From Candidatus Nitrososphaera gargensis Ga9.2 (GTDB lineage Archaea > Thermoproteota > Nitrososphaeria > Nitrososphaerales > Nitrososphaeraceae): a stretch of DNA of 64,000 nt. Numbering within the stretch: the stretch's first letter is position 1; each line of letters opens with the position of its first letter. The DNA is taken from contig NC_018719.1 of the NCBI RefSeq assembly GCF_000303155.1, forward strand, positions 2,666,001 to 2,730,000. The letters are read 5' to 3'. The translations under genes were made by a program, and so were the position numbers. The notes beneath the pieces were generated by a model that saw nothing but the letters and a program-made list of their open reading frames with translations, ran no database searches and had not been told where the DNA came from. This document shows positions 1 through 64,000 of the stretch, in pieces.

Positions 1-1465
1 ACAGGCTGCTCTTTTCCAGCTTGGCGTTTGTATACTGATAGTGGCTGAAGCCCCTGACGCGCTCCCTTAACGAGATGATCTCCCGGGCAAGTGACCGGGA
101 GGTGTCGTCTATTGCAATCTGCATCGGGTCGTCGCCGGCCTTCAGAATCTCCTTTGGCAGCCTTGCCAGGTCTTGCTGCTTGCCCTTCAGGTCGGCTTCA
201 AGTTTTGCAACGTCATCGGCAGAGCCGATGGAATTGTTTAAAAGGAACTTTTCTGCGGCCGCTATCTTTTTGTCCTGCTCTGCCAGCTGCTGCTCCTCTT
301 TTTTCAGCTCGACCTTTGATTTTTGCAGCCCTGACTTTTCCTCTGCCCTATCCTTGATCTCGTCCTGTATGTGCGCAGTGTCAAACATTTCATTTACTTT
401 TGTAACTGGTGAGTTGCACACTGGGCACTTGCCGTCCACCACCTGCAGCCGGCTAGAGCACTCTAGAAAGCCGCGCAGCACGCCAGATGCACGCTCATTC
501 TCCTCTATTTTTGATTGGACCTCGTCGATCTCTGCCCTTACCATCTGCAGCCGCATGTCAACCTCGGCCTTGTTTTTCAGCACCTTTAGCGAGCTTGCGG
601 CTTCTCGGACTATGCGCTCCAGCCGCGACACTTCGCTTGCTATGGCGGCGCGCTTTTCGTTTACATGTCTTACCAGCAGCTCCTCTCTTGTGTGTAGCTC
701 CTTGACCTGAAGGATCATTGGCTCCATCCTCTCGATCTCGCGCTCTGCCTGCCGGATCTTGTCTTCCAGCATCTTCCTTTCATCTTCAAACTCTGCCAGC
801 ACGGACTCGGACTGCCTGAGCTCGATCTCTTTTTTGCCGACCAGCTCTTCTACCTTGAGGATGTCCTGATCGGTGTAGCCGCCGGTTTCGTCGCGCAGCC
901 TGTCGCGAAATCCTACTATTACGTCGCGCATCGTTTCATAGGCAAGGTCGAGCCTGTCGATCCCAATCAGCCCATTTAGCAGCTCCTTGAACTCCTTTGG
1001 CTGCGCTTCAACTATTCTTGCAAGCTCGCCCTGTTGCACTACCGCTGCAACACGCAGTTTTTCATAGTCAAGACCGAGCACCTTGGCTATCTCGCTGCTC
1101 ATTGACTCACCAAACTGCTTGCGCTCGCCGCCCACCACTGGCCTGTTTACGACCTTGCCACCATCTGAAACAATCGCAAACTGAGAAAATGATTGCTGGC
1201 CCGAGCCGCTGAGCGCCCTTGTCGCTTGGAACTCGCGGGAGTTGAGCGCAAAGCGCATCTGCACCATCGCCGAAGTTGCCCCCCTTCTCACGAGGTTCTT
1301 GTTTGACTTTCTTGTGTGCTTGCCAAAGAGCGCAAACGTAACAGCGTCAATAACTGATGATTTGCCAGAGCCGTTGTGGCCTACAAAGATCGTTATGCCT
1401 TTTCCAAACTCTATCTTGGTGTCCCTGTGCGCGATGAAATCCTTCAGCTGCATGTCCTTTATCAT
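1..1465 (-). CDS. rad50: DNA double-strand break repair ATPase Rad50 (3' end outside window)
   Basis: ABC-type ATPase partner of Mre11 in double-strand break processing. Read on the minus strand from an ATG at 1465, it shows a Walker A motif GHNGSGKSS at residues 29-37, a Q-loop (VVQQGE) near residue 143, and a long charged coiled coil interrupted by a zinc hook CPVC at residues 347-350 (bases 416-427). The returning coiled coil then runs off the left edge, so about 488 residues are visible and the C-terminal ATPase lobe (signature motif, Walker B) is not. The ATG overlaps the mre11 stop as ATGA, so the pair is almost certainly co-translated. The start is chosen because the family N-terminus (strand, then F-x-x-H-x-x-T) follows directly. 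Confidence 0.96.
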   Translation of the reverse strand, partial: MIKDMQLKDFIAHRDTKIEFGKGITIFVGHNGSGKSSVIDAVTFALFGKHTRKSNKNLVRRGATSAMVQMRFALNSREFQATRALSGSGQQSFSQFAIVSDGGKVVNRPVVGGERKQFGESMSSEIAKVLGLDYEKLRVAAVVQQGELARIVEAQPKEFKELLNGLIGIDRLDLAYETMRDVIVGFRDRLRDETGGYTDQDILKVEELVGKKEIELRQSESVLAEFEDERKMLEDKIRQAEREIERMEPMILQVKELHTREELLVRHVNEKRAAIASEVSRLERIVREAASSLKVLKNKAEVDMRLQMVRAEIDEVQSKIEENERASGVLRGFLECSSRLQVVDGKCPVCNSPVTKVNEMFDTAHIQDEIKDRAEEKSGLQKSKVELKKEEQQLAEQDKKIAAAEKFLLNNSIGSADDVAKLEADLKGKQQDLARLPKEILKAGDDPMQIAIDDTSRSLAREIISLRERVRGFSHYQYTNAKLEKSSL

Positions 1466-2646
1466 GTCGTTGTGCTGCCGCCTCCTCCTCCTTCTCCTCT
1501 TCCGACAAACTTGCCTGCCTTGTACGCCTGCCACACTATTTCCAGAACCGATCTGGCGGCGGCGTCCCTGCCTGCCGCAAGCGGCAGTATCTCGCCTACT
1601 GCGAATTTTGCCAGCTCGTCGGATCCAAGCGCCTGAGCGGACAGCCTGTACAGCTCGCTGTCAATGTCTGCCGGCCTTGAATCGTACACGGTCGCTGCCA
1701 GGCGGCCTTCTTCAAGCGGCTGCCAGACATAGTGCAGGCAATAATCATTCAGCCGCTTCAGGTTTTCAGCTATTACCTTGGAGTCGATGTCCCTTCCAGC
1801 CACCTCTATCCTTGCAACCGGCTTCTTGTTGCCAAAGCACTTTGCTCTTTCGATTATCCTTCCCACCTCATCTGCAATGTCACCGTAGTTTATCCTGACT
1901 GAGAACTGCTGGCGGCGACTGTTGAGAGGGATCCAGTGGGTCGAGGGCTCCTCGCCGGACATGTCTGCCATGATAAAGCCCTTCTCGACTTCCTTGATCC
2001 CTTCGCTTGGCGTCAGGTCTATAGAGCCGGGGTATGCAAGTGGCCCGCCAAGATGGCCAAACCTTTTTTCAATATGGTCGTGGTAGTGGCCCAGCGCATA
2101 GTAATTGAAACTGGCAGGCAGGGCATTGGAGCCAAGCTCACCGGCAAACTTGTTGAAGTCATCCAATCCTTGATGGAGCACGAGCACCTTTTTTCCATTG
2201 TGCCGCTTTGCAACCTGCTCTGCTTGACGCAGCCTTTCTATCAGAGAATCGATGTTGCTGCGCCGCTCCTTGTCTGCTCCAAACACCGCGCAGTTGTCGA
2301 CGACAAAGGGCTCGTCATGTCTGAGCTTTTTCGCAAGTCCAAGGTTGCTGTAAATGTGGGCAAAGGGCACATCTCGGAGCCGGCTGATGTCGTGCTCCCC
2401 AAGAATGAACGCTGCCGGTATCTGCTTTTCCTTCAGTTTTTTCAGCGCGTTGCCAAGCGTAATTATCGCCTTGCCGCACGGCCGGGGATTGTGGAAAATG
2501 TCGCCTGCAAAGATCACCAGTCTGGCGCCTTCCTTTATAGAAATGTCTATCGCTTCATGGAAGGTCTGGTACACGTCTTCCTCCCGCTCCTCTAGGCTGA
2601 ATTGCGAATAGCCGAGGTGGAGGTCAGAGATATGCGAAATTAGCAT
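1462..2646 (-). CDS. mre11: DNA repair nuclease Mre11
   Basis: Manganese-dependent 3'-5' exonuclease/endonuclease that works with Rad50 in DNA end resection. Calcineurin-like phosphoesterase motifs appear in order: SDLHLG (residues 7-12), FAGDIFH (about 46-52), LGEHD, VLHQG and a GHYHDH motif, so the metal-binding set looks complete. At 394 residues it is normal for an archaeal Mre11. The C-terminus ends in a glycine and threonine run just before the rad50 start. A TATA-like atttaaat at about 2694-2702 precedes the ATG by roughly 50 nt and is the likely operon promoter. In many thermophilic archaea mre11 and rad50 sit in one operon with herA and nurA. Here that second pair starts about 3.5 kb away. 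Confidence 0.95.
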   Translation of the reverse strand: MLISHISDLHLGYSQFSLEEREEDVYQTFHEAIDISIKEGARLVIFAGDIFHNPRPCGKAIITLGNALKKLKEKQIPAAFILGEHDISRLRDVPFAHIYSNLGLAKKLRHDEPFVVDNCAVFGADKERRSNIDSLIERLRQAEQVAKRHNGKKVLVLHQGLDDFNKFAGELGSNALPASFNYYALGHYHDHIEKRFGHLGGPLAYPGSIDLTPSEGIKEVEKGFIMADMSGEEPSTHWIPLNSRRQQFSVRINYGDIADEVGRIIERAKCFGNKKPVARIEVAGRDIDSKVIAENLKRLNDYCLHYVWQPLEEGRLAATVYDSRPADIDSELYRLSAQALGSDELAKFAVGEILPLAAGRDAAARSVLEIVWQAYKAGKFVGRGEGGGGGSTTT

Positions 2647-3652
2647 TGTCTATAAATCATTCCTATGGTTTCTGTTAATAACTTACCTCACGGAATTTAA
2701 ATTGTTCAGGTTCCTTATAGCCGTCAATGCCTACGATACCTGAAAGACCAGCTAAAGCCCTAAAGTGTTTTTGCAAATGGCACTCTTCCATGTGACCAAA
2801 GCGGTAGCATTTGAGGACTATTCGCTAGGCCAGTCAGTAGCCGGTAAAAACAGGTTTTCAAGTGCAGAGACTATCAGCACACACGCACAACAAGTTCCAT
2901 GAACCATCATTACTATTGAAGAAGAAAGCGAAACTTACTTACTCCTGAGCTTATCACTTTGACATTAGATCTCTCTGTACTTTTCAGGACTGTCTCTCTC
3001 TTGGAAAGATAGCCCGCAATGTTGGCGATCACTCTTTAATGTGGATCTTCTCACCATTCTACTACTATTATTATATCTCCATATGGATTGATAAGTACAT
3101 ATATATTCAAATTATTCCACAGAGTATGTCAACAACACTCTAGTGTCAAAAGAATTATCTGACATCTGGCACACTAACGAGCTTTTTGTCAAGCTAGGAG
3201 TGGCGAATTTCACAAAAGTGGTGCAGGGATCGGATTCCTCTGGAATATCATGGACAGAAAAACGCAACAAGGTTCCTTCCTTTTAGCTAGCAAAAGCTTG
3301 CCAATAATAACAGGATTGAAAGATTGAATATGACTTTTGGAGAAAGGGTAAAAAATGCAGATGCTCATTGGAAAGCAAGGCAAGGCAGCACTAGCTCAAG
3401 GAATACAAGTAAAGTGATGGAAAGAAGAAGAACTGCTAGAGTTGGCAATCAAGAGAAGAGAGCGTTTTTAAACATAGTCTATCGAGCAATGAGATTAGCT
3501 TTTTAAAAAGTGGGACCATACATGCATAGCTGCAATAGTAAGTAAATATTAATTATGAAAAAATCTCGTTGTGAAAATTTTAAAAAGTTTCCTGCAAAGT
3601 TATCAGAACCATCCTGTTGGCGAATTGTCTTACAAGCTAACTCAGATTAATT
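2647..3652. other. Intergenic region without a convincing gene
   Basis: About 1 kb of AT-rich DNA between the mre11 promoter and a secreted-protein gene. It holds only short open frames. One from about 3150 to 3287 on the plus strand (reading ..SKELSDIWHTNELF..) and a 60-codon frame at 3324-3506 have no recognisable motif and no good start or promoter. The composition is like other intergenic DNA in the window. I see no tRNA or clear repeat. It may contain decayed coding sequence. Confidence 0.5.
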
Positions 3653-4426
3653 TTGAACAATCAAAATAAGCCAGATCTTGATTCCATAAAATGCATGATA
3701 TTTTGCAAAAATAGCTCTTGTAGACGTGTTCTAAAAACAACAGCAGTAGTAGTAATTATGTTTGGTACACTTCTATCATTTCTGCCAGCAATTCAAATTC
3801 TTGAGAGATTCGATGATGATAATAATAGCATGATGGCCATCCCGACAGCCTCGGCGCAATTTATCATTCCAGAAGAAGACGACAGTGGCAACCAGAACAC
3901 AAGCACAAGCACCAGTAGCAGTACTCAAAATATTACATCATCGTCGCCACCATCTTCTAGCAGCCTCCTGCTCAGAGGGCTCATTGGAAGCATGATAATA
4001 GCATCATCATCAACAACAACAAACCAAAATGCAAATGGTACCACTGATATTACCGATGATTATATCGTGGTCGGCCGGTGGCGGATGCTTGTCAATGAGA
4101 GCCTTGTACAGAGATTTGCAGCAAACTTGACTGTAGCAAGAGTTGACGGAAGCGAATATCATAATAATATTATAATTGAGAGTATAGGGCGACCGTCCGA
4201 ATTTGCAGGAAATGCTTCTAACATAATGACACAGATTTCCACAGATAGCAGTGTCCCCGGTGAGGTTATCCCACTCAGGTTAGAAATCAAAGATAGAGTT
4301 CTCGAGATAGCGGACATTAACATCGATGAAAATACAGTTGAAGATCAAGAACTAGGGAATATCTTAAGCATAATTGATGGGCAGTCCATCTTTGGCATAG
4401 TAGAGTTCCAAGGAACAGGTAGCTAG
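3653..4426 (+). CDS. Secreted or membrane-anchored Ser/Thr-rich protein, unknown function
   Basis: I do not recognise a family. The frame encodes up to 257 residues from a TTG at 3653; an ATG at 3695 would give 243. A hydrophobic segment at about residues 28-49 fits a signal anchor, followed by a possible A-x-A cleavage site (TASAQF, residues 65-70). A low-complexity Ser/Thr/Asn stretch follows at about 77-130. The C-terminal half (from about 135, IVVGRWRMLVNESLVQRF) looks like a folded beta-rich extracellular domain. Such exported proteins with Ser/Thr linkers are common in Nitrososphaera-type genomes (known generally). The gene lies between the mre11 promoter and another surface-protein gene, so a cell-envelope role is inferred only. 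Confidence 0.7.
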   Translation: MNNQNKPDLDSIKCMIFCKNSSCRRVLKTTAVVVIMFGTLLSFLPAIQILERFDDDNNSMMAIPTASAQFIIPEEDDSGNQNTSTSTSSSTQNITSSSPPSSSSLLLRGLIGSMIIASSSTTTNQNANGTTDITDDYIVVGRWRMLVNESLVQRFAANLTVARVDGSEYHNNIIIESIGRPSEFAGNASNIMTQISTDSSVPGEVIPLRLEIKDRVLEIADINIDENTVEDQELGNILSIIDGQSIFGIVEFQGTGS

Positions 4427-4877
4427 CTAGCTAGCCTAATAACAGCATCATCATCCTTTTTTTGCAAAAATACCACCCAAAAGTCAACACACGTAGATAA
4501 AACACCCTGAGATTCTACAAAGGATAAAAACCCTATCAACTTTTAACTCGATAGAATTGTTTATTGATAGCTTCTTCTTATTCTTCTTTGTTCATTGCGA
4601 CACTTTTTTCAGCAAGAAACTTTTGCCACTATTTTGGCTGCTAACAATAAAAGGGCTGGTTGTTTGTTTGTGTACTTGTTATGAATCATTAGACAAAAAC
4701 ATTTCAAATTGAAGAATGTGGACTGTTGGATACACATGTGCGGCCGCACATGTGTATCCAACAAGCCCAAGTATGCATGAGGGCGGTATAACTTGATCAA
4801 AGATGTAGTCATAATACTTAAAAACTTTTATGGAGATAATAATGGCATTACTATTATTTCAGTTAACTTTTTAAATC
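4427..4877. other. Intergenic region holding a long palindrome
   Basis: About 450 bases of AT-rich DNA between two genes for exported proteins. The only striking element is a perfect 40-bp palindrome at 4724-4763, listed separately. Short frames on either strand (for example 4609-4812, minus) run through the palindrome and have no family resemblance. A stretch at about 4820-4831 could be a TATA element for the downstream gene. Confidence 0.5.
4724..4763. repeat. Perfect 40-bp palindrome, no spacer
   Basis: The left arm tgttggatacacatgtgcgg is followed immediately by its exact reverse complement. The central 8 bases form gcggccgc, and the flanking bases (c and a) end the symmetry. As RNA it would fold into a 20-bp arm limited only by loop size; as DNA it could extrude a cruciform. 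There is no T-run on either side, so it does not look like a simple terminator. It may be a protein-binding site, a remnant of a mobile element end, or a strong transcript-end hairpin. Confidence 0.95.
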
Positions 4878-5735
4878 ATGTTTTCTTTTCATAGAAAAAA
4901 TATGCATAACAAAATTTCAAAGCATTCAAGCATTTTCTTGGCAATTATAGCCTCTGCTATTATCGTTGTTCTTGGAAGTGCTATGAATGTCGCGTATGCA
5001 CAAACGCTGACAATAGAGACAGACAAGGACAGCTACGCCTCTGGTGATGAGATCACGATTAGTGGCCAGCTGACCGCGCCGACGATAAACCAGCCAATCC
5101 TGATACGAGTGTTCGATCCGGATGGTAACTTTGTAAGAAGTGAGATACTCGATGCTGCAGCAGACGGATCATACAGCTATACATTTACGTCAGGAGGTCC
5201 GCTGATGGCAAAGAGTGGAACCTACAGAGTACAGGCTACCTATGCAGGCACTGTAAACCAGGAAACAACGTTTGAGTTTGAAGCTGCAGAAGGTGGAGGA
5301 TGGAGAACAATCCAAGCTGAGATTGGAGGTCAGAATCATCCAATCGAGTACATGATCACTGGAAGCGGCAATAGACTTGTCAGTATAACAGGCAATACTG
5401 AAACCGCTACACTCGTGGCCACACTATCAACAGCATCAGATGGAACGTTATCGCTCAGATTTAATGAAGAAATCTTTGATGCAGATGACTTCTTCGTTGC
5501 ATTTGCAGATGGAATACCGACGAATTATGAACTACCAGCAGGACCTGGCGCGACCAACGAACTCCATATTGACTTTGAGTGGGGCACAGAGGAAGTTGAA
5601 ATCGTAGGCGATAGAATCATTCCAGAGTTTGGTGCAGCAATAGCTGCAATTGTACTGGCAGTAGCAATTGTCGGAATAATTGTAGCAACTGCAAGGTACG
5701 GCAAGTTCAACTTCGTACGAAAAGAAGACTGGTAA
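4878..5735 (+). CDS. PEFG-CTERM surface protein with an extracellular beta-sandwich domain
   Basis: Exported 285-residue protein. The N-terminus has a signal peptide (hydrophobic stretch SIFLAIIASAIIVVLGSAM, then a VAYAQ cleavage-type site near residue 42). Residues about 45-135 resemble an Ig/MG2-like beta domain (TDKDSYASGDEITISGQL, then a YAGTVNQETTFEFE strand). The C-terminus has the sequence R-I-I-P-E-F-G at 246-252, a roughly 20-residue membrane helix and a basic tail. That is the tripartite PEFG-CTERM sorting signal, which in thaumarchaeota is thought to be processed by an archaeosortase and attached to the cell surface. An alternative ATG at 4902 would still keep the signal peptide. 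The natural ligand or substrate is unknown. Confidence 0.88.
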   Translation: MFSFHRKNMHNKISKHSSIFLAIIASAIIVVLGSAMNVAYAQTLTIETDKDSYASGDEITISGQLTAPTINQPILIRVFDPDGNFVRSEILDAAADGSYSYTFTSGGPLMAKSGTYRVQATYAGTVNQETTFEFEAAEGGGWRTIQAEIGGQNHPIEYMITGSGNRLVSITGNTETATLVATLSTASDGTLSLRFNEEIFDADDFFVAFADGIPTNYELPAGPGATNELHIDFEWGTEEVEIVGDRIIPEFGAAIAAIVLAVAIVGIIVATARYGKFNFVRKEDW

Positions 5736-5882
5736 CCGTGTTTTTACACGGGTGCACACACTTTCTCCCCCTCTCTTATTTTATTCAGGTAATTCTTTGA
5801 TTTTGATTATGCCCAAATAGTAGTCAATGTCAGCCAGCACAAAATTCTTTTAAATGATAATAATGCCGAGACGAATAAAATT

Positions 5883-6149
5883 ATGAGCGCAATCAATAGC
5901 AGTGCAGATTGCAAGTACAAGAATAATTGCGACAGATGCGACCTTGACATGCAACCAAATAATAGTCATAGCTGGCGTGTACACGCCAGCATTGTTTCTG
6001 CAGCGATAGTTGTTATTTCTGCAAAGCTTGAGAACACACAACAGACTTGCAGATTCTTAGGTTGCATTGAGCCCAAAAAGGAACAAAGCCATCAAAATAT
6101 AGAGTCCAGCATGTATGCTACTATATTATTGTTATTTCAATTCTGTTAA
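5883..6149 (+). CDS. Possible small protein, unknown
   Basis: An 88-codon frame with ATG at 5883. In its favour, a TATA-like ttttaaat lies about 30 nt upstream (around 5848-5855), so a leaderless transcript would begin almost at this ATG. Against it, no family is recognisable, the sequence is Cys- and Asn-rich, and a perfect 20-bp palindrome (5971-5990) sits inside the frame. A short hydrophobic stretch (IVSAAIVVISA) could be a membrane segment. The transcript may instead be non-coding. Confidence 0.35.
   Translation: MSAINSSADCKYKNNCDRCDLDMQPNNSHSWRVHASIVSAAIVVISAKLENTQQTCRFLGCIEPKKEQSHQNIESSMYATILLLFQFC
5971..5990. repeat. Perfect 20-bp palindrome
   Basis: gctggcgtgt is followed directly by acacgccagc, its exact reverse complement. 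It lies about 90 nt into a transcript predicted from the TATA-like box at 5848-5855 and could form a hairpin in it or serve as an operator-like site. Confidence 0.9.
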
Positions 6150-6202
6150 GATTCGAATCAGCTGTCGACGATATGCGCAAGAGCCCCGAGATGATCTTCT
6201 CT

Positions 6203-7750
6203 CTAACCATCATGTATATAGCCTGACGGAACGTACGACTCCGACGATTCTTTGGCAACCTGCTTCATTGCTGCCAGCCGGCTCCATTCTTCTACAGCCT
6301 TTTGGTCGCCTCCAATCTTGCGCTCCTTTACTTCGTCCACTTTGACAAATGTCGGCAGGTTGACCCACTGTCCGGCAAATATCGCTTCGCCAGGATTTAG
6401 CGATGTCAGCTGATCGATAAGATCCCTGCTGAGCGCTTCGCTTGCAGCCGAAACGTGCGCCTGGTCGTCCTGCTGGATCATGCGCATGACTGCTAGCGAG
6501 CCCATCTGGCTAAGGATATTGGCGTCTATGCCGCGGGGCCTCTGCGACACGATGACTAGCCCTAGGCCGAACTTGCGTCCTTCGCGAGCAACCTTGGAAG
6601 CAAAGTATTTCGTATCCGTGTCCTCGTCTCTTGGTATAAAGACATGTGCTTCTTCTATTACCACAAGCACAGGGGCTGGAAACATTGGTGGCGATTTGAC
6701 ATGACCCTTCTTTTGCCGAGTAGCTTTTTTCCTGTCGTCTAACAGCTCTTCAAGGTAGAATGAGACTGCAATGTTGGCCTGCCTCTCTGTCAGCTCCACT
6801 AGGTTGATGACATTTATCTTGCCGTTCTTGACAAGAGCCAATGGGTCAGACATCCCAGGGTCAAGTATATTGTGGAACTTGCGCCTTGCATCGTCTATCT
6901 TGTCCACTACTTTGGCCGCTGCCTCACGATAGGCCTTATCAGCTCCGGCTGCCGCAACAGCGTTAATGAGTGCATCCCAAAAGTCATCACCCTTGCGCTG
7001 CTTTACCTCTTCTGTAAATGCGACGCGCAGAACATGCATCTGGTTGGACGCATTTTCCTGAATTTCAATGACTTCGGCAAGCTTGTCTGCCGACAGGAGC
7101 CGTGGGTTTATTCTTGCGTCCATCAGATTGCTGTTATTGTTCCCCATATCAAGCGTCGAATAGTCGTCATGGTAGTCAAAGACCACCATTGTCCCGTTTA
7201 TCCGTGCAATCTCTTTGGCCAGCAGCGATACAAGGTTGCTCTTACCCATACCGGTCATTGCAAGCACTGCTAGGTGCCGGGAAACTATCTTGTCGACATT
7301 GACGCGTGCATCAACTTCAGTGTTACGGAGAAGCGTGCCAATTCTTATCCATTCATCGCCGGCAGGCGCAAATATAGCCGTCAGGTCCTGCGCTGATGCT
7401 TCATAGACTTCGGTTCCAGGCTCTGGCGGCAATGCAGGAAGTATCGCCTTGCATCTCTTTAATTCATCAAGATATCCCAAGATGCGTACATGGCCTTTAA
7501 AGCTCTTATCTCGGCGGTTCTCCGATGCGACTATCTTGCTCTCATGGGCTTCCTCGTAGTTGCGGATGCCGTTGCCCAGCGCATCGCTGCTGATGGAGGA
7601 GCTTTCAACAAGCCCGAGCACTTTGCCCTTTCCATAATTCAGGATGACATATTCACCTATGCTGACGGGCCTTTTCGATTCAAAGGTCACCTGATCGGGC
7701 TTGGCTACTCCGATGAGTATGCCCAGCTCTTCATTATTATTATTATTCAT
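6203..7750 (-). CDS. herA: HerA bipolar DNA translocase/ATPase
   Basis: Hexameric FtsK/HerA-family ATPase that powers DNA end resection with the nuclease NurA. The N-terminal HAS-barrel (about residues 8-110) is followed by the RecA-like core. Walker A is MTGMGKSN at 165-172, Walker B VLVVIEEAHVF at 361-371, an SQRP sensor at 402-405, and REGRK at 389-393 as arginine-finger region. At 515 residues it is of usual length. The coding sequence begins with an AAT triplet repeat giving M-N-N-N-N-N-E-E. Its first 8 bases overlap the end of nurA, so the two are co-translated. HerA-NurA acts downstream of Mre11-Rad50 in archaea (established for Sulfolobus and Pyrococcus). Confidence 0.95.
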   Translation of the reverse strand: MNNNNNEELGILIGVAKPDQVTFESKRPVSIGEYVILNYGKGKVLGLVESSSISSDALGNGIRNYEEAHESKIVASENRRDKSFKGHVRILGYLDELKRCKAILPALPPEPGTEVYEASAQDLTAIFAPAGDEWIRIGTLLRNTEVDARVNVDKIVSRHLAVLAMTGMGKSNLVSLLAKEIARINGTMVVFDYHDDYSTLDMGNNNSNLMDARINPRLLSADKLAEVIEIQENASNQMHVLRVAFTEEVKQRKGDDFWDALINAVAAAGADKAYREAAAKVVDKIDDARRKFHNILDPGMSDPLALVKNGKINVINLVELTERQANIAVSFYLEELLDDRKKATRQKKGHVKSPPMFPAPVLVVIEEAHVFIPRDEDTDTKYFASKVAREGRKFGLGLVIVSQRPRGIDANILSQMGSLAVMRMIQQDDQAHVSAASEALSRDLIDQLTSLNPGEAIFAGQWVNLPTFVKVDEVKERKIGGDQKAVEEWSRLAAMKQVAKESSESYVPSGYIHDG

Positions 7751-8582
7751 TCAGGGCATCCCTTGCGCCTTGCTCGTGCTGCAAGCTGAATATGCTTGCT
7801 AGCCTGTCTATATCTTCATTGCTTATCTTGCAGGTGTTGTGTGCCAGCTTTAGGCAATAAGGGTAGCCGGCGATGCTGTGGTAGCGCAGCATGTCCAAAA
7901 TCTTTGTCATTTCCTGCTTGCTCGGCTCGCTGCCCAAGACTTCGATCCTTATGATCGGCGTGTGGTCGCGCAAGCGTGCATAGACTTCAAAGAGCGGCGC
8001 GTGACGGAACTGCGTTATTTCTGCCGGAATGCTAAAACCGGCGCCGCTGCCGGCATGGCCGTAGTAGTAAATGTCGCCGGCCCTCGACCCCATCGGCCCG
8101 AACTGGAGCCTGCTCTCTGAGCTCTTTGAGACAAAGATGGTGGAGCTGCCATACTTTTTCACCATTTCAGATGCCGCGTCTGCCGCGCTCTTTAGCAGCC
8201 TTGACACAAGCGAGCCATCGACGCACACAATGTCGACTCTGCCGGCCGCCTTTTGCGCAACCGACGCCTCCATCGCCATCGCTTTTGACTCTAGGAACTC
8301 GGTCCTTGCCGAGCCGGCGATGTCCTGATCCCACTCTGCAGCCAGGACCTTGTTGGCGCTGGTGACTGCGACTGCGTCAATGGCATAAAGGTACAGTCCT
8401 TGGAAGGCGCGCTTGTTCCAGCTGCTGTCAACGCCGGCTGACTCGCATTTCTCTGGCGACGGCTCGTAACGAACCCAGCGCGAAGACGCCTCTGCCAGAA
8501 TTGTCGCAAAATTTGAATCCTTTACCTTGGATACCTTGGCGTCTCTGTTCTTCAGGGCGTCAAGGAAAACCTCGTTAAGCAA
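7743..8582 (-). CDS. nurA: NurA 5'-3' nuclease
   Basis: NurA-domain nuclease, partner of HerA. A VDSSWNKR motif at residues 51-58 and VCVDGSLVSRL at 119-129 supply the two characteristic metal-binding aspartates (D52 and D122); an EVLGSEPS-type segment follows near the C-terminus. The protein is 279 residues, slightly shorter than many NurA proteins. It starts at a TTG (8582) with a TATA-like tttttaagtt about 30 nt upstream, consistent with a leaderless nurA-herA transcript. The 8-nt overlap with herA and the family pairing make the call firm. Confidence 0.9.
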   Translation of the reverse strand: MLNEVFLDALKNRDAKVSKVKDSNFATILAEASSRWVRYEPSPEKCESAGVDSSWNKRAFQGLYLYAIDAVAVTSANKVLAAEWDQDIAGSARTEFLESKAMAMEASVAQKAAGRVDIVCVDGSLVSRLLKSAADAASEMVKKYGSSTIFVSKSSESRLQFGPMGSRAGDIYYYGHAGSGAGFSIPAEITQFRHAPLFEVYARLRDHTPIIRIEVLGSEPSKQEMTKILDMLRYHSIAGYPYCLKLAHNTCKISNEDIDRLASIFSLQHEQGARDALNE

Positions 8583-8705
8583 GCTGATTTATGCTGGTTC
8601 GCAGTAACTTAAAAAACTGATGGTTCTTGATTTCATCAAGCCTTGTTGACACAAACAAGCATATACTCCCTCTCTCCTAGGTGACTTCCATTTAATATAC
8701 ATCAC

Positions 8706-9961
8706 ATGAATTCAGAATTTTCATTGCCTGAAATCATTACTGCGATCAAGTCGGTGAAGCAACAGTTCCAGCCGACTCCAGAGCTATTGCAGATGATGGA
8801 AACATTCAGGCAGATAGTAAATGACTGCATCAGAATTGGACTTGATAATGACATCTCAACGATGAAGAAACTGTGCAACTTGGCATACAAGCAACTAGCT
8901 AGTTATGAAATCATGTCATATTACAAGCTATGTGCAATCTCACATGCTGCAGGAATTCTGGCCAATAGAAAGAAATCAATCAAGCGAAACCTGCGGCCTA
9001 GGCGTCCATATGCCACTAAGCCGTTACTTGTTTCATGCTATGGTTTCAAGATTATAGATGGTATATTGAAGGTGCCGCTTGGTGACAGGCAATATTACGA
9101 CATTCTACTGAATGATTATATCAGAAGGGTGCTGTCTGATCCTTTGCTGAAAATCCGTTCTTTTACATTGACTATTGACTCAGTAAGCATTTGCTGCTCA
9201 AAGGAAGTAGCGCAGGTTGAATGCACTGACATTGAAGGAGTGGACAGGAACCTGCGCAACCTCACAATTGGCAATTTGGAAAATATAGTGCAGTACGACC
9301 TGTCAAAGACTATTGACATTGCAGATAACACCCGTTCAATAATAAGGTCATTCAAGCGCAATGACATAAGGGTACGCAGAAAGCTCTATGGCAAGTATGG
9401 CAAAAGAAGAAAGAACAGGATAAATCAACTACTTCATCACGTATCCAAGGTAGTAGTGCAGTCTGCCAAGTACAACAAATCAGCTATCACGTTTGAAGAC
9501 ATTCGCCATATTCGCTGGCTGTATCAGCGCGGTAACTATCAAGGTCATACCTATAGAGGTAGAATGAATAGCTGGTCCTTTGCCGAGATAAAGCGACTTA
9601 TCACATACAAAGCAGCCTGGGAAGGCGTTCCAGTAATTCAATTATCAAAAAATGAAACGAGAGGCACATCTCAGCTCTGTCCACGATGCGGGAAGAAGAT
9701 AGCCCAGGTGGATAGAAGAAAGACAAGGCAGCTGTGGTGTGACCATTGCAAAAGATAGATGGATGGATGGATAGGGACGTTGTAGCAGCAATGAACTTAT
9801 CCATCAGAGGGCGTGCTTTCCTTGCTAAAAGCGAGGATGAGTTCGAGCGTCCAAAAGGCGATGCAGGTGAAGCAATGAAGGGGAACCCGATGACGGCACC
9901 GGTAATCCTCAGAGTCGATGCATCGAAGTTGATTTTTAGGCATCAGCCGAAGAATCGATAA
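8706..9961 (+). pseudogene. tnpB: TnpB (IS200/IS605-family RNA-guided nuclease), frameshifted
   Basis: The first frame (8706-9758) gives 350 residues of a TnpB: RuvC-I aspartate in GVDRNLRN (D180), RuvC-II glutamate in ITFEDI (E264), and a zinc ribbon C-P-R-C ... C-D-H-C. It stops (TAG) right after the second CxxC. The expected RuvC-III segment DRDVVAAMNLS lies in another frame, within 9746-9961. Between them is a short tetranucleotide run (gatggatggatggata). Removing two bases after C-K-R restores one continuous protein. No TnpA gene accompanies it. The 3' part (about 9840-9961, with gcaggtgaagcaatgaaggg) resembles other tnpB ends in this window and probably overlaps the element's omega-RNA. 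It could be a pseudogene or, less likely, use a programmed frameshift. Confidence 0.85.
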
Positions 9962-9977
9962 AACCAAAAATTGTTGA

Positions 9978-11279
9978 TCATGCCTTCATTTTCTCGGCAA
10001 TTGCTGTAGCGTCCCAGAGCGACCTTGGCTTGCTATCTGTCTGCAGCACGCCTGCTTCCATCACCTTGCTTGCAACGTCGGCCGCCATCGGCAGCGCGCC
10101 TGTGGCTCCCGGCGAGTTGTAGTTAAGCACATGGAGCGAGGAGTCCCGCTCAAGCACAAGCGTGTCCGGGACGAACCTGCCGGTCTTGTCAATGACCGAC
10201 GACCTTATGCCGGCAGTCCCGCGCTGGGTGAACGCCGATGGCCTCAGTTGCGGGAGGAATTCGCGCACCCTGTTTATCATGGCAGTCTTTGAAAGCGAGC
10301 TTTTCAGCTCCGTGCTTGCAAGCGACATGAACTGCCTGTCAAAGACTATCTTGCGTGCGCCCGTCCTTGACGACTCTATTATCTTTGGCAGCATGTCGGC
10401 AATGTTCTTGCGCCAAGTGTAAGCGTAGGGGCCAAAGACCGGCACAGCGTTTGGCCCAACCTCGCGCCTCCCGTCTGCTCTCACTATCCAGTGCGGGTCG
10501 AGGAACGAGTACTCGGGGTGCTTTGGCACCGAATAAATCGATAGCTTGGTCAGGTCATGGTACTGCGAAGGTGCCTGCCAGTATTCGCCGCGAAAGTGGA
10601 GATCAGTGTAGCCTTGTGCGACTCCCATCATGTGGGCAATGTCCATCGAGTTGCCGCCTGCCGCATTGACTAGGTAGTCTGCCCTTACCTGCTCGCCTTG
10701 GTTGGTGGTTATAGAATAAGCACCTTGATTATATGATATCCGCGCCGCCCTGTGGCCCAGCAGCAGTTTGCACCCAAACGACTGGATGTCCTCCATCAGG
10801 GCAAGGGCAAGCGCGCCATAGTTGACTGACGCGTCCTTGGAGCAATAGATCGCTGAAGCGCAGCGCACGTTTGGCTCCATTTTTGCTGCTTCGTTCTTGT
10901 CAAGCAGCTGAAGCTCGCTCTTGCCAAGCCCGTTAGCCTCGCCCCACTCCATGTACTTTTGTAGCCGGTCGATCCCCTTTTCGTCAAGCGCCACCTCCAG
11001 CACCCCGTCGCGCTTGAACGGCAGGCCCTTGTAGTCAGAGTATTTCTGCCACATCTCATAGCCTAGGAAGGCGGCCTTGGCAAAGGTCTTCTTTTTTGCC
11101 GGGTCGTACAGGAACGGCGCGTGCACCTTGCCTGTGTTCCTGCTGCTGGTGTGCTGAGCGATGTTCTTCTCTTGCTCTATCAGCGCAACTGACCCGGGGT
11201 CCCTTGCGTGCGCCGATAGGAAATAGGCAATAGACGTTCCAAGCACGCCACCTCCGATTATCGCGACCTTGCAGTCCAC
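9978..11279 (-). CDS. FAD-dependent oxidoreductase, L-2-hydroxyglutarate oxidase (LhgO) type
   Basis: Member of the DAO/GlpO flavoprotein superfamily, best match in memory to L-2-hydroxyglutarate dehydrogenase/oxidase LhgO. An N-terminal dinucleotide-binding motif IIGGGVLGTS (residues 7-16) is followed by SSRNTGKVHAPFLYDP, a conserved LhgO-like segment, and a C-terminal NSPGATGALPMA flavin-contact region. It is 433 residues long and starts at GTG. LhgO recycles L-2-hydroxyglutarate to 2-oxoglutarate (known for the family); the substrate here is inferred from similarity. It sits alone between mobile-element sequences and may have been moved or acquired. Confidence 0.8.
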   Translation of the reverse strand: MDCKVAIIGGGVLGTSIAYFLSAHARDPGSVALIEQEKNIAQHTSSRNTGKVHAPFLYDPAKKKTFAKAAFLGYEMWQKYSDYKGLPFKRDGVLEVALDEKGIDRLQKYMEWGEANGLGKSELQLLDKNEAAKMEPNVRCASAIYCSKDASVNYGALALALMEDIQSFGCKLLLGHRAARISYNQGAYSITTNQGEQVRADYLVNAAGGNSMDIAHMMGVAQGYTDLHFRGEYWQAPSQYHDLTKLSIYSVPKHPEYSFLDPHWIVRADGRREVGPNAVPVFGPYAYTWRKNIADMLPKIIESSRTGARKIVFDRQFMSLASTELKSSLSKTAMINRVREFLPQLRPSAFTQRGTAGIRSSVIDKTGRFVPDTLVLERDSSLHVLNYNSPGATGALPMAADVASKVMEAGVLQTDSKPRSLWDATAIAEKMKA

Positions 11280-11661
11280 AGGGGAACTGAAATAAAGTTG
11301 AATATATTCTTGGTTCCCACTCTAGGTTCTGTTAACAACCCCTGTGTTATTACAGAAAGTATAGAAATTTTCGGTTTCAAGTAAACTGCATCTAGAATCA
11401 ATACCATGCCGATAAATTAACAGAATTCAGTATTAGACACTGCTGAAAAATCGGATGAAAACCGACTGCCTGCTGAATTCGGGTCATGGCGTGTTGAATT
11501 AGGGTGATGCTACAATTTTGCGAGTAGATAGACCAAGAATGACAATTTCAAAGATTACAAGCAAACCTTTTCATGTGATAAAATATGATCATGATTGACA
11601 CAAGACGTTGGCAATCAGAACAAAATCAATATTCCAGCCACTCAGTCAGCGGGAGGCAGCC
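11280..11661. other. Intergenic region
   Basis: About 380 bases upstream of the oxidoreductase gene and of the small ORF at 11662. It is AT-rich, with repeated gaattc/gaattag words around 11420-11500, but I see no gene, tRNA or clear repeat. Base composition changes sharply near 11640, where GC-rich DNA begins. Confidence 0.4.
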
Positions 11662-11778
11662 ATGAACATCACCCGCGTTCTGCTTCTCGTCATCCTCGTC
11701 GTTTTGGCGCAGCACGCGAGCATCATCATCATGTCGTCGGGAGGTAGTTCTGACGGAGGGCACCATGGCACAGGTTGA
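11662..11778 (+). CDS. Small hydrophobic peptide upstream of the DUF1326 gene
   Basis: A 38-residue frame with ATG at 11662 preceded by a good Shine-Dalgarno stretch (gggaggc, ending about 5 nt upstream). It encodes a hydrophobic helix (VLLLVILVVLA) followed by S/G-rich residues and an HHG tail, and ends inside the start of the DUF1326 gene (14-nt overlap). It may be a single-pass microprotein or a coupling leader. Alternatively it is the eroded end of a longer membrane gene. The bacterial-style ribosome site and GC-rich codons match its downstream partner. Confidence 0.5.
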   Translation: MNITRVLLLVILVVLAQHASIIIMSSGGSSDGGHHGTG

Positions 11779-12409
11779 CTGGTACATCGAAGGGGCCGAG
11801 TTCAGCAATTGCAACTGCGACTACGCCTGTCCTTGTCAGTTCGAGTCACGCCGCCCCACGCACGGAGACTGTCGCGGCTTTGCGGCCGTTCGCATCGATA
11901 AGGGCCACTTTGGAGACGTGGCGCTCGATGGCCTCGGCGCAGCCCTCCTCTATGCCTGGCCGGGACCGATCTACGAGGGCAACGGCGAGTGTCAGGCCGT
12001 TATCGATGAGCGTGCGGACGGCAAGCAACGAGACGCTCTTGCCACCGTCCTGTACGGTGGCGAGACCAACAAGGGGGCGACCCATTGGTGGGTCTATCGG
12101 ATGATGTCAAGCACCGTCCATCCCCCGCTTTTCAAACATATCGAGTTTGATGTGGATATCGAGCGCCGAAAAGCACGCATTGTGATCCCTGACGTGCTCG
12201 AGTCCACCGCCCGTCCGATCCGAAGCCCTGCGACGGGAGCTGAGCATCGCGTCCGCATCAACCTCCCGAATGGGATCGAGTTCGACCTCGCGGAGATCGG
12301 CAGTGGTACGACCAAGACGATGGCCTCAATCGCCCTCGACCTCAAGGACACCTACTGTCATTTCACTGTTCTGCGCCAGTCGGGCAAGGGGGTGGTCCGC
12401 TCACGATAG
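11765..12409 (+). CDS. DUF1326-family protein, probably of bacterial origin
   Basis: The 214-residue protein carries the DUF1326 N-terminal cysteine cluster (S-N-C-N-C-D-Y-A-C-P-C, with C16, C18, C22 and C24), which suggests metal binding, followed by a beta-rich body ending in LDLKDTYCHF. The family is mostly bacterial, of unknown biochemistry, and is often encoded beside the membrane protein DUF2182 (known association); no DUF2182 gene is visible here. Codons are GC-rich and unlike the neighbours, a strong ggaggg ribosome site precedes the ATG, and mobile-element debris flanks it on both sides. Horizontal transfer is the natural inference. Confidence 0.8.
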   Translation: MAQVDWYIEGAEFSNCNCDYACPCQFESRRPTHGDCRGFAAVRIDKGHFGDVALDGLGAALLYAWPGPIYEGNGECQAVIDERADGKQRDALATVLYGGETNKGATHWWVYRMMSSTVHPPLFKHIEFDVDIERRKARIVIPDVLESTARPIRSPATGAEHRVRINLPNGIEFDLAEIGSGTTKTMASIALDLKDTYCHFTVLRQSGKGVVRSR

Positions 12410-12556
12410 AATCCAACCGTGTCCACACGGGGATCTTACACTCCCCGTTATCGAGTTTTGTCGTAGACGGGGCGTTAAAGATAGCATACGACGTAGCTTT
12501 ATACCTTAATTTTAGAAACATCGAGCCAACTTAACGAGGAAAAGGTCAACTAGATG

Positions 12557-13024
12557 TTAACCTTGCATCTTTATCCAGCGGCTATCCTTGCCCTTTGCAA
12601 GCCATGCAAATTGATGCACTCTCAATATGTCGTTGATCTCTCCAAATCTGTTTGTCCATCCAACATTTAGGCTTAACCCGCATACAGTTTTTTCACTGAG
12701 AATCTCTACATGCTGAATCCTATCTCCAAGGTGCATCGCAAATTTGCCTCCAGCAATTTCTTTTTGCGCGGCGCTTTTTGCAATCAAATCTTTCAGTCTA
12801 TTTTAGGGATTCAAGTTTAGGTCAATCTTAGAAGCCTCTGCCGGTGTTTGCTGCTCTGGTAGACCAGTATGAGGTCTAATATAATTGTGGAAAATGCTGT
12901 AGCCATCAATGAAATCCCGAGCTGACTTGTCGTTGCCGAGACCGCGCTTGCTCTTGGTTACTGCCCTTATCTCATTGTGGTATCTTTCAATCGGTCTGTT
13001 GTTTTGAAAGATAGAATTAAGCAC
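12557..13024 (-). pseudogene. DDE transposase C-terminal fragment with in-frame stop
   Basis: Minus-strand reading from 13024 gives NNRPIERYHNEIRAVTKSK...GYSIFHNYIRPHTGL, typical of the C-terminal region of IS6/IS240-like DDE transposases (integrase core with final E and the F-x-x-x-Y-N-x-x-R-P-H motif). A TAA stop at 12803-12805 interrupts it, but the same frame continues without shift to 12557. The stop may be the true end, in which case the downstream 76 codons are not coding. The N-terminal catalytic part is missing; the fragment ends near the left side of the tnpB at 13076, so that element may have truncated it. Confidence 0.75.
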
Positions 13025-13075
13025 GACTAAAGCTTAAAAAGATATAAGCGATCAGTTCTAGTGAACAGCTCTAAG

Positions 13076-14251
13076 ATGCGTAACTTTAGATTCCGTTTGT
13101 ATCCCACGAAAGAACAAGAATCCAAGTTACGAAATTCGTTAGGTGCTTCAAGATGGTTATACAATTATTTTGTCAGCAAGGGAAATCTGCCTATTCAGGA
13201 TACGCAATTCATGCTTACGGAATTAAAAGAGGAAGAAGCTTGGCTAAGGAATTATCATTCGAAGATGTTACAAATGGTTGTTCATAAGATCGACTCAAAT
13301 AGAAAAGTATTGAATGCTTTGCGAATGAACGGCTACAAAATTGGCAAAATGAATTTCATTGGGGAAGAAGACTACAATTCGTTTACTTATAGTCAATCAG
13401 GATTCAGAATAGAGAGACATGGCAATACCGATTTACTTTGGTTATCAAAAATTGGTTATATCGAAATAAGGTTACATCGACATCCTACTAACATTAAACA
13501 GATCACAATAGTTAGAAGAATCAATAAATGGTATGCACTAATTTGCTGTGAAATTGCCAAACCCATCTTCAGGTTTATCAACCCAAAGAAATCTGTAGGA
13601 ATGGATGTTGGTATTACAAAATTCCTCCATGATTCTAACAACAGTACCATAGACAATCCTTTATTCGTAAAAAAGATGCTAAAATCTCTAAGGAGAGCGC
13701 AGCGCAGGTTATCAAGGCGACATAAATATTCAAAGAATCGATTAAAGGCAAAAACTAGATTGCAGATATTGCATGAGAGAATTAGAAATAAGCGGCTGGA
13801 TTTTCTGCATAAAGTATCTACTAGATATTCCAAGAACTATGACGTCATATTCTTGGAGAGGCTAAGAGTATCGAGTATGGTTAAGAACTACCATCTTGCC
13901 AGAAATATCATCGATAGTGGTTGGAGTACCTTCAAGAACATACTTGCTTACAAGACAAAACTTGTCATCGAAGTTCCATCTAACAACACCTCTGTCAATT
14001 GCTCAAAATGTGGAAATAAAGTTCCAAAATCCCTAGCTGTCCGTATTCACAAATGTAATGTATGCAACCTAATGATTGATCGTGATTATAATGCAAGCCT
14101 GAACATCAAGAAGAAAGGCTTGCTTTTACTACTACCGCAGGGACTGTGGGAAGCTACGCCTGTGGAGATTCTAAGCGAGTCAGTGAAGCAGGAACAGAAT
14201 ATCGTACAACGGATAGTAGTCCACTATCGATCGATTGAGGAGACTGTGTAG
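13076..14251 (+). CDS. tnpB: TnpB, IS200/IS605-family RNA-guided nuclease, intact
   Basis: A complete TnpB of 391 residues from the ATG at 13076 (MRNFRFRLYPTKEQ is the family N-terminus; an in-frame GTG at 13061 is the alternative). RuvC-I aspartate lies in GMDVGITKF (about D177), RuvC-II glutamate in FLERL (about E261), the zinc ribbon is C-S-K-C ... C-N-V-C, and RuvC-III is DRDYNASLNI. TnpB cuts DNA guided by an omega-RNA made from the element's 3' end (known for the family). The tail LPQGLWEATPVEIL is typical of archaeal TnpB genes whose 3' end doubles as omega-RNA. No tnpA accompanies it. Its stop is only 2 nt from the polB start codon. Confidence 0.9.
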   Translation: MRNFRFRLYPTKEQESKLRNSLGASRWLYNYFVSKGNLPIQDTQFMLTELKEEEAWLRNYHSKMLQMVVHKIDSNRKVLNALRMNGYKIGKMNFIGEEDYNSFTYSQSGFRIERHGNTDLLWLSKIGYIEIRLHRHPTNIKQITIVRRINKWYALICCEIAKPIFRFINPKKSVGMDVGITKFLHDSNNSTIDNPLFVKKMLKSLRRAQRRLSRRHKYSKNRLKAKTRLQILHERIRNKRLDFLHKVSTRYSKNYDVIFLERLRVSSMVKNYHLARNIIDSGWSTFKNILAYKTKLVIEVPSNNTSVNCSKCGNKVPKSLAVRIHKCNVCNLMIDRDYNASLNIKKKGLLLLLPQGLWEATPVEILSESVKQEQNIVQRIVVHYRSIEETV

Positions 14252-14253
14252 CT

Positions 14254-17200
14254 TTGGCCCAACAGGATTTCGTGCCTGATCGAAGGAAGAGGCTTGATGA
14301 TCTGCCAGAGTTGCCAGAAGGCAGACCGGCGCTTTTACTGTCAGCAGTTTATTCAGGTGAGGAAAAAAAAGTCTACCTAAAGTTTTACGATCCAAAGGAT
14401 AACGTCATTTACCACTGGCGCGACAGGACTGACCACAAGCCCTACTGCTACACCAAGATGCAGTTTGCAGAGCAGGCCGAGCTGGTCGCGCAAAAGGAGA
14501 CAAAGTACACGCTAGAGCAGGTAAAAAAGCGCGACATTATCATCGACAAAGAGATCGATGTGCTAAAGGTGCTGGCGCCTGACCCCCTGTCGATAGGCGG
14601 CACCGACAATAGCTTCCGCGAAAAGGTCACGTCATGGGAATGTTATGATATAGCGACCGAGATACTCACTAAAGAGGGGGGCTGGAAAAGCTATTATCAA
14701 CTACAAGATGATGAAGTAGTTGCTACATACAATGCAACTACTCGTAAATTCGAGTGGCAACAGATTGAAACGAAAGTAGATTACGATTACAGTGGAGACA
14801 TGTATGGCCTGCATGCAAAGACAATAGACTTTCTTGTTACACCGAATCACAGAATTTTTCTGTGGAACGAGAGAGGTGATGTAAAATGTATGCTAGCCAA
14901 GGAACTATATGAACAGCAAGAACAACTAAGACCAAACTATAGACCATTTCCTTTTGGATGGTCTATTCACAAATCTGCCGAGTCTGGGTTCGACGGTGAC
15001 GCAGATATTGATAGGTTTACTCTACCTCAGAGCTCTTGGAGATGCTCTGAAGTAGATATTCCGCTTGAAGAATTTGTTGAGTTTCTAGGATGGTTCATCG
15101 CAGAGGGCGGGGTAGGCGGACTAGGAAATGAGACGTACATCAATTTGATATTATCAACCGACAAGGATCCTTGGCAGCGTCTCAAGCATATGATCGAATC
15201 ATGGGGAATGAAAGTGTGGACTAAGAACAATAATGATACCCACAGTACAATGATTATATTCTCGTCCAAGGACTTGGCAGACTGGATAAGAGCTAATTGC
15301 TATACTTGCTCTATCCACAGATCGCATTACAAAAGAGTGCCAGCAGCAATAAAGAATCTCCCTACAAGATATCTCAAGATTTTCCTGAAAAATCTGTTCC
15401 TTGGAGACGGCTTCCTCCGCGATGGTGATAGTGGTCAGCTGAGGACTACAAGCGAAGCTCTAGCAGATGACATACAGGAAATCGCATGCAAGTGTGGCTA
15501 TTCCGCAACCATCAAACAAAAACCGGCTATTGTTGACAATAGGGGTTGGCAATTTGCTGAAAGCTATGTAGTTACACTATCGACTCACAGGACGGTGACT
15601 AGTCCTAATCAGAGGATAACAAAGCAGCAGTACGTAGGAAAAGTATGGTGCGTCAAAGTTCCAAATGGAATTGTCTATGTTAGGCGTAACAAGAAGCCAT
15701 ATTGGTGCGGCAATAGTGACATCAAGTACCACGAAAACTACCTCTACGATCGCTCGCTGATACCCGGCCTCTATTACATGAGAAAGGGCGAGCAGATAAC
15801 GCCGTTTGAATACCCCATATCTGAGAAGGTGCAGTTTGCCCTCAAGAGCCTGTTGTGGGACAAGATAAAGGAGGCCGGCGAATCGGGCAAAGAATACCGG
15901 CAGTATATCACCAACTGGGCCAACCTGCTCAACCAGCCGATTCCGGAACTAAAGCGGGTCGCAGTGGACATTGAAGTTGAAACAGAAGAGGGCAGGATGC
16001 CAAACCCCCGCGACCACGACAAGCGCGTGACTGCAGTCGGGTTTGTTGCAAGCGACGGCTTTCGGAAGGTGCTTGTGCTTGCGAACAACACGCCAAACAA
16101 CGGCGAGCCGCTCATTCCCGAAGCAGAGCCGTGCAGCACGGAAAAGGAGTTGCTGGAAAAGGCGTTCCGCATAATCAACAAATATCCAATAGTCATCACA
16201 TTCAACGGCGATGACTTTGACCTTCCGTATCTTTATGCGCGGTCGCAGGATTCCCGCATAGACCCAAACGGCGTCGCGATCCCAAAGGACAAGGTGCCGA
16301 TAATGGTCAAGAAAGAGTCGTTCATAAAGCACGGGATGCAAGCCGAGCCGGTCGGGATCAGGCATGGAATACACATCGACCTTTACAGGACGTTTGATAA
16401 CAGGTCGATCCAGATCTACGCTTTCAGCCGGGCGTACACCGAACATACGCTCAATGCTATTTGTGAAGCGCTGCTCAACGACAGCAAGATCGAGTTTGAA
16501 GGCGACATTGCCGACCTCCCGATCCAAAAGCTGGCCGAGTACTGCCTCAAGGACGCCGACCTTACGTACAGGCTGACGAGCTTTAACGACAATCTGCTGA
16601 TGAGGCTGCTGGTCGTCATCTCTAGAATCGGGCGGCTATCGGTGGACGATATTGCGCGCTTTGGGGTCAACCAGTGGATCAGGGGCATCCTGTACTACGA
16701 GCACCGGCAGCGAAACGAACTGATACCTAGCAGGAGCGAGCTGGAGGCAAAGGGCAGCGCGTCGACCACCGCTGTCATAAAGGAAAAGAAATATCGCGGC
16801 GGCGAAGTCGTCGAGCCGACGGCAGGCATACACTTCAACGTAGTGGTCCTTGACTTTGCAAGCCTGTACCCCAGCATCATCAAGGTGCACAACCTGTCGT
16901 ATGAAACGATCAACTGCCCCCACGAAGATTGCAGGGAGAACAAGGTGGAGGGCACGACTCACTGGGTCTGCAAGCGGAAAAAGGGCCTAACATCGCTGCT
17001 CATAGGGTCGCTCCGTGACCTAAGGGTCAACTATTACAAGTATCTAGCAAAAGATAAGACGCTCCCGCCGCAGGAACGCCAGCTATACAACGTCGTAAGC
17101 CAGGCTATCAAGGTCATTCTCAACGCAAGCTATGGCGTCATGGGAGCAGAGATATTTCCACTCTACTGCCTGCCGGTGGCAGACGCAACTGCGGCACTTG

Positions 17201-19008
17201 GCAGGTCGACAATCAACAGGACAATAAACCGGTGCAAGGAGATAGGCATAGAGGTTGTCTACGGCGACAGTGTTCTTCCAGATACGCCGATTGTAATTCG
17301 GAGGAAAGATAAGAGCATAGATATTGTTCCCATTGAATCCTTGATGCCTAAAACGGTGACTGCTTCTAGATATGTAGGTTTTGGAAACATTGAAGTACTA
17401 ACGGAGTCAGGCTTTAGCGGAATAAAATATGTCTATAGACACAAAGTAAAAAAGAAAGGATACAGGATACTGACAAGAAAAGGATTTGTTGAATGTACAG
17501 AAGATCATAGCTTGGTCGTAAATAATAAAGAAATTAAGCCCTCAGAGTTGAGGATTGGAGATAGGATTGAGTTAGTCCCCTTCAAGACACAGTCCCTCTT
17601 TGGCATTGATCCAGATTTGGCTTGGCTATTCGGTTTCTTTATTGCAGGGGGCACCTGTGGAACATATTATTATAGTCCGGCGTCAGAAACCGCATCAAAA
17701 ACTCTTCAGATAAAATATTCTTGGAAAATTGCGAACCAAAATGAAGCAGCGCTTATGAAAGCTCAAAGAATAATGCAGCAACATTTGGGATTAGAAACTA
17801 ATGTTATAGATACTCGTAAAAGCTCTGCAACATACGCTCTTGTCCCAAGAAAGGAGATCAAGATGCTGGTTGACTATTTCAGACTCTTGTGTTATCGGGG
17901 CTCAAACAAGGCAATACCTCAATGCATATTGAATGCCAATATTGAAGCAAAGAAGGCGTTTATTGAAGGGCTAATGGTTGGAGATGGCAACATGGATGAA
18001 AATGGTCTAGTAACCCTTGATCAAATACATAAGACAGTATCGGCGGGAGTGGTTGCAATTTTAGAGGAATTAGGAATGGAGTATTCTCTTCAAATTAGAG
18101 ATGATAAGACTAATGTCTGTAGAATTAGGATAATCAAAGATGCATCTGACAAGCGAATAAAGCAAGCGGATATTATAAAGAAAATTGAAGTCTTTGAAAT
18201 AGACGACTATGTATACGACCTAGAAACTGAGAATCACCACTTTTGTGGTGGTATAGGTAATGTTTTGTTGCATAATACTGACTCGCTCTTTTTGAAGAAC
18301 CCATCGCCCACCGCAATAGACGAAGTGGCAGCGTGGGCGCGCAACACCCTTGGAGTCGATCTAGAGATAGACAAGCAATACAGGTACGTCGTTTTCAGCG
18401 ACCTGAAAAAGAACTACCTTGGAGTGCTATCAGACGGGACTGTGGATGTCAAGGGCCTGACAGGCAAAAAGTCGCACACGCCACCTTTCATCAGGAAGGC
18501 GTTCTATGACATCTTGGCGATACTTGGCAGGGTCAACTCTGAGAAAGATTTCGAGTCTGCGAAGGAGAGCATCAAGAACGTCATCCTGCAAAACGCCAAG
18601 AATTTAGAGGCGCGCAAGATCCCACTTGAAGACCTGAGCTTTAATGTCACCATAAACAAGTCGCTGAGCACGTACGGCAAAAAGACCGGGGCCAAGACCG
18701 TGGACGGCAGGAGCACCGATACGTACAAGGGGCTCCCGCAGCACATTAAGGCGGCCAAGATGCTGGTGGATGCAAACAAGCGCGAGATCCGCGCCGGCGA
18801 CGTGATTTCATATGTGAAAATAAAGAATGGCGAAGGTGTCAAGCCGGTAGAGCTGGCCAAGCCTGAAGAGATCGACACTGAGAAATACCTTGAGACAATG
18901 GAGTCGACGTTTGAGCAGGTGCTCTCTGCGCTCAACTTTGACTTCAAGTCCGTGCTTGGCAAGCCGCGGCAGCAGAGCCTCGACGAGCTTTTCTGGAGCA
19001 GGTCTTGA
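14254..19008 (+). CDS. polB: Family B DNA polymerase precursor containing two inteins
   Basis: Replicative/repair DNA polymerase B; the 1584-residue precursor leaves about 890 residues after removal of two inteins (358 and 336 residues). Exonuclease motifs are VAVDIEVE (Exo I), TFNGDDFDLPYLYAR (Exo II) and YCLKDADLTYRL (Exo III). Polymerase motifs are DFASLYPS (A), KVILNASYG (B) and YGD-TDS (C), the last split by intein 2. A KKSHTPPF segment lies after motif C. The start is TTG at 14254 with an AGGAG-like ribosome site about 10 nt upstream, inside the end of tnpB. The native promoter is therefore probably displaced or lies in the transposon end. The two inteins are clearly AT-richer than the exteins. 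Confidence 0.96.
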   Translation: MAQQDFVPDRRKRLDDLPELPEGRPALLLSAVYSGEEKKVYLKFYDPKDNVIYHWRDRTDHKPYCYTKMQFAEQAELVAQKETKYTLEQVKKRDIIIDKEIDVLKVLAPDPLSIGGTDNSFREKVTSWECYDIATEILTKEGGWKSYYQLQDDEVVATYNATTRKFEWQQIETKVDYDYSGDMYGLHAKTIDFLVTPNHRIFLWNERGDVKCMLAKELYEQQEQLRPNYRPFPFGWSIHKSAESGFDGDADIDRFTLPQSSWRCSEVDIPLEEFVEFLGWFIAEGGVGGLGNETYINLILSTDKDPWQRLKHMIESWGMKVWTKNNNDTHSTMIIFSSKDLADWIRANCYTCSIHRSHYKRVPAAIKNLPTRYLKIFLKNLFLGDGFLRDGDSGQLRTTSEALADDIQEIACKCGYSATIKQKPAIVDNRGWQFAESYVVTLSTHRTVTSPNQRITKQQYVGKVWCVKVPNGIVYVRRNKKPYWCGNSDIKYHENYLYDRSLIPGLYYMRKGEQITPFEYPISEKVQFALKSLLWDKIKEAGESGKEYRQYITNWANLLNQPIPELKRVAVDIEVETEEGRMPNPRDHDKRVTAVGFVASDGFRKVLVLANNTPNNGEPLIPEAEPCSTEKELLEKAFRIINKYPIVITFNGDDFDLPYLYARSQDSRIDPNGVAIPKDKVPIMVKKESFIKHGMQAEPVGIRHGIHIDLYRTFDNRSIQIYAFSRAYTEHTLNAICEALLNDSKIEFEGDIADLPIQKLAEYCLKDADLTYRLTSFNDNLLMRLLVVISRIGRLSVDDIARFGVNQWIRGILYYEHRQRNELIPSRSELEAKGSASTTAVIKEKKYRGGEVVEPTAGIHFNVVVLDFASLYPSIIKVHNLSYETINCPHEDCRENKVEGTTHWVCKRKKGLTSLLIGSLRDLRVNYYKYLAKDKTLPPQERQLYNVVSQAIKVILNASYGVMGAEIFPLYCLPVADATAALGRSTINRTINRCKEIGIEVVYGDSVLPDTPIVIRRKDKSIDIVPIESLMPKTVTASRYVGFGNIEVLTESGFSGIKYVYRHKVKKKGYRILTRKGFVECTEDHSLVVNNKEIKPSELRIGDRIELVPFKTQSLFGIDPDLAWLFGFFIAGGTCGTYYYSPASETASKTLQIKYSWKIANQNEAALMKAQRIMQQHLGLETNVIDTRKSSATYALVPRKEIKMLVDYFRLLCYRGSNKAIPQCILNANIEAKKAFIEGLMVGDGNMDENGLVTLDQIHKTVSAGVVAILEELGMEYSLQIRDDKTNVCRIRIIKDASDKRIKQADIIKKIEVFEIDDYVYDLETENHHFCGGIGNVLLHNTDSLFLKNPSPTAIDEVAAWARNTLGVDLEIDKQYRYVVFSDLKKNYLGVLSDGTVDVKGLTGKKSHTPPFIRKAFYDILAILGRVNSEKDFESAKESIKNVILQNAKNLEARKIPLEDLSFNVTINKSLSTYGKKTGAKTVDGRSTDTYKGLPQHIKAAKMLVDANKREIRAGDVISYVKIKNGEGVKPVELAKPEEIDTEKYLETMESTFEQVLSALNFDFKSVLGKPRQQSLDELFWSRS
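14641..15714 (+). other. Intein 1 in PolB, N-terminal domain insertion, with LAGLIDADG endonuclease
   Basis: 358 residues between extein residues ..VTSWE and SDIKYHENY... It starts with Cys (CYDIATEILTKEGGWK), has a block B histidine in LVTPNHRIF, and ends RRNKKPYWCGN before a +1 Ser. The penultimate residue is Gly instead of the usual His. Two homing-endonuclease motifs are intact: FLGWFIAEGG and LKNLFLGDGF. The insertion lies in the N-terminal domain at the segment equivalent to the D-I-x-x-x-x-x-Y-L-x-D stretch of archaeal PolB, not in polymerase motifs A, B or C where most PolB inteins sit. Confidence 0.92.
17269..18276 (+). other. Intein 2 in PolB, at motif C (YGD/TDS), endonuclease probably defective
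   Basis: 336 residues inserted exactly between YGD and TDS of polymerase motif C, the classic pol-c site. It begins with Ser (SVLPDTPIVIRR), has block B CTEDHSLV and ends GNVLLHN before a +1 Thr, so the splicing residues look complete. Of the two endonuclease motifs, the second (FIEGLMVGDGN) keeps its aspartate. The first reads LFGFFIAGGT, with Gly (codon 17647-17649) where the acidic catalytic residue is expected. The homing activity is probably lost while splicing is kept, as it must be for the polymerase to function. Confidence 0.92.
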
Positions 19009-19038
19009 TGTATCGATGAGCAAGGGCCGCTTTTGCAG

Positions 19039-20736
19039 CTAGGAACCTTGCAGTAGGTTTTGCTCTTCTTCGGGCAGCAGCGTCGTGCTCCCTCCTCCTA
19101 TTTTGACCAGCTCGTTAACGACACTCGACACATGCATCACGGCTTCGCCTTCCTTGTTGTGTGCGTACTGCAAATCTTTGTAAAGGTTCAGCCGGTCTTC
19201 ATGCCGCGCTATGGCTTCGTCGGCTCCCTTGAAAAAGTGAAGCGTCATCCCAGTCACGTACTTGAGCGCAAGCAGGGCCGGCGGCCGGGCCCATACTGGA
19301 AGTACCTTTAGTATCCTTGGCGCTTCTCTGTTTATCAGGCTGATAGAGTGCCGAGTGGCTTTTAGGATCAGCTCTTGCCTGAGTGGCGTGTACTCGGGCG
19401 CCCACTTTGCCGCGTTCTTGAGCATCGCCCTGAGCGGCATGAGAGGGAACACCCAGACAAACACGTTGTGGTGCTTTATCCTATCGATAAACTCAATGCT
19501 TCTTATGACGTCCTGCTCGGTCTCTTTTGGCAGGCCGGTCATCATTGATGCAACCGTGAACCAGTGGTTATCGTCCAAGATGCCAAGCGCATCGTCGATC
19601 ACGTCGGGCCACTCTTCGATAGTGTAGGGCTTGACCTTGCCTGGCATAATATTTTGGACCAGCCGCGGGCTCACTGTTTCAAGGCCGGTCTCGACATACC
19701 CGGGATGCTTTTTGTCCAGCTCCATTATTTCAGACATTGCCTTGACTGTCTTGGGGGCAGACTTGATAGTCGAACACGCAAAAAAGTCAGTCGCCACTTG
19801 CCTGACGCCGGGGAATTTCTTGACCGACGTAAATAGGTCAACTATGGCTTCGTGGTTCACCTCAAAGCTTCCAAGCTTGCGCCCGTAAAACAGCGCGTCT
19901 TCAGAGTGGAGCTCTATCCGCCTGATTCCGTGCCTGACCTCTATCTCCACTTCCTTCAGGATGTTTTCCTTGGGTATGCTGCCGAAAAACAGGAGGTCTG
20001 GCGTGCAGAACTGGCAGCCGCGCCCGCAGCCGCGAGTGATTTCCACGACGCCGCCGGTTGACGGCCCCCTGATGATCGGGACCTTGTCAGAGCGCAAAGG
20101 CTTGCCTGACGCTGCCCGCTCTGGCAGGACCGCCTCGCCCTTGACTGCGCTTTCAAAAAGCGGGCCGGCTATTGATTCTGCTTCTCCAGAGACGAGGCAG
20201 TCGATGCCCCATTCCTTGAACATCTCTGGGTGCTCTTCCAGCTGCCAAATGCCGGGGCCCCCGATTATCAACTTGGAATTGTACCTCTTTAAAAGCGGAT
20301 TTTTGATAATGTCGCCAAAGGCTGCAGCCGTATATGACGGGGCTGGCCACCAGTTGATCAGGCGGAACAGGCATGCGTTCAGCTGCGACACTGCAGAATA
20401 GCCCAGTGGGTCGTGCACGGTCAGGCCTATTGCCTTGGTCTCTGGGCCTATTGCCCTGTCCAGCTTTCTAGGGTCGGCAATGATAACTTCGTCTTTCGTA
20501 AAGCCGTATTCTAGGAGTGCAGCTTCTATTTTTCGGAGCGAATATGGGGCGAACTTTAGCCGGCCTTCGTCATCGCTCTGCGTCGGGAAAAAGATGTTTT
20601 CCATTATCTCCCTGCTGTACGGCATCTTTGGGTAGTTTGAGGGGATGCAGCCCAGAAAGCCTATCCAGTTAGAGTGGCGAAAATCGCTTACCGCCGTCTT
20701 GCTGCCAGAAAGAACAATCTTGTACCCACTGGACAA
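19039..20736 (-). CDS. B12-binding-type radical SAM protein, function unknown
   Basis: The 565-residue protein has an N-terminal half resembling a cobalamin-binding domain (residues about 80-200, with IIGGPGIWQ and CLVSGEAES) and a radical SAM cluster motif C-G-R-G-C-Q-F-C (C237, C241, C244) followed by an Elp3-like TIM barrel. It belongs to the broad family of B12-dependent radical SAM enzymes that methylate or rearrange unactivated carbons; the substrate cannot be read from sequence. It starts at TTG 20736, with a cttataaaatt TATA box centred about 28 nt upstream, so it is leaderless. It is divergent from the ureohydrolase gene. Confidence 0.85.
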   Translation of the reverse strand: MSSGYKIVLSGSKTAVSDFRHSNWIGFLGCIPSNYPKMPYSREIMENIFFPTQSDDEGRLKFAPYSLRKIEAALLEYGFTKDEVIIADPRKLDRAIGPETKAIGLTVHDPLGYSAVSQLNACLFRLINWWPAPSYTAAAFGDIIKNPLLKRYNSKLIIGGPGIWQLEEHPEMFKEWGIDCLVSGEAESIAGPLFESAVKGEAVLPERAASGKPLRSDKVPIIRGPSTGGVVEITRGCGRGCQFCTPDLLFFGSIPKENILKEVEIEVRHGIRRIELHSEDALFYGRKLGSFEVNHEAIVDLFTSVKKFPGVRQVATDFFACSTIKSAPKTVKAMSEIMELDKKHPGYVETGLETVSPRLVQNIMPGKVKPYTIEEWPDVIDDALGILDDNHWFTVASMMTGLPKETEQDVIRSIEFIDRIKHHNVFVWVFPLMPLRAMLKNAAKWAPEYTPLRQELILKATRHSISLINREAPRILKVLPVWARPPALLALKYVTGMTLHFFKGADEAIARHEDRLNLYKDLQYAHNKEGEAVMHVSSVVNELVKIGGGSTTLLPEEEQNLLQGS

Positions 20737-20815
20737 CCTGCATAGAGAATGGTAGGAGGAATTTTATAAGGAATTTGTTGGCCGGCAGATTGGAAGATGG
20801 TATACGAGGAAATGG

Positions 20816-20867
20816 CTCTGCTCCTTGGCAGGCTAGCAGCTAGTTACGCCTTATCTGTGGAGCAGAG
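20816..20867. repeat. Inverted repeat in the divergent promoter region
   Basis: ctctgctcc (20816-20824) and ggagcagag (20859-20867) form a 9-bp perfect stem around a 34-nt loop that itself contains a small symmetric ctag..ctag element. The word gccggc lies on both sides. It is between the radical SAM gene and the ureohydrolase promoter, and could be an operator or a structured RNA. Confidence 0.6.
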
Positions 20868-20912
20868 GCCGGCGCCATAATTTATTATCAGCCCTCCACG
20901 CAGATTTGGCAG

Positions 20913-21863
20913 TTGGTAAAAGACATCCTGTCGCTCTTTACTGTGCCTGAGAGGACAAAGTCCGGCTACAGCTTTGCAGACACTCCTGTAAAGATTTCAT
21001 TCAAGGAATCAAATGTCGTCGTCTATGGCGTTCCGCTTGATATCACCACGAGCTTTGGCAAGGGGACGTCCAGAGGCCCGGAGGCAATAAGGCGGGCATC
21101 GGCGCGCCAGATCGAGACATTCGTGCTGGACGAAAAGGCGGACATTTACGACCTAGTCGGTATATTCGACCTTGGCGACCTAAAGCTGCCAAAGGCAAAA
21201 AAGATGAGGAGCATTGCCAAGGTTCTTGCATACCTTGATTCTAGCATCCCAAAGGTCGTCGCTTCGCTGCGCAATGACAACAAGATTCCAGTAATGCTGG
21301 GCGGCGAGCACACGCTGTCGTATTACCAGCTAAAGGCGCTGGCAAAGGAAGAGCCGGTGGTGATACACTTTGACGCGCACCGTGACATGAAGCCCGAGTA
21401 TGAGGGCTTGAAGATGTGCCACACCACGCCGTTCTACCATTTGATGGAATACATCCCCGGCGAGAACCTGATCCAGATAGGCATCCGGCAGGCAGACAGA
21501 CAAGAGGACGAAATAGCCGCCAAGAGCGGTGTCACCACCTTTGACGCGTGGCAGGTGCATGACGACATTGATGCTGTCGCGGATCATCTGCAAAGGGCGA
21601 CTGCGGGCAAAAAGATCTACATTTCATTTGATATCGACGCCTATGACCTGCCCTACGTGCCCTGCACCGGGACTCCGGAGCCATTTGGCCTCGACCCATT
21701 TCAGGTGCTGAAGCTGGTCAAGGCAATAAGCCCGTCGGCGCGCCTCATTGGGATAGACATGGTCGAGGTCGGCCTGAGAAACGGCGACTATAGGGAAGGC
21801 GCGCTTGCAACTCAAACATTGTACAGGATTTTGTCACGCCCCTATTGTAGGGCATATAGATAG
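20913..21863 (+). CDS. speB: Ureohydrolase, agmatinase-like
   Basis: Arginase/agmatinase-family binuclear Mn enzyme, 316 residues. All six metal ligands are present: H133 in GGEHT, D154, H156 and D158 in FDAHRD, and D240 and D242 in SFDIDAYD. Archaeal members usually hydrolyse agmatine to putrescine and urea; the loop YVPCTGTPEPFG differs slightly from the common A-P-G-T-G-T-P-E-P-G, so the exact guanidino substrate is uncertain. It starts at TTG 20913. A TATA-like ataatttatta about 30 nt upstream supports a leaderless transcript. Confidence 0.87.
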   Translation: MVKDILSLFTVPERTKSGYSFADTPVKISFKESNVVVYGVPLDITTSFGKGTSRGPEAIRRASARQIETFVLDEKADIYDLVGIFDLGDLKLPKAKKMRSIAKVLAYLDSSIPKVVASLRNDNKIPVMLGGEHTLSYYQLKALAKEEPVVIHFDAHRDMKPEYEGLKMCHTTPFYHLMEYIPGENLIQIGIRQADRQEDEIAAKSGVTTFDAWQVHDDIDAVADHLQRATAGKKIYISFDIDAYDLPYVPCTGTPEPFGLDPFQVLKLVKAISPSARLIGIDMVEVGLRNGDYREGALATQTLYRILSRPYCRAYR

Positions 21864-21953
21864 CTAGCCAAAGAACAGTACGACCGCCAAGATAGCAATG
21901 ATTCCAAGCCCAATCAAGTTTGCCTTTCTTGCAGTGTCCAATATAGCAAACAA
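21864..21953 (-). CDS. Single-pass membrane microprotein candidate
   Basis: A 29-residue minus-strand frame with a TTG start at 21953, encoding a short polar start (DTARKAN) and one membrane helix (LIGLGIIAILAVVLFFG), stopping directly at the end of the ureohydrolase gene. The helix-only design resembles small thaumarchaeal membrane peptides, but I cannot name a family and no promoter is obvious. It could be a chance frame. Confidence 0.4.
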   Translation of the reverse strand: MFAILDTARKANLIGLGIIAILAVVLFFG

Positions 21954-22371
21954 TCAATGCTTGTCGCAAGTAAAGTGGCTTTTGCAAGTATCCTATACTA
22001 CATTTTACCAAAACTCTGCACTAAACTAAGCGAAGATCAAAGGGAATGAGCACGGCAAGTAGTACACCAATTATCACAGGCATCAACTTCCGCATTTTTG
22101 CATTAACCTTTACTGCCTTTTCTTCCTGCTTGTGATCCACCAACCTCATCTGCATTACCATTGAGATGAGGTTATTCAAGAACAGGGCATAAACCACTAT
22201 CATAAGCTTGTCAATCAAAGTGAGGTATCCAATAGGTGGAAGCTGGTTTGCTGCAGTAAGATGTGCCGCAACTGCAGCAAGGAGTGTTGAAGCTGCCAAA
22301 CCTATCCGTGGTGGAAAATTCGTCGGGCTCATCCAAAATGCAAGCATTGCAATAGTAGTGATTATGATTAT

Positions 22372-23700
22372 CAGTACCTGGCAATTAGCCACCATCAATT
22401 ATAACTGACCTGCTGTTTTTGATCTGTACCGAGTACACCGCGCCGTATTTCTGCTCCAGTCCCAGCCGCAGAAAAAGCAGCATATGAAAGTACGTAAATT
22501 CTGCATCGTATCTTCTCCCGTACCTTCCGCGCGTCGCCTTGCTGAGGTACTGCCACTTGATGTACACCCACTCATTCTGTATAACAAGCGATGCCAGAAC
22601 ATAGAGGAAGCGCAGTGCTGGACTCCTGGATGACGTCCTGGCCCTGCTCTTTCCCATCGCCCTGTATGACGATTCTATGCCAAATCTCCTCCGGTACTCG
22701 TCAAACATCCGCCCTACCGGGATATTGACAAGGCCTGCGGCATAGTACATGTACTGGACGCCGCGTTTCTTCCTGTACCTTTTCTTCCGGTATTTGGCAA
22801 CGGCATACAGCCTGAATGTGCATTTCTCGCCGGTGGCAGAATCTGTCATTTCGCAGTCCGGTACGACGAAACTATCCCTTCTTTTCCGGGTCAGTCTGGA
22901 TAACGTGCCGCCTTTCCTGCCTCTTGGAAAAGCGGCTATGATGTACGGGATACGCATGGAATTGAGGTAGCTCATTACAGCTGCTGTAAAGAACCCCTTG
23001 TCAAGGAACAGGCATTTTATCACGATGCTCGCCTTCTGTACCTCTGCAAGCAGGTACCTGACTACTCCAACCAGTGCTTCCCCCTCCCGGATGTACCTGG
23101 TGGCCAAGGTGAACCTCCTTCCATGGAGCATCACGTAGGCGCTGGCGTACGTGAAAAAGTGGGTCGTGCCGCTCCTGGCCCTGCCGCGTCTGACATCCCC
23201 CTCATTCTCAGGCTCGCCGTGGTAGGGAACGTCTGTCATGTCGATGGCTATGTCGACAGCTCGATTGTGCAGGGTCTCCGCCACCCTTTTCTGCAGCAGC
23301 CTGTTGGCGGCCGACTGAATCCACGAAATGTCAATCTTGGACACGTGGTACTGGACATCCCTCCTGGACGGGGTGCTGGCCAGAGTACAGCAGGCTTGTG
23401 TTATGGATGTCCCACCGGTACAGGCATAGACCACAGAATTTGCTATATCGACTACTGAATACCGCCTTTTTCTGAAATCGGCTGGCCTGAAGACTGGCAG
23501 CAGTACGTTTACTGCATTACCAAGTACTCTCTCATGTGTCAAAAAATGTTTGTCGGTAGGTTCTTGGGTAAATGTACCGCACTGGATTGGCAGGGTTCTC
23601 ACAAACCATGCGTCTCTGGTGGCAGCTTTAGCTGTTGCCAGGGACGCCCTTCAACAATCGACTAAAAAGCTGCTCACAAACTCGTTATTGCCAAGTACTG
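22372..23700 (-). mobile_element. Complete IS element, IS4-superfamily (ISH3-like)
   Basis: A 1329-bp element with 14-bp terminal inverted repeats (cagtacctggcaat at the left; attgccaagtactg at the right; one mismatch) and a 5-bp direct duplication attat at 22367-22371 and 23701-23705. It encodes one transposase on the minus strand and interrupts the channel gene. The intact ends, duplication and open transposase suggest a young insertion. Confidence 0.93.
22385..23602 (-). CDS. DDE transposase of the IS4-superfamily (ISH3-like) element
   Basis: A 405-residue transposase. The catalytic pattern is visible: first Asp in AIDMTDVPYHG, second Asp in CLFLDKGFF, and the Glu in a Y-x2-R-x3-E-x6-K signature (YRRRFGIESSYRAMGK) typical of the IS4 superfamily. 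It starts at GTG 23602 and stops 13 nt from the element's end. The protein appears full length with no frameshift, so the element may still be mobile. Confidence 0.9.
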   Translation of the reverse strand: MRTLPIQCGTFTQEPTDKHFLTHERVLGNAVNVLLPVFRPADFRKRRYSVVDIANSVVYACTGGTSITQACCTLASTPSRRDVQYHVSKIDISWIQSAANRLLQKRVAETLHNRAVDIAIDMTDVPYHGEPENEGDVRRGRARSGTTHFFTYASAYVMLHGRRFTLATRYIREGEALVGVVRYLLAEVQKASIVIKCLFLDKGFFTAAVMSYLNSMRIPYIIAAFPRGRKGGTLSRLTRKRRDSFVVPDCEMTDSATGEKCTFRLYAVAKYRKKRYRKKRGVQYMYYAAGLVNIPVGRMFDEYRRRFGIESSYRAMGKSRARTSSRSPALRFLYVLASLVIQNEWVYIKWQYLSKATRGRYGRRYDAEFTYFHMLLFLRLGLEQKYGAVYSVQIKNSRSVIIDGG

Positions 23701-24407
23701 ATTATCGGAAATATGGTCTTTAGGAATGAGGACAGCGGTGCACGCTCTATAGTAAAGGTGAATATATATCTGGCATAAGAGCCATCCGGATAGTCATGAA
23801 TAATTACTTCTGACCTGCTTGTACCAAGTGTCCAACCAGGAACGTTGACCAAGCTATCAAATCCACTTGCCGCGGTATCTGGGACAAATGTCAAATTTTC
23901 AATCGTTTCAAAACCCTCTATCTCAACTGTCACTTCTTGTTTGTCAAATGGATAGTTGCGAAAATCCATATTCTTCAGAAATGTTCCTTTGACCCGAGCT
24001 TCGTAGTAGTTTGGCTCGATGCGGGAAGGCTCAATTCTTGCATTCAGAGCATTCATAAAGTCGACTTTGGGCGGGTTTTGAACAAAGTCGACCTCCTTAT
24101 CATCTGAGGCCAACCAGTAGTAAAAATCAAGATCGTAAGATCCAATTTGCATGTCGATTTTGCCTACGTTGATCAGGTATACTCCAATTGTGTATTGTTT
24201 GATCGTAGGTGCTGAACTAATAACATCATCATCACCTTGAGCAAACGATTGCGTAAATAGTCTGCCAAATGTAATGTCAGCGATACTGACTAGTAAGAGC
24301 AACATCATTAAAGATCGCATAAGGGATTGGTATTTCAGCAAATGTCCAAGTCTTATTTGATCTGCTATATTATTGTTAGAGAACAATTTAGCAGATAAAT
24401 TGCAACA

Positions 24408-26297
24408 TTAGACCATGATCTGGGGCCTTGTCGACAGGTGCGTCGGCAGGTTCAACGGAAGGTAGGGCTTGTCCTTTGTCTGCGCCTTTACTTCGTCTAC
24501 TAGCTCCTGCAAGGTCATTTCGCGCTGCTTGCCCTCGTTCCTGTCCCTGACAACAAGCTTGCCGGCGCTGATCTCCTTGTCGCCAATGACCACGGTGTAG
24601 CGTATCCACTCTGTCTCTGATTCGCGTATCTTTTTGCCCACCGTCTCGTCCCTGTCGTCAATGTCTGCCCTGATCTGGTTTGCAGAGAGCTCGGCAAGCA
24701 CCTTTTCACAGTATTCGGTGTGCTCCTTGCCAACCGGGATTACGCGGACCTGTGTGTGCGACAGCCAGAGTGGGAACGACGGGATGCCGCCAGCCTTGGA
24801 TACGTTGGCCGCCTTTTCAAGCAGCGCGTACATTACGCGCTCGACTGCGCCTGAAGGCGAATTGTGCAATATTATTGGGTTCTTTTTGCTGCCGTCCTCC
24901 TCGACGAACTCGATGTTATAGCGCTTGCCGTTCTCTACGTCTATCTGGTCGGTTGAAAGTGCGGACGCTTTTCCAAGGCCGTCGACATAGTTGAACTCCC
25001 ACTTGAGCGTGAAGTAAAAGAAGCGCTCCTTCCACATCTCTGCTATGACAGGCTTACCAAACCTGTCGATAAGCTCGGTGATGAACTCCTTGTTCTCGTT
25101 GTAGAAATCTTCGGTGAACCTGATTGCCATTTCCACGTCTTCAGTCGACAGCCCCAGCGCTTGAAGGACGCTTATTGAGAGCTCAAAGCGCTTGCGGAAC
25201 TCTTGCTTTGCCTGATCCAAGTCGCGGCAGAGAGCGTGGCAGTCCGGCATTGTGAAGGCGCGCAGCCTGCGCAGGCCTACCAGTTCGCCGCTCTTTTCGC
25301 GCCTGAACGAATAGCGTGTCAGCTCGTACAGTTTCACTGGCAGGTGCTTGTACGATATGTTAAAGTCCTTGGCCATAAGAAACTGGCCAAAGCAGGCCGC
25401 AAAGCGCAGGAACAGCTGCTTGCTGTCAGACGTGATGTTGTACTGCCTTGCAGGGAACCTGTTGAAATAGCTCTCCATCGAGGGGTGCTTTGTGTCGTAC
25501 ATTATGGGGGTCTCGACCTCGATCCCGCCGTACTCCATCACTCGCCTTGTTACGTACTGCTCTATAAGCGACTTCATGAGCCTGCCCTTTGGGTAGTAGC
25601 GCATGTTGCCTGCGTCTGACGCCGGCTCGTAATCTGCTATCGCTAATTTTTTCATCAGCCTGACGTGCGCTGGCTGTTCATCCACCGTCCTTTTCTTGGC
25701 CATCTCATAGTTTGCTAGTACCTGCAGGTTCTGGTCCTGCTTTTTGAACCTGTACTCGCTCATCGGCGTCATCGTTCCGCCCGGCTGCAGGATGAACCAG
25801 AACGACTGCAGCTTTTCTTCAGCCTTGAGGGCGGTCGACTCTTTTTCGCCATGCGAGTGGCCGACGTGCTCGTGATCTGCCTGCCTGCTTATCTCTTTGG
25901 CATTTTCTGCAAGCGGATGACCCTTGACCTTGATGTTGAACGACTTTGTCCATCCAAATGGCGCGCGGTATACCTGACCTATCGACGATCCTTTAGCAAA
26001 ACTTTCAACTGATTTTATGATGCCGGCTGCCACGCCTGGCGGCGCAAGGTCAGAGCTCAGGTGGGCGTAAGGGTAAACCAAGAGCCGGCCGCTCTTGACC
26101 GTATCAAGGTACTTTTTTATTTCGTCGACTGCCGCCTTGGCGATGCTTTCGTCGTCCCCATTCTCCACTGCGACAAAGGCCACCACCAGATCTTCGAGCC
26201 TTACCTTCGACTTGGATGTAATGTCTTCCGCGTCTCTGATCTCCTTTTCAATCGGCTCGTACTCGATAAAATCGGAATGGAGCTGCAGCAGTCGCAT
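24408..26297 (-). CDS. thrS: Threonyl-tRNA synthetase, archaeal type
   Basis: Class II synthetase charging tRNA-Thr. The N-terminus (MRLLQLHSDFIEYEP) opens the archaeal D-Tyr-deacylase-like editing domain (to about residue 140), not the bacterial TGS/N2 domains. The catalytic core follows, with motif 2-type RREKSGELVGLRRLRAFTMPDCH and motif 3 near LHNSPSGAVERVMYALLE, then the C-terminal anticodon-binding domain ending YLPLNLPTHLSTRPQIMV. The ATG at 26297 is preferred over a frame opening 21 bases earlier because a cttaaatta box lies about 35 nt upstream and the family begins here. About 629 residues, normal for the family. Confidence 0.95.
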   Translation of the reverse strand: MRLLQLHSDFIEYEPIEKEIRDAEDITSKSKVRLEDLVVAFVAVENGDDESIAKAAVDEIKKYLDTVKSGRLLVYPYAHLSSDLAPPGVAAGIIKSVESFAKGSSIGQVYRAPFGWTKSFNIKVKGHPLAENAKEISRQADHEHVGHSHGEKESTALKAEEKLQSFWFILQPGGTMTPMSEYRFKKQDQNLQVLANYEMAKKRTVDEQPAHVRLMKKLAIADYEPASDAGNMRYYPKGRLMKSLIEQYVTRRVMEYGGIEVETPIMYDTKHPSMESYFNRFPARQYNITSDSKQLFLRFAACFGQFLMAKDFNISYKHLPVKLYELTRYSFRREKSGELVGLRRLRAFTMPDCHALCRDLDQAKQEFRKRFELSISVLQALGLSTEDVEMAIRFTEDFYNENKEFITELIDRFGKPVIAEMWKERFFYFTLKWEFNYVDGLGKASALSTDQIDVENGKRYNIEFVEEDGSKKNPIILHNSPSGAVERVMYALLEKAANVSKAGGIPSFPLWLSHTQVRVIPVGKEHTEYCEKVLAELSANQIRADIDDRDETVGKKIRESETEWIRYTVVIGDKEISAGKLVVRDRNEGKQREMTLQELVDEVKAQTKDKPYLPLNLPTHLSTRPQIMV

Positions 26298-26333
26298 AAT
26301 ATATCCTATCCCAATCACGCAAGCATATCTAAT

Positions 26334-26540
26334 TTAAGCCCATCTGGCCCTTTCGTTGTCCCTGTCTTCCTTTGTAAGCTTTTTCCATTCCTTGTAGTGA
26401 TCCCTGCAGAGGTAAACCCGCTTGCTTCCGCCAAGCCCGAGGTCCGGAGCCATGCTTGCCTTGGTCCCGCTCATCGAGCGCTCGGCCTGATTCACGCAGC
26501 CAGCGACGCTGCAGTTGACGCCCTTGTCCACCCGGCCCAT
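26334..26540 (-). CDS. Small zinc-binding protein, unknown
   Basis: A 68-residue protein starting MGRVDKG, with C-x4-C (VNCSVAGCVNQ) and later C-x2-H (YLCRDHY), a likely single zinc site, and a basic C-terminus. The ATG at 26540 is preferred to 26549 because a tttttatag TATA-like box is centred near 26570. I recognise it only as a conserved-looking archaeal small protein. It follows directly upstream of thrS on the same strand but with its own promoter. Confidence 0.7.
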   Translation of the reverse strand: MGRVDKGVNCSVAGCVNQAERSMSGTKASMAPDLGLGGSKRVYLCRDHYKEWKKLTKEDRDNERARWA

Positions 26541-26574
26541 ATGCTGCATGAGATTTATTTCCTAGCTATAAAAA

Positions 26575-26800
26575 GCTGACTGGGTTATCTTAATACTAAA
26601 GCACGCCCAATAATCGACGGTTGCCATACAGCGATCCGCTATGCAGCAAGTGCCTCCACTTCCGAGAACTGCACTCAGAGGTGGTGTCCAGGCTGCCCAA
26701 TGGTGGCGAAACAAGGCGGTGCACAGTTGGGATTTGCCCTTGCATAATAACAGTCGGGCAAAAGGCGGGCAAGCGAAAGACAGCGCAGGCCCACTAGCCG
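26575..26800. other. Unexplained GC-rich intergenic stretch
   Basis: About 225 bases with no convincing protein on either strand, yet GC-rich in contrast to other spacers. It contains gtgcctccacttccgag and related short complementary words that could pair locally. I looked for RNase P and SRP RNA signatures and did not find the conserved blocks. A TATA-like sequence (aacttataac, 26803-26813) that reads similarly on both strands could serve either this region (minus) or the acidic peptide gene (plus). Confidence 0.35.
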
Positions 26801-26845
26801 GCAAAACTTATAACGAGCGTCTCAGTCGGTTAATGTCAGAGATAA

Positions 26846-26935
26846 ATGTCCGACGACGATGATTTTGAGGAAGAAGAAGAGTTTGACGACGAGGACGAAG
26901 ACGAGTTTGGGGACGAAGACGAGGGAGACGAGTAA
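26846..26935 (+). CDS. 29-residue extremely acidic peptide
   Basis: The ATG at 26846 opens a frame in which 22 of 29 residues are Asp or Glu (M-S-D-D-D-D-F-E-E-E-E-E-F, then DE repeats). A TATA-like aacttataac lies about 37 nt upstream, giving a predicted leader of roughly 12 nt. It is followed by tandem stops (TAA TAG). It could mimic nucleic acid, act as a chaperone-like tail peptide, or be a degenerate repeat; function is unknown. Confidence 0.5.
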   Translation: MSDDDDFEEEEEFDDEDEDEFGDEDEGDE

Positions 26936-26941
26936 TAGTAG

Positions 26942-27226
26942 CTAGATCTTCAGACCAAAGCTCTCGGCAAACTCCTTGAACTCGCTGTACGCCTTTAGAA
27001 ACTCGATTCCTTTTTCGCTTATCTTGTATTTTGCAGAATTCTCGTACAGCAGGCCGGACTGTGTGAGGGTAGACACTATTGAGCTCAGCCTTTGGTAGGG
27101 AACGTTTGCCTTGCGTATCAGATGCGTGACAGTCGCGCCGCTGTCGTACCCCTCGTAGCTGTACTGCTTTGCTGTGGACAGTATATCCGCTATTATGCTG
27201 ACGTGAGTCCTATAGCCCGCTGCCAA
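26942..27226 (-). CDS. Winged-helix transcriptional regulator, HTH_45-like
   Basis: A compact 94-residue winged helix with a recognition region (GATVTHLIRKANVPYQRLSSIVSTLTQSGLL) followed by the wing (YKISEKGIEFLKAYSEF). Small regulators of this kind are abundant in thaumarchaea (ArnR-like). Its first 17 bases overlap the end of an upstream membrane-protein gene on the same strand, suggesting a regulator and membrane-protein pair. Target unknown. Confidence 0.82.
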   Translation of the reverse strand: MAAGYRTHVSIIADILSTAKQYSYEGYDSGATVTHLIRKANVPYQRLSSIVSTLTQSGLLYENSAKYKISEKGIEFLKAYSEFKEFAESFGLKI

Positions 27227-27854
27227 TTTGAGAATTCATCCTCCCAAGGCCGCTTGCCATCCCAAACTTTGAGAACGGGATAAACATGAGCGCAAACCCG
27301 GCAACCTTGATCGAGAGCGCCGCAATGTAGAATGAGCCGGGATAGATAAAATTGTACCATGATAAGAGTTCTGCTGCTGCCAGCAGACCGAGACCTGAAC
27401 CTATCATTAGGGTGTTGGTCCTCCTGCTCTGCATATACGATGCCATTGTTTCGATTGACACATATACTAATAGTATAAAAGAAATTGACCTAACAAGATG
27501 TTCTATTGAATTGCCTGGTATCACAAAACCCGTGACTGCGAGAGGCACAAGGAGGAAGTGTCGGGGAGGGGCAAAATCAAAGCTCTTGAGGCTATGGGAG
27601 AAGGCGATGAAAAAGTAGCCAAGCGCCTGCGCCGCCAGCCCGGCAGTCGTTACGGCCCGGGAATACTCGCCAGCAAGGAGCCCAGCGGCAAGTATTGCAA
27701 ACCCTATGGCTATCGATACAAACGCAAAGGTGAGGCGCAGCAGGTTCGGACTTGCGACCGCGGCATAGCCCGAGTAGGCGAACCTGCCGATAAATGCCGA
27801 GATTCCAAGCCCAAGCAGGTTCATTGGCAGCTCGAAGAATAGAATCTCCACCAA
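27210..27854 (-). CDS. Polytopic membrane protein, unknown
   Basis: A 214-residue protein with about six or seven hydrophobic helices (for example LRLTFAFVSIAIGFAILAAGLL and HLVRSISFILLVYVSIE) and no catalytic motif that I can recognise. It overlaps the downstream winged-helix gene by 17 nt, so the two are likely expressed together; the pair may form a sensing module, which is inference. Confidence 0.75.
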   Translation of the reverse strand: MVEILFFELPMNLLGLGISAFIGRFAYSGYAAVASPNLLRLTFAFVSIAIGFAILAAGLLAGEYSRAVTTAGLAAQALGYFFIAFSHSLKSFDFAPPRHFLLVPLAVTGFVIPGNSIEHLVRSISFILLVYVSIETMASYMQSRRTNTLMIGSGLGLLAAAELLSWYNFIYPGSFYIAALSIKVAGFALMFIPFSKFGMASGLGRMNSQIGSGL

Positions 27855-28058
27855 CAGGGTTCTGGAGAGTCGCCCAATTTTTAACTCTATTTGCGCTATT
27901 AGTTTTTCAATTCGGCGGCTTTAATCAAACAATTCTTTAGAAGCCATCAATCGATGAGGACTGCGCACAAGGCAGAGGACGGAGGTGAAATACCTTATGC
28001 CAAGTAGTCTGCTGTGGGCGGGTTGGATGGTTGCCTGACCAGCATAAAACCATTTGGC

Positions 28059-28200
28059 AATAAGTCAAGCTCGAGCTGTGAAGGCGGTGAAGCGCGGTGA
28101 TGCGTTCCGTCGTGCAAAAGGCTTGACAGGTGAAGCGATGAAGGGGAACGTCTGACTGAGGCCAATCCTCTCAGTCGATGCCAAGAAGTCAAGGAAAACT
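28059..28200 (+). mobile_element. Remnant resembling a tnpB 3' end / omega-RNA region
   Basis: Plus-strand reading gives ..KRGDAFRRAKGLTGEAMKGN, like the tail of the tnpB at 8706-9961 (ERPKGDAGEAMKGN). The DNA word ggtgaagcgatgaaggggaac is nearly identical to 9867-9887 in that element, followed in both by a ...cctc-cagtcgatgc segment. No catalytic part is present. It may be a relic, or a standalone omega-RNA-like gene, since the 3' end of these elements encodes the guide RNA. Confidence 0.6.
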
Positions 28201-28304
28201 TGACAGGACCTGAGCCTATTTCCAGATCCATCCTCTAAAATTCTAGACATATCATATGCGCTTGTCCCATAACCTTATTATACTTTTGACGGCCAAATTC
28301 GCGT

Positions 28305-28469
28305 GTGAAGGTCCGCTGTCCCGACTGCAAGGGTGTTGCAGAGATGGCAGACGACTTTACCTTTGTCAAGTGCGGAAACTGCTCCTTTGATATGACCTAT
28401 GGTGAGTACGTCAAGTACATCGCATACAAGGACTCGCGGTACCGCGACATCCTTTCAGACTACAAATAG
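28305..28469 (+). CDS. 54-residue zinc-ribbon protein
   Basis: A small protein with two CxxC pairs (RCPDCKG and KCGNCSF), a typical zinc ribbon, and a basic/aromatic tail (YVKYIAYKDSRYRDILSDYK). It starts at GTG 28305. A TATA-like cttattatac about 27 nt upstream suggests a leaderless transcript. It resembles small archaeal zinc-ribbon proteins of unknown role, perhaps nucleic-acid or ribosome associated. Confidence 0.75.
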   Translation: MKVRCPDCKGVAEMADDFTFVKCGNCSFDMTYGEYVKYIAYKDSRYRDILSDYK

Positions 28470-28632
28470 AATTACTTGGTTGCATCAGGTTTGGGATTGT
28501 AGATGCAGTCGGATATTCCCGACCTCTTCCTTAGGGCGAACTCCTTTCAAATGATGGAAAATTACATTTTGCTTCCTAGCTAACGATAAAAGATACAGTA
28601 TGTTCATAAGCCAAGAGGTTGCAATATAACCC

Positions 28633-28965
28633 ATGGACAGCACCCTGAGGCCGGTGTTAAAACGACAGCTGCTTGTGATTGGCGCAAGTCTGGGAGCGGG
28701 ACTAGTGTTCGCATACTTTTTCGGCTTTTTGATAGGCCTAGCTGTCAACATAGCCGTGATGATAGGCATAATATTCTACATCAGGAGAAAGCAGCTTGGA
28801 GCGCTCAGGTCGCTTGGCTTTGGCAACGAAACAGCCGGTGGAGGATATGGCGGAGGCGGTGGTTTCGGCGGCAAGCTGAAATACGTCTGCCTGTCATGCG
28901 GCGCCGAAGTCAAGGGCGCAAGGTGCGGCAGATGCGGCTCGAACATGAAAAAGCCGTTATTTTAG
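28633..28965 (+). CDS. Membrane protein with Gly-rich linker and zinc ribbon
   Basis: The 110 residues contain two closely spaced membrane helices (LLVIGASLGAGLVFAYFF and GLAVNIAVMIGIIFYI), a glycine-rich linker, and a C-terminal zinc ribbon (CLSCGAEV..CGRCGSN). The ribbon would face the cytoplasm if the helices form a hairpin. Function unknown. Its last 9 bases overlap the end of the convergent gene at 28957-29211. Confidence 0.75.
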   Translation: MDSTLRPVLKRQLLVIGASLGAGLVFAYFFGFLIGLAVNIAVMIGIIFYIRRKQLGALRSLGFGNETAGGGYGGGGGFGGKLKYVCLSCGAEVKGARCGRCGSNMKKPLF

Positions 28966-29211
28966 CCGCTCGCTGTTTGAAAACCAGATTCCCTTGGTCT
29001 TTTTCCTTTCATTGATTATCAAAAGCGCGCCTATTGCAGAAGCAAGCGCTATCAGTACGGCAGGCAGCCTAAAGTCAAGTTGCCCCAAGGGCTCGCCTGT
29101 CGAAGTGTTGAAGGAAAACTGCACGGCATAAGCGTTGGTCGTTACTATAAAGAGCAGGACGATTGGAGCTGTAGCAAGTAGTAGTAAAGCTCTCACATGC
29201 TCACTAGACAA
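28957..29211 (-). CDS. Small two-helix membrane protein
   Basis: An 84-residue protein with an N-terminal signal-like helix (ALLLLATAPIVLLFIVTTNAYA, possible A-Y-A cleavage), a short polar loop and a C-terminal helix (FRLPAVLIALASAIGALLII) followed by basic residues. This topology is like other small envelope proteins in the window. No function is assigned. Confidence 0.6.
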   Translation of the reverse strand: MSSEHVRALLLLATAPIVLLFIVTTNAYAVQFSFNTSTGEPLGQLDFRLPAVLIALASAIGALLIINERKKTKGIWFSNSERLK

Positions 29212-29365
29212 TCAATAACATATAATGCTTATCATAAAATTTTATTTTTATGATATATTGCAAATTTCCATATTTTTCATACAATCTGCGATGATGCCAA
29301 ATAATTGGCGGTTTTTTCATCGCCTCGACAACTTATAATATCCTGCGCGCATCAACATTGTGTAG

Positions 29366-29638
29366 ATGAGCAAGACCTGCGCAAAATGCGGCAAGATCAT
29401 TGAAGAGATCGTTGACGACCCGGTGGCCGACAAGTACCCTGCATGCGCTGCATGCTGGAAAGAGTGGACCACTTATGCAGTCATGGTAATGAACGAAATG
29501 AGGCTTGACATGTCCCTTCCAGAGCACAGAAAAGTCCTGCGCAAATACGAGCGCGCGTTCTTTGGGCTTGAAAAGGGCATTGGCGAGATCGAGAAAAAAC
29601 CAGACAACCCAGAAAGTCATCACGGCCACCACCACTGA
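29366..29638 (+). CDS. Fe(II)-trafficking (YggX-like) protein with CxxC and His-rich tail
   Basis: The central part (AACWKEWTTYAVMVMNEMRLDMSLPEHRKVLRKYERAFFG is recognised in pieces) matches the YggX/iron-trafficking family core W-x-x-W-x-x-x-x-x-x-x-x-N-E-x-x-L-x-M-x-x-x-E-H-R-x-x-L. Unlike the bacterial protein it begins with a CAKCG pair plus CAAC, and ends in HHGHHH, both potential metal sites. Bacterial YggX protects Fe-S enzymes from oxidation (established). The extra Cys/His features are seen directly, and their role in iron handling is inferred. 90 residues, matching the family. Confidence 0.75.
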   Translation: MSKTCAKCGKIIEEIVDDPVADKYPACAACWKEWTTYAVMVMNEMRLDMSLPEHRKVLRKYERAFFGLEKGIGEIEKKPDNPESHHGHHH

Positions 29639-29647
29639 TGATCATCA

Positions 29648-30121
29648 TTATTTGAGCCCAATAGCTTTTAGCGAGTCCTCAGGCACCAGCTTTAGTATTT
29701 CGTTCCTGTTCGGGAACGAAAACAAAACTTCTTGCAGCGAATCTGTAAGGCGCTCGCGCTGCTTTTGGTCAAGCGACAGGAACGTAGCAGTCAACAACTT
29801 GAAGTCGAGCTTTTCAATCTGGCGCGCATTTGCCAAGATCTGCCGGCAGTAGGTCTGGAACATTATCACCCTCTTTTCCGCATCAAATTCAGACAATACT
29901 TCAAGCCACGTCCGGAAGAGCACCGACAGTTTGTTCGGGTCTATCATCGGAGCCCCGGAAAGAGCCATGGTTATTGTTTCGCGCCTGTCCTCATCGCTCA
30001 TCGCATAGAATTCCTTGAGCCTGTTCTGGAGCATGGGCTTGCGCAAAAAGTCTGGCAGGTTCGCAAGTATCTGTATGATGTTGCTGGCGACGTTGTTGTT
30101 GGTGCTGCTCACGCACACCAC
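29648..30121 (-). CDS. Conserved-looking alpha-helical protein, unknown
   Basis: A 157-residue soluble, helix-rich protein (LPDFLRKPMLQNRLKEFYAMSDEDRRETI, LFRTWLEVLSEFDAEKR) without a motif I can name. It ends convergently 9 bases from the YggX-like gene. Base composition is that of the local housekeeping genes. Confidence 0.65.
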   Translation of the reverse strand: MVCVSSTNNNVASNIIQILANLPDFLRKPMLQNRLKEFYAMSDEDRRETITMALSGAPMIDPNKLSVLFRTWLEVLSEFDAEKRVIMFQTYCRQILANARQIEKLDFKLLTATFLSLDQKQRERLTDSLQEVLFSFPNRNEILKLVPEDSLKAIGLK

Positions 30122-30207
30122 TGCGACAGGAGGGAAATTTAATTGATAAGGATGATGATGGCGGCTCTATCGAAGATATAACTGCCTCTGCTGGATCAGG
30201 GTGTGAA

Positions 30208-30252
30208 GCTAGATGCAAGCAAGTTGACTTTTAGGCGAAAGCTGAAGAGTTA
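30208..30252 (+). mobile_element. Remnant matching the terminal part of the tnpB element
   Basis: tagatgcaagcaagttgact and the following ttttaggcgaaagctgaagag match the last part of the tnpB element ending at 9961 (gatgcatcgaagttgattttt, then aggcatcagccgaagaa), about 80% over some 36 positions. It lies just before the purA promoter. This is the part expected to end the omega-RNA scaffold, so it is probably a relic of an excised or decayed element. Confidence 0.5.
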
Positions 30253-30301
30253 ACAGAACCAGGATGGATTAAATAACCTCAAAATGTGAGAGAACCCGTA
30301 T

Positions 30302-31306
30302 ATGCCGTGTCTTGTGACAGTCGGCGGATTTTATGGCGATGAGGGAAAGGGCAAGATTATCGCGTATCTGGCAAGAAAGGACAACCCTTCGATTGCAGTC
30401 AGGGGAGGGGTTGGCCCGAACGCCGGCCACACGTTCACTTTTGAAGGCAAGGAATACAAAGTGCGCATGCTGCCAAGCGCCGCGCTCAACCCGACGACAA
30501 GGCTCCTGATCGGCGCAGGCGTGCTCGTCAACCCACAGGTGCTGCTAAAAGAGATTGCGATGTTCCAGTCAGACGACAGGACTTTTGTTGACGCCCAGTG
30601 CGGCATCATCGAGCAGGCGCATATTGACCGGGACAAAGGAGAGGATCACCTCAAGAGCAAGGTAGGCACTACTGGCACGGGGACCGGCCCGGCAAACGCG
30701 GACAGGGCGCTCCGTACGCTCAAGTTGGCCAAAGACATCCCGGAATTATCGCTTTACATTGAAGACGTCAGCAATTCCGTCAACTGTGCCCTTGAAAACA
30801 ACGAAAACGTGCTGGTTGAAGGCACGCAGGGCACGTACCTGTCGCTGTTCCACGGCGGATACCCTTACGTCACTTCAAAGGACGTGACTGCGTCTGGCAT
30901 CTGCTCCGATATTGGCATAGGGCCGAAAAGGGTTGACGACGTGCTTGTTGTGTTCAAGGCCTACGTCACCCGCGTAGGCGGCGGACCACTCCAGAATGAG
31001 TTGAGCGAAGACGAAGCTAAAAAGCGCGGCTGGCTAGAGTTTGGCAGCGTCACCGGCAGACAGAGGAGGGCGTCCCCCTTTGACATGGATCTTGCCAAAA
31101 AGGCGATCAGAATCAACAGTGCGACACAGCTAGCTGTGACCAAGATGGACGTGCTGTACCCGCAGTGCGCCAGCGTGCGCGATTATGCCAAGCTGCCTGC
31201 GGAGGCGAAAAAGTTCATCGAGAACATTGAAGGGGAAACGGGCCTGAAGGTGACCCTCATTGGCACGGGCCCCGAACTCTACGACGTGATCGACCGCCGG
31301 CTATAG
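30302..31306 (+). CDS. purA: Adenylosuccinate synthetase, short archaeal form
   Basis: Converts IMP and aspartate to adenylosuccinate with GTP in AMP synthesis. The P-loop GFYGDEGKGK lies at residues 8-17, catalytic D and H follow (NAGHTF), and later GTQGTYL and TSKDVTASG motifs are recognisable. It has 334 residues, typical of the shorter archaeal enzymes and about 90 fewer than the bacterial one. A TATA-like attaaataac about 28 nt before the ATG indicates a leaderless mRNA. The 3' end overlaps a convergent gene by 28 nt. Confidence 0.94.
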   Translation: MPCLVTVGGFYGDEGKGKIIAYLARKDNPSIAVRGGVGPNAGHTFTFEGKEYKVRMLPSAALNPTTRLLIGAGVLVNPQVLLKEIAMFQSDDRTFVDAQCGIIEQAHIDRDKGEDHLKSKVGTTGTGTGPANADRALRTLKLAKDIPELSLYIEDVSNSVNCALENNENVLVEGTQGTYLSLFHGGYPYVTSKDVTASGICSDIGIGPKRVDDVLVVFKAYVTRVGGGPLQNELSEDEAKKRGWLEFGSVTGRQRRASPFDMDLAKKAIRINSATQLAVTKMDVLYPQCASVRDYAKLPAEAKKFIENIEGETGLKVTLIGTGPELYDVIDRRL

Positions 31307-31602
31307 CTTGCGACAAGAGCCTTTACAACGTCCCTGCACGATCGCAGGTCGCGCAGCAGCTTTTTTCTATCTGATGATGACAGGTCTATCCTCCCAAGCA
31401 TCGACCTTGCTTCTGCGATGTCGATCGCCTTTTTTGCAGACTTTGGTGGCGATGGGACCTCTCCTTCCAGATTGTAGCGCAGCTTCAAGTCCATGACGGC
31501 ATACTCGAGAGCAACGTAGGCCCGCCACATGGATGCCCTGTCAGGAGGGTCGATGGCAACAATTGCCTTGGCCCTTTCCACGAGCTCACTCAGCCTATCC
31601 AA
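31279..31602 (-). CDS. Small helical protein, unknown
   Basis: A 107-residue minus-strand frame (ERAKAIVAIDPPDRASMWRAY, YAVMDLKLRYNLEGEVP) with a HEPN-like, helix-rich appearance but no definite motif. It converges with purA and overlaps its end by 28 nt, which slightly lowers confidence. Confidence 0.6.
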   Translation of the reverse strand: MDRLSELVERAKAIVAIDPPDRASMWRAYVALEYAVMDLKLRYNLEGEVPSPPKSAKKAIDIAEARSMLGRIDLSSSDRKKLLRDLRSCRDVVKALVASYSRRSITS

Positions 31603-31645
31603 ATTGCAATGACTTTAATACCGTAGGTATTAACAATATTGCGAT

Positions 31646-32326
31646 TTGCCGCTCAAAGCCCCATGCTACATTGCGCTGGCAGGTCTGAAAGACTTTGGCA
31701 GGCTGGTATGCGCGCTCGAGCGGACGCCAATGCCGGCATTCTCGCTCCGGTTCAACAAGCGCGACGTGCTGGCGGCCCAGACTGATATCATCAACGGCAG
31801 ACCGGTCATCTATTATGCAGAGAGCGATTCAAAGGATGGCCAGTACCTTGCCTACCGCGTGAGCAACGGGGTTGAAGAGGTGCTGCTTGCCAGCTCTGTG
31901 GACAACCCTACCTTTGTCTACTCGCCCATCCTGAAGGTGGAAAAGTTCCCCAGCGCGCTTGCAAGGTCAGCAAGGGTCGAGAAAAAATCAGGCTACACCG
32001 TCATAAAGCTAAAAGATTTGTCGAGCCTTGCCAAGGTCGCCGCCTACAAGACTATCTATGACGAGCCTCCGCTGCCACTGTTCCTGTTCAAAGAGCGCGG
32101 GGGCAAGGTGATCCTTGGCACCACAATGAGTGTAAACGACAATGAAACCGTATCATACTTTTACTACGTCACGCTGGCCGAGGAGCCAAAGGAGCCATTC
32201 CTACGCTACTCGAGCCAGAGGGTCGAGCAGCCGGTCTTCTCGGTAAGGCTTGACGAGCATGGTTATGTCTATCTCAAGGTGATAAGGCTTGCAGCGGACC
32301 ACCCGCTGGTAAAGACCTATGAGTAA
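31646..32326 (+). CDS. Conserved thaumarchaeal-type protein, unknown
   Basis: A 226-residue protein from TTG 31646 with no recognisable motif; it is beta-strand rich (VIYYAESDSKDGQYLAYRV, VSYFYYVTLAEEPKEPFLRYS). It overlaps pyrF by 8 nt on the same strand and is probably co-transcribed with it. No function is assigned. Confidence 0.72.
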   Translation: MPLKAPCYIALAGLKDFGRLVCALERTPMPAFSLRFNKRDVLAAQTDIINGRPVIYYAESDSKDGQYLAYRVSNGVEEVLLASSVDNPTFVYSPILKVEKFPSALARSARVEKKSGYTVIKLKDLSSLAKVAAYKTIYDEPPLPLFLFKERGGKVILGTTMSVNDNETVSYFYYVTLAEEPKEPFLRYSSQRVEQPVFSVRLDEHGYVYLKVIRLAADHPLVKTYE

Positions 32327-33065
32327 CAGCAGGGAGCCATTTCGTGAAAGGATCGCAAGAGCCGCCGATGCCAAGAAGAGCCCGATAGTGCTAGCGCTTG
32401 ACCTGCCGACAAGCAAACGCAACCTGCCGGCATTTGCGGCAAAAACTATCCGCGCAGTAGGACAACATATTTGCGCAGTCAAGATGAATTTCCACCTTAT
32501 CCTTCCGCTATCTGCATCTGAAATATCGCGGATAAACAAGCTTGTGCATTCCTATGGCCTGCAGTCGATTGCAGACATCAAGCTGAACGACATTGAAAAC
32601 ACGAACGAAGTCGCTATCGATCATCTGACAAGGATGGGCTTTGACGCCGTCATAGCAAATCCCTTTATCGGCAAGGGAGGGCTGGCGGCGCTTGTGCAAA
32701 AGGCGCACAAGGCAGGTGCCGGCGTCATTGCACTGGTCTATATGAGTCACCCAGGCGCAAAGGAGGGCTTTGGGCTCGAGGTCGGCGGGAGGGGTCTGTA
32801 CAGTGAATTTCTTGAAAGGGCAACAGGAGCGGGAGCCGACGGCATTGTCGTGGGCGCAACCCAGCTTGATATTTTAAGGCAGGTAGCAAAGCAGCAGTTG
32901 CCAGTGTATTCGCCAGGGATAGGGGCGCAGGGCGGCGACGCAGAGCAGGCAATCAGGAGCGGAGCCGACTATTTGATAATTGGAAGGTCGATAGTGGAGG
33001 CCGCACAGCCGGCCAAAGTAGCAAAGGAAATCCAGAGTAGAATTTTATTATCTGTACGCAAGTGA
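32319..33065 (+). CDS. pyrF: Orotidine 5'-phosphate decarboxylase
   Basis: Final step of UMP synthesis. TIM-barrel motifs are visible: LALDLPTSKRN, the catalytic ADIKLNDIENT (the D-x-K-x-x-D signature), PFIGKGGL, YSPGIGAQGGD and YLIIGRSIVEA. The protein is 248 residues, normal. The start overlaps the preceding gene and the stop overlaps the convergent nudix gene by 18 nt. PyrE is encoded about 20 kb away. Confidence 0.95.
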   Translation: MSNSREPFRERIARAADAKKSPIVLALDLPTSKRNLPAFAAKTIRAVGQHICAVKMNFHLILPLSASEISRINKLVHSYGLQSIADIKLNDIENTNEVAIDHLTRMGFDAVIANPFIGKGGLAALVQKAHKAGAGVIALVYMSHPGAKEGFGLEVGGRGLYSEFLERATGAGADGIVVGATQLDILRQVAKQQLPVYSPGIGAQGGDAEQAIRSGADYLIIGRSIVEAAQPAKVAKEIQSRILLSVRK

Positions 33066-33482
33066 CCGCTGCTGCAAGTACTCCTTGGCGGCCAATAGCA
33101 GGTTCTTGGCGTTGCGATAAGTCAGCTGCTGTATGGCGTCGTCAAATTTTTTCCATGCAAAGCCGATGTGCTCGTGCGAAATCGTCACTTGGCGCGTGCG
33201 CGTCTGAGCAAGGAACAATACGACCTCCTTCTGGACGAGCCTCCTGCCGTGCCGATACTTGTATTCGATTTTCATGCGGAAGCTATCAAGGAATTCGACA
33301 TCGGTGATGCCGGTCTCCTCCCTGATCTCTCGGATGGCGGCCTGCTTTTCGCTCTCGCCTGCCTCAATATTGCCTTTTGGAAAATCCCAGTGGCCTGCAG
33401 TGTAGTGCAAAAGCAGGTATTCCGGCTCCGCTGTGCCTTCCATGTAGAACATTACCGCGCCGGCGGACCGCTCGTCTACCAA
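33048..33482 (-). CDS. Nudix hydrolase, diadenosine tetraphosphatase-like
   Basis: A complete nudix box GNIEAGESEKQAAIREIREE then T-G-I (residues 37-59) in a 144-residue protein with the N-terminal SAGAVMF start common to Ap4A hydrolases. Such enzymes cleave Ap4A or related nucleotides with Mg2+; the precise substrate is inferred from similarity. Convergent with pyrF. Confidence 0.87.
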   Translation of the reverse strand: MVDERSAGAVMFYMEGTAEPEYLLLHYTAGHWDFPKGNIEAGESEKQAAIREIREETGITDVEFLDSFRMKIEYKYRHGRRLVQKEVVLFLAQTRTRQVTISHEHIGFAWKKFDDAIQQLTYRNAKNLLLAAKEYLQQRSLAYR

Positions 33483-33524
33483 TAATTTGGAATTGAGCTG
33501 GTTATTTGTAAGTTTTTTGCAGGC

Positions 33525-33695
33525 TCACTCTTCGTCATCAGCTTCTTCTTTTTCTTCTGGCCGCTGCTCCTCTTCTTCTTGCTGCTGTAGCGTAGACGGC
33601 GCATAGTCGTGTACGTCGAGCCATTCTTCCTGCGTCATCCAGTATCTGCAAAACCACTTGTGCTGCTGTTGGTCATAGTCGCCGTGCTGTGGCAT
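33525..33695 (-). CDS. Small Gln/Glu-rich protein
   Basis: A 56-residue frame starting MPQHGDYDQQQHKWFCRYW with a W-rich middle (MTQEEWLDVHDYAP) and a very acidic tail. The start lies 33 nt after the stop of the DUF373 gene on the same strand, so it is probably its distal operon member. No family recognised. Confidence 0.55.
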   Translation of the reverse strand: MPQHGDYDQQQHKWFCRYWMTQEEWLDVHDYAPSTLQQQEEEEQRPEEKEEADDEE

Positions 33696-33728
33696 ACCCT
33701 CTTGTTTGCAGGCACCTTTACATTAACA

Positions 33729-34901
33729 TTAGTGTTTCAGAACTTCGCTTCCGCCCTTTTTGTTCCTGAAGTACTGGTAGAGGAACGTTGCGGCTACAAG
33801 CGACACTGCGAGCCCTATCAGTAGCGACGAGATCAGCGTGAACGGGCTTGTGCCCTCTGTGAGCACGGCCGTGAACTGAAGCACTGGTATGTAGAGCAGC
33901 GCCAGCACGGCCAGGCGGAGGATATCTGACATTGTCCTAGTGCTTCCCCTGAACCAGTTGCTGAGCAGGATGCCGCCGAGGATCGTGGCGATGCCTATCC
34001 ACAGGAGCGTTATCGTCCCGGTTGCAAAGCTGCCTACGATGGTCCTGTTTGAGAGGATGTCGAGCGCGCTCATGTCCGGCCTGAGCATATCCATCGGTAT
34101 GCTTGAGAGGCCGTTTGCAAAGGATGCCAGTATGATGAGGACGCCGGCTATGACAGAGAATATCTTGATGAAAGAAGTGGGCGTCAGCCTGCCAAACGAG
34201 CTCAGCGTCTTGTCGATGTCAAATGCTCTGACAATGAACGCGCCGCCGAGGATCGCCAATATGATGGCGGTGATCCACTTGCCGGCGTCGAAAATGACCG
34301 CCAGCGCGCCTGCTGCCAAAAGAACCCCGGGCACGCCAAGGAAGAACTTTGAATACTGCGAATCGTAAACGAGCATCTTTAGGTACCTGCCCAGCACTGC
34401 ATACGAATACTCGACGCTTCTGCTGTGGCGAATTATGACGCGCTGGACCGAGATCACCGGCACTCTTGACTGGATTATGGGAAGAACTGTCTCGTCGTCC
34501 TCCCCGTCTGATACAATGACTGCGCCATCGGCATGGTATTTCTCGAGGATGCTTTTCACCTCAAGGCTGATCTTCTCATCAGCCTCGACGCCCCTGTTGA
34601 ACTTGCCAGCCACTACCGCGACCTCGGCAGTATAACCCTTGCTCACAAGCTCCTCATATGTCTTGACTGCGCCAAAAATCGCGTTCGAGTCCGCGTCCTC
34701 TGGGTCCTCGATAGCGAGCCTCGTGCCGGCGTTGATACATGCATCGCGGCCAACGATCGGCGTTTCGATGCCGCCCTTTGAGCCAATGTCGTCATCCCTG
34801 TCTATACAGAGCACGAGAATCTTGCTGTGCGCAGCCTCTCTTGAGGGGCTTGTACTTTTGGCTCCCGCCGGGCTGCTTTTATCAAAATCAGAGTGCGGCA
34901 T
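33729..34901 (-). CDS. DUF373-family membrane protein
   Basis: The 390-residue protein begins with a polar tail, then the DUF373 signature ILVLCIDRDDDIGSKGGIETPIVGRDAC and a soluble Rossmann-like domain to about residue 190 (including VSDGEDDETVLPI). Six or so membrane helices follow (for example SFIKIFSVIAGVLIILASF). DUF373 is a widespread archaeal family of unknown function with a predicted nucleotide-like binding domain fused to membrane helices. Confidence 0.85.
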   Translation of the reverse strand: MPHSDFDKSSPAGAKSTSPSREAAHSKILVLCIDRDDDIGSKGGIETPIVGRDACINAGTRLAIEDPEDADSNAIFGAVKTYEELVSKGYTAEVAVVAGKFNRGVEADEKISLEVKSILEKYHADGAVIVSDGEDDETVLPIIQSRVPVISVQRVIIRHSRSVEYSYAVLGRYLKMLVYDSQYSKFFLGVPGVLLAAGALAVIFDAGKWITAIILAILGGAFIVRAFDIDKTLSSFGRLTPTSFIKIFSVIAGVLIILASFANGLSSIPMDMLRPDMSALDILSNRTIVGSFATGTITLLWIGIATILGGILLSNWFRGSTRTMSDILRLAVLALLYIPVLQFTAVLTEGTSPFTLISSLLIGLAVSLVAATFLYQYFRNKKGGSEVLKH

Positions 34902-35018
34902 CTTGTTGGCTGTCAGTAGTTTACAGAATTGTTTACAGGTTAATTAATTTAATCAACTTTGATCTAGGGTTATTTGGTTTATTGAAATAATCTTTTAAAA
35001 CAAGCATGCGTCTTGAAG

Positions 35019-35615
35019 TTACTGCTTAAAGTCGAGGCAGACTATGTAAAGCTCGCTGCTTTCCTGCCTGCTTGCAGAGGGCTTGCTTAGGAACACCCGG
35101 CCAAAGCTCTTCTTCAATTCGGCCCTGAACTCGTTTAGCATATCCCCCTCAAACACCTTGAACACGGCGCTTCCGCCGGCCCTCAAGATCTGCCGTGCAA
35201 AGCCCAGAGCGATTGTAGAGAGCGAGATCTGCCGGGCGTGGTCAACGTCCCACACGCCGCTCACGTTTGGCGCCAAGTCAGAGAGGACGACGTCGGCCTT
35301 GCCGCCATCAAGAATGCCGGCGATCTTTTCAAGCATGGCAGGGTCCTCGATGCTGCCCTCAAGCACCGTTGCACCTAGGACCGGCTCAACAGGCTTGAGG
35401 TCGATGCCGACGACCTTGCCCGCCTGTCCCACCTCTTTTGTAGCCACCTGCAGCCAGCCTCCGGGGGCGCAGCCCAGATCCACTACCTTGCTGCCCTTTT
35501 TGAGAATGCGGTAAGAACTGTTCAGCTGCAGTAATTTGTAGGCCGATCTTGCACGGTACCCTTGATCTTTTGCCAGCCGGCGATACTGGTCCCTGCGCGC
35601 ATCAATAAGTCTCAT
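35019..35615 (-). CDS. rlmE: 23S rRNA 2'-O-methyltransferase RlmE (FtsJ/RrmJ)
   Basis: SAM-dependent methyltransferase modifying 23S rRNA. DLGCAPGGWLQVA is the SAM-binding motif I. The catalytic K-D-K-E set is visible in ARSAYKLLQL, LSDLAPNVSG and AVFKVFEGD. At 198 residues it is the normal size. Its ATG overlaps the stop of the TFE-beta gene as ATGA, so translation is probably coupled. Confidence 0.93.
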   Translation of the reverse strand: MRLIDARRDQYRRLAKDQGYRARSAYKLLQLNSSYRILKKGSKVVDLGCAPGGWLQVATKEVGQAGKVVGIDLKPVEPVLGATVLEGSIEDPAMLEKIAGILDGGKADVVLSDLAPNVSGVWDVDHARQISLSTIALGFARQILRAGGSAVFKVFEGDMLNEFRAELKKSFGRVFLSKPSASRQESSELYIVCLDFKQ

Positions 35616-36025
35616 TTTTTAGCAGGAGGCTTTGGCAGTTTCTGGTTTGAATTGTTGTTACTGCTGTCAAGAGAATTGATGAGCCAGTCTTCAATCAAAT
35701 TGCAGCTCGTCGGGCTGTACGAGCCATCAAGAGAACACATGTGCTCGACAGGGCACGTCAAACAGGGCGCTTGTTCGATGCTCGTTGTGTCAACCGGCAG
35801 CTTGACCGCAAAAAGCTTGTAGGTCCACCGGCCGCTTTCAAGGATTTTTTCGCGCCTTATCAGCGAGCGCCTTTCAAGGCGGATGGCCACGCGAGAGCCG
35901 TCGCGGCTTGTCAGGTCAAGCTCCTTCCACAGCTCGGACTGTAGTATGCCATCCTTGCCGTTACTAATTATGGTGCGAAAAACTTTGCCTGTGAGATCTT
36001 CAATTTGAGCTTCATTTAATTTCAA
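35612..36025 (-). CDS. Transcription factor TFE beta (Rpc34-like, Fe-S cluster)
   Basis: An N-terminal winged helix (DGILQSELWKELDLTSRDGSRV) and a C-terminal cysteine set C88-x2-C91-x5-C97-x10-C108 (APCLTCPVEHMC..SPTSC) match archaeal TFE-beta, the homologue of RNA polymerase III subunit Rpc34/hRPC39. There it binds a 4Fe-4S cluster and promotes open-complex formation with TFE-alpha (established in Sulfolobus). At 137 residues with an Asn/Ser tail it is compact. Its operon partner is rlmE. Confidence 0.8.
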   Translation of the reverse strand: MKLNEAQIEDLTGKVFRTIISNGKDGILQSELWKELDLTSRDGSRVAIRLERRSLIRREKILESGRWTYKLFAVKLPVDTTSIEQAPCLTCPVEHMCSLDGSYSPTSCNLIEDWLINSLDSSNNNSNQKLPKPPAKK

Positions 36026-36153
36026 TCAGCATAACCCCAAAGTCAGTTATTACTAACTATCGATGAACCGATAAATAACCCTTTTTGAAGACAAGTTGAC
36101 TAGAAGATTAATCAAAAGTAATGGCAGGATATCGCTAGCGATTTTAGATAGGG

Positions 36154-37677
36154 CTACTTGACTTTCTTCTTGTCTTTGGTGCCAAATATCTTGTCAAAGT
36201 AATCTGATTGCTCGGGTGCTGTCTCTGCTGCTTCGCCTTCCTTGACGTTTGCAAGCTTTTTGGCGGCTTTTTTCTTGTACTCGAGCTGCATCTGCCGGGC
36301 GATCTGGATCCTCTGCGCCTGCGGCGACCCTGCGCCGTGCATCGACTCTGTTAGGTATCCTACGGCGTTCCGGCCAAGCGTCATGTTTTCAATCAGCCTC
36401 AGGATCCTCATCCTGTTTTCTGTCGAGACTCCCTTCCTTCCCTTCAGGTATTTTTCAAGAAGAGGTCCCGTCTCTGGGCTGCGGAACTCTTTCTCTGACG
36501 GCATCGTGACCATGAGGCCGCCAGCAATGTCCTGCGCCATCCGGCCAATTTCGTACGGGAATCGAGTGACGCTGTGCTTGCAGACGTTTGCCAGCATGTC
36601 GTCGTTCTGCCAGTTGCCGGACGCAGTCTTGTGGGCCATGTACGAAGACGCGATCCCTGCGCCAAATATCGCTTCGTTCAGGTAGGTCATCTCGACCAGC
36701 TTGTCCTTGATGTGCGAAGCGTTTGCAACGCCGTTATAGTCGGCAATCGCCGCCGCCGCGCCTATCAAGACGTCGCCAAGGCCGGTCTTGCATACATAGC
36801 TGCGCCTGTGGTAGCATGTAAAGCGCTCTACCAGCATGGAGGCAAATTCGTATTCGCCATCCATGAATATCAGCTCGTTTGGAATGAACACGTCCTTGAA
36901 AATCACCATGGCCTCTTGGCCGGAATACATCACGTTGCCGGCGTCGATTTCGCCGCCCTCCATGCTCCTTGTGTCGCACGACTGCCTGCCATAGATGTAG
37001 GTTATGCCGGGCGCGTCGACAGGGATTGCGCCGACTATGGCATAGTCCTTATCCTCGGCCTTTAGCCTCATGGTTGGCATAACGATTATCCAATGCGAAT
37101 TGATGCACCCTGTCTGGTGAGCCTTGGCGCCAGTGATGTAGACGCCCTTGCTGTCACGCTTTGTAATGTGTACAAACATGTCCGGGTCCTCCTGCTGGGA
37201 CGGCGACAGGCTGCGGTCGCCCTTGACGTCCGTCATGGCGCCGCCGATCACCAGGTTTTCGCGCTGGACCATCTTGATGAATTCTATCAGGCGCTTGTGA
37301 TACTGCGTGCCATGCTTTTGGTCAATTTCAAAAGTCGTTGAATATAACGAGTTGAGGGCGTCCATGCCTACGCAGCGCTGGAAGCATGTGCCTGTGAGCT
37401 GGCCAAGCTTCCTCTGCATCCTGTTCTGGTTGACCAGATCCTGCGCGCTCTCTGCAATGTGTAAGAACCTGTTGACCTGAATGCCGCTCAGCGAAGACTT
37501 GGCTGACGCAAGCTCGGGCTCTTCGACAGCAAGGTCATAAGTCTCTGCGACCGCGTTTATCGAAGGCCTGATCATCGGATGGTCAACTGGCTCTTTTACG
37601 AGCTCTCCAAAAAGGTAGACTTTGAGCTTTCTGCCCCTGAGGCTCTGGATGTACTCCGCCCCGTTCTTTATTGGCAT
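36154..37677 (-). CDS. abfD: 4-hydroxybutyryl-CoA dehydratase
   Basis: Flavin and [4Fe-4S] enzyme converting 4-hydroxybutyryl-CoA to crotonyl-CoA, the diagnostic step of the 3-hydroxypropionate/4-hydroxybutyrate CO2-fixation cycle in thaumarchaea. C98 and C102 (TGTCFQRCVGMDAL), H290 and C296 (YHRRSYVCKTG) are the expected cluster ligands, in an acyl-CoA-dehydrogenase-like fold with SGQEAMVIF and NVCKHSVTRFPYEI. Its 507 residues agree with the family. It is transcribed alone, divergent from no close partner, which is usual for this pathway's scattered genes. Confidence 0.93.
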   Translation of the reverse strand: MPIKNGAEYIQSLRGRKLKVYLFGELVKEPVDHPMIRPSINAVAETYDLAVEEPELASAKSSLSGIQVNRFLHIAESAQDLVNQNRMQRKLGQLTGTCFQRCVGMDALNSLYSTTFEIDQKHGTQYHKRLIEFIKMVQRENLVIGGAMTDVKGDRSLSPSQQEDPDMFVHITKRDSKGVYITGAKAHQTGCINSHWIIVMPTMRLKAEDKDYAIVGAIPVDAPGITYIYGRQSCDTRSMEGGEIDAGNVMYSGQEAMVIFKDVFIPNELIFMDGEYEFASMLVERFTCYHRRSYVCKTGLGDVLIGAAAAIADYNGVANASHIKDKLVEMTYLNEAIFGAGIASSYMAHKTASGNWQNDDMLANVCKHSVTRFPYEIGRMAQDIAGGLMVTMPSEKEFRSPETGPLLEKYLKGRKGVSTENRMRILRLIENMTLGRNAVGYLTESMHGAGSPQAQRIQIARQMQLEYKKKAAKKLANVKEGEAAETAPEQSDYFDKIFGTKDKKKVK

Positions 37678-37773
37678 CTGTGAAAGTACTACTGCCCGAA
37701 TGTTATTTATATTTTCTTAGATACGAGCTAGTAAAAAACTAGTGTCATTTTCTACACTTTTTACAAGATCTGA

Positions 37774-38277
37774 CTACTGTATGTACGTCTGGTTGCTCCT
37801 ATCAAAGTTCCTGACAACCTGAAAGTCACTGCTGAACTGCGACTGCACAAGCGATCTGAGCTCAGGGTATATGGTCGAGGGGTCTTCTTTTGCCATTTTT
37901 GTAGCCGTGTGGTCGTCGCCAAGCATCCATTTGCAGAGCTCAAAGGTCATCTGCCGGACGGTGTTTTCATCGACTATTCCAAGGCTGTGGAGGTATTCGT
38001 GGGCAAGCACCATGAACATGTACGAGTTGTACTCTTCAGTCGAGCAAGCGATCTTTTTGACAGCAGCCAGGAGGTAGCTGTTCATCACTATGGCGTTAGA
38101 GCCCAGCATGTGGTACGCGCCAAGGTTGCTCGGCATCATTTGCAGTATCAGGCTCAGCCCCGCCCTGTGCATCCTGAACTTTTGCAGGACGACTGACTTG
38201 ACCAGCTCAAACGCCTCATTAAAGTCCTTTAGGTTTGCTATTCTCTCTCTGAACTGCAATTGCTGTTCTGTCGGCAC
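37774..38277 (-). CDS. Predicted zinc metalloprotease-like protein (HEYLH)
   Basis: A 167-residue protein whose motif HEYLH at 93-97, within FMVLAHEYLHSLG, matches the gluzincin-type HExxH zinc site; a possible third ligand lies in DENTVRQMTFELCKW. No signal peptide is visible, so it is likely cytoplasmic. Substrate unknown; a similar small metallopeptidase-like family is common in thaumarchaea. Confidence 0.72.
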   Translation of the reverse strand: MPTEQQLQFRERIANLKDFNEAFELVKSVVLQKFRMHRAGLSLILQMMPSNLGAYHMLGSNAIVMNSYLLAAVKKIACSTEEYNSYMFMVLAHEYLHSLGIVDENTVRQMTFELCKWMLGDDHTATKMAKEDPSTIYPELRSLVQSQFSSDFQVVRNFDRSNQTYIQ

Positions 38278-38370
38278 TGCTGCTACCTACATTATTTCGC
38301 AGCACGGCCGTATAAGCGTGTATGCGTAGCTTCGTAATCTTTTTTACAGCCAGAATATGGCTTTACAGTC

Positions 38371-38922
38371 GTGGGGACCACCAAAGCCAAGCAGTTCGAC
38401 CTGCGCGATATTGTGGCAAGCTATCCTGATTTTCCAAAGCCCGGCATACTGTTCCGCGACATCAACCCTGTCTTCAGGAGAAACGATGCCCTCAACTATA
38501 TCATTGATGAGTTTTACCGCGCCTATGGCAAGGCAAAGGTGGATGCAGTGGCCGGCATCGAATCGAGAGGTTTTGTTCTGGCGACCGCGCTTGCACTAAA
38601 GTTTGGCAAGGGCGTGGTGATGATCCGCAAGGCAGGCAAGCTGCCGGGCAAGACCCTGAAAAAGTCCTATGACATTGAATATGGCAGCGCAGTAATGGAG
38701 CTTCAGCAGAACGCAATAAGCAAGGGCGAGAGCGTGCTGATCGCAGACGACCTGATAGCAACAGGCGGAACAGCGGTGGCCGCTGCGCAACTGGTAGAAG
38801 AGATTGGCGGTAAGGTGGCCGGCTTTGCGTTCATTATCGAATTGTCCGACCTGCACGGCGCAGACAGGCTGCGCAAGATGGGCTACAAGGTCCAGTCGCT
38901 AGTGACCTACCATGGCGAATAG
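38371..38922 (+). CDS. apt: Adenine phosphoribosyltransferase
   Basis: Salvages adenine to AMP using [19 protein letters not shown] is the family N-terminal motif, and [17 protein letters not shown] is the PRPP-binding loop. GTG start at 38371; 183 residues. Its last 11 bases overlap mtnP. The pair is metabolically sensible, since MTA phosphorylase releases adenine that this enzyme recovers. Confidence 0.94.
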
Positions 38923-39709
38923 CGCGGACATTGGGATCATTGGTGGCACGGGCGTCTATGACCCCGGGCTTTTTAGCAGCAAGCGCGAGATCAAGGTGCA
39001 CACGCCCTATGGCGAGCCCTCCGACCTCGTGACGATCGGCGAGTATGCAGGAGTCAAGGTCGCCTTCATCCCCCGCCATGGCAGGGGGCACAGGATACCT
39101 CCCCACAGCATAAACAGCAGGGCCAACATCTGGACTCTCAAGGAGCTTGGCGTCAAGCGCATTATTGCACCGTCTGCCGTTGGCAGCCTGCAGGAAAGCT
39201 ACAGACCCGGCGACATTGCAATCCCTGATCAGTTTATCGACTTTACAAAGAAGAGACAGTACACGTTCTACGACGGCGGGCAGGTGTGCCACGTTTCTGT
39301 CGCAGACCCGTTCTGCCCCGAGCTCTCTAGCATCGCAATCGACAAGACGAAGAAGCTGAAATTCCCGATGCACGACAGGGCGACGTACGTCTGCATCGAG
39401 GGGCCACGGTTTTCCACAAGGGCAGAGTCAAAGTTCTTCCGCGATGTGATGAAGGCAGACATCATAGGCATGACGCTCGTGCCCGAAGTCAACCTTGCAA
39501 GGGAGGCTGAAATCTGCTACATGTCGATAGCGACTGTGACTGACTATGACGTGTGGGCCGACAAGCCGGTCAGCTCTGCCGAGATAATTGAGACGCTTGC
39601 CAAGAACGTAGAAAAGACAAAGAAACTGATAGCAGAGCTGGTGCCTGCGATCCCGGCTGTAAGGAAGAAATGCGCCTGCGGCAGCGCGCTTGAAAGCGCC
39701 CTACTCTGA
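38912..39709 (+). CDS. mtnP: S-methyl-5'-thioadenosine phosphorylase
   Basis: Cleaves methylthioadenosine to adenine and methylthioribose-1-phosphate. [35 protein letters not shown] and [17 protein letters not shown] are characteristic of the PNP-family trimeric enzymes; 265 residues. Overlaps apt, so adenine produced can be salvaged directly. A C-terminal CAC pair is present. Confidence 0.94.
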
Positions 39710-40012
39710 CGACGATGGCGGCTTGATGCCTTCTGGCAGTATAATGTCCCCTTCGATCAGCTTGCGTTGAATAGTCAGCTGCAACTGCTCCGGGTCGATG
39801 CCCATCTTGGCGATCTTGTCCAGCGTGGTCTTGGCGATCTTGACGCTTGCGTTGTGGCCTCCGATCCTGCCAAACGCGATCGCAGTAAAGCGAAATTCCT
39901 GACCCTTTATCACAAAATACCCGGCCAGCTTGCTTGCTATCTCGCTTCCGCTGGCACTTTTCACAAATACCGTGACCGGAATTTCATTTTCATCATCATC
40001 TTTTCGCATCAT
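39701..40012 (-). CDS. Small acidic-start protein, unknown
   Basis: About 103 residues starting [17 protein letters not shown]. It contains an [28 protein letters not shown] region and a helical C-terminus, and resembles nothing I can name. The ATG at 40012 overlaps the stop of the upstream gene (ATGA), indicating translational coupling within a three-gene set. It converges with mtnP. Confidence 0.72.
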
Positions 40013-40425
40013 TTCTTTGGCCCGTCCGCCACTTCCATGTTGCGGTTCACGTTCTCTTCGACCAAAAAGCTCCACCACTCAGGGTCGGCTATTTTATAGT
40101 CCTTGACGTTGACCTCGATCGCCTTGTCGTCGGCGTCAGTGAATTCAAGCTTGCCCTCTTTTATCATCTTGACCAGCCGCCAGCGCAAGTGGCCTTTCCT
40201 GTTCCTGCTTATCGCCACTGCCCACTTTTTGTCCTTCTCTATCTTTGGCATGCCGATATAGTCGACGATCTGATCGATGCCCAGACGCTTTTCCTCGCAG
40301 AACAGTTCCTTTGTAAGCAGGCTGCGCCAGACATCAACCGAGCCCATAGTCCTGCCGTTCTCGTTGATGTTGATCACTCCAAAGTAGACCACCTTGTCGC
40401 CACCAGTCGGGTCTGAAGTTGTCAT
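40009..40425 (-). CDS. Conserved-looking protein, unknown
   Basis: A 138-residue protein from ATG 40425 (MTTSDPTGGDKVVYFGVI; a GTG at 40452 is an alternative just at the end of the upstream gene). Rich in aromatic/basic residues (WRLVKMIKEGKLEFTDADDKAIEV) and lacking a known motif. Coupled by overlap to 39701-40012. Confidence 0.7.
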   Translation of the reverse strand: MTTSDPTGGDKVVYFGVININENGRTMGSVDVWRSLLTKELFCEEKRLGIDQIVDYIGMPKIEKDKKWAVAISRNRKGHLRWRLVKMIKEGKLEFTDADDKAIEVNVKDYKIADPEWWSFLVEENVNRNMEVADGPKK

Positions 40426-40452
40426 TGCGATATCCTTGTTGCAGGGTACCAC

Positions 40453-40815
40453 CTATTTAGTTCTTGCATCCTCGTATGGCTTTTCAAGCACGATCCCGAT
40501 GTTGTCAACTTTGAGGTTCTTCTTGAACGGAATGCCGTCCTCTTCGCAGCACCTCCGGTAGCGGTTTGTTATTGCAAACCTTGGGTGAAGCGACTCAAAT
40601 TCTGTCGCAGTTATTTCGATGACCATGCCCCTGCCCACAAGCGACTTGGCAGCCGTAAGGGCGCGCTGCTCGTCGTTCCAGCCAAGCGCACTTGATAGTT
40701 TAGCTGCGTCCATCTTGCCTTTCTTGACTATTGCCAAGAAGGCCTTGGCCTCGTCCTCGCTTACCTTGAGCTCCGAAACGATGGCCTGTTCCACGTTTGA
40801 GAGGTTGACTGCCAT
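40453..40815 (-). CDS. Winged-helix (TrmB-like) protein
   Basis: A 120-residue protein with an N-terminal HTH (KAFLAIVKKGKMDAAKLSSALGW) and wing region (SLVGRGMVIEITATEFESLHPRFAITNRYRR), like the TrmB/DUF120-type regulators and small winged helices of archaea. First gene of the minus-strand set 39701-40815. Its regulon is unknown. Confidence 0.72.
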   Translation of the reverse strand: MAVNLSNVEQAIVSELKVSEDEAKAFLAIVKKGKMDAAKLSSALGWNDEQRALTAAKSLVGRGMVIEITATEFESLHPRFAITNRYRRCCEEDGIPFKKNLKVDNIGIVLEKPYEDARTK

Positions 40816-40828
40816 GTGCTATACTATG

Positions 40829-41320
40829 CTATTTTACTTCTAGCGACTTGAGGATGTCCTCTGTGTGCTGCTCGTCCTTTACCTCGTCTGCCAATATCGT
40901 GGTTGCAAGGTTGTACGTGACATAGTCGCCCAGCGTAAGCGCCTTTTTCGCCAAGTTGTTATAGTTCTCGACTGCCTTGCCTTCAAACTGGAGCGCGCGC
41001 TCTAGCGCGGCCCGGAGCGTAAGGTGCTTTGCCGGGTCAAGCAGACCTATCGTGCTATACTTTGCCCATTCTGATGGGTTGCTTGGTGCCAAGTCGCCAA
41101 GCTCTGCAATCCTGTCTGCAAGCAGCTCTGCATGCGCCAGCTCGCCCGTTGCCTGCGTCTTGAGCGCGGCAGCGTACGTCACAAGGCCTATGCCTTCCAT
41201 GTTTATCCCCACGTACCAAAAGTAGTGGAAGATGCGCATTTCGTCGCAGTACGCGCTCTTTAGAATCTCGATTATCTTGGCTGCATTTTTGCCAAGGATC
41301 CTTTTCTCTGTTCTGCCCAT
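40829..41320 (-). CDS. Ferritin-like / Dps-like diiron protein
   Basis: A four-helix bundle protein of 163 residues with carboxylate and histidine ligands in repeats: SAYCDEMRIFHYFWY, TGELAHAELLADRI, ALQFEGKAVENYNNL and ADEVKDEQHTEDIL. This is the bacterioferritin/DpsL-type diiron pattern, used for iron storage or peroxide detoxification. The exact subfamily is uncertain. Confidence 0.85.
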   Translation of the reverse strand: MGRTEKRILGKNAAKIIEILKSAYCDEMRIFHYFWYVGINMEGIGLVTYAAALKTQATGELAHAELLADRIAELGDLAPSNPSEWAKYSTIGLLDPAKHLTLRAALERALQFEGKAVENYNNLAKKALTLGDYVTYNLATTILADEVKDEQHTEDILKSLEVK

Positions 41321-41364
41321 ATGCCAGACAGTAGTTAATCGGGCAACTATTTATTCTATGTTTG

Positions 41365-42267
41365 TTAGAATTGCACAAGGTTGCGGTACTTTTTGTAGCG
41401 CTCCTCGACGTCGTCCTTTGTTATAGACAGCAGGCGCTTCACTCCAAAGTCCTCGACTGCAAACGAGCCCATGACGTTGCCATATATCACTGCCTCCTTC
41501 ATGGTCGCAAAATCAGACCTGTTCCTGCGCGCAATGTGGCCCAGAAATCCGCCGGCAAACGAGTCGCCGGCGCCTGTCGGGTCTACTATCTCGTCCAAGA
41601 AGAAGGCGGCTGCTGGGAACACCTGGTTGTCACTTGTGAAAAGGATGGCACCGTGCTCACCCTTTTTGATGATCGCAAATTTCGACCCCCACGACATTAT
41701 CTTTTTGGCGCACTTTGCGATGTTGGCTTCCTTGCACAAGAGCCGCGCCTCGTTGTCATTTATCACTACGCCGTCTGCCATCCCCACCATCTTGATCACA
41801 TCGTCGCGGCTCCCGTTTATCCAGAACTCTATAGTGTCGCACACCACCAGCTTGGGGTTCTGGAAGTGTTGGAGAATCTTGATATTCTGCTTCGGGTCGT
41901 TATTTGCCAGATAGACATAATCAGATTTTGCATACTCTTCTGGGATCACCGGGTCAAAGCCTGCAATGACTCCAAGCTCGGTCTTGTTGGTAGTCCTGTT
42001 TGACAAGTCGTAATCAAATGAAGAATCATAGTGGAACGTCTTGCCGCCCTGCACGGTGACGATGCCCTTTGTGTCGATGCCTTTTGACCTGATCGCTCTG
42101 ATGTGGTCGGCAGGCATGTCCGAGCCCACGACTGCGACTATTGACGTCTGCGCGAACATGCTTGAAGATAGAGAAGCAAATGTGGCTGCGCCTCCAAGTA
42201 TCCGGGTCTCTGTCCTAAATGGCGTGCGAGTGGTGTCAAGGGCCACCGTGCCAAAGACCGTCAGCAA
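41365..42267 (-). CDS. PfkB-family sugar/nucleoside kinase
   Basis: Ribokinase-fold kinase, 300 residues. LGGAATFASL is the N-terminal sugar-binding loop and DPTGAGDSFAGG (229-240) the C-terminal signature with catalytic D235. The substrate cannot be decided from sequence; archaeal members phosphorylate ribose, adenosine or similar. Divergent from ubiX. Confidence 0.88.
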   Translation of the reverse strand: MLTVFGTVALDTTRTPFRTETRILGGAATFASLSSSMFAQTSIVAVVGSDMPADHIRAIRSKGIDTKGIVTVQGGKTFHYDSSFDYDLSNRTTNKTELGVIAGFDPVIPEEYAKSDYVYLANNDPKQNIKILQHFQNPKLVVCDTIEFWINGSRDDVIKMVGMADGVVINDNEARLLCKEANIAKCAKKIMSWGSKFAIIKKGEHGAILFTSDNQVFPAAAFFLDEIVDPTGAGDSFAGGFLGHIARRNRSDFATMKEAVIYGNVMGSFAVEDFGVKRLLSITKDDVEERYKKYRNLVQF

Positions 42268-42353
42268 CGCCCATGAACAAGCGCCCTTTCGTAATTAAAT
42301 GCTTGCCACCACCATTATTTTAAATAGCGAACAGGCAGATAATCCACACACAG

Positions 42354-42917
42354 TTGCGGCTAGTAGTGGCTATCACCGGCGCCTCTGGAGTCATTTATGG
42401 CATAAGGACGCTTGAGGTGCTCAGAGAGCTCAGGGTCGAGACGCACCTCATCATGAGCGAGTGGGGCGCCAAGAACATCAAGATAGAGACCGACAAGACA
42501 GCCGACTATGTCAGGTCGCTTGCCACCAAATGCTACGAAGACGACAATATGGCCGCGCCCATGTCAAGCGGCTCATTCAGGACCGATGGCATGGTTGTCA
42601 TCCCCTGCAGCATGAAGACCTTGGCAAGCATCGCAAACGCGTTTGACGACAGCCTTGTGTCAAGGGCTGCAGGCGTGTGCATCAAGGAGCAGCGCAAGCT
42701 TGTGCTGGTGCCAAGGGAGGCTCCGCTGTCAAAGATACACCTTGAAAACATGAGCAAGCTTGCCGATGCCGGCGCGGTTATCCTGCCAGCGATGCCGGGG
42801 TTCTACCACAGGCCAAAGACCATGGATGACCTGATCAACCACGTGGTGGGCAAGCTCCTTGACCAATTCAACATCGACCACGGCCTTTTCAGGCGGTGGG
42901 GCGGCCAGAGCGTATAA
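42354..42917 (+). CDS. ubiX: Flavin prenyltransferase UbiX
   Basis: Prenylates FMN to make the cofactor of UbiD decarboxylases. The flavin-binding ITGASGVIYG at the N-terminus and MVVIPCSMKTLASIANAFDDSLVSRA, REAPLSKIHLENM and MPGFYHRPKTMDDL are all UbiX signatures; 187 residues. Starts at TTG 42354 with tattttaaatagc about 30 nt upstream, so leaderless. No ubiD gene lies in this window. Confidence 0.94.
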   Translation: MRLVVAITGASGVIYGIRTLEVLRELRVETHLIMSEWGAKNIKIETDKTADYVRSLATKCYEDDNMAAPMSSGSFRTDGMVVIPCSMKTLASIANAFDDSLVSRAAGVCIKEQRKLVLVPREAPLSKIHLENMSKLADAGAVILPAMPGFYHRPKTMDDLINHVVGKLLDQFNIDHGLFRRWGGQSV

Positions 42918-42978
42918 GGATTTATAATCTTGCTGTGCTACTTACATTTATAGAAATGCCGGCGCGAGGTGATCACCG

Positions 42979-43434
42979 ATAGCTCGATACAAGCCCAAGT
43001 ACGCAAGCCGGTCGGTCGACTTTATAGTCCCGCTCATTGCGTTACTGTTCATTGGGATAATGTTCGTGCTTCTTGCACGCTCGCAGGGAGGCTTTGGTTT
43101 TATCTTTCTGGCAGCTGCGTCCGGCCTCATGATCTACTGGGTGCGCGAAGTGAGGATGATGGCAAGGTCTGAAGAGAGAAAGATGGCAAAAGAGATCGAG
43201 CAGCAGAAGGACTGGGTCTACGACCTGATAAAGGGTAACGACGAGGTGGTTTTCGTCGCAGAAGTGCCCGGCCCCGAGGACCAGATAAACGTCAGGCTGA
43301 TAGGAGACCTGTTACGCATCAAGGGAGGGCAGAACTTTGCAAGGGATGTCCCGCTGGAGCTAACACAGGAGATGGGCATAGCAGACTACAAGTATCGAAA
43401 CGGCGTGCTCACAATCAAAATTCAGAAGGTTTGA
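42979..43434 (+). CDS. Membrane protein with two N-terminal helices and an Hsp20-like domain; start possibly non-AUG
   Basis: Two membrane helices (VDFIVPLIALLFIGIMFVLLA and GFGFIFLAAASGLMIYW) precede a charged linker and a beta-rich Hsp20/CS-like domain (VVFVAEVPGPEDQINVRLIGDLLRIK, GVLTIKIQKV). The first ATG in frame (43060) would cut the first helix in half. Upstream codons remain open back to a stop at 42970-42972 without ATG, GTG or TTG. The ATA at 42979 sits about 28 nt after a tttatag box and would give M-A-R-Y-K-P-K-Y-A. The exact start is unresolved. Confidence 0.6.
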   Translation: MARYKPKYASRSVDFIVPLIALLFIGIMFVLLARSQGGFGFIFLAAASGLMIYWVREVRMMARSEERKMAKEIEQQKDWVYDLIKGNDEVVFVAEVPGPEDQINVRLIGDLLRIKGGQNFARDVPLELTQEMGIADYKYRNGVLTIKIQKV

Positions 43435-44017
43435 TTTCCTCTTTGTCGTTGTCGTAGGTGTCTTCCCACAGCCGCATCCTGTCCATCTTGTCCCTCCTCC
43501 TTGCATCCTGCAGCATGTTGTAGACGCTCTTGTGCATGCTGCCTTTTGCAAGCAGGGTGATCGCGTCGCTTGCAAGCTTGACCTCCTTGAAGTTACCGAT
43601 AAAGCCTACCATGTGACCGTAGACAGAGATGTAGGCGCCGCTCAGCTCCTCTATCATCCGGCGCGCCTTGCCTCCTTCGCCAATTATCCTGCCCTTGATG
43701 CGCTCAAGCGCGTTTGGCGACTTGCCGGCATAGTCATGCAGGTCCATCTGCTGGAACATTATCTCATCGTTTTCAAAGAGCCTGTACGCCCTCTCTGGCG
43801 AAAAGCCTCTTGAAATCGCGGATATCACCTCGACGGCCCGGAAAGCTTCCATCTGCTCCACGGGCTTGGTGCTGGAGATTGTCGCATCGCCGCTTTCGCT
43901 GTCGATCTCTATTTCAACGCCGCACCTCTTTTCAATCTGCTGCTTTACCTTGCCGCCCTTGCCTATTATGGCACCTATCCTGTCTTTTGGGATCTTCATC
44001 GTGTGCTGGAAGCTCAT
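43415..44017 (-). CDS. KH-domain ribosome-biogenesis factor Dim2/Pno1-like
   Basis: A 200-residue protein with two KH domains, GAIIGKGGKVKQQIEKRCGVEIEID (KH1) and GRIIGEGGKARRMIEELSGAYISVYG (KH2), the arrangement of archaeal Dim2/Pno1/Krr1 homologues that bind 16S rRNA 3' end during small-subunit maturation. Start overlaps the rio1 stop by 1 nt (TAATG). Convergent end overlaps the Hsp20-like gene by 20 nt. Confidence 0.9.
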   Translation of the reverse strand: MSFQHTMKIPKDRIGAIIGKGGKVKQQIEKRCGVEIEIDSESGDATISSTKPVEQMEAFRAVEVISAISRGFSPERAYRLFENDEIMFQQMDLHDYAGKSPNALERIKGRIIGEGGKARRMIEELSGAYISVYGHMVGFIGNFKEVKLASDAITLLAKGSMHKSVYNMLQDARRRDKMDRMRLWEDTYDNDKEEIKPSEF

Positions 44018-44856
44018 TATTTGTTTCCGCCTCGGATTTTTTCTACTGCCAGCGCGGTGTCGAGAACCTCGATCCCGCGCTTTTCAAAGAACCTGTTTAC
44101 ATTCATCACGTCGCGGACTAAAAATTGTTTGGAATTTGGGTGTTGGATATCGACCGCCGAGCCAAAGTCAAACAGCATTATTCCCCGGTCGGTTTTGAAG
44201 ATATTGTACTCCGATAGGTCGGCGTGCACCAGCCTTGCCTTTTGGTACAACATAGTCATTTGCTCGATCACCTGTTTGTAGTCACTGGACGTGACTTCGG
44301 ACTCTACCAGCGGCGGCGCAGAGTTGCCCTCGCTGTCCCCTACGAACTCCATCACAAGGACGTTCTTTTTCACTGCTATTGGTGCCGGGACTCGCACGCC
44401 GGCCGCGTACGCGGCCTGCATGTTCTTAAACTCCTTTCTGGCCCACGCCGCTATCAGGCTGCGCGACCCTCGCTTTATGTCAGAGAACCGCGGGTCGCCG
44501 GCGATGTACTGCATGCGCTTTTTAAACTCAGCACTCACTGTGAGGTATATCTTTAGTATGCGAAGCGATCCGTCGGGCGCAGTGGCGGTATAGACCTTGG
44601 ACTCTTTGCCGGCTGCAAGCGAGCCTCTCACCTGCTGTATCACGCCGTCGCTTCTCAGGTCATTGATGATCATGAGGGTCGGCACGTCAAAGACATTGTC
44701 AAAAACCTCGTAATCTTCGGAACGCTTGACAAGCAGTCTGCTCTCCCGCTCCCGGCGCGACAGCCGCCTGTCGGCCCTGTCAATCGCCTTTTGCCTCTCC
44801 TCTCTTGGCAGCTGCTCGTCAGGATCTGACAACATGAAAAAGGTGCATCTTATCAT
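44017..44856 (-). CDS. rio1: RIO1-type serine/threonine kinase
   Basis: Atypical kinase involved in late 30S/40S maturation. GSLAAGKESKVYTATAPDG is the RIO1 flexible ATP loop, LVHADLSEYNIF the catalytic loop and IMLFDFGSAVD the metal-binding loop; 279 residues, with an N-terminal helical extension. Encoded directly upstream of dim2, its functional partner in archaea and eukaryotes. Confidence 0.93.
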   Translation of the reverse strand: MIRCTFFMLSDPDEQLPREERQKAIDRADRRLSRRERESRLLVKRSEDYEVFDNVFDVPTLMIINDLRSDGVIQQVRGSLAAGKESKVYTATAPDGSLRILKIYLTVSAEFKKRMQYIAGDPRFSDIKRGSRSLIAAWARKEFKNMQAAYAAGVRVPAPIAVKKNVLVMEFVGDSEGNSAPPLVESEVTSSDYKQVIEQMTMLYQKARLVHADLSEYNIFKTDRGIMLFDFGSAVDIQHPNSKQFLVRDVMNVNRFFEKRGIEVLDTALAVEKIRGGNK

Positions 44857-44867
44857 TATTATCCTTT

Positions 44868-45176
44868 TTACCTATGCTGGAACTTGTAGATCATCAAAAA
44901 TGGCACACCAGCTATCCTCTTTACGCTGATCTCTTTGGCAAGCCGCATTTCCAGAGCCTGCTTCACTATCCTGTCGCCCACCAAGTTTGCGATGTCACAC
45001 TTTTGGAGTAGCTCCTGTGCCTCCTGCTGCTCGATGACCTGCTGCTGGTAGTACTCTTTTGTAAGGTTGATTACAAGGCCGTTCTGCTCTAGCTTGCTCC
45101 CTATGAGGTCGAGATCGCAAATGTCTACCATGATTGAACCCTGGTACTGCGTGGTCCTCGTGGCATACTGTGGCAA
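44868..45176 (-). CDS. DUF424-family protein
   Basis: The C-terminal half CDIANLVGDRIVKQALEMRLAKEISVKRIAGVPFLMIYK (seen in pieces) matches the archaeal DUF424 family, with the NLVG-x-R and GVP signatures. It is 102 residues; an internal ATG (MVDICDLDLIGS) may be the true start. It lies 11 nt upstream of rio1, so it is likely part of the ribosome-biogenesis operon, where DUF424 is commonly found. Confidence 0.82.
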   Translation of the reverse strand: MPQYATRTTQYQGSIMVDICDLDLIGSKLEQNGLVINLTKEYYQQQVIEQQEAQELLQKCDIANLVGDRIVKQALEMRLAKEISVKRIAGVPFLMIYKFQHR

Positions 45177-45218
45177 CGAATGTTCTGTAAAAGAACAGTA
45201 TAATGAGGGTTGCTGCTA

Positions 45219-46049
45219 CTAGCCGTACGTTTCGATCTTTATATCAAACGACCCGTCCTTGCGCTTGTTTCTGTTTGTGACAAAGCCCTGCGGGCTCAGG
45301 AGCGCAACAACAGAGTCAATGGTCCCCTGGTAGCCGCAGATGTAAAAGAACGAGTTTGCCGGCGTCACCTTTTCGCCCACCAATTTTTCAAGCTGCGACT
45401 CACCGCCATTGCTGACAAGCAGCTTCTCCACCCGGCCAGTGTTACCACGCCACCCTTGCGAGAGTGGGTGGTCGGACCTGCTCACAGTCGGCATGTACTT
45501 GAAGTTAGGGTCGCTGGCAGCCATCTTTTCAAGCATATCCCGGTAGCCAAGCTCCTGCGCGTATTTTGCCCCATGCAGCAACACGACCTCCCTCTTTGAC
45601 CTGCTGCTTTTCAAGTGCAGGACATAGCTGATGAACGGGGCAAGGCCGGTGCCCGAGGCCACCAGCACGATGCGCCGGGTGTCCGGCGTCCCGTCTGCCT
45701 TTTTGTCTTCAATGGTAAATGCGCCGGCAGGCTTGCGCCAGTAAAGCGGATCGCCTTCCCTCATCTTGAAAAGCGCGCTTGTAAATTTGCCCATCACTGG
45801 CTCTGTCGCCCACTTGACGTAGAATTCAAAATGTCTTTTTTCTTCTGGCGGCGAGGACAGCGAATACGCCCTGTACGTGATCTTGTCGTCGCCGTCAAGC
45901 TTTAGCCCAAGCGCTACGAATTGGCCGGCCTTGAAATCCGGCACCGCGCTTCCATCTGCAGGCTGCATCCGGATTATTGCAAGATCCGGCGTCAGGTTCT
46001 CGCGATACGTTATCATGCCAATATTGGGCGGTGCCTGTCCAGAGCTCAT
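45219..46049 (-). CDS. FAD/NAD(P)-dependent ferredoxin reductase-like enzyme
   Basis: FNR-superfamily flavoprotein. GQFVALGL and ITYRAYSLSSPP form the FAD-binding R-x-Y-S motif; IVLVASGTGLAPFISYV is the NAD(P) pyrophosphate loop; the C-terminal YICGYQGTIDSVVALL is typical. The ATG at 46049 (MSSGQAPPN) fits an aaatata box about 35 nt upstream better than an earlier frame opening. It probably reduces ferredoxin or flavodoxin; the partner is unidentified. Confidence 0.86.
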   Translation of the reverse strand: MSSGQAPPNIGMITYRENLTPDLAIIRMQPADGSAVPDFKAGQFVALGLKLDGDDKITYRAYSLSSPPEEKRHFEFYVKWATEPVMGKFTSALFKMREGDPLYWRKPAGAFTIEDKKADGTPDTRRIVLVASGTGLAPFISYVLHLKSSRSKREVVLLHGAKYAQELGYRDMLEKMAASDPNFKYMPTVSRSDHPLSQGWRGNTGRVEKLLVSNGGESQLEKLVGEKVTPANSFFYICGYQGTIDSVVALLSPQGFVTNRNKRKDGSFDIKIETYG

Positions 46050-46279
46050 TCTTATTAACACCACTGGAATCACTTGGCTATATTTGATTATCGCGTCGTA
46101 TCATAGACGACTATGGATTTACTTGATATAGCTTGCCAGTCCAAAAAACCACAGCATTAGATCCGAATTGCAAGTTAAAAATCATTTTTATAGGATAATG
46201 TTCTACTACATGTTTGGCATTGTCAGAAAAAATTTATTATTTTCTTTTGTAAATTTTTACTATCCAAAAGAGGTGTTTG

Positions 46280-46420
46280 ATGTTGGCTAACCATCAACAA
46301 GTTAACCAACGTTACACCGATCTTGAGCCAATAGTAAGGTTGCTAGAACAGACGAACCGGTTACTTGAAAATATTGATGGCAAATTACGAAAGATCGTCA
46401 TCAACACTAATGGCAAATAA
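46280..46420 (+). CDS. 46-residue small protein, coiled-coil-like
   Basis: ATG 46280 opens a frame M-L-A-N-H-Q-Q-V-N-Q-R-Y-T-D followed by a leucine-spaced amphipathic helix (LEPIVRLLEQTNRLLENIDGKL) and basic end. An AGAGGTG-like ribosome site precedes it by about 7 nt. It may form dimers through the helix. Function unknown. Confidence 0.5.
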   Translation: MLANHQQVNQRYTDLEPIVRLLEQTNRLLENIDGKLRKIVINTNGK

Positions 46421-46602
46421 AATCGCCTTACTACCCTCATTTTCTTTTTGATGCGTATAACTTTGTCCATAAAGAGCAAGAATTATGGATATTACTATAA
46501 TAATGTCGGAATTGGTCGTTATCCATATATCCATCCATTTATTTTAGCGCTAGTTGTATTTGATTATCCTTTTATTGGAGGGCGCAAAAGAGCTATGCTG
46601 GT

Positions 46603-47085
46603 TTGGCAAGCAAGAAAGGCATAGCGCTCACTATCGGCATCGCTGCCGCAATTATCGGATCAAGCTTTCTCATATGGTACATACCCCAGAGCAGCCCCGG
46701 CGGATTCATTGACGCCCCGCGCACCGACAGCGAGGTAATTGGGGACGTTTATGCCCGGCACAACGACCTTGCCACCAGCATCGAGCTTAGGTTCGAGCAA
46801 TGGAAGAACAACAATGACACTGCGGTAGCCGGCGACATGCCTGCACAGCTCGCCTCTGCCAAGTCTCAGATAGAGCAGATGCGCCGGGATCTTGACAACC
46901 ACCAGCCGGCTCAAGAATGGCAGGAGAGTTACGACATTTACATGCAGGCGCTTGATTCGTATGCAGTATACCTTGATGCACTTGAACTGAAGGTAGATAG
47001 TGGTGACAAGACCGACCCCGACCAGACGCTGGATCAACGGTGGCGCGACCTTGTTGACCAATCTGTCGAAGCTATGCCCATTTAG
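46603..47085 (+). CDS. Membrane-anchored protein, unknown
   Basis: 160 residues from TTG 46603: an N-terminal anchor helix (GIALTIGIAAAIIGSSFLIWY), then an extracellular-type polar, helix-rich domain (ATSIELRFEQWKNNNDTAVAGD, SYDIYMQALDSYAVYLDAL). A TATA-like ttttatt about 30 nt upstream supports this start. No family recognised; similar anchored proteins are common in thaumarchaea. Confidence 0.75.
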   Translation: MASKKGIALTIGIAAAIIGSSFLIWYIPQSSPGGFIDAPRTDSEVIGDVYARHNDLATSIELRFEQWKNNNDTAVAGDMPAQLASAKSQIEQMRRDLDNHQPAQEWQESYDIYMQALDSYAVYLDALELKVDSGDKTDPDQTLDQRWRDLVDQSVEAMPI

Positions 47086-47154
47086 TGTAGGTAGAAACAA
47101 TTTGTCGTCGTTTAATCATAATAATATGCTACCCTTTGGACAAAAGTTCAATAA

Positions 47155-47271
47155 TTTGACATCGTAGTAGTTCCAGAATTTAATTTGTCAATTCTTGCCG
47201 CATTAATGGCAACAGCAATGACAACAGGTATTGCAATGCTCAAGATGAAGCGGCTTGAGACAAAAATTTGA
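47155..47271 (+). pseudogene. Orphan PEF-CTERM-like C-terminal tail
   Basis: The frame immediately after a stop codon reads FDIVVVPEFNLSILAALMATAM, then TTGIAMLKMKRLETKI and a stop: a P-E-F motif, a membrane helix and a basic tail, the layout of PEF/PEFG-CTERM sorting signals. It has no start codon of its own before the PEF. It is probably the leftover C-terminus of a lost or frameshifted surface protein, possibly once an extension of the preceding gene. Confidence 0.55.
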
Positions 47272-47285
47272 ATACTACTTTTCTT

Positions 47286-48446
47286 TTACTTCAAGGCTTC
47301 CAGAATCTGGTCGATCCTTGCGTCTGTCTTGAACGCACTTGGGTTGAGCACAGTCTTAGACGCGACAAATCCAGCCGACTGCAGCCTTTCGATTATATTT
47401 TGCACAGAATGAGGGTTTGTCCTGAGCTTGGCCGAGATTTCATCTGCCCTGAAGTAATACGGGATGCCACTTTCTTCCTCGGCCGCGGCGTCGAGCACTT
47501 TTTTGGATTGCCTGTCAGGGCTTTGTTCAAGCATCATCTTTTTCACAAATTCCCTGTCGTGGAACGGCCCAGTCCACAGCTGCCCTCCGGTTCGCATCAC
47601 GCTCCCGCACAGCTCGCATTTTTTTGCGTTGTTGTATTCTTCTGTCTTGAACCGGTGGCCGCACTGAAGGCAGTGCATCACGTAGCCGATGCTGGCATAG
47701 ACGTCGTTTGCCTCGCTGCTGCTCACCGAGACTGAGGCGTAGATGCGCAGATAGTGCATCGCGGCGTGGACGAACAGCGGCCTGATCGACAGCTCAAGTC
47801 TTGAGGCCGTGAGCGCTATAAGCGACAGGAGCAATCTGATAGCGGTTTCGTTACCATAGCTGTTGTTGAGCGGCCTGCCGTAGTAGCGGCGCAGACAGAC
47901 TTCGGGGTAGACACCGCAGAGGACTGCCGTGTCAGTCGCAGTTATGGAGACCAGCCCGCCGTCCAGAACAGCCCGCAGCACACAGTCGATGTGCTTTGCC
48001 GGCGTGCCAAAAGGATCCAGATCTACTATGCCAAAGCGCTCACCTTCGCTGTCGCCGTGTAAGAGAAATTTGCACACTTCATCAATAGAAAAATGGCATT
48101 TGCTATCTACAGAGTTGATCTTGGCTGCTTTTCTGGCTGCCTCTATCGCGACGGGGTTGATGTCGTTCCCGTAGACCTTCTCTATCTCTGGCACCTCGAC
48201 TGCGACCCTGAGCGCCCTTGCGCCGATGCCGGTGAAAGAGTCGGCAAATGTCTTGCGCGTAAGAGAGGGTGCAAACGCCCTGTACGCCAGAACCGAGAGG
48301 TCGCGGTTGAGCCTTGCAGCAGGGTTAAAGAATGCAGGCGTCTTGGGCGGGACCCTTTCGGTAAGTGACGATTGCGGGACCAGAAACGTCGTCCTGCCCT
48401 CCACCGTCCTGACGAAATCTTTCTTTTCTTTTTCTTCCGCCGCCAC
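47286..48446 (-). CDS. trm1: tRNA (guanine26-N2)-dimethyltransferase
   Basis: Adds two methyl groups to G26 of tRNA. DSFTGIGARALRVA is SAM motif I, IVDLDPFGTPAKHIDCVLRA the catalytic D-P-F-G motif, and a C-terminal zinc ribbon C-L-Q-C ... C-E-L-C lies in the family-typical C-terminal domain. 386 residues, normal length. Confidence 0.94.
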   Translation of the reverse strand: MAAEEKEKKDFVRTVEGRTTFLVPQSSLTERVPPKTPAFFNPAARLNRDLSVLAYRAFAPSLTRKTFADSFTGIGARALRVAVEVPEIEKVYGNDINPVAIEAARKAAKINSVDSKCHFSIDEVCKFLLHGDSEGERFGIVDLDPFGTPAKHIDCVLRAVLDGGLVSITATDTAVLCGVYPEVCLRRYYGRPLNNSYGNETAIRLLLSLIALTASRLELSIRPLFVHAAMHYLRIYASVSVSSSEANDVYASIGYVMHCLQCGHRFKTEEYNNAKKCELCGSVMRTGGQLWTGPFHDREFVKKMMLEQSPDRQSKKVLDAAAEEESGIPYYFRADEISAKLRTNPHSVQNIIERLQSAGFVASKTVLNPSAFKTDARIDQILEALK

Positions 48447-48547
48447 GCCAGAGAACTCTGCATGGATGCGATATTTATAGCAGAAACACGTATTCTTGTT
48501 TTACAAGCGCAAGTGATAATAAATACCCTGTAAATCAGCAGCATATA

Positions 48548-49225
48548 GTGAATAATTTGCGGTCATTGCACGACGGCGTTTTGGTTGGCGGCGTTGACGA
48601 GGCAGGCCGCGGCTCTATAATCGGCCCTCTTGTTGTTGCAGGCGTCAGCATCAAGGAATCAAAAGTTGCATTGCTTACTGAGATGGGCGTCAGGGACTCT
48701 AAAGCACTGACGCCAAGGGCGCGGGCGCGGCTTTTTGGACAGATAATGAAGATCGCCGACTCTGTGTGCATCCGCAAGGTGAACCCTGTCGAAGTTGATG
48801 ATAGCGTTTCGCTCCGGGCGCTCAACAGGCTCGAGGCAAGGGTGATGGCTGCGGTCATTAACGACATTGGTGCCGACGAGGTCTATGTGGATTGCTGCGA
48901 CATCAACCCTGATCGATACAAGGACTACATTGGGCAGCATCTAAAGTGCAGCCCAAAGGTGCACTCGATACACCACGCAGACGTGACCAATGTCGTCGTG
49001 TCGGCGGCATCGATAATTGCCAAGATAACGAGGGACGAGGAGATCAAGCGCATCCGAAGCAAGTACCGCGGCATCGGCAGCGGCTACCCGTCGGATGATC
49101 GCACCATGCGCTTTATCCGGCGCTACGTGGCCAAGAACGGAAGCGCACCGGAATTTGCAAGAAAGTCATGGAAGCCGCTCCGGCTCTTGCTTGAGCAAAC
49201 GGCGCAATGCAAGCTCACGACCTGA
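48548..49225 (+). CDS. rnhB: Ribonuclease HII
   Basis: Removes RNA from RNA/DNA hybrids. GGVDEAGRGSIIGPLVVAG gives the first acidic pair (D-E), YVDCCDIN the next aspartate, and ASIIAKITRDEEI with SGYPSD the C-terminal family motifs; 225 residues. The start is a GTG at 48548. Overlaps the convergent flpA end by 11 nt. Confidence 0.95.
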   Translation: MNNLRSLHDGVLVGGVDEAGRGSIIGPLVVAGVSIKESKVALLTEMGVRDSKALTPRARARLFGQIMKIADSVCIRKVNPVEVDDSVSLRALNRLEARVMAAVINDIGADEVYVDCCDINPDRYKDYIGQHLKCSPKVHSIHHADVTNVVVSAASIIAKITRDEEIKRIRSKYRGIGSGYPSDDRTMRFIRRYVAKNGSAPEFARKSWKPLRLLLEQTAQCKLTT

Positions 49226-49886
49226 ATATGCAGTATATCATGCCGTGATCCCTGTCAAAGGGCTCTAGGTTGATTATTTGCTCTATCGCAAAGCCGTTCT
49301 TTTCCAGCTTGCTTGCTTCCTGAGTCACGACTGCTCTTGGGTCCATTGTAACGTCGATGCTTCTGGTCTTGACCACCAAGAGCATCACTCCTCCCTGCTT
49401 TAGGTAGGCTGCGCAGTTTGCTATCGCAATGTCTGTCTGGTCTGGCTGCGCAATGTCGCAGTACACAACGTCGACCTTGCCAAACACTGCAAAATATGAC
49501 TGGGGCTTTCTTGCGTCTTCAAGTATCGGGAGGACGTTCTTGCGCTTTGAGGCCACGTTTTCGATAAGCTCCCTTGCGACCCTCGTGGCAGGCTCGACTG
49601 CGAACACGATGCCAGACGGCCCGACAATGTCAGAGACGTGGCTGACCGTGGTGCCGGTGGACGCGCCCAGATACAACACCTTGCTCCCGTTTTTTATCGG
49701 CATGTTCTTCATGCCCTTTTTCAGCGCCGCTGCAAGCTTGCTTCTAAACGGGTCCCACAGCCGGTACTCTTCACCTTCGTGTTTGACCAGCTTTTCCCCA
49801 TAGACGCTGTCTCCCTTGACAAGGTTGAGGGTGGCAGCGTTTTTCTCGCCGTTTACCGAGATCCACCTAATAGCGTCGCTTTCCAA
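49215..49886 (-). CDS. flpA: Fibrillarin-like rRNA/tRNA 2'-O-methyltransferase
   Basis: Catalytic subunit of the C/D-box sRNP. YLGASTGTTVSHVSDIVG is the SAM motif, with RLWDPFRSKLAAAL, DARKPQSY and YCDIAQPDQTDIAI typical of fibrillarin; 223 residues. Its start overlaps the 3' end of nop5 by 20 nt on the same strand, consistent with stoichiometric production of the RNP core. Confidence 0.95.
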   Translation of the reverse strand: MESDAIRWISVNGEKNAATLNLVKGDSVYGEKLVKHEGEEYRLWDPFRSKLAAALKKGMKNMPIKNGSKVLYLGASTGTTVSHVSDIVGPSGIVFAVEPATRVARELIENVASKRKNVLPILEDARKPQSYFAVFGKVDVVYCDIAQPDQTDIAIANCAAYLKQGGVMLLVVKTRSIDVTMDPRAVVTQEASKLEKNGFAIEQIINLEPFDRDHGMIYCIFRS

Positions 49887-51165
49887 ATCGCTTTCTTCTG
49901 TCCTTCTTCTTTCTCACATCACGTTTATCTCTATCCCCATCTCCTCTTCCCCTGCCGCCGCCACCGCCATATTCCTGCTGGCGCTGCGCGTGCTCCCTGT
50001 ACTTTCTTTCTCGCTCCTTCTCTGGAATTGGCTCTTTGTATTTTTCCCGGATCTCGGTCAGGCGGGTGTTGAGGCGATCCTGGATCGAGCTATCCTTGCC
50101 GGCGTGCCGGTAATAATCGATCCTGGCCGCTATAGCCACCTTGGACGCGACCGCCCTTGCTATCTTGCCGCGCTGCCACTTTGGCGCAGAGTGAATAAGA
50201 GGGTGCTGGAACAGGATGCCATGTTTTGGCGGGCGCGCCCCCGTCTTGAGAGCGCGGAAGAGTGCCTTTTCGGCTCCAAGCACTTGGATCGTGCTTGCAG
50301 GCAGCGTCGCAAGTCTAGCCAGGCTGCCGGCCTTGGCGATTATCCTTGCGCCTACTGACGCCGTCAGCAGCTCTTTGACGTTTGGAGCCACTGTATCCAT
50401 CGCCACTTCGATGTGGTCTGCAAGCACCCTTCGCAGATCCGACTGCGCAATGACCTGATCTGCAAGCCTCTTGACGATTGCAAGGTTCTCTGGCGTCATG
50501 TCGCCTCCCTTGCTTCGCCTTGCCCCATCAAGTATTATCTCGACCTTTTTGCCCTGCATGCCGGCGCTCTGCAGTATCTCAGCGGTAATGTTTTCCCGCA
50601 ACCCCGCCCTGCTCACGATCTCGGCATACGCGACAAGGCTCTGCACGAGGTTGTCAAGCTCAGGAAAGTGCAGGCCATACCATTCGCGCATCCTTGCGCC
50701 CACGGTGTTGATTACCTTGTCCAGCTCGTCCAGTGCGTTTATCGATTGGATGATGTGAAGGTCGAGCCGCTCCGAGGCCTCCTTTACCCTTGACGACGAC
50801 AGGTTTATCGCAAATTCCCTCAATGCCTGCATGGCATCCTGCTCGTTGTTGACAAAGCCAGCCTTGACAAGGAAGCTGGGCTTGCTGCTCTGTATCCACT
50901 GCTGCTGGTCCTCCGGCATGGACTGGCTGTTCAGCCCTGCCTGCCGCAGCGCGGCTGCGACGCTTGCATCATTGGTTGTAACAGGATCAAATGAGCGCAG
51001 CTTTTCGATAAACGACCGGATTTCATCTGGAGTTGCGCCGCTCTTTAGCAGCCTGTATGATCTGATTGCATTGTCGAACTTTTTTGATGCTACGAGGCCG
51101 CCGCTCTGGTCAAATGCGGCCACGCCAAGCTCCAAAAGGACTACTGAGCAGGGGTTGTTTGCCAT
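49867..51165 (-). CDS. nop5: Nop5/Nop56/58 C/D-box RNP scaffold protein
   Basis: Scaffold bridging L7Ae and fibrillarin on C/D sRNAs. The coiled-coil and Nop domain are visible: DSASVAAALR-type helices, then MTPENLAIVKRLADQVI and VGARIIAKAGSLARLATLPASTIQVLGAEKALFRAL with GILFQHPLI. The tail is strongly basic and Gly/Arg/Asp-rich (about residues 390-432). 432 residues. Promoter probably just upstream of 51165. Confidence 0.95.
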   Translation of the reverse strand: MANNPCSVVLLELGVAAFDQSGGLVASKKFDNAIRSYRLLKSGATPDEIRSFIEKLRSFDPVTTNDASVAAALRQAGLNSQSMPEDQQQWIQSSKPSFLVKAGFVNNEQDAMQALREFAINLSSSRVKEASERLDLHIIQSINALDELDKVINTVGARMREWYGLHFPELDNLVQSLVAYAEIVSRAGLRENITAEILQSAGMQGKKVEIILDGARRSKGGDMTPENLAIVKRLADQVIAQSDLRRVLADHIEVAMDTVAPNVKELLTASVGARIIAKAGSLARLATLPASTIQVLGAEKALFRALKTGARPPKHGILFQHPLIHSAPKWQRGKIARAVASKVAIAARIDYYRHAGKDSSIQDRLNTRLTEIREKYKEPIPEKERERKYREHAQRQQEYGGGGGRGRGDGDRDKRDVRKKKDRRKRFGKRRY

Positions 51166-51238
51166 TCAGAGAACACCTACAATACAGCCATTAAAAAAGC
51201 TAGCATTATTACCTCAATGGTGATTACCATAGAGGAGG

Positions 51239-51532
51239 ATGGGACTTTCGGATGGTGACAGGAAGGAGCTTGAGTCGCTCATCAAGGCTGCGGCCAACGA
51301 CCCGAAGGTGCCGATAGGGCTTGCGCGAAAAATGGTGCCCACGCAGGGCGATATCGAGGATTTCGCCTACGGCCTTGTCTCCGGCATGGTGATCGGAAAT
51401 TTCATTGCACAGTTTCAGAACAGGAATGGTAGGCAGCCTGATAGGGATGAAACCGCAGACATTTTATCTATAATGATGATCCGGATGCCGCGCCTCCGCA
51501 TGTCGATAATGAAGGCGCTTGACCTGCGCTAG
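51239..51532 (+). CDS. Small conserved-looking protein, unknown
   Basis: A 97-residue protein (MGLSDGDRKELESLIKAAANDP..) with predicted helices and no motif I recognise; a taga-rich TATA-less stretch with aggagg (about 51231-51237) serves as ribosome site 3-4 nt before the ATG. It precedes the signal peptidase gene on the same strand. Confidence 0.72.
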   Translation: MGLSDGDRKELESLIKAAANDPKVPIGLARKMVPTQGDIEDFAYGLVSGMVIGNFIAQFQNRNGRQPDRDETADILSIMMIRMPRLRMSIMKALDLR

Positions 51533-51586
51533 TTCAGTAGGTACGAGTAAACGTTTATCTAACGAACAGCACGATTACTTTCCGCG

Positions 51587-52180
51587 TTGCTTGATAAGGA
51601 CAAATCCAAGCTGCCTGTCGCGATAAAGGATGTCTTGATCATTGGCGTCGGCGTCGTTGTGATCTGGCTCGTCATCTGGGCCAGCTTTGGCTCCAACCCG
51701 TTCTACGTCGTGTCAAGCGGCAGCATGGTTCCTGTGCTGCAGATAAACGACGTGCTTGTGGTGAGGGACGGCGGGTCGTGGGACGATCTTAGGGTGGGTG
51801 ACATCATTGTGTTCAACAAGCCTGAGGGAGAGGACAGAGTCATCGTCCACCGTATCGCCGAGATCGACGTGGACAGTGACGGCGACAGAGTCATCAGGAC
51901 AAAGGGTGATGCAAATCCGGCGTCGATACCGGGGACTGACTTTCCAATCAGAGAGGACGATTATATCGGCAAGGTCATTTATGTAGTGCCCGGCGTCGGC
52001 GTCATCACCAAGATAATCAGCCCGCCTGTCAATTACATCATAATAGCGATTATTCTGGCAATCCTATTCTTCAACAGACTTGGCAAAAAGGATGACAATA
52101 GCAGCAACAAGGGTGCGGCTCCAGCAGGAGGAACCGGCAACAATAATAACAATAATCCAGGCCAGCCGCCGACGACATGA
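51587..52180 (+). CDS. Signal peptidase I, archaeal (Sec11-like) type
   Basis: Membrane serine protease removing signal peptides. Helix ([19 protein letters not shown]) precedes the catalytic Ser in SSGSMVP (S46), His in VIVHRI (H88) and an Asp in TKGDANP (D108), the S-H-D set of archaeal/ER enzymes rather than the bacterial Ser-Lys dyad. A second helix near the C-terminus ([13 protein letters not shown]) and an Asn-rich tail follow. Starts at TTG 51587. Relevant to the many secreted proteins here. Confidence 0.92.
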
Positions 52181-52602
52181 CGATGATGAAATCCAAGACT
52201 GAATATCTTACATTCAACACTTCGACCAGGCGCGCGTTTATCAACATCACGCCGCAGGTGGCAAAGATAGTTGCTGAAAGTGGAGTGAAGGAGGGCCTAT
52301 GTCTTGTGAATGCGATGCACATCTCTGCCAGTGTGTTTATCAACGACGACGAAAGCGGCCTGCACCAAGATTTTGATAGGTGGCTTGAAAAGCTGGCGCC
52401 CTACTCCCCTGATAGCTACCTGCATAACAGGACAGGCGAGGACAACGCAGATGCCCACCTGAAGCGGCAGGTGATGGGAAGAGAAGTGGTGGTCGCGATA
52501 ACAAACGGCAGGCTTGACTTTGGGCCGTGGGAGCAGATCTTTTACGGCGAGTTTGACGGTAGGCGGCAAAAGCGGGTGCTTGTAAAGGTAATAGGTGAAT
52601 AG
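52177..52602 (+). CDS. UPF0047/YjbQ-family protein
   Basis: 141 residues with the family motifs [42 protein letters not shown] and [15 protein letters not shown]. Family members have secondary thiamine-phosphate synthase activity in E. coli YjbQ; their main role is unclear. Overlaps the signal peptidase gene by 4 nt. Confidence 0.9.
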
Positions 52603-52702
52603 GCGCTGGCTGCGGGTTTGTATTTATTGCAACTTGTCCAGCATAATTTGCGCAAGATTTCGGCAGGACAGTTAATTCTACTATAAAATGGTAGCAAGCA
52701 GG

Positions 52703-52712
52703 TATATATATA
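52703..52712 (+). promoter_or_regulatory. Strong TATA box of the tbp gene
   Basis: The alternating tatatatata lies about 27 nt upstream of the tbp start region, giving a predicted leaderless transcript. It is the strongest TATA-like element in the window, fitting for a gene whose product recognises it, and could allow autoregulation (inference). Confidence 0.7.
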
Positions 52713-52734
52713 GCGCCTTTATAAAGCGGCATGT

Positions 52735-53298
52735 ATGCCGCAGACCAAGCCCATCGTCAGCATTGAAAACGTGGTGGCTTCTGCCACTGTAAACCAGACG
52801 GTCAACCTTAATCTCATCACTCAAATTTTCCCCGATGTAGAATACCATCCAGACCAGTTCCCCGGCTTGGTGTTCAGGCTCAGGTCGCCCAAGACCGCGA
52901 CCCTGATATTCAGCTCAGGCAAGATGGTGTGCACCGGCGCAAAATCAGAAAAGATGGCTATACAGGCAGTCAAGAACGTGGTGCTCAAGCTGAAAAAGGG
53001 AGGCATACCGCTAGAGCACGAGCCTCAGATCGAGATTCAGAATATTGTGGCATCGGCAAGCCTCGGTGGCAAGATACACCTAGAGCTGGCCGCAAGGGTG
53101 CTGCCACGCAGCATGTACGAGCCAGAGCAGTTCCCCGGCCTTATCCACAGGATGCTTGATCCCAAGACCGTGATCCTACTCTTTGCCAGCGGCAAGCTAG
53201 TGTGCACCGGCGCAAAGAAGGAGAGCGAAGTCTACAGGGCCGTTGGCAACCTGCACACGCTCCTTGAAGAAAAGAACCTGATGATATACGAAGGTTAG
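52735..53298 (+). CDS. tbp: TATA-box-binding protein
   Basis: General archaeal transcription factor. Two direct repeats: IENVVASATVNQTVNLN...FPGLVFRLRSPKTATLIFSSGKMVCTGAKS and IQNIVASASLGGKIHLE...FPGLIHRMLDPKTVILLFASGKLVCTGAKK, including the DNA-bending phenylalanine positions. 187 residues. The likely start is ATG 52735 (MPQTKPIVS); an ATG at 52731 is out of frame. Confidence 0.97.
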   Translation: MPQTKPIVSIENVVASATVNQTVNLNLITQIFPDVEYHPDQFPGLVFRLRSPKTATLIFSSGKMVCTGAKSEKMAIQAVKNVVLKLKKGGIPLEHEPQIEIQNIVASASLGGKIHLELAARVLPRSMYEPEQFPGLIHRMLDPKTVILLFASGKLVCTGAKKESEVYRAVGNLHTLLEEKNLMIYEG

Positions 53299-53302
53299 CT
53301 AG

Positions 53303-53944
53303 TCAGTCTGTTTCGTACTCGCCTTTGGCAGCCATCTGCTTCATGACCGACTCGAGCGCGTTTTCGTCTATCAGCCCGGCCTTGTACAGCGCGCTTACGA
53401 TGTCATTGATCCCTGCCACGGCGTGGAGCCTTACCCCTATCTTTTTCAGCCGTTCATTTGCCCCCTCGTGCCGATCAACAAGCGCCACAACGTCTTCCAC
53501 TATCGCGCCGTTGGCGCGTATTATATCGACTGCGCTGCTTACAGACGTGCCGGTGGTTGCAACATCGTCGACAACTACCACCTTTGATCCTGCCTTGAGA
53601 AAGCCCTCAATAGTTTTGCCGGTGCCGTAGCCCTTGGACTCTTTTCTTGCGTAGATGAAGGGCTTGGACATTTCGTAGGCGAGTGCCGAGCCGAACACGA
53701 GCCCCGAAGTCGGCACAGAGGCAAGCGTGTCAAACTGGCCTACATTTTTTGTCACGGTGCCTTTCAGCGCGTTTATAGCAAGCCGGAAATACGCCGGGAA
53801 GCTTGGCAGGACCCGCAGGTCGATGTAGTACGAGCTCTGCTTGCCGCTTGCAAGTGTGAACACGCCAAACCTCAGCGAATTGCTCTTGAGCAGAAACGAT
53901 GCGAACTCGAGCATAAAGTCAGGGACAGCAGCAGGCGGCGCCAT
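53303..53944 (-). CDS. pyrE: Orotate phosphoribosyltransferase
   Basis: Forms OMP from orotate and PRPP in pyrimidine synthesis. FGVFTLASGKQSSYYIDLR is the substrate region and VVVVDDVATTGTSVSSAV the PRPP loop. The ATG at 53944 (MAPPAAVPDF) is chosen; a longer frame upstream lacks family similarity and crosses the divergent promoter. A ttaaaataaat box about 30 nt upstream suggests a leaderless transcript. Confidence 0.93.
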   Translation of the reverse strand: MAPPAAVPDFMLEFASFLLKSNSLRFGVFTLASGKQSSYYIDLRVLPSFPAYFRLAINALKGTVTKNVGQFDTLASVPTSGLVFGSALAYEMSKPFIYARKESKGYGTGKTIEGFLKAGSKVVVVDDVATTGTSVSSAVDIIRANGAIVEDVVALVDRHEGANERLKKIGVRLHAVAGINDIVSALYKAGLIDENALESVMKQMAAKGEYETD

Positions 53945-53998
53945 ATGACATATACATGTAAAAAAAGGATTTATTTTAACCCTTATTACACAGACTGG

Positions 53999-55123
53999 AT
54001 GCCGGAGATATGGCTTAGGTACGGTACTACCGATGTGGTGCTTGACATCAAGTTTGAAAACCTTGCAAACCAGATTTCTGCCGGTTTCCAGCTGCTGCCG
54101 GAGGATCAAGTCAGGGCTACAGTCGCCGGCGTTCCCCTGACTGACAACATGCTGATCCTTGCGCTATCCGGCTCTAAAGCCGCGGCCAAGACCATTACAA
54201 TGCTTGCTGAAGAAGCCCGCGCAAAGGGGTTCAATTTTACAGTCGACGTGCCGCAAAAGATGGCCGGAGCGCTCCGCGCCAGCCTGGCAGGCAATGAGAT
54301 GATCTCGATAAACCGAATCGACTACCAGTCGTCTCTGCAAGAGAGGATGGGCAAGTTCCAGAGCACCGTGGTTATTTCAAGCGTGGCGTACGACCCCCTC
54401 TTTGGGTTCGCCGGCGCGCCCACCATGCTTTTGCGCAACCTGCTGCTTGCAGGCCCGATTATGGCAGAAGCATTCAAGGCGAGGAAGGACAACAGGCCGA
54501 CACCAGGAGTGCAAGGAGAGCCGCTCAAGGTGGCTATCTCTGCAGCTACAGGAATCCCGGCGACATCTGTCGAGCTTGTGGCGAGCAGCGAAGGGATAGC
54601 TGGGATCCATACTGGTAGCATCAACGAGGCATTTGAAAAGGCCGTCTCCCAGCTCCAGTCGATCTCGGCGGTAGAAACAGACCCTGTCAAGTGCGCCGTG
54701 ATAAGCGCAAGCAGCGAGGCGGGCACGCACTCGACTCTTGCTGGCTCGCTCAACTCGCTCTGGAACTCTGTCCACATTGTCAAGGAGGGCGGCTCGGCGA
54801 TACTGCTTGCGGAAAACCGCGAAGGGGTGGGCGGCGGCGCGCTCCAGATGTTCATAGAGGGCCGGCTCAAGCCTGAGCAGCTGCGGGAGAGCCCCTACAT
54901 TGATGGCCTAGAGCACCTGCTCTTCATTGAAGAGCTGCGGCAAAAGTGCGAGCTGGGGCTCGTCTCGACTCTGCCCCACTATTACGCCCGGACAAAGCTC
55001 GGCTTTTCCACCTATGCCAGCATGAAGGACATCCTTGACAAGCTGCCAGAAAAGCATGGCAAGAACTTTAGGGCGCTTGTCCTGTCAGACGCAGATATTG
55101 TGCTTCTCAAGTCCAAGGCATGA
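53999..55123 (+). CDS. Possible LarA/DUF2088-like protein
   Basis: About 374 residues from ATG 53999 (MPEIWLRYGTTDVVLDIKF). The N-terminal strand pattern, DPLFGFAGAPTMLLRNL and the final HYYARTKLGFSTYASMKDILDK..ALVLSDADIVL segment resemble the DUF2088 family (nickel-pincer lactate racemase LarA superfamily). Key catalytic residues are not certain to me, so this is a moderate call. A tttattttaac box about 28 nt upstream supports a leaderless start, shared with the divergent pyrE. Confidence 0.5.
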   Translation: MPEIWLRYGTTDVVLDIKFENLANQISAGFQLLPEDQVRATVAGVPLTDNMLILALSGSKAAAKTITMLAEEARAKGFNFTVDVPQKMAGALRASLAGNEMISINRIDYQSSLQERMGKFQSTVVISSVAYDPLFGFAGAPTMLLRNLLLAGPIMAEAFKARKDNRPTPGVQGEPLKVAISAATGIPATSVELVASSEGIAGIHTGSINEAFEKAVSQLQSISAVETDPVKCAVISASSEAGTHSTLAGSLNSLWNSVHIVKEGGSAILLAENREGVGGGALQMFIEGRLKPEQLRESPYIDGLEHLLFIEELRQKCELGLVSTLPHYYARTKLGFSTYASMKDILDKLPEKHGKNFRALVLSDADIVLLKSKA

Positions 55124-56297
55124 GCGACGTCGGGATTGGCGCACATACCACTGCTAGCCCAAGCGCCAAGAAAAAGAACGCCTTGCGCTTTGACGAAAGC
55201 GGAGTGACGTCGTCAAGTGGTGCACTCTCTGGAGCTCTGAGGCTGAAGAACAACACCAAGAGAGCCATGGGGTAGAACCTGAGCGCAAACAGTATCACTA
55301 TGCTGACATAGGTCAGGACCTTGTGCCAGCGAACGCCAAGGGCCGATCGAGTGAGGTGACCGCCATCGAGCTGCCACGCCGGCATCAGGTTCAGGAACGT
55401 GATCAGAAAGCCCAGCCATGCTGCAAACAGCACCGGCGACACTACAAGCACTGTGCCATCCACCACCATGCCTGTCAGGTGCAGCGTAGCCACCATCAGC
55501 AAGCTCTCCCCAAACGGGAGCGGGGCCAGCTGGTTTTCGTCAAACAGCCTTTCAGCTTCGGCGGTAGTTATGAGAGTGGATATCGCAGAGCCATAGATCG
55601 ACACTATCACCGTCACTATTAGACCGGCTATTGGGCCGGTGACGCCCACGTCGAACATGACGTTTCTGTTGGTCATGTTGGCCCTCAGCACTATCAGCGC
55701 TCCAAATGTTGGCAGGATGCCGGGGATGCCGGGTATAAAGTAGGGCCACGACGCCTTGATGCCATACTTTCTGTTCGCCAGCACGTGCCCAAGCTCATGT
55801 ATACCCAAGATTCCCATCAAAGATACGGTGTAAATGGCTGCCAGCAAGATCGGGTCTTGCAGTTGCGTTCTGGCAAGCGGCGAGTCAGACCTGAATATGC
55901 CGTCGACAAATACAAGGCAGATGGCAGCGACGAAAAGCAGGAACGGTATTGACCGCTGGTACCCGCTTTTAGGTTTTTGCTTCTGCAGCTTGAATACGCT
56001 TATGACTATGCCGCCGTTCTCTATTGGAAGCCTTATTGCAGAAGACAGGGTAGGCATCAGCTTCCAGAAGTAATTTGACCGCTTGGCGGTCGCAACCATG
56101 CCAACCTTGGCCAGCTCCTTCAGGAGGGAGGGGAACTTGTCCTTGACCTCGGTGTCGGCTATGAGGAACTCGACATAGTCTTCCCTAACGTTAAGCTGGA
56201 CATCCTTTACCGTAAAGAACGATGAAACTATAGGAACGACGCGAGAATAGCCGCCGTTCAGGAAAGTGGTAGCCACCAGGTATTGATTGTGCACCAA
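55107..56297 (-). CDS. Site-2-protease-like zinc metalloprotease (M50)
   Basis: Intramembrane protease. HELGH at 167-171 and NLMPAWQLDGGH with LDGG at 310-313 form the zinc site; several membrane helices surround both. An N-terminal soluble region of about 110 residues precedes the membrane core. M50 enzymes cut membrane-tethered regulators; the target is unknown. 396 residues. The 3' end overlaps the LarA-like gene by 17 nt. Confidence 0.9.
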   Translation of the reverse strand: MVHNQYLVATTFLNGGYSRVVPIVSSFFTVKDVQLNVREDYVEFLIADTEVKDKFPSLLKELAKVGMVATAKRSNYFWKLMPTLSSAIRLPIENGGIVISVFKLQKQKPKSGYQRSIPFLLFVAAICLVFVDGIFRSDSPLARTQLQDPILLAAIYTVSLMGILGIHELGHVLANRKYGIKASWPYFIPGIPGILPTFGALIVLRANMTNRNVMFDVGVTGPIAGLIVTVIVSIYGSAISTLITTAEAERLFDENQLAPLPFGESLLMVATLHLTGMVVDGTVLVVSPVLFAAWLGFLITFLNLMPAWQLDGGHLTRSALGVRWHKVLTYVSIVILFALRFYPMALLVLFFSLRAPESAPLDDVTPLSSKRKAFFFLALGLAVVCAPIPTSLMPWT

Positions 56298-56369
56298 TGC
56301 AATTAAAGTATTGTGTCCCTGCAGAGACCTGTAAAGTTAAATAGTGTGTTTCTACTTTTAGTTGCTGCC

Positions 56370-56867
56370 TTGCAAACTGCTCTGCGAAAAGTGGGCGACT
56401 ATATCATACGCCGCTGCGACGAGAGCGACCTTGAATCGGTCATCAACATCAACATGGCCGCGCTGCCGGAACACTACTCGGACTACTTTTTCGAGTCCAT
56501 CCTTCGCGAGCTGCCAGAGGCCTTTATTGTAGCAGAGCTGGACGGCAAGATAGTCGGCTACATCATGTGCAAGATCGAGTTTGGGTTCTCTAACTTCCGC
56601 AAGCTGGGCTTTGTCAAAAAGGGGCACGTGGTTTCTGTGGCCGTGCTTGAAGAACACAGGGGCAAGGGGCTTGGCAAGGCTCTGATGCTAGAAGGCATCA
56701 ACGGCGTGATGCAGAGAAAGAGCGACGAGATTTACCTTGAAGTGAGGATCAGCAACACTGGCGCGATCAAGATGTACGAGAAGCTGAACTTTGAGATAAA
56801 GTCAAGGCTGCGCTCGTACTACAGGGACGGCGAGGACGCCTACCTGATGGCGCTGGAATTGAGCTAA
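56370..56867 (+). CDS. GNAT N-acetyltransferase, RimI/Ard1-like
   Basis: Protein N-terminal acetyltransferase-like. Residues include VGDYIIRRCDESDLESV, the acetyl-CoA loop VSVAVLEEHRGKGLGKALM (R/Q-x-x-G-x-G/A pattern), and YLEVRISNTGAIKMYEKLNFE, all typical of RimI/Ard1. The TTG at 56370 is favoured over an earlier frame opening because gttaaatag lies about 30 nt upstream. 165 residues. Confidence 0.85.
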   Translation: MQTALRKVGDYIIRRCDESDLESVININMAALPEHYSDYFFESILRELPEAFIVAELDGKIVGYIMCKIEFGFSNFRKLGFVKKGHVVSVAVLEEHRGKGLGKALMLEGINGVMQRKSDEIYLEVRISNTGAIKMYEKLNFEIKSRLRSYYRDGEDAYLMALELS

Positions 56868-56902
56868 AAAGATTATTAAGATGCTGTAAACGCCTTTTCG
56901 AT

Positions 56903-57142
56903 ATGAACATTAAAAGAAGGGGGAACAGGGGAACCGGCGCTGCCCTTCTTGTCATTGCCATTCTCGCGTTTATCGCCTATGCGTATTTCCTGCTTGCGAG
57001 CGAGTGGGGCATGCTGGTGCTGCAATTCACCGTCCTAGGCGCGGTCGCAGTTCTTTTGCTGGTGCTTGGGTGGATCGGCTACACGATGCTGACTGCGCCA
57101 AGGGAAGAAAAAAAGGAAAGACCTAGTGGTGGCGGCTACTGA
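56903..57142 (+). CDS. Small two-helix membrane protein
   Basis: 79 residues: a basic N-terminus (MNIKRRGNRGTG), then two helices (AALLVIAILAFIAYAYFLLA, VLQFTVLGAVAVLLLVLGW) and a charged, Gly-rich tail. No function known. Its end overlaps the convergent trm5 by 20 nt. Confidence 0.72.
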   Translation: MNIKRRGNRGTGAALLVIAILAFIAYAYFLLASEWGMLVLQFTVLGAVAVLLLVLGWIGYTMLTAPREEKKERPSGGGY

Positions 57143-57974
57143 CTAAAACGTCGGCCACGATCTGATATATCCTCGGGCCTACTTCTCTGATGACCCTGAT
57201 TGCCAGAACCTGATGGTCATATTTTGCAAAAGCGTCGTGCGCGTCTTGCAATCCCAGCTCTTGGCCTGCCTTTTTGCTGTCTGCCTTGATGTGTGCAAAA
57301 TAATGCACGATGCCTTTTTCCTTCAGTGCAAGCACGGCAGAATCGACAAACTCTTTGGCCCTTTCCGGCAGCGGCATAAGAACCCTGTCGGCCCGCCCGG
57401 CAAGCCTGTCCTTTATCACTTCAGCGGCATCGCCGCATATTGTGACAACCCTGTCCTGCACCTTGTTCAGCTTTGCATTTATACCATCAAGCTCGCTTGC
57501 GGCCGAATTGGAGTCAATGCTGTAGACCTTGCACGTCTTGTTCGCCTTGGCAATGACGACTGAATACGTGCCGACGCCGGCAAACATGTTGATGATTGTC
57601 TCGTTGTCCCCCACCATGTCGGCGATCCTCTGCCTTTCGGTCGACAACCGAGGCGAAAAATACGTCTTGGCGACGTCGACTTTGAACCGGCAGCCATGCT
57701 CCTTGTACTCTGTCACAGTCCTGTTTTCGCCTGCAATAAATTCTAGATCGCGCACCCTGAAATCGCCCCTCACTGGCGAAACCTGCGCAAACACCGCCTT
57801 GGCAGTCTTGACGTTGGCCAGTATCGCGTCGGCTATCAGCTTCTTTTTTGGCATCAGCTCGTCCGGGATCTTGATAATTACAATGTCGCCTATCTGGTCA
57901 AATGCTGAGTAGACTTGCGCTGTTTCTTCTGGGGTCAGGACGCTGCCAAGGACCTGTTTTAGCATGTGCGGCAT
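57123..57974 (-). CDS. trm5: tRNA (guanine-N1)-methyltransferase Trm5-like
   Basis: Class I methyltransferase making m1G37 (or a wyosine-pathway relative). FSPRLSTERQRIADMV and INMFAGVGTYSVVIAK (motif I) are clear; VLMPLPERAKEFVDSAV corresponds to the catalytic N-L-P/P-L-P region. 283 residues, like the shorter archaeal Trm5 forms. Starts at 57974, the same position where ABCE1 stops. Confidence 0.87.
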   Translation of the reverse strand: MPHMLKQVLGSVLTPEETAQVYSAFDQIGDIVIIKIPDELMPKKKLIADAILANVKTAKAVFAQVSPVRGDFRVRDLEFIAGENRTVTEYKEHGCRFKVDVAKTYFSPRLSTERQRIADMVGDNETIINMFAGVGTYSVVIAKANKTCKVYSIDSNSAASELDGINAKLNKVQDRVVTICGDAAEVIKDRLAGRADRVLMPLPERAKEFVDSAVLALKEKGIVHYFAHIKADSKKAGQELGLQDAHDAFAKYDHQVLAIRVIREVGPRIYQIVADVLVSSRHH

Positions 57975-59785
57975 TAGACATTCTTCACGTAGTAATAGTT
58001 GCCAGATTGTTTCTGCTCACGATCAAGCCTACCGCCTTCCTTGTTCACGCGCGGCCTGCCCGTCGTTTCGTCGCGCCTGTATGTTATTGAAAGCACCTGC
58101 AGGAAGCGGTTCATGCCCTCCTCCTTTCTCATGGGCGCAGTTGCAAAGCCCTCCAAGCCCGGCTTGCCCTCAAAGATCACCAGCGTGTCTGCCACCAGAT
58201 CGATGAGCTGCATGTCGTGGTCGATTATTATTGCAGACTTGCCACGCGCCCTTACAAAGCGCTGGAGGAACTTGGCGATCGCTATCCTGTCCTCTGCGTC
58301 AAGGAATGCAGACGGCTCATCCAGCGCGTAAATGTCTGCTTCGCGCAAGAGCGACGCGGCCACCGCTACCTTTTGCAATTCGCCACCGCTCAGGTTCTTG
58401 ACACTCTTTTCGTACAGCTTTTTGACGCCCATTGGGACGATTATCTGCTCTTCTACCGGCGAGCTCTCTATCGGGCTCTGGTAGGCGGTATACATCAGCG
58501 ACCTCACGTCACCTTCGTAATCTTGGCTCAGGTACTGAGGCTTGTACGATATCTTGGCTCCGACATCTATTGCGCCTGAATCCGGCTTGTCTACTCCGGC
58601 CAGTATGCGCATGAACGTGGTCTTGCCCAGCGCGTTTGCGCCCACGATCCCGACTATCTCGCCCTTTCTCACTTTGCCTGCCGCAACTTTCAGGTTGAAA
58701 GATGGGAACGACTTTGCAAGGTCAGAGTAGCTGGCCGCCGGGATGTCCAGAATGACATCTTCGTTTATCGCGCTGACGTCGAACTTGAAGGCCTTGTCCC
58801 GGAAGCGCACATTTTCCGCCGGCAGGAACCCTTCAAGAAAGTTGTTGATGCCCACCTTTGTGCTCTGCATGCCTGAAACGATGCCATATGCGCCCGGCTC
58901 GCCATAGATGATGTGGACATAGTCAGACAAATAATCGAGCAGCGTCATGTCGTGCTCTACCACCATCACGCTCTTGCCGGCCTCGGCTAGCTCCCTCATT
59001 ACTTTGGCAACTGCGAGCCTCTGGTAGACGTCGTTATAGGAGGACGGCTCGTCAAAGAAGTAATATTCGGCGTCCTTTGCGGCAGCGACAGCTACTGCGA
59101 GCCTCTGGAGCTCGCCCCCGCTCAGCTGGGCGACGTCGCGATCAAGTATATTCTGCAGGCCCAGCTGCTGTACTAGCTTGTCTGTCACCTTGCGCTCGTC
59201 GTATTTCTTTAGCAGCTCTTTTGGCGTCCCCTTGAACGCTTTTGGGATAAGGTAGACGAGCTGCGGCTTGATGCTTGCGCGCATTGTGCCGTTTGCAATC
59301 TTTTCAAAATGCGATTTCATTTCAGTGCCCTGGTAATACTTTAAAATTTCGTCCCACGAGACATCCTGATCATACTTGCCGAGGTTAGGCTTCATGGTGC
59401 CAGATAGGACGCTGACGATAGTGGACTTGCCTATGCCGTTTCTGCCGACCAGCCCCACCACCGCGCCTTTCTTTGGAGTTGGCAGACGGTAGAACCGGAA
59501 AGAATTGATGCCGTACTGGTGGACCTTGTCCGTGGAAAGCTCTTTGGCAAGGTTGACAATCACGATAGCGTCAAAGGGGCACTTCTTTATGCAGATGCCG
59601 CAGCCCGTGCACAGGTCCTCGGAAATGAGCGCCTTGTTGTCCTCTGGCCGCTGGACGATGCATGCGCCGCCGGTCTTGTTCACTGGACAGTAGATGATGC
59701 ACTCCAGCCCGCATTTCTTTGGCTGGCAGAGCTCTTCATCAAGTACCGCTACTCTGTGCGTATTTTCTGCTTCATAATTGCCCAA
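57974..59785 (-). CDS. ABCE1/Rli1 ribosome-recycling ATPase
   Basis: Splits ribosomes after termination. N-terminal Fe-S domain has C-Q-P-K-K-C-G-L-E-C...C-P and CTGCGICIKKCPF clusters; two ABC domains follow with GRNGIGKSTI and GANALGKTTF Walker A motifs and LSGGELQR and LSGGELQK signatures. 603 residues, normal. Walker B regions ...YFFDEPSSYND and YALDEPSAFLD are present. Probably transcribed together with trm5. Confidence 0.97.
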   Translation of the reverse strand: MGNYEAENTHRVAVLDEELCQPKKCGLECIIYCPVNKTGGACIVQRPEDNKALISEDLCTGCGICIKKCPFDAIVIVNLAKELSTDKVHQYGINSFRFYRLPTPKKGAVVGLVGRNGIGKSTIVSVLSGTMKPNLGKYDQDVSWDEILKYYQGTEMKSHFEKIANGTMRASIKPQLVYLIPKAFKGTPKELLKKYDERKVTDKLVQQLGLQNILDRDVAQLSGGELQRLAVAVAAAKDAEYYFFDEPSSYNDVYQRLAVAKVMRELAEAGKSVMVVEHDMTLLDYLSDYVHIIYGEPGAYGIVSGMQSTKVGINNFLEGFLPAENVRFRDKAFKFDVSAINEDVILDIPAASYSDLAKSFPSFNLKVAAGKVRKGEIVGIVGANALGKTTFMRILAGVDKPDSGAIDVGAKISYKPQYLSQDYEGDVRSLMYTAYQSPIESSPVEEQIIVPMGVKKLYEKSVKNLSGGELQKVAVAASLLREADIYALDEPSAFLDAEDRIAIAKFLQRFVRARGKSAIIIDHDMQLIDLVADTLVIFEGKPGLEGFATAPMRKEEGMNRFLQVLSITYRRDETTGRPRVNKEGGRLDREQKQSGNYYYVKNV

Positions 59786-60329
59786 TTACGTGTAATTTTT
59801 GCAATAATGCGTTATATAGGTACTGCTTCAAACCCTGTAATGTTGCACAAGACTTCCTAGGCAGAAAGCGGGCTTAGACTAATTACCATAAGCTTGTATT
59901 TAGTCCCTTTTTCTGTGGGAGGCGGAACCACTATTACTTCCTGTTCTGTCTGTTCAACCCTAATCAGCCTAAACTTCAGCTGGAAACAAAGCGAATGAGC
60001 ATGAGTCCCCCAATGAATAGGAATAATCCGCTGCATGAGGTTGCAATAACATGAAGCTTTCAGGTTTTGACTCATTTTATCCCACCCTGTTTAGATGTGC
60101 ATTCGTAACTGACTTATCTTCGTCGTTGGCACTAACTGTTAAAGCAAACTCTTCTGACGCATCAGACACTTCTGCCGAACCATATACAGTTAGTTAGTTT
60201 CTTTATCTGTTTAAGATATTCTCATGTTTTGAAATAGCAGAAAAGAACAAAAATTCATTCATCCGCAATAAAATAGCCAATCTGAAAAAATTTCGAAATC
60301 GATAAAAATAATACTGAAAACCACTGAGC
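59786..60329. other. Intergenic region without a firm gene
   Basis: About 540 bases between the ABCE1 promoter and a decayed secreted-protein gene. A 72-codon minus-strand frame (59857-60075) ends IRVEQTEQEVIVVPPPTEKG.. but lacks a recognisable family, so I do not call it. The rest is AT-rich without repeats or RNA genes that I can see. Confidence 0.4.
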
Positions 60330-61939
60330 ATGTTCCAAAGGGGGAGAACCCTGCCTTGGAGCAGTGCGCTTAGTCTATTAGTCTTTGCCTTTCTTTCTTG
60401 CGCTTTTTTAGGGGTAGTAGGAAGCAGCAAGGTTTTTCCCAAAACAATGCGGCTTTAGCTTCCACTGATGATAACCAAACAGCACAAGATGAGATAGAAG
60501 AGCAGCAAGATGAACAGCAGTCTTCTAACTCAATGTCATCATTTTCTTCTGACGCAGAAATACCTAGCACAGATAACAACACTAAAAGCAATGATGACAA
60601 TGGCAGCGATAGCAGCAGTAGCGGTGCTGAAGAAAATCAACCACCAATTGCTAATGCAGGAGATGACCTGACAGTCAATGAAAGAGAGACAGTTACCTTA
60701 AGTGGTGTCGGTAGCACTGACCCAGATAATGATTCATTACGATTCTCATGGAAGCAAACAGTTGGAGAGCCAACTATCAGCCTAGATGGTAGTAATGCAG
60801 ACACAGCTACGTTTCAAGCTCCAGCAGTGGATGGTTAGATGTTATCACTTAACATTTGAACTAACAGTACAAGATGAAAGTGGAGCAACAAGTACTGATA
60901 CAGCAAGTGTGACAGTAAAAAATGTTGATAATGGTGGAGATAATAGTGGCGAGGATGGCGTCAATACTAATTCTGCCTCTGGACTTAACACACGTCTATC
61001 GGCTGGTGAAGGCGTTGAAGAAGGAGCAGAAGAGCAAGATCTATGCAAAAGGATTCCTCAACCGCCTGCATGCCGCCTTACAAACAATTTCATTCTGCCT
61101 GAGACACGAATCACTTCTGTAAAGGATAGAAACGGAACCCATCTGCCAGTTGATGGTAGCTCTACACCTTCTACTATCTCGGACTCAATAACTTTCACAT
61201 TTGAAGGAGAGCAGCTAGACGAGGATAAGTCTGGACAGGTGTCATTCAAGTGCAGACTAGATAGAGGAGCCGTGTTTGAACCTTGCACAAGTCCAATTAC
61301 ATACAGTGGCCTGGCAACTGACCACTACAAAGGGACCTTTGTTCCCCATACATTTGAAGTAGTAGCAATAGACAATTCCGTCAAGAAGGGAACGATAGAC
61401 AAATTTGGTAATCCAATTTAATCCGTACTGGACTCTTCACCAGCAAAGTTTGAGTGGTCGATACAAGGAACCAAGGAATCACCGCCAGCCCCGCCACCTC
61501 TGATCCTACCAAGTTCGTATATATGTAAAGAGCATGACTCTAGAGCAAACAGTTCCGCTCATAAGTGAAGGGCTTGAACCTTTCAATGACTTCACCCTAG
61601 AAATAGACCTAGAGATATATGCAGACGCTTGGAGTAATGTATACGACTGGCATGAAGGTGTCGATATCCGTGAGGATATAGAACTTGGCGAGACTGTGAG
61701 CATACCGTGGCAGAAGAGGCTGCCCATTGCAAAAGGCATCCCTGATTTAGGCATCTTATTTGACGGTGAGGAAATCGATACTTTTGGGAACGATGAATAG
61801 AGCCTGAGGAACATATCCATACCGCAAAGAACGGCTATGGTGTAGGAGATCACTGGGCATCACTGAAAATAGAGAACCACGATAATGTTCTGCTTAAAGT
61901 GCACTACTCTATCTCGTGTCAAGCATACTTTGCATAGTG
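60330..61939 (+). pseudogene. Decayed secreted protein with a PKD-type domain
   Basis: A signal peptide (MFQRGRTLPWSSALSLLVFAF) begins at ATG 60330, but its frame closes soon. Another frame then encodes a Ser/Asn/Asp-rich region and a PKD domain start (NQPPIANAGDDLTVNERETV, TLSGVGSTDPDNDSLRFSW). A further shift near 60836 continues it as LTFELTVQDESGATSTDTA. An in-frame stop at 61419-61421 precedes more likely coding (DSSPAKFEWSIQGTKES), and a final shift yields EPFNDFTLEIDLEIYADAW and GYGVGDHWASLKIE, ending at 61939. At least three disabling changes mean the gene is dead. A cgataaaaataat box lies about 25 nt upstream of the start. Confidence 0.75.
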
Positions 61940-62178
61940 GCAGTAACTTGTGATGAAAGCATGCAGAGATGCATAACTCAAAGGCCTCTTTATTTCCAAT
62001 TTGGCTTTCTAATCGAATACTAATAATATTTTCCAGTATCTAAAGCTCTTCTTCGGCTAAATCTGAACCTTTGCTTGCTTGTGCATCTGCTGCATTAGCT
62101 TTGAGGCAATGTTCGTACTTCCTATATTGCGGTTTAACATCTACATGATATTATATAGCTACGCTCTTGCCTAGTTAG
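61940..62178. other. Intergenic region with possible minor relics
   Basis: Contains on the minus strand a frame reading KYEHCLKANAADAQASKG then SDLAEEEL and a stop, lacking a start codon, with a tatataat box nearby; it may be a relic or a poorly started small gene. Otherwise nothing is recognisable. Confidence 0.3.
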
Positions 62179-62325
62179 TCAGTCAAAGTATTTCTTCATA
62201 AAGTCGGCCATCCTTAACTTGCCGGCCACTTCTGCCTCATAGATATCCCTGTGCTTGTCCGAGAAATGCTTGAGCGTGAGCCTCACCTCGTCCCCGCAGA
62301 CCTTGCATCTGACTTTGATAAACAT
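62179..62325 (-). CDS. 48-residue C2H2-type zinc-finger protein
   Basis: M-F-I-K-V-R-C-K-V-C-G-D-E-V then HFSDKH gives a C-x2-C and H-x4-H zinc site, followed by a basic helix (AGKLRMADFMKKYFD). This layout recurs in tiny archaeal zinc-finger proteins. Promoter not obvious. Function probably nucleic-acid binding, by analogy. Confidence 0.7.
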   Translation of the reverse strand: MFIKVRCKVCGDEVRLTLKHFSDKHRDIYEAEVAGKLRMADFMKKYFD

Positions 62326-62372
62326 ATTCCTTCTTTTTTGCCTATCCCACCGTTAGGCGCTCGGGTAAAAAA

Positions 62373-62705
62373 CTATAGCGGCCCGGGCGCCGTCGGCAAC
62401 AACAGTCCCACGATCGTCGCCGCTATCCATACAATTACGGCTATCACGAATGCCTTGAGCCACCCGATGTCGTAGAGTCCCCTCAGGGCTATCAGCCATA
62501 CAAAGCCGCCAACTATTGCGGCAATCCAGCCGGTGCCAAATATGAAATACATTATCGAATATACAATAGTGCCGATAATGGCGGTGACAAACGCTCTGCC
62601 TATGCCTTCCTTTTGTCCGAGCAGTTTTGCCGCGATGTAAATGATGACCGTCGATATGAGAAGCCCTACTACAAATACGATGGCAGACCAGAGCTCGTTA
62701 GCCAA
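62373..62705 (-). CDS. Four-helix membrane protein
   Basis: 110 residues almost entirely in four hydrophobic helices (for example AIVFVVGLLISTVIIYIAAKLL and AFVIAVIVWIAATIVGLLL), with no catalytic residues. Unknown function. Same strand as the small zinc-finger gene 47 nt downstream. Confidence 0.75.
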   Translation of the reverse strand: MANELWSAIVFVVGLLISTVIIYIAAKLLGQKEGIGRAFVTAIIGTIVYSIMYFIFGTGWIAAIVGGFVWLIALRGLYDIGWLKAFVIAVIVWIAATIVGLLLPTAPGPL

Positions 62706-62829
62706 TACATCTATAGACGCAGCGCCTCTTGCTTTAAAGGCGACTGGAGAACCGCTCTAGTGGTATAGAGGAATTAATTTCTGCTATTACTGGAAACACG
62801 CACGCCTACAAGTACACACTCGTTACTTG

Positions 62830-62991
62830 CTAAATATGTACGAGAATAGTTCGGCAAGTGCCCCAGATGCTCCCGCCGTTCCACCAAATCTCTGCATTGC
62901 CTTTCTTTTTTGCAGATATCTTCTTGTAGCAGTCCTCACAGGTATGAAATTCAGTACCTATCTCTTTGCCACAGATTAGACGGCAACTTTC
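62830..62991 (-). pseudogene. Possible small zinc-protein relic lacking a start
   Basis: The frame reads ESCRLICGKEIGTEFHTCED then CYKKISAKKKGNAEIWW: two cysteine pairs as in a zinc ribbon. Immediately upstream is a stop and no ATG, GTG or TTG is available in frame before the cysteines; an ATG nearby (atgagaaag) is one frame off. A frameshifted start is the simplest explanation, or a non-standard start. A tata-like aaatataaatg precedes it. Confidence 0.35.
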
Positions 62992-63168
62992 TCATTTATA
63001 TTTACTGTATCAGCTTTTTAAATTATTGTTAGGGGACAATCCCAAACTGCATAATCTGGCAACACCAAGACAGCATTATCATGTACATGGCAGGTTTCCA
63101 CTGGAACTAAATTGCACCGTTTTTTCTACACACATACATACTCCAATGGAAACGCGGTGCATAGCAAG

Positions 63169-63176
63169 GTTAAATT
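63169..63176 (+). promoter_or_regulatory. TATA box of the 5S rRNA gene
   Basis: ttaaatta is centred about 28 nt upstream of the predicted 5S 5' end, the spacing expected for an archaeal promoter. It suggests the 5S gene is transcribed on its own. Confidence 0.65.
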
Positions 63177-63199
63177 AGCCCTTTGGCAAATGTTTGGGT

Positions 63200-63317
63200 A
63201 AGCCGGTCATAGCGGCAGGGTGCGACCCGGTCCCATTCCGAACCCGGAAGTCAAACCTGCCGTCGCTGCTGTGTTACTGATCTGCGTGAGCGGTCGGGAA
63301 GCAGCAGTGCTGGCATC
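63200..63317 (+). rRNA. rrf: 5S ribosomal RNA
   Basis: The conserved core cccggtcccattccgaaccc and ggaagtcaaacctgccg is unmistakable for 5S rRNA, with a closing helix between about 63202-63207 (gccggt) and 63309-63314 (gctggc). About 115-118 nt, approximate ends. It lies alone, without 16S/23S genes, as is usual in thaumarchaea, and its end abuts the convergent gene. Confidence 0.93.
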
Positions 63318-63319
63318 TT

Positions 63320-63895
63320 TTACTTATCAATATACTCGCCCAAGTGTATCGTCTTTACCAGCCGCCTGATGTTATGCGCTATCCTATCTATTGTCGCAAA
63401 CGCCGACGCAAGGCCGACTGGCTCCCACGCCCTGGTCTCAATGATGCAGCAATAGTTTGCAGCCTTGACCGTTATCATCTTCACTTCCTCCTTCATGATG
63501 TTGCACGCAAACTCCTCCGACAGCGCTGTGTCCTTGGCCAACATGTTTGCTATCACGCCCCCGCTCCACCCCATGCTGGTAACCTTGCCGTTATGCAGCT
63601 GGAAGTAGGGTGCAGCATCGAGCAGCTTATGGGCGTTGTCGTCGGTGTCGACGATAAAGTCGTTTTCTACAAGACAGTAGACGTTGTAAAACGGCCCCAT
63701 GCGCACCACGTCCTCTATGCCGATAAAGTCGACGCTGCCGCTTGCCATTCTAAGGAAGCCGTCCCTGTTCGAAAGCCAGCGCTCAAAGTACGGCCGCTTC
63801 ATCGGGTGGACGTCCAGCTCCATGCTGCCTACCCTGCAGCTAAAGCCCTGCTCTTCAAGGGCATCAATGAGGGCGCTCAGCTGGAACACAGGCAT
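63320..63895 (-). CDS. Conserved-looking soluble protein, unknown
   Basis: A 191-residue protein (ALIDALEEQGFSCRVGSMELDVHPMKRPYFERWLSN is seen in pieces) with alternating strands and helices and no known motif. It ends right at the 5S gene, convergent. It lies downstream of the pepA-like gene on the other side of 63914, but with the opposite order on the same strand, so it may be its distal neighbour. Confidence 0.7.
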   Translation of the reverse strand: MPVFQLSALIDALEEQGFSCRVGSMELDVHPMKRPYFERWLSNRDGFLRMASGSVDFIGIEDVVRMGPFYNVYCLVENDFIVDTDDNAHKLLDAAPYFQLHNGKVTSMGWSGGVIANMLAKDTALSEEFACNIMKEEVKMITVKAANYCCIIETRAWEPVGLASAFATIDRIAHNIRRLVKTIHLGEYIDK

Positions 63896-63913
63896 GCTGC
63901 ATCGATCATCTCC

Positions 63914-64000
63914 TCATGCTGGCTGCTGCTTTTCGTCCTCCATCAAGAGCTTTACAAGCGTCCTCACGCCAAAGCCTGTCGCGCCGCGCGGGTTGTAGCT
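63914..64000 (-). CDS. Leucyl aminopeptidase (PepA/M17) C-terminal end, gene continues beyond window
   Basis: Only the last 28 residues are visible, reading SYNPRGATGFGVRTLVKLL then MEDEKQQPA and a stop. The G-A-T-G-F-G-V-R motif is typical of the C-terminus of M17 leucyl aminopeptidases. The gene lies on the minus strand and begins outside the window. Confidence 0.7.
   Translation of the reverse strand, partial: SYNPRGATGFGVRTLVKLLMEDEKQQPA

Follow-up and report, generated by a model that had tools for sequence, protein, structure and literature searches.

The polB1 locus and its two inteins

The genome of Candidatus Nitrososphaera gargensis consists of one contig of 2,833,868 bases (completeness 99.85%, contamination 0.67%). 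In the window analyzed, a stretch of 64,000 nucleotides whose numbering is used throughout, the family-B DNA polymerase PolB1 is encoded by an open reading frame of 1584 amino acids (14254-19008, +) that is unbroken across two inteins. The N-extein (14254..14640, +; 129 amino acids ending in ...VTSWE, GC3 0.64), defined by the reading frame and by relatives, is followed by intein 1 (14641..15714, +), a 358-amino-acid element of the class-1 type with a LAGLIDADG endonuclease, assigned from Pfam, relatives, and a structural model. The middle extein (15715..17268, +) comprises, according to relatives and Pfam, the exonuclease domain and the first part of the polymerase domain. It leads into intein 2 (17269..18276, +; 336 amino acids), which lies at the pol-c site between YGD and TDS, starts with Ser1, and ends in HN before Thr. 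The C-extein including the stop codon (18277..19008, +) was again delimited by reading frame and relatives. Without both inteins, PolB1 has 890 amino acids and aligns over almost its full length with about 50 PolB1 proteins of the family that have no insert; the nearest solved structure to the uninterrupted protein is that of Sulfolobus PolB1 (1S5J, E = 3.5e-180). The GC3 values of intein 1 (0.41) and intein 2 (0.34) are low compared with those of the exteins (0.64-0.72), which fits a foreign origin of both elements.

Two further features of the locus were observed. In intein 2, the acidic residue of the first LAGLIDADG motif is replaced by Gly (FFIAGG), and the second motif is intact; pol-c inteins resembling it are present in Nitrosopumilaceae (loci L177, L185, L188, and L189). 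Upstream of polB1, a TnpB/IS605 OrfB-like gene (13061-14251, +) with a low GC content of 0.37 is separated from the start of polB1 by two bases, and polB1 would be overlapped by the right end of this gene and by any guide RNA.

Intein 1 spans exactly 358 codons, in frame, and its junctions read ...VTSWE before CYDIATEIL and KPYWCGN before SDIKYHENYLYD, with Glu preceding Cys1 and Ser following the terminal Gly-Asn. Splicing block A (CYDIATEILTKEGGWK, 14641..14688, +) contains the nucleophile Cys1, and C1, T6, L9, T10, and G14 are invariant in an alignment with 37 relatives, as are T67 and H70 of the block B core T67-P-N-H70 (14839..14850, +). The first LAGLIDADG motif (FLGWFIAEGG, 15082..15111, +) provides Glu155, a position that is acidic in 34 of the 37 relatives, and the second (...LFLGDGF, 15379..15414, +) provides Asp256, conserved as Asp in 35 of them. 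The Pfam domain LAGLIDADG_3 (PF14528) was matched with E = 8e-8, the second motif lying in the match that begins at residue 247. Blocks F and G (...KVWCVKVPNGIVYVRRNKKPYWCGN, 15628..15714, +) contain Cys337 (36/37), Arg348, Arg349, and Gly357, the latter three invariant in the 37 aligned family members, and the terminal Asn358. The +1 extein residue (15715..15717, +) is Ser (AGT), the predicted second splicing nucleophile. An AlphaFold2 model built from the 37-sequence alignment reached a mean pLDDT of 92.3 and a pTM of 0.92, and Foldseek returned the TliVMA intein as top match (E = 6.6e-17), followed by PI-SceI (5e-14). The predicted fold is that of an intein with a homing endonuclease.

These features place intein 1 in class 1. 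A Cys or Ser at position 1 is present as the invariant Cys1, the block B T-x-x-H as T67-P-N-H70, and the C-terminal Asn (or Gln/Asp) followed by Ser, Thr, or Cys as Asn358 and Ser +1; the modeled HINT splicing fold matches that of TliVMA and PI-SceI. The penultimate His that is usual, though not obligatory, is Gly357 in intein 1, and its absence is no ground for exclusion from class 1 (PMC7664689). Class-3 inteins are devoid of a position-1 nucleophile and carry a W-C-T triplet; intein 1 has Cys1, and although the block F Cys is present (Cys337), Cys356 stands in place of the Thr before the block G Gly. Both LAGLIDADG motifs end in their catalytic acid (E155 and D256). The assignment of the insert as an intein is well beyond chance, and a prior reading of the window from its letters alone (the sequence-only reading) had already proposed it with exact coordinates and with intact LAGLIDADG motifs, in agreement with the blocks and the predicted fold. 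Overall, intein 1 is a class-1 intein, probably functional and probably homing-competent, and it may be homing.

Insertion site and distribution of the allele

Intein 1 is inserted after extein residue 129, between Glu129 and Ser130, and coincides with none of the PolB1 motifs A, B, and C (residues 509, 595, and 645). The sequence-only reading was thus right in placing it in the N-terminal part, away from the pol-a, pol-b, and pol-c sites, but its description of the position as non-motif did not hold, since the site lies in the strongly conserved motif WE[A/S]DIKY(H/Y)ENYLYD. Across 31 family sequences, the 14 residues WESDIKYHENYLYD have a mean majority identity of 0.98, equal to that of the catalytic motifs, and the 20-residue segment 128-147 is more conserved than 99.5% of the N-terminal segments and 92% of all segments of this length. 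The motif is kept across a wider alignment that includes Sulfolobus. In an alignment with KOD polymerase, the junction corresponds to Glu111 and Tyr112; the local stretch is short and weak when taken alone (5.9 bits), but it is anchored because the same conserved motif is present. In the KOD structure, Glu111, Tyr112, Asp113, Ile114 through Ala117, and Arg119 are among the residues that surround uracil in the read-ahead pocket (PMC8596578). By alignment, the intein 1 site corresponds to the pocket that senses uracil and hypoxanthine in other archaeal B-family polymerases; archaeal polymerases use it to recognize deaminated bases in the template. Inteins prefer conserved sites (PMC2814812), and the position of intein 1 fits this preference; it lends support to the rule of intein insertion at conserved, functionally important spots, even beyond the catalytic center.

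The residue directly after the site is Ala (GCN) in all 30 readable intein-free relatives of the family, and Ser (AGT) was found only in the intein-bearing gene; the two codons are separated by two substitutions. Class-1 splicing requires Ser, Thr, or Cys at the +1 position. Since a +1 nucleophile is needed and, within the family, Ser occurs only together with the intein, the coupled Ala-to-Ser change supports the predicted boundary and suggests that splicing of intein 1 may be under selection. Ser at +1 tied to occupancy also offers a simple test case of an intein colonizing a site that had no splicing nucleophile. The sampled Nitrosopumilaceae and a neighboring family also have Ser at +1, encoded by TCN, with no intein at this site. 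A co-conversion donor from Nitrosopumilaceae was considered and found unsupported, as their codon is TCN versus AGT here and the flanks are Nitrososphaera-like.

Comparison with other Nitrososphaera PolB genes, which the sequence-only reading had suggested, revealed no second copy of the allele in 18 genomes of the genus and 70 of the family. An 80-amino-acid probe across the site matched in 365 of 400 genomes of the class, and an 83-position profile in 383 of 398 genomes of the phylum; in both sets, an intein-sized split was found only in N. gargensis. A haloarchaeal probe matched in 293 of 294 Halobacteria genomes, none of which had an intein in this stretch. The class, phylum, and Halobacteria sets are partly overlapping samples, and these counts thus show rarity, not absence elsewhere. 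Part of the matches were read residue by residue; of the weak, doubled, or split ones that were examined as candidate hidden inteins, none proved to be one. They were contig ends (G001 and G251), duplicate contigs, a frameshift (G449), or short loops (G548 and G632). Gaps of 8-15 amino acids at the site in several Thermoproteota families, deduced from match coordinates, were not inteins either, and one genome (G643) gave no usable match over the site.

DNA-pattern scans with the single intein 1 sequence yielded no close relative in genome or viral contigs; alignment searches reached the intein 1 family where these patterns failed. PADLOC gave no match, and these searches found no donor of intein 1. 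The lower GC3 and the patchy distribution fit a mobile element.

The Gly-Asn intein family

Full-length relatives of intein 1 were found in archaea and phages at approximately 25-37% identity, and the Gly-Asn intein family as a whole spans archaea, bacteria, and phages. The scans of the collections relied on a purely N-terminal pattern (C[YF]DxxTE[IV]LT), so that the ending was not directly selected for, and the relatives counted for their ending were those most similar overall among the pattern matches. Among the best 80 genome relatives, the ending is GN in 76 and GQ in four; among the best 80 relatives on viral contigs, 73 end in GN. The GN ending was also present in 26 of 27 class-level loci and in all eight phage examples inspected, seven of them at the end of the alignment and one in its complete open reading frame. 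Intein 1 also lacks the block F His that many relatives have (VPN-G versus VPN-H). The sequence-only reading had noted correctly that Gly replaces the penultimate His (Gly357) but had taken this as unusual, whereas it is the rule in the family. We therefore dropped the idea that the penultimate Gly marks degeneration: it is common to the whole Gly-Asn family and no sign of decay. In this large group, a missing His is thus not to be taken for decay, and it deserves a mechanistic test.

The relatives reside in AAA ATPases, ATP-grasp proteins, radical SAM enzymes, phage thymidylate synthases, and ribonucleotide reductases. One of them is located in an ATP-grasp gene of the same genome and is not a close sister of intein 1 in the tree, where intein 1 forms a long branch with no close relative and no supported sister. 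This PurD-like ATP-grasp gene has its Gly-Asn intein (1063540-1064580 of the genome contig) between STGEMG and T; one congener (contig C59 of G034) and further archaea (L046, L049, L113, and L133) have Gly-Asn inteins at the same ATP-grasp site.

Two further readings were considered, which we regard as quite improbable. For the family as a whole, terminal Asn cyclization would proceed in Gly-Asn inteins via a different catalytic arrangement, in which the invariant Arg-Arg pair and the block F Cys may replace the usual His/Asp helpers. For intein 1, with a site inside the sensing pocket, slow or conditional splicing would uncouple the making of the polymerase from the sensing of damage.

Predicted splicing and homing, and comparison with known systems

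Very likely, intein 1, which sits between Glu129 and Ser130 of PolB1 at the position aligned to the sensing pocket, splices in cis by the class-1 route and includes a LAGLIDADG homing endonuclease with two motifs. Its anatomy, fold prediction, exact site, distribution, and family membership are directly supported, and from these we infer the following course of splicing, cleavage, and mobility. Cys1 would make the N-S acyl shift, helped by T67 and H70 of block B, and the N-extein would pass to Ser130 (+1) by transesterification. Asn358 would then cyclize with no penultimate His, as appears normal for the Gly-Asn family, and the exteins would be ligated. The endonuclease would spread the element by cutting polB1 alleles that are free of the intein, at their joined WE-[S/A]DIKY sequence. 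All class-1 splicing residues are present in intein 1 and common to its relatives, and exact empty-site counterparts exist.

Because no second copy of the allele was found in the genus and family genomes, intein 1 could be an old copy or one left stranded. A degenerate or dead-end element, with an inactive endonuclease and persisting only because precise deletion is rare, is an unlikely explanation but one to be weighed: the long branch and the single known copy of the allele speak for it, as does the neighboring pol-c intein that has lost an endonuclease acid, whereas the frame, both LAGLIDADG acids, and the predicted fold of intein 1 itself are intact. Splicing could also be slow or conditional, because the block F and penultimate His are absent and intein 1 forms a long branch with no close relative. 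Taken further, impaired or conditional splicing would make intein 1 a switch that holds PolB1 inactive until a signal such as redox state or temperature arrives. Neither of the two His residues that usually help in Asn cyclization is present, C1, C337, and C356 would allow redox chemistry, and the base-sensing pocket is, by alignment, the part of the enzyme that is split. The family, however, is built with Gly at this position, and the single tested phage case spliced faster with Gly than with His (PMC5050341), which makes a switch very improbable. That the insert is an artefact of assembly or annotation, or that its boundaries are wrong, as its occurrence in one genome only might suggest, is hardly credible given the single-contig genome of the completeness and contamination stated above, the frame continuous through both inteins, boundaries that agree with intein blocks A and G and with the extein of about 50 relatives, and two inteins reported independently in the accessible text of PMC4104785.

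The reading as a class-1 homing intein agrees with several known systems in part. TliVMA (7QSS, 7QSU) and PI-SceI share its overall fold of splicing domain plus LAGLIDADG endonuclease, at approximately 10-15% identity and in other host proteins. The RDF intein of mycobacteriophage Bethlehem gp51 is, according to its published description, similar in its penultimate Gly; with its Gly-Asn end it splices well, and the G316H variant was slower (PMC5050341). It differs from intein 1 in host gene and site.

With regard to the host protein, the accessible text of Makarova et al. 2014 (PMC4104785) states that N. gargensis alone carried two PolB1 inteins. Gene and elements are very probably those described here; that text gives their presence only, with no site, termini, pocket, or family. 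The two-intein state itself is thus already published, and the exact intein 1 site may have been undescribed before: no description of it was found in open-access literature text. The known archaeal alleles pol-a, pol-b, and pol-c are also PolB inteins, but their insertion points are in motifs A, B, and C of the polymerase, unlike that of intein 1. For haloarchaeal polB, a 2023 paper reports three intein sites (PMC10643990), and the accessible part of the halobacterial catalogues lists alleles polB-a to -d, with polB-d in 6 of 118 genomes (PMC4071816). The polB-d allele is probably located elsewhere than intein 1, because none of the 293 matched Halobacteria has an intein in this N-terminal stretch.

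Three Nitrosopumilaceae loci of one genus (L054-L056) have GN-type inteins in thaumarchaeal PolB1, of the same broad family and in the same host protein family as intein 1; they occupy the pol-a site between DFA and SLYPSI and do not group with it in the tree. With these loci, the 2014 statement that PolB1 inteins occur only in N. gargensis is outdated. In another family of the order, a 2068-amino-acid open frame (L184, genome G256) encodes a PolB1 with three inteins: one at pol-b that ends in G-Q, one at pol-c, and a third at an unusual position directly after LTGKK in the C-terminal part. A virus-assigned PolB1 (L317, IMG/VR contig 3300031898, 3001-3999), 38% identical to the PolB1 studied here, contains an intein of the Gly-Asn type like intein 1, at a different site in the palm region between PVSE and SVTAIGR, of which we know no description; it was left out of the tree. 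Viruses are plausible carriers of intein 1-type elements, since a viral contig has a PolB1 with a GN intein at this further site. Next to these alleles, intein 1 seems to represent one more insertion site in archaeal PolB, one of the classic intein hosts.

Follow-up and report, generated by a model that had tools for sequence, protein, structure and literature searches.

The interrupted locus

The window analysed here is a stretch of 64,000 nucleotides from Candidatus Nitrososphaera gargensis Ga9.2 (contig NC_018719.1, positions 2,666,001 to 2,730,000), and window positions are counted from its first letter. On its minus strand lies a pentameric ligand-gated ion channel (pLGIC) gene (24320-22021) that is found in two pieces of one frame with 1329 bp between them. 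The 5' part (23701-24320, minus strand), delimited by alignment with the intact orthologues L017 and L018, comprises the signal peptide, the whole extracellular domain and the first residues of the membrane helix M1. The 3' part (22021-22371, minus strand) holds the rest of M1, M2, M3, a short M3-M4 loop, M4 and the stop codon. This part alone matches the Pfam model Neur_chan_memb (5.6e-07, 30.5 bits for a cut-off of 28.1) and is 85-88% identical to the orthologues. The upstream neighbour on the same strand encodes a threonyl-tRNA synthetase (24408-26318; Pfam tRNA-Thr_ED, tRNA-synt_2b and HGTP_anticodon), while the downstream neighbour is a convergent gene of the arginase/agmatinase family on the plus strand (20913-21863; Pfam Arginase, 8.8e-60).

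Removal in silico of the intervening element together with one copy of the flanking ATTAT led to a single continuous open frame without any further stop or frameshift. The insertion point corresponds to the start of M1, after FLKTIFPII. Counted from the ATG at 24320, the joined frame encodes 321 aa (966 bp including the stop). A sequence-only reading of this DNA had proposed that an uninterrupted channel is restored, which is the case, but its figure of 343 codons assumes the TTG at 24386, located 22 codons upstream. By comparison with the orthologues the ATG appears to be the better start, because it opens a signal-peptide-like segment and coincides with the position at which L017 has its own ATG and signal peptide. 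In the broken allele, the 5' frame continues for four codons into the element (STWQ) and reaches a stop at 23685.

The inserted element

The intervening DNA is a complete insertion sequence of the ISH3 family (22372-23700), with its transposase oriented like the channel gene on the minus strand. Its length of 1329 bp, as first read from the window, is found with the same ends in 14 identical copies across the genome. The transposase frame (22385-23602, minus strand) encodes 405 aa from a GTG within an open frame of 421 codons and has no internal stop. It aligns with the NCBIfam ISH3 model (NF033541) at 6.6e-66 over profile positions 3-298 of 298, with a score of 222.5 bits that just misses the curated cut-off of 225. 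The terminal inverted repeats, CAGTACCTGGCAAT at the low-coordinate end (22372-22385, plus strand) and CAGTACTTGGCAAT at the high-coordinate end (23687-23700, minus strand), do have the proposed length of 14 bp but are not perfect, 13 of the 14 positions being identical. The target-site duplication ATTAT is present as expected on both sides (22367-22371 and 23701-23705).

Elements of the ISH3 family are typically about 1.2-1.5 kb long, with inverted ends of about 15 bp and target duplications of 4-5 bp. The size of the present element, its ends and its 5-bp duplication, the latter seen at 14 of 14 copies, agree with these traits. Hence, the restored frame, the Pfam match of the channel, the NF033541 match and the 14 identical copies together bear out the earlier view of a pLGIC gene cut in M1 by a complete ISH3-like element.

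Relationship to known ligand-gated channels

Homology of the joined protein to pLGICs is clear from sequence comparison, and it extends to both domains. The joined protein matches Pfam PF02932 (Neur_chan_memb, M1-M4) at 1.7e-07 with 32.2 bits, above the cut-off of 28.1. An alignment with GLIC and eukaryotic receptors had been suggested as a check, and phmmer matched the joined protein with GABA-A beta3 chains (1e-18) and with GLIC variants (about 1e-14); the alignment begins inside the extracellular domain, at residue 84-87, and extends through M3. Moreover, a profile built from seven archaeal sequences related to it matches GLIC across nearly the whole length (profile positions 31-307, 2e-26). 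The NCBIfam LIC model also matches by E-value, with a score under its curated cut-off. The Pfam model of the ligand-binding domain, PF02931, did not match the joined protein; in the genome search it gave no match either, nor any in its controls, and the joined protein was therefore used as query instead. The characteristic residues of the family are found as a Pro-loop YPFD at 123-126, the M1 proline P205 and the basic M2 0' residue R227, all of which are invariant in the alignment (A1) except D126.

Orthologues and distribution

Among 70 genomes of the family, pLGIC matches were found in three, all within the genus: N. gargensis and two congeners, a 2.95-Mb genome that is evidently N. evergladensis and a 2.53-Mb genome that is evidently N. 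viennensis. Each congener carries two intact pLGICs, of an A and a B type. The joined gargensis protein is 70-75% identical to the nearest A-type genes, and the intact orthologues align with it over the full length, residue for residue across the junction (FPIIIITTIAML versus FPVVIITTIAML). Phylogenetically, the broken gene groups as sister of the two A genes (support 90/80), apart from the pair formed by the B genes. The joined gene and the A genes differ by a nonsynonymous divergence (dN) of 0.23-0.25; synonymous sites are saturated, hence no dN/dS ratio is given. Together with the absence of any other stop or frameshift, this indicates that selection held the channel gene until recently, although a lack of stops dates the event only loosely: with about 35 stops expected per substitution per site, neutral divergence is bounded at roughly 9%.

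The two congeners share the position of the B gene, which is found between peptidase-like and PhoU-like genes, while the place of the A gene differs. Neither congener (G026 and G042) has a pLGIC in the interval that separates thrS from the agmatinase-family gene. In G042, the N. viennensis-like genome, this interval measures about 970 bp and contains small unrelated ORFs (L060:5564-6276), one of which resembles, by eye, a RelE-type toxin. The interval between the agmatinase-family gene and thrS seems to be a tolerant insertion place. A search of the gargensis genome with the joined protein, one that the sequence-only reading had called for, returned a single pLGIC locus. No second gene or remnant could be recognised at the gargensis B place, where a UppP-like (undecaprenyl-diphosphatase-like) gene is found. 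Given that no second gene was found and that the B place is otherwise occupied, the genome holds one pLGIC locus and this locus is broken. The relatives that bear intact channel genes do not contain the element.

At the level of the phylum, 42 of 397 sampled genomes have a pLGIC match, and a thaumarchaeal pLGIC clade, with frequent loss inferred, has already been described (Jaiteh et al. 2016, PMC4795631). The rarity of these channels in archaea was therefore overstated at first, although they are indeed scarce in the family of N. gargensis. A scan of contigs with an alignment as query gave 22 archaeal and bacterial loci, the closest relatives not being among them; the named matches included Nitrosocaldus, many Bathyarchaeota, one Brockarchaeote and one Hadesarchaeote. 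The same scan with a single orthologue as query gave no match. Both domains are encoded on one frame in 28 intact relatives. Some pLGIC homologues of the phylum carry stops or are fragmented (G149:C12:445-1248, G272:C4:131428-132256, G418:C3:3-592 and L052, G339:C52:21915-22712), which could represent further independent losses or assembly errors.

A genome-wide burst of transposition

The gargensis genome (2,833,868 bp) contains 14 copies of the element that are 100% identical over positions 1-1329, an identity that, for repeats longer than the reads, can partly be imposed by assembly or gene conversion. As the 14 x 1329 positions contain no difference, the rule of three places divergence per lineage below about 0.00016 substitutions per site, provided that the copies were not homogenised by gene conversion or by consensus assembly. 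A perfect 5-bp direct repeat flanks all 14 copies. Read in the orientation of the element, the duplications are ATAAT (7), ATTAT (4), AATAT (1), ATATT (1) and ACAAT (1), ATAAT and ATTAT being complements. Fourteen perfect duplications out of 14 are beyond chance, and the boundaries of the element do not depend on the channel site alone.

In addition, the copy at 244641-245969 (L013) is located in a duplicated proviral region whose twin (263549-263848, L107) is an empty site with a single ATAAT. Apart from the element, all 2995 bases compared around the junction are identical in the two stretches. This reproduces a published difference, namely an ISH3 copy that is present in provirus NitGar-E1 and absent from its twin NitGar-E2 (Krupovic et al. 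2019, PMC6563490). The identity of the 14 copies and the exact empty site in the tandem provirus twin argue for a recent burst. A very recent event had been proposed from the intact transposase and the perfect duplication; it is upheld here by evidence that lies beyond the window.

Two older relatives of the element, with 75-80% identity and broken frames, are also present in the genome. The first (L015, G000:C1:62468-63836) is 80% identical and has kept near-identical ends with ATTAT on both sides. The second (L016, G000:C1:726125-727493) is 75% identical and displays, by eye, near-identical ends and a flanking ATTAT. The usual signature of the transposase is Y-2-R-3-E-6-K/R. At this motif the expanded copies (window 22385-23602) read YRRRFGIESSYRAMGKSR, with a glycine at the position of the basic residue, and L016 reads YRQRFGIESSYRTMKKSR. 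A search for related transposases gave no match in the remaining 69 family genomes and just two distant matches in 398 sampled genomes of the phylum. In the same way, ISH3 has been reported from a single thaumarchaeal species (Krupovic et al. 2019, PMC6563490).

When the flanks of the 14 copies were rejoined, long frames crossed the junction at eight sites: the channel, a patatin-like phospholipase, a Cdc6/Orc1-like ATPase, a MEDS-like protein whose score does not reach the Pfam cut-off, and four frames that match no Pfam model, two of which (186 and 167 codons) are less certain. The burst has thus broken about six to eight reading frames, channel included, which indicates that the channel was not specially targeted. 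As to the individual sites, the Cdc6/Orc1-like gene of replication-initiator type (L012, G000:C1:296457-297785) gives a rejoined frame of 354 codons with a Cdc6 lid domain, the patatin-like phospholipase gene (L007, G000:C1:865381-866709) one of 395 codons and the MEDS-like gene (L010, G000:C1:766939-768267) one of 285 codons.

Fate of the interrupted gene

A functional Nitrososphaera A-type pLGIC gene was very probably inactivated by simple ISH3 transposition during a recent burst in this lineage. The transposase would have inserted the element at the AT-rich 5-bp target ATTAT, within the first turns of M1, and filling-in of the staggered ends would have generated the duplication. The most that the broken allele is predicted to produce is a secreted extracellular domain ending in a few foreign residues (STWQ). 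The transmembrane part would have no proper start of its own and no channel should be assembled. The most likely consequence is loss of channel function, and we infer a natural knockout allele. The channel was presumably dispensable under the conditions of the sequenced population.

There is a slight chance that the gene has been split rather than killed, the interrupted allele remaining useful either as the source of a soluble extracellular domain that is secreted or through a four-helix part translated on its own. Such a split would fit with a 5' piece that keeps the signal peptide and the whole extracellular domain and stops four codons past the junction, and with a 3' piece that is in frame with a TTG at 22398, overlapping the end of the transposase and giving VLIIIITTIAML at M1. 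Re-initiation at this TTG is nevertheless speculative, the insertion is one of many with AT-rich targets and too recent for selection to show, and the 28 intact relatives have both domains on one frame. In a narrower form, with an even slimmer chance, a single transposition step would have converted the channel gene into one whose product is a secreted and soluble ligand-binding domain, the pore part being made separately or not at all. If true, this domain would be a natural archaeal counterpart of the acetylcholine-binding proteins, such as the snail protein.

A similarly slim chance is given to a reversible switch or a mixed population, in which some cells are intact and excision of the element restores the channel. 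The recency of the event, the intact transposase and the perfect duplication would suit it, as would the origin of the sequenced material from an enrichment culture. Against it, cut-and-paste excision by DDE transposases usually leaves a scar, exact restoration of the site being infrequent, and no uninterrupted allele of this species was present in the sequences examined, insertion status being read from one assembly. No strong support was found for either the soluble domain or the switch. Finally, fourteen identical 1.3-kb copies are hard for short reads and might have caused the element to be misplaced into an intact gene. This is the most improbable explanation, as a misjoin would not leave the same codons perfectly duplicated over 5 bp on either side, and such a duplication is seen at all 14 sites. 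Inactivation by transposition therefore remains the preferred reading; the two findings that would have spoken against it at the outset, a joined protein unrelated to pLGICs or the same interruption in all relatives, were not encountered, since the homology is established and the relatives are intact and element-free.

Significance and comparison with known systems

No report of this channel disruption was found in the largely open-access literature searched. The protein clade (Jaiteh 2016), the element family in N. gargensis (Krupovic 2019) and the burst in this species are already known, and as mobile-element biology the insertion is ordinary. According to Jaiteh et al. (2016, PMC4795631), none of the pLGICs from unicellular organisms has a known biological role. 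N. gargensis has probably been left without a pLGIC channel. A recent clean knock-out of the sole pLGIC in a cultivated ammonia-oxidising archaeon offers a natural comparison with two congeners that have two intact copies each. This comparison helps to ask what the channel does, and the case is a further example in a pattern of repeated channel loss.

GLIC from Gloeobacter and the beta subunits of GABA-A receptors belong to the same family and are only distant kin of the gargensis protein. The latter lacks an acidic residue immediately before the conserved M2 arginine (NFPPRIG). According to Jaiteh et al. (2016, PMC4795631), ion selectivity in prokaryotes cannot be read from this position, hence none is assigned here from M2. 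Closer counterparts are found in the thaumarchaeal pLGIC (Pro-loop receptor) clade, for instance the N. viennensis gene, with which the gargensis protein shares family, length and an architecture without Cys-loop cysteines. In contrast to this clade, the sole gargensis copy is interrupted by an insertion sequence and sited between thrS and an agmatinase-family gene. With regard to the inserted DNA, the ISH3 of Ca. N. gargensis described by Krupovic et al. (2019, PMC6563490) is of the same family and most likely the same element; the main text of that paper mentions no channel gene, and it is the insertion into the channel gene that is described here.
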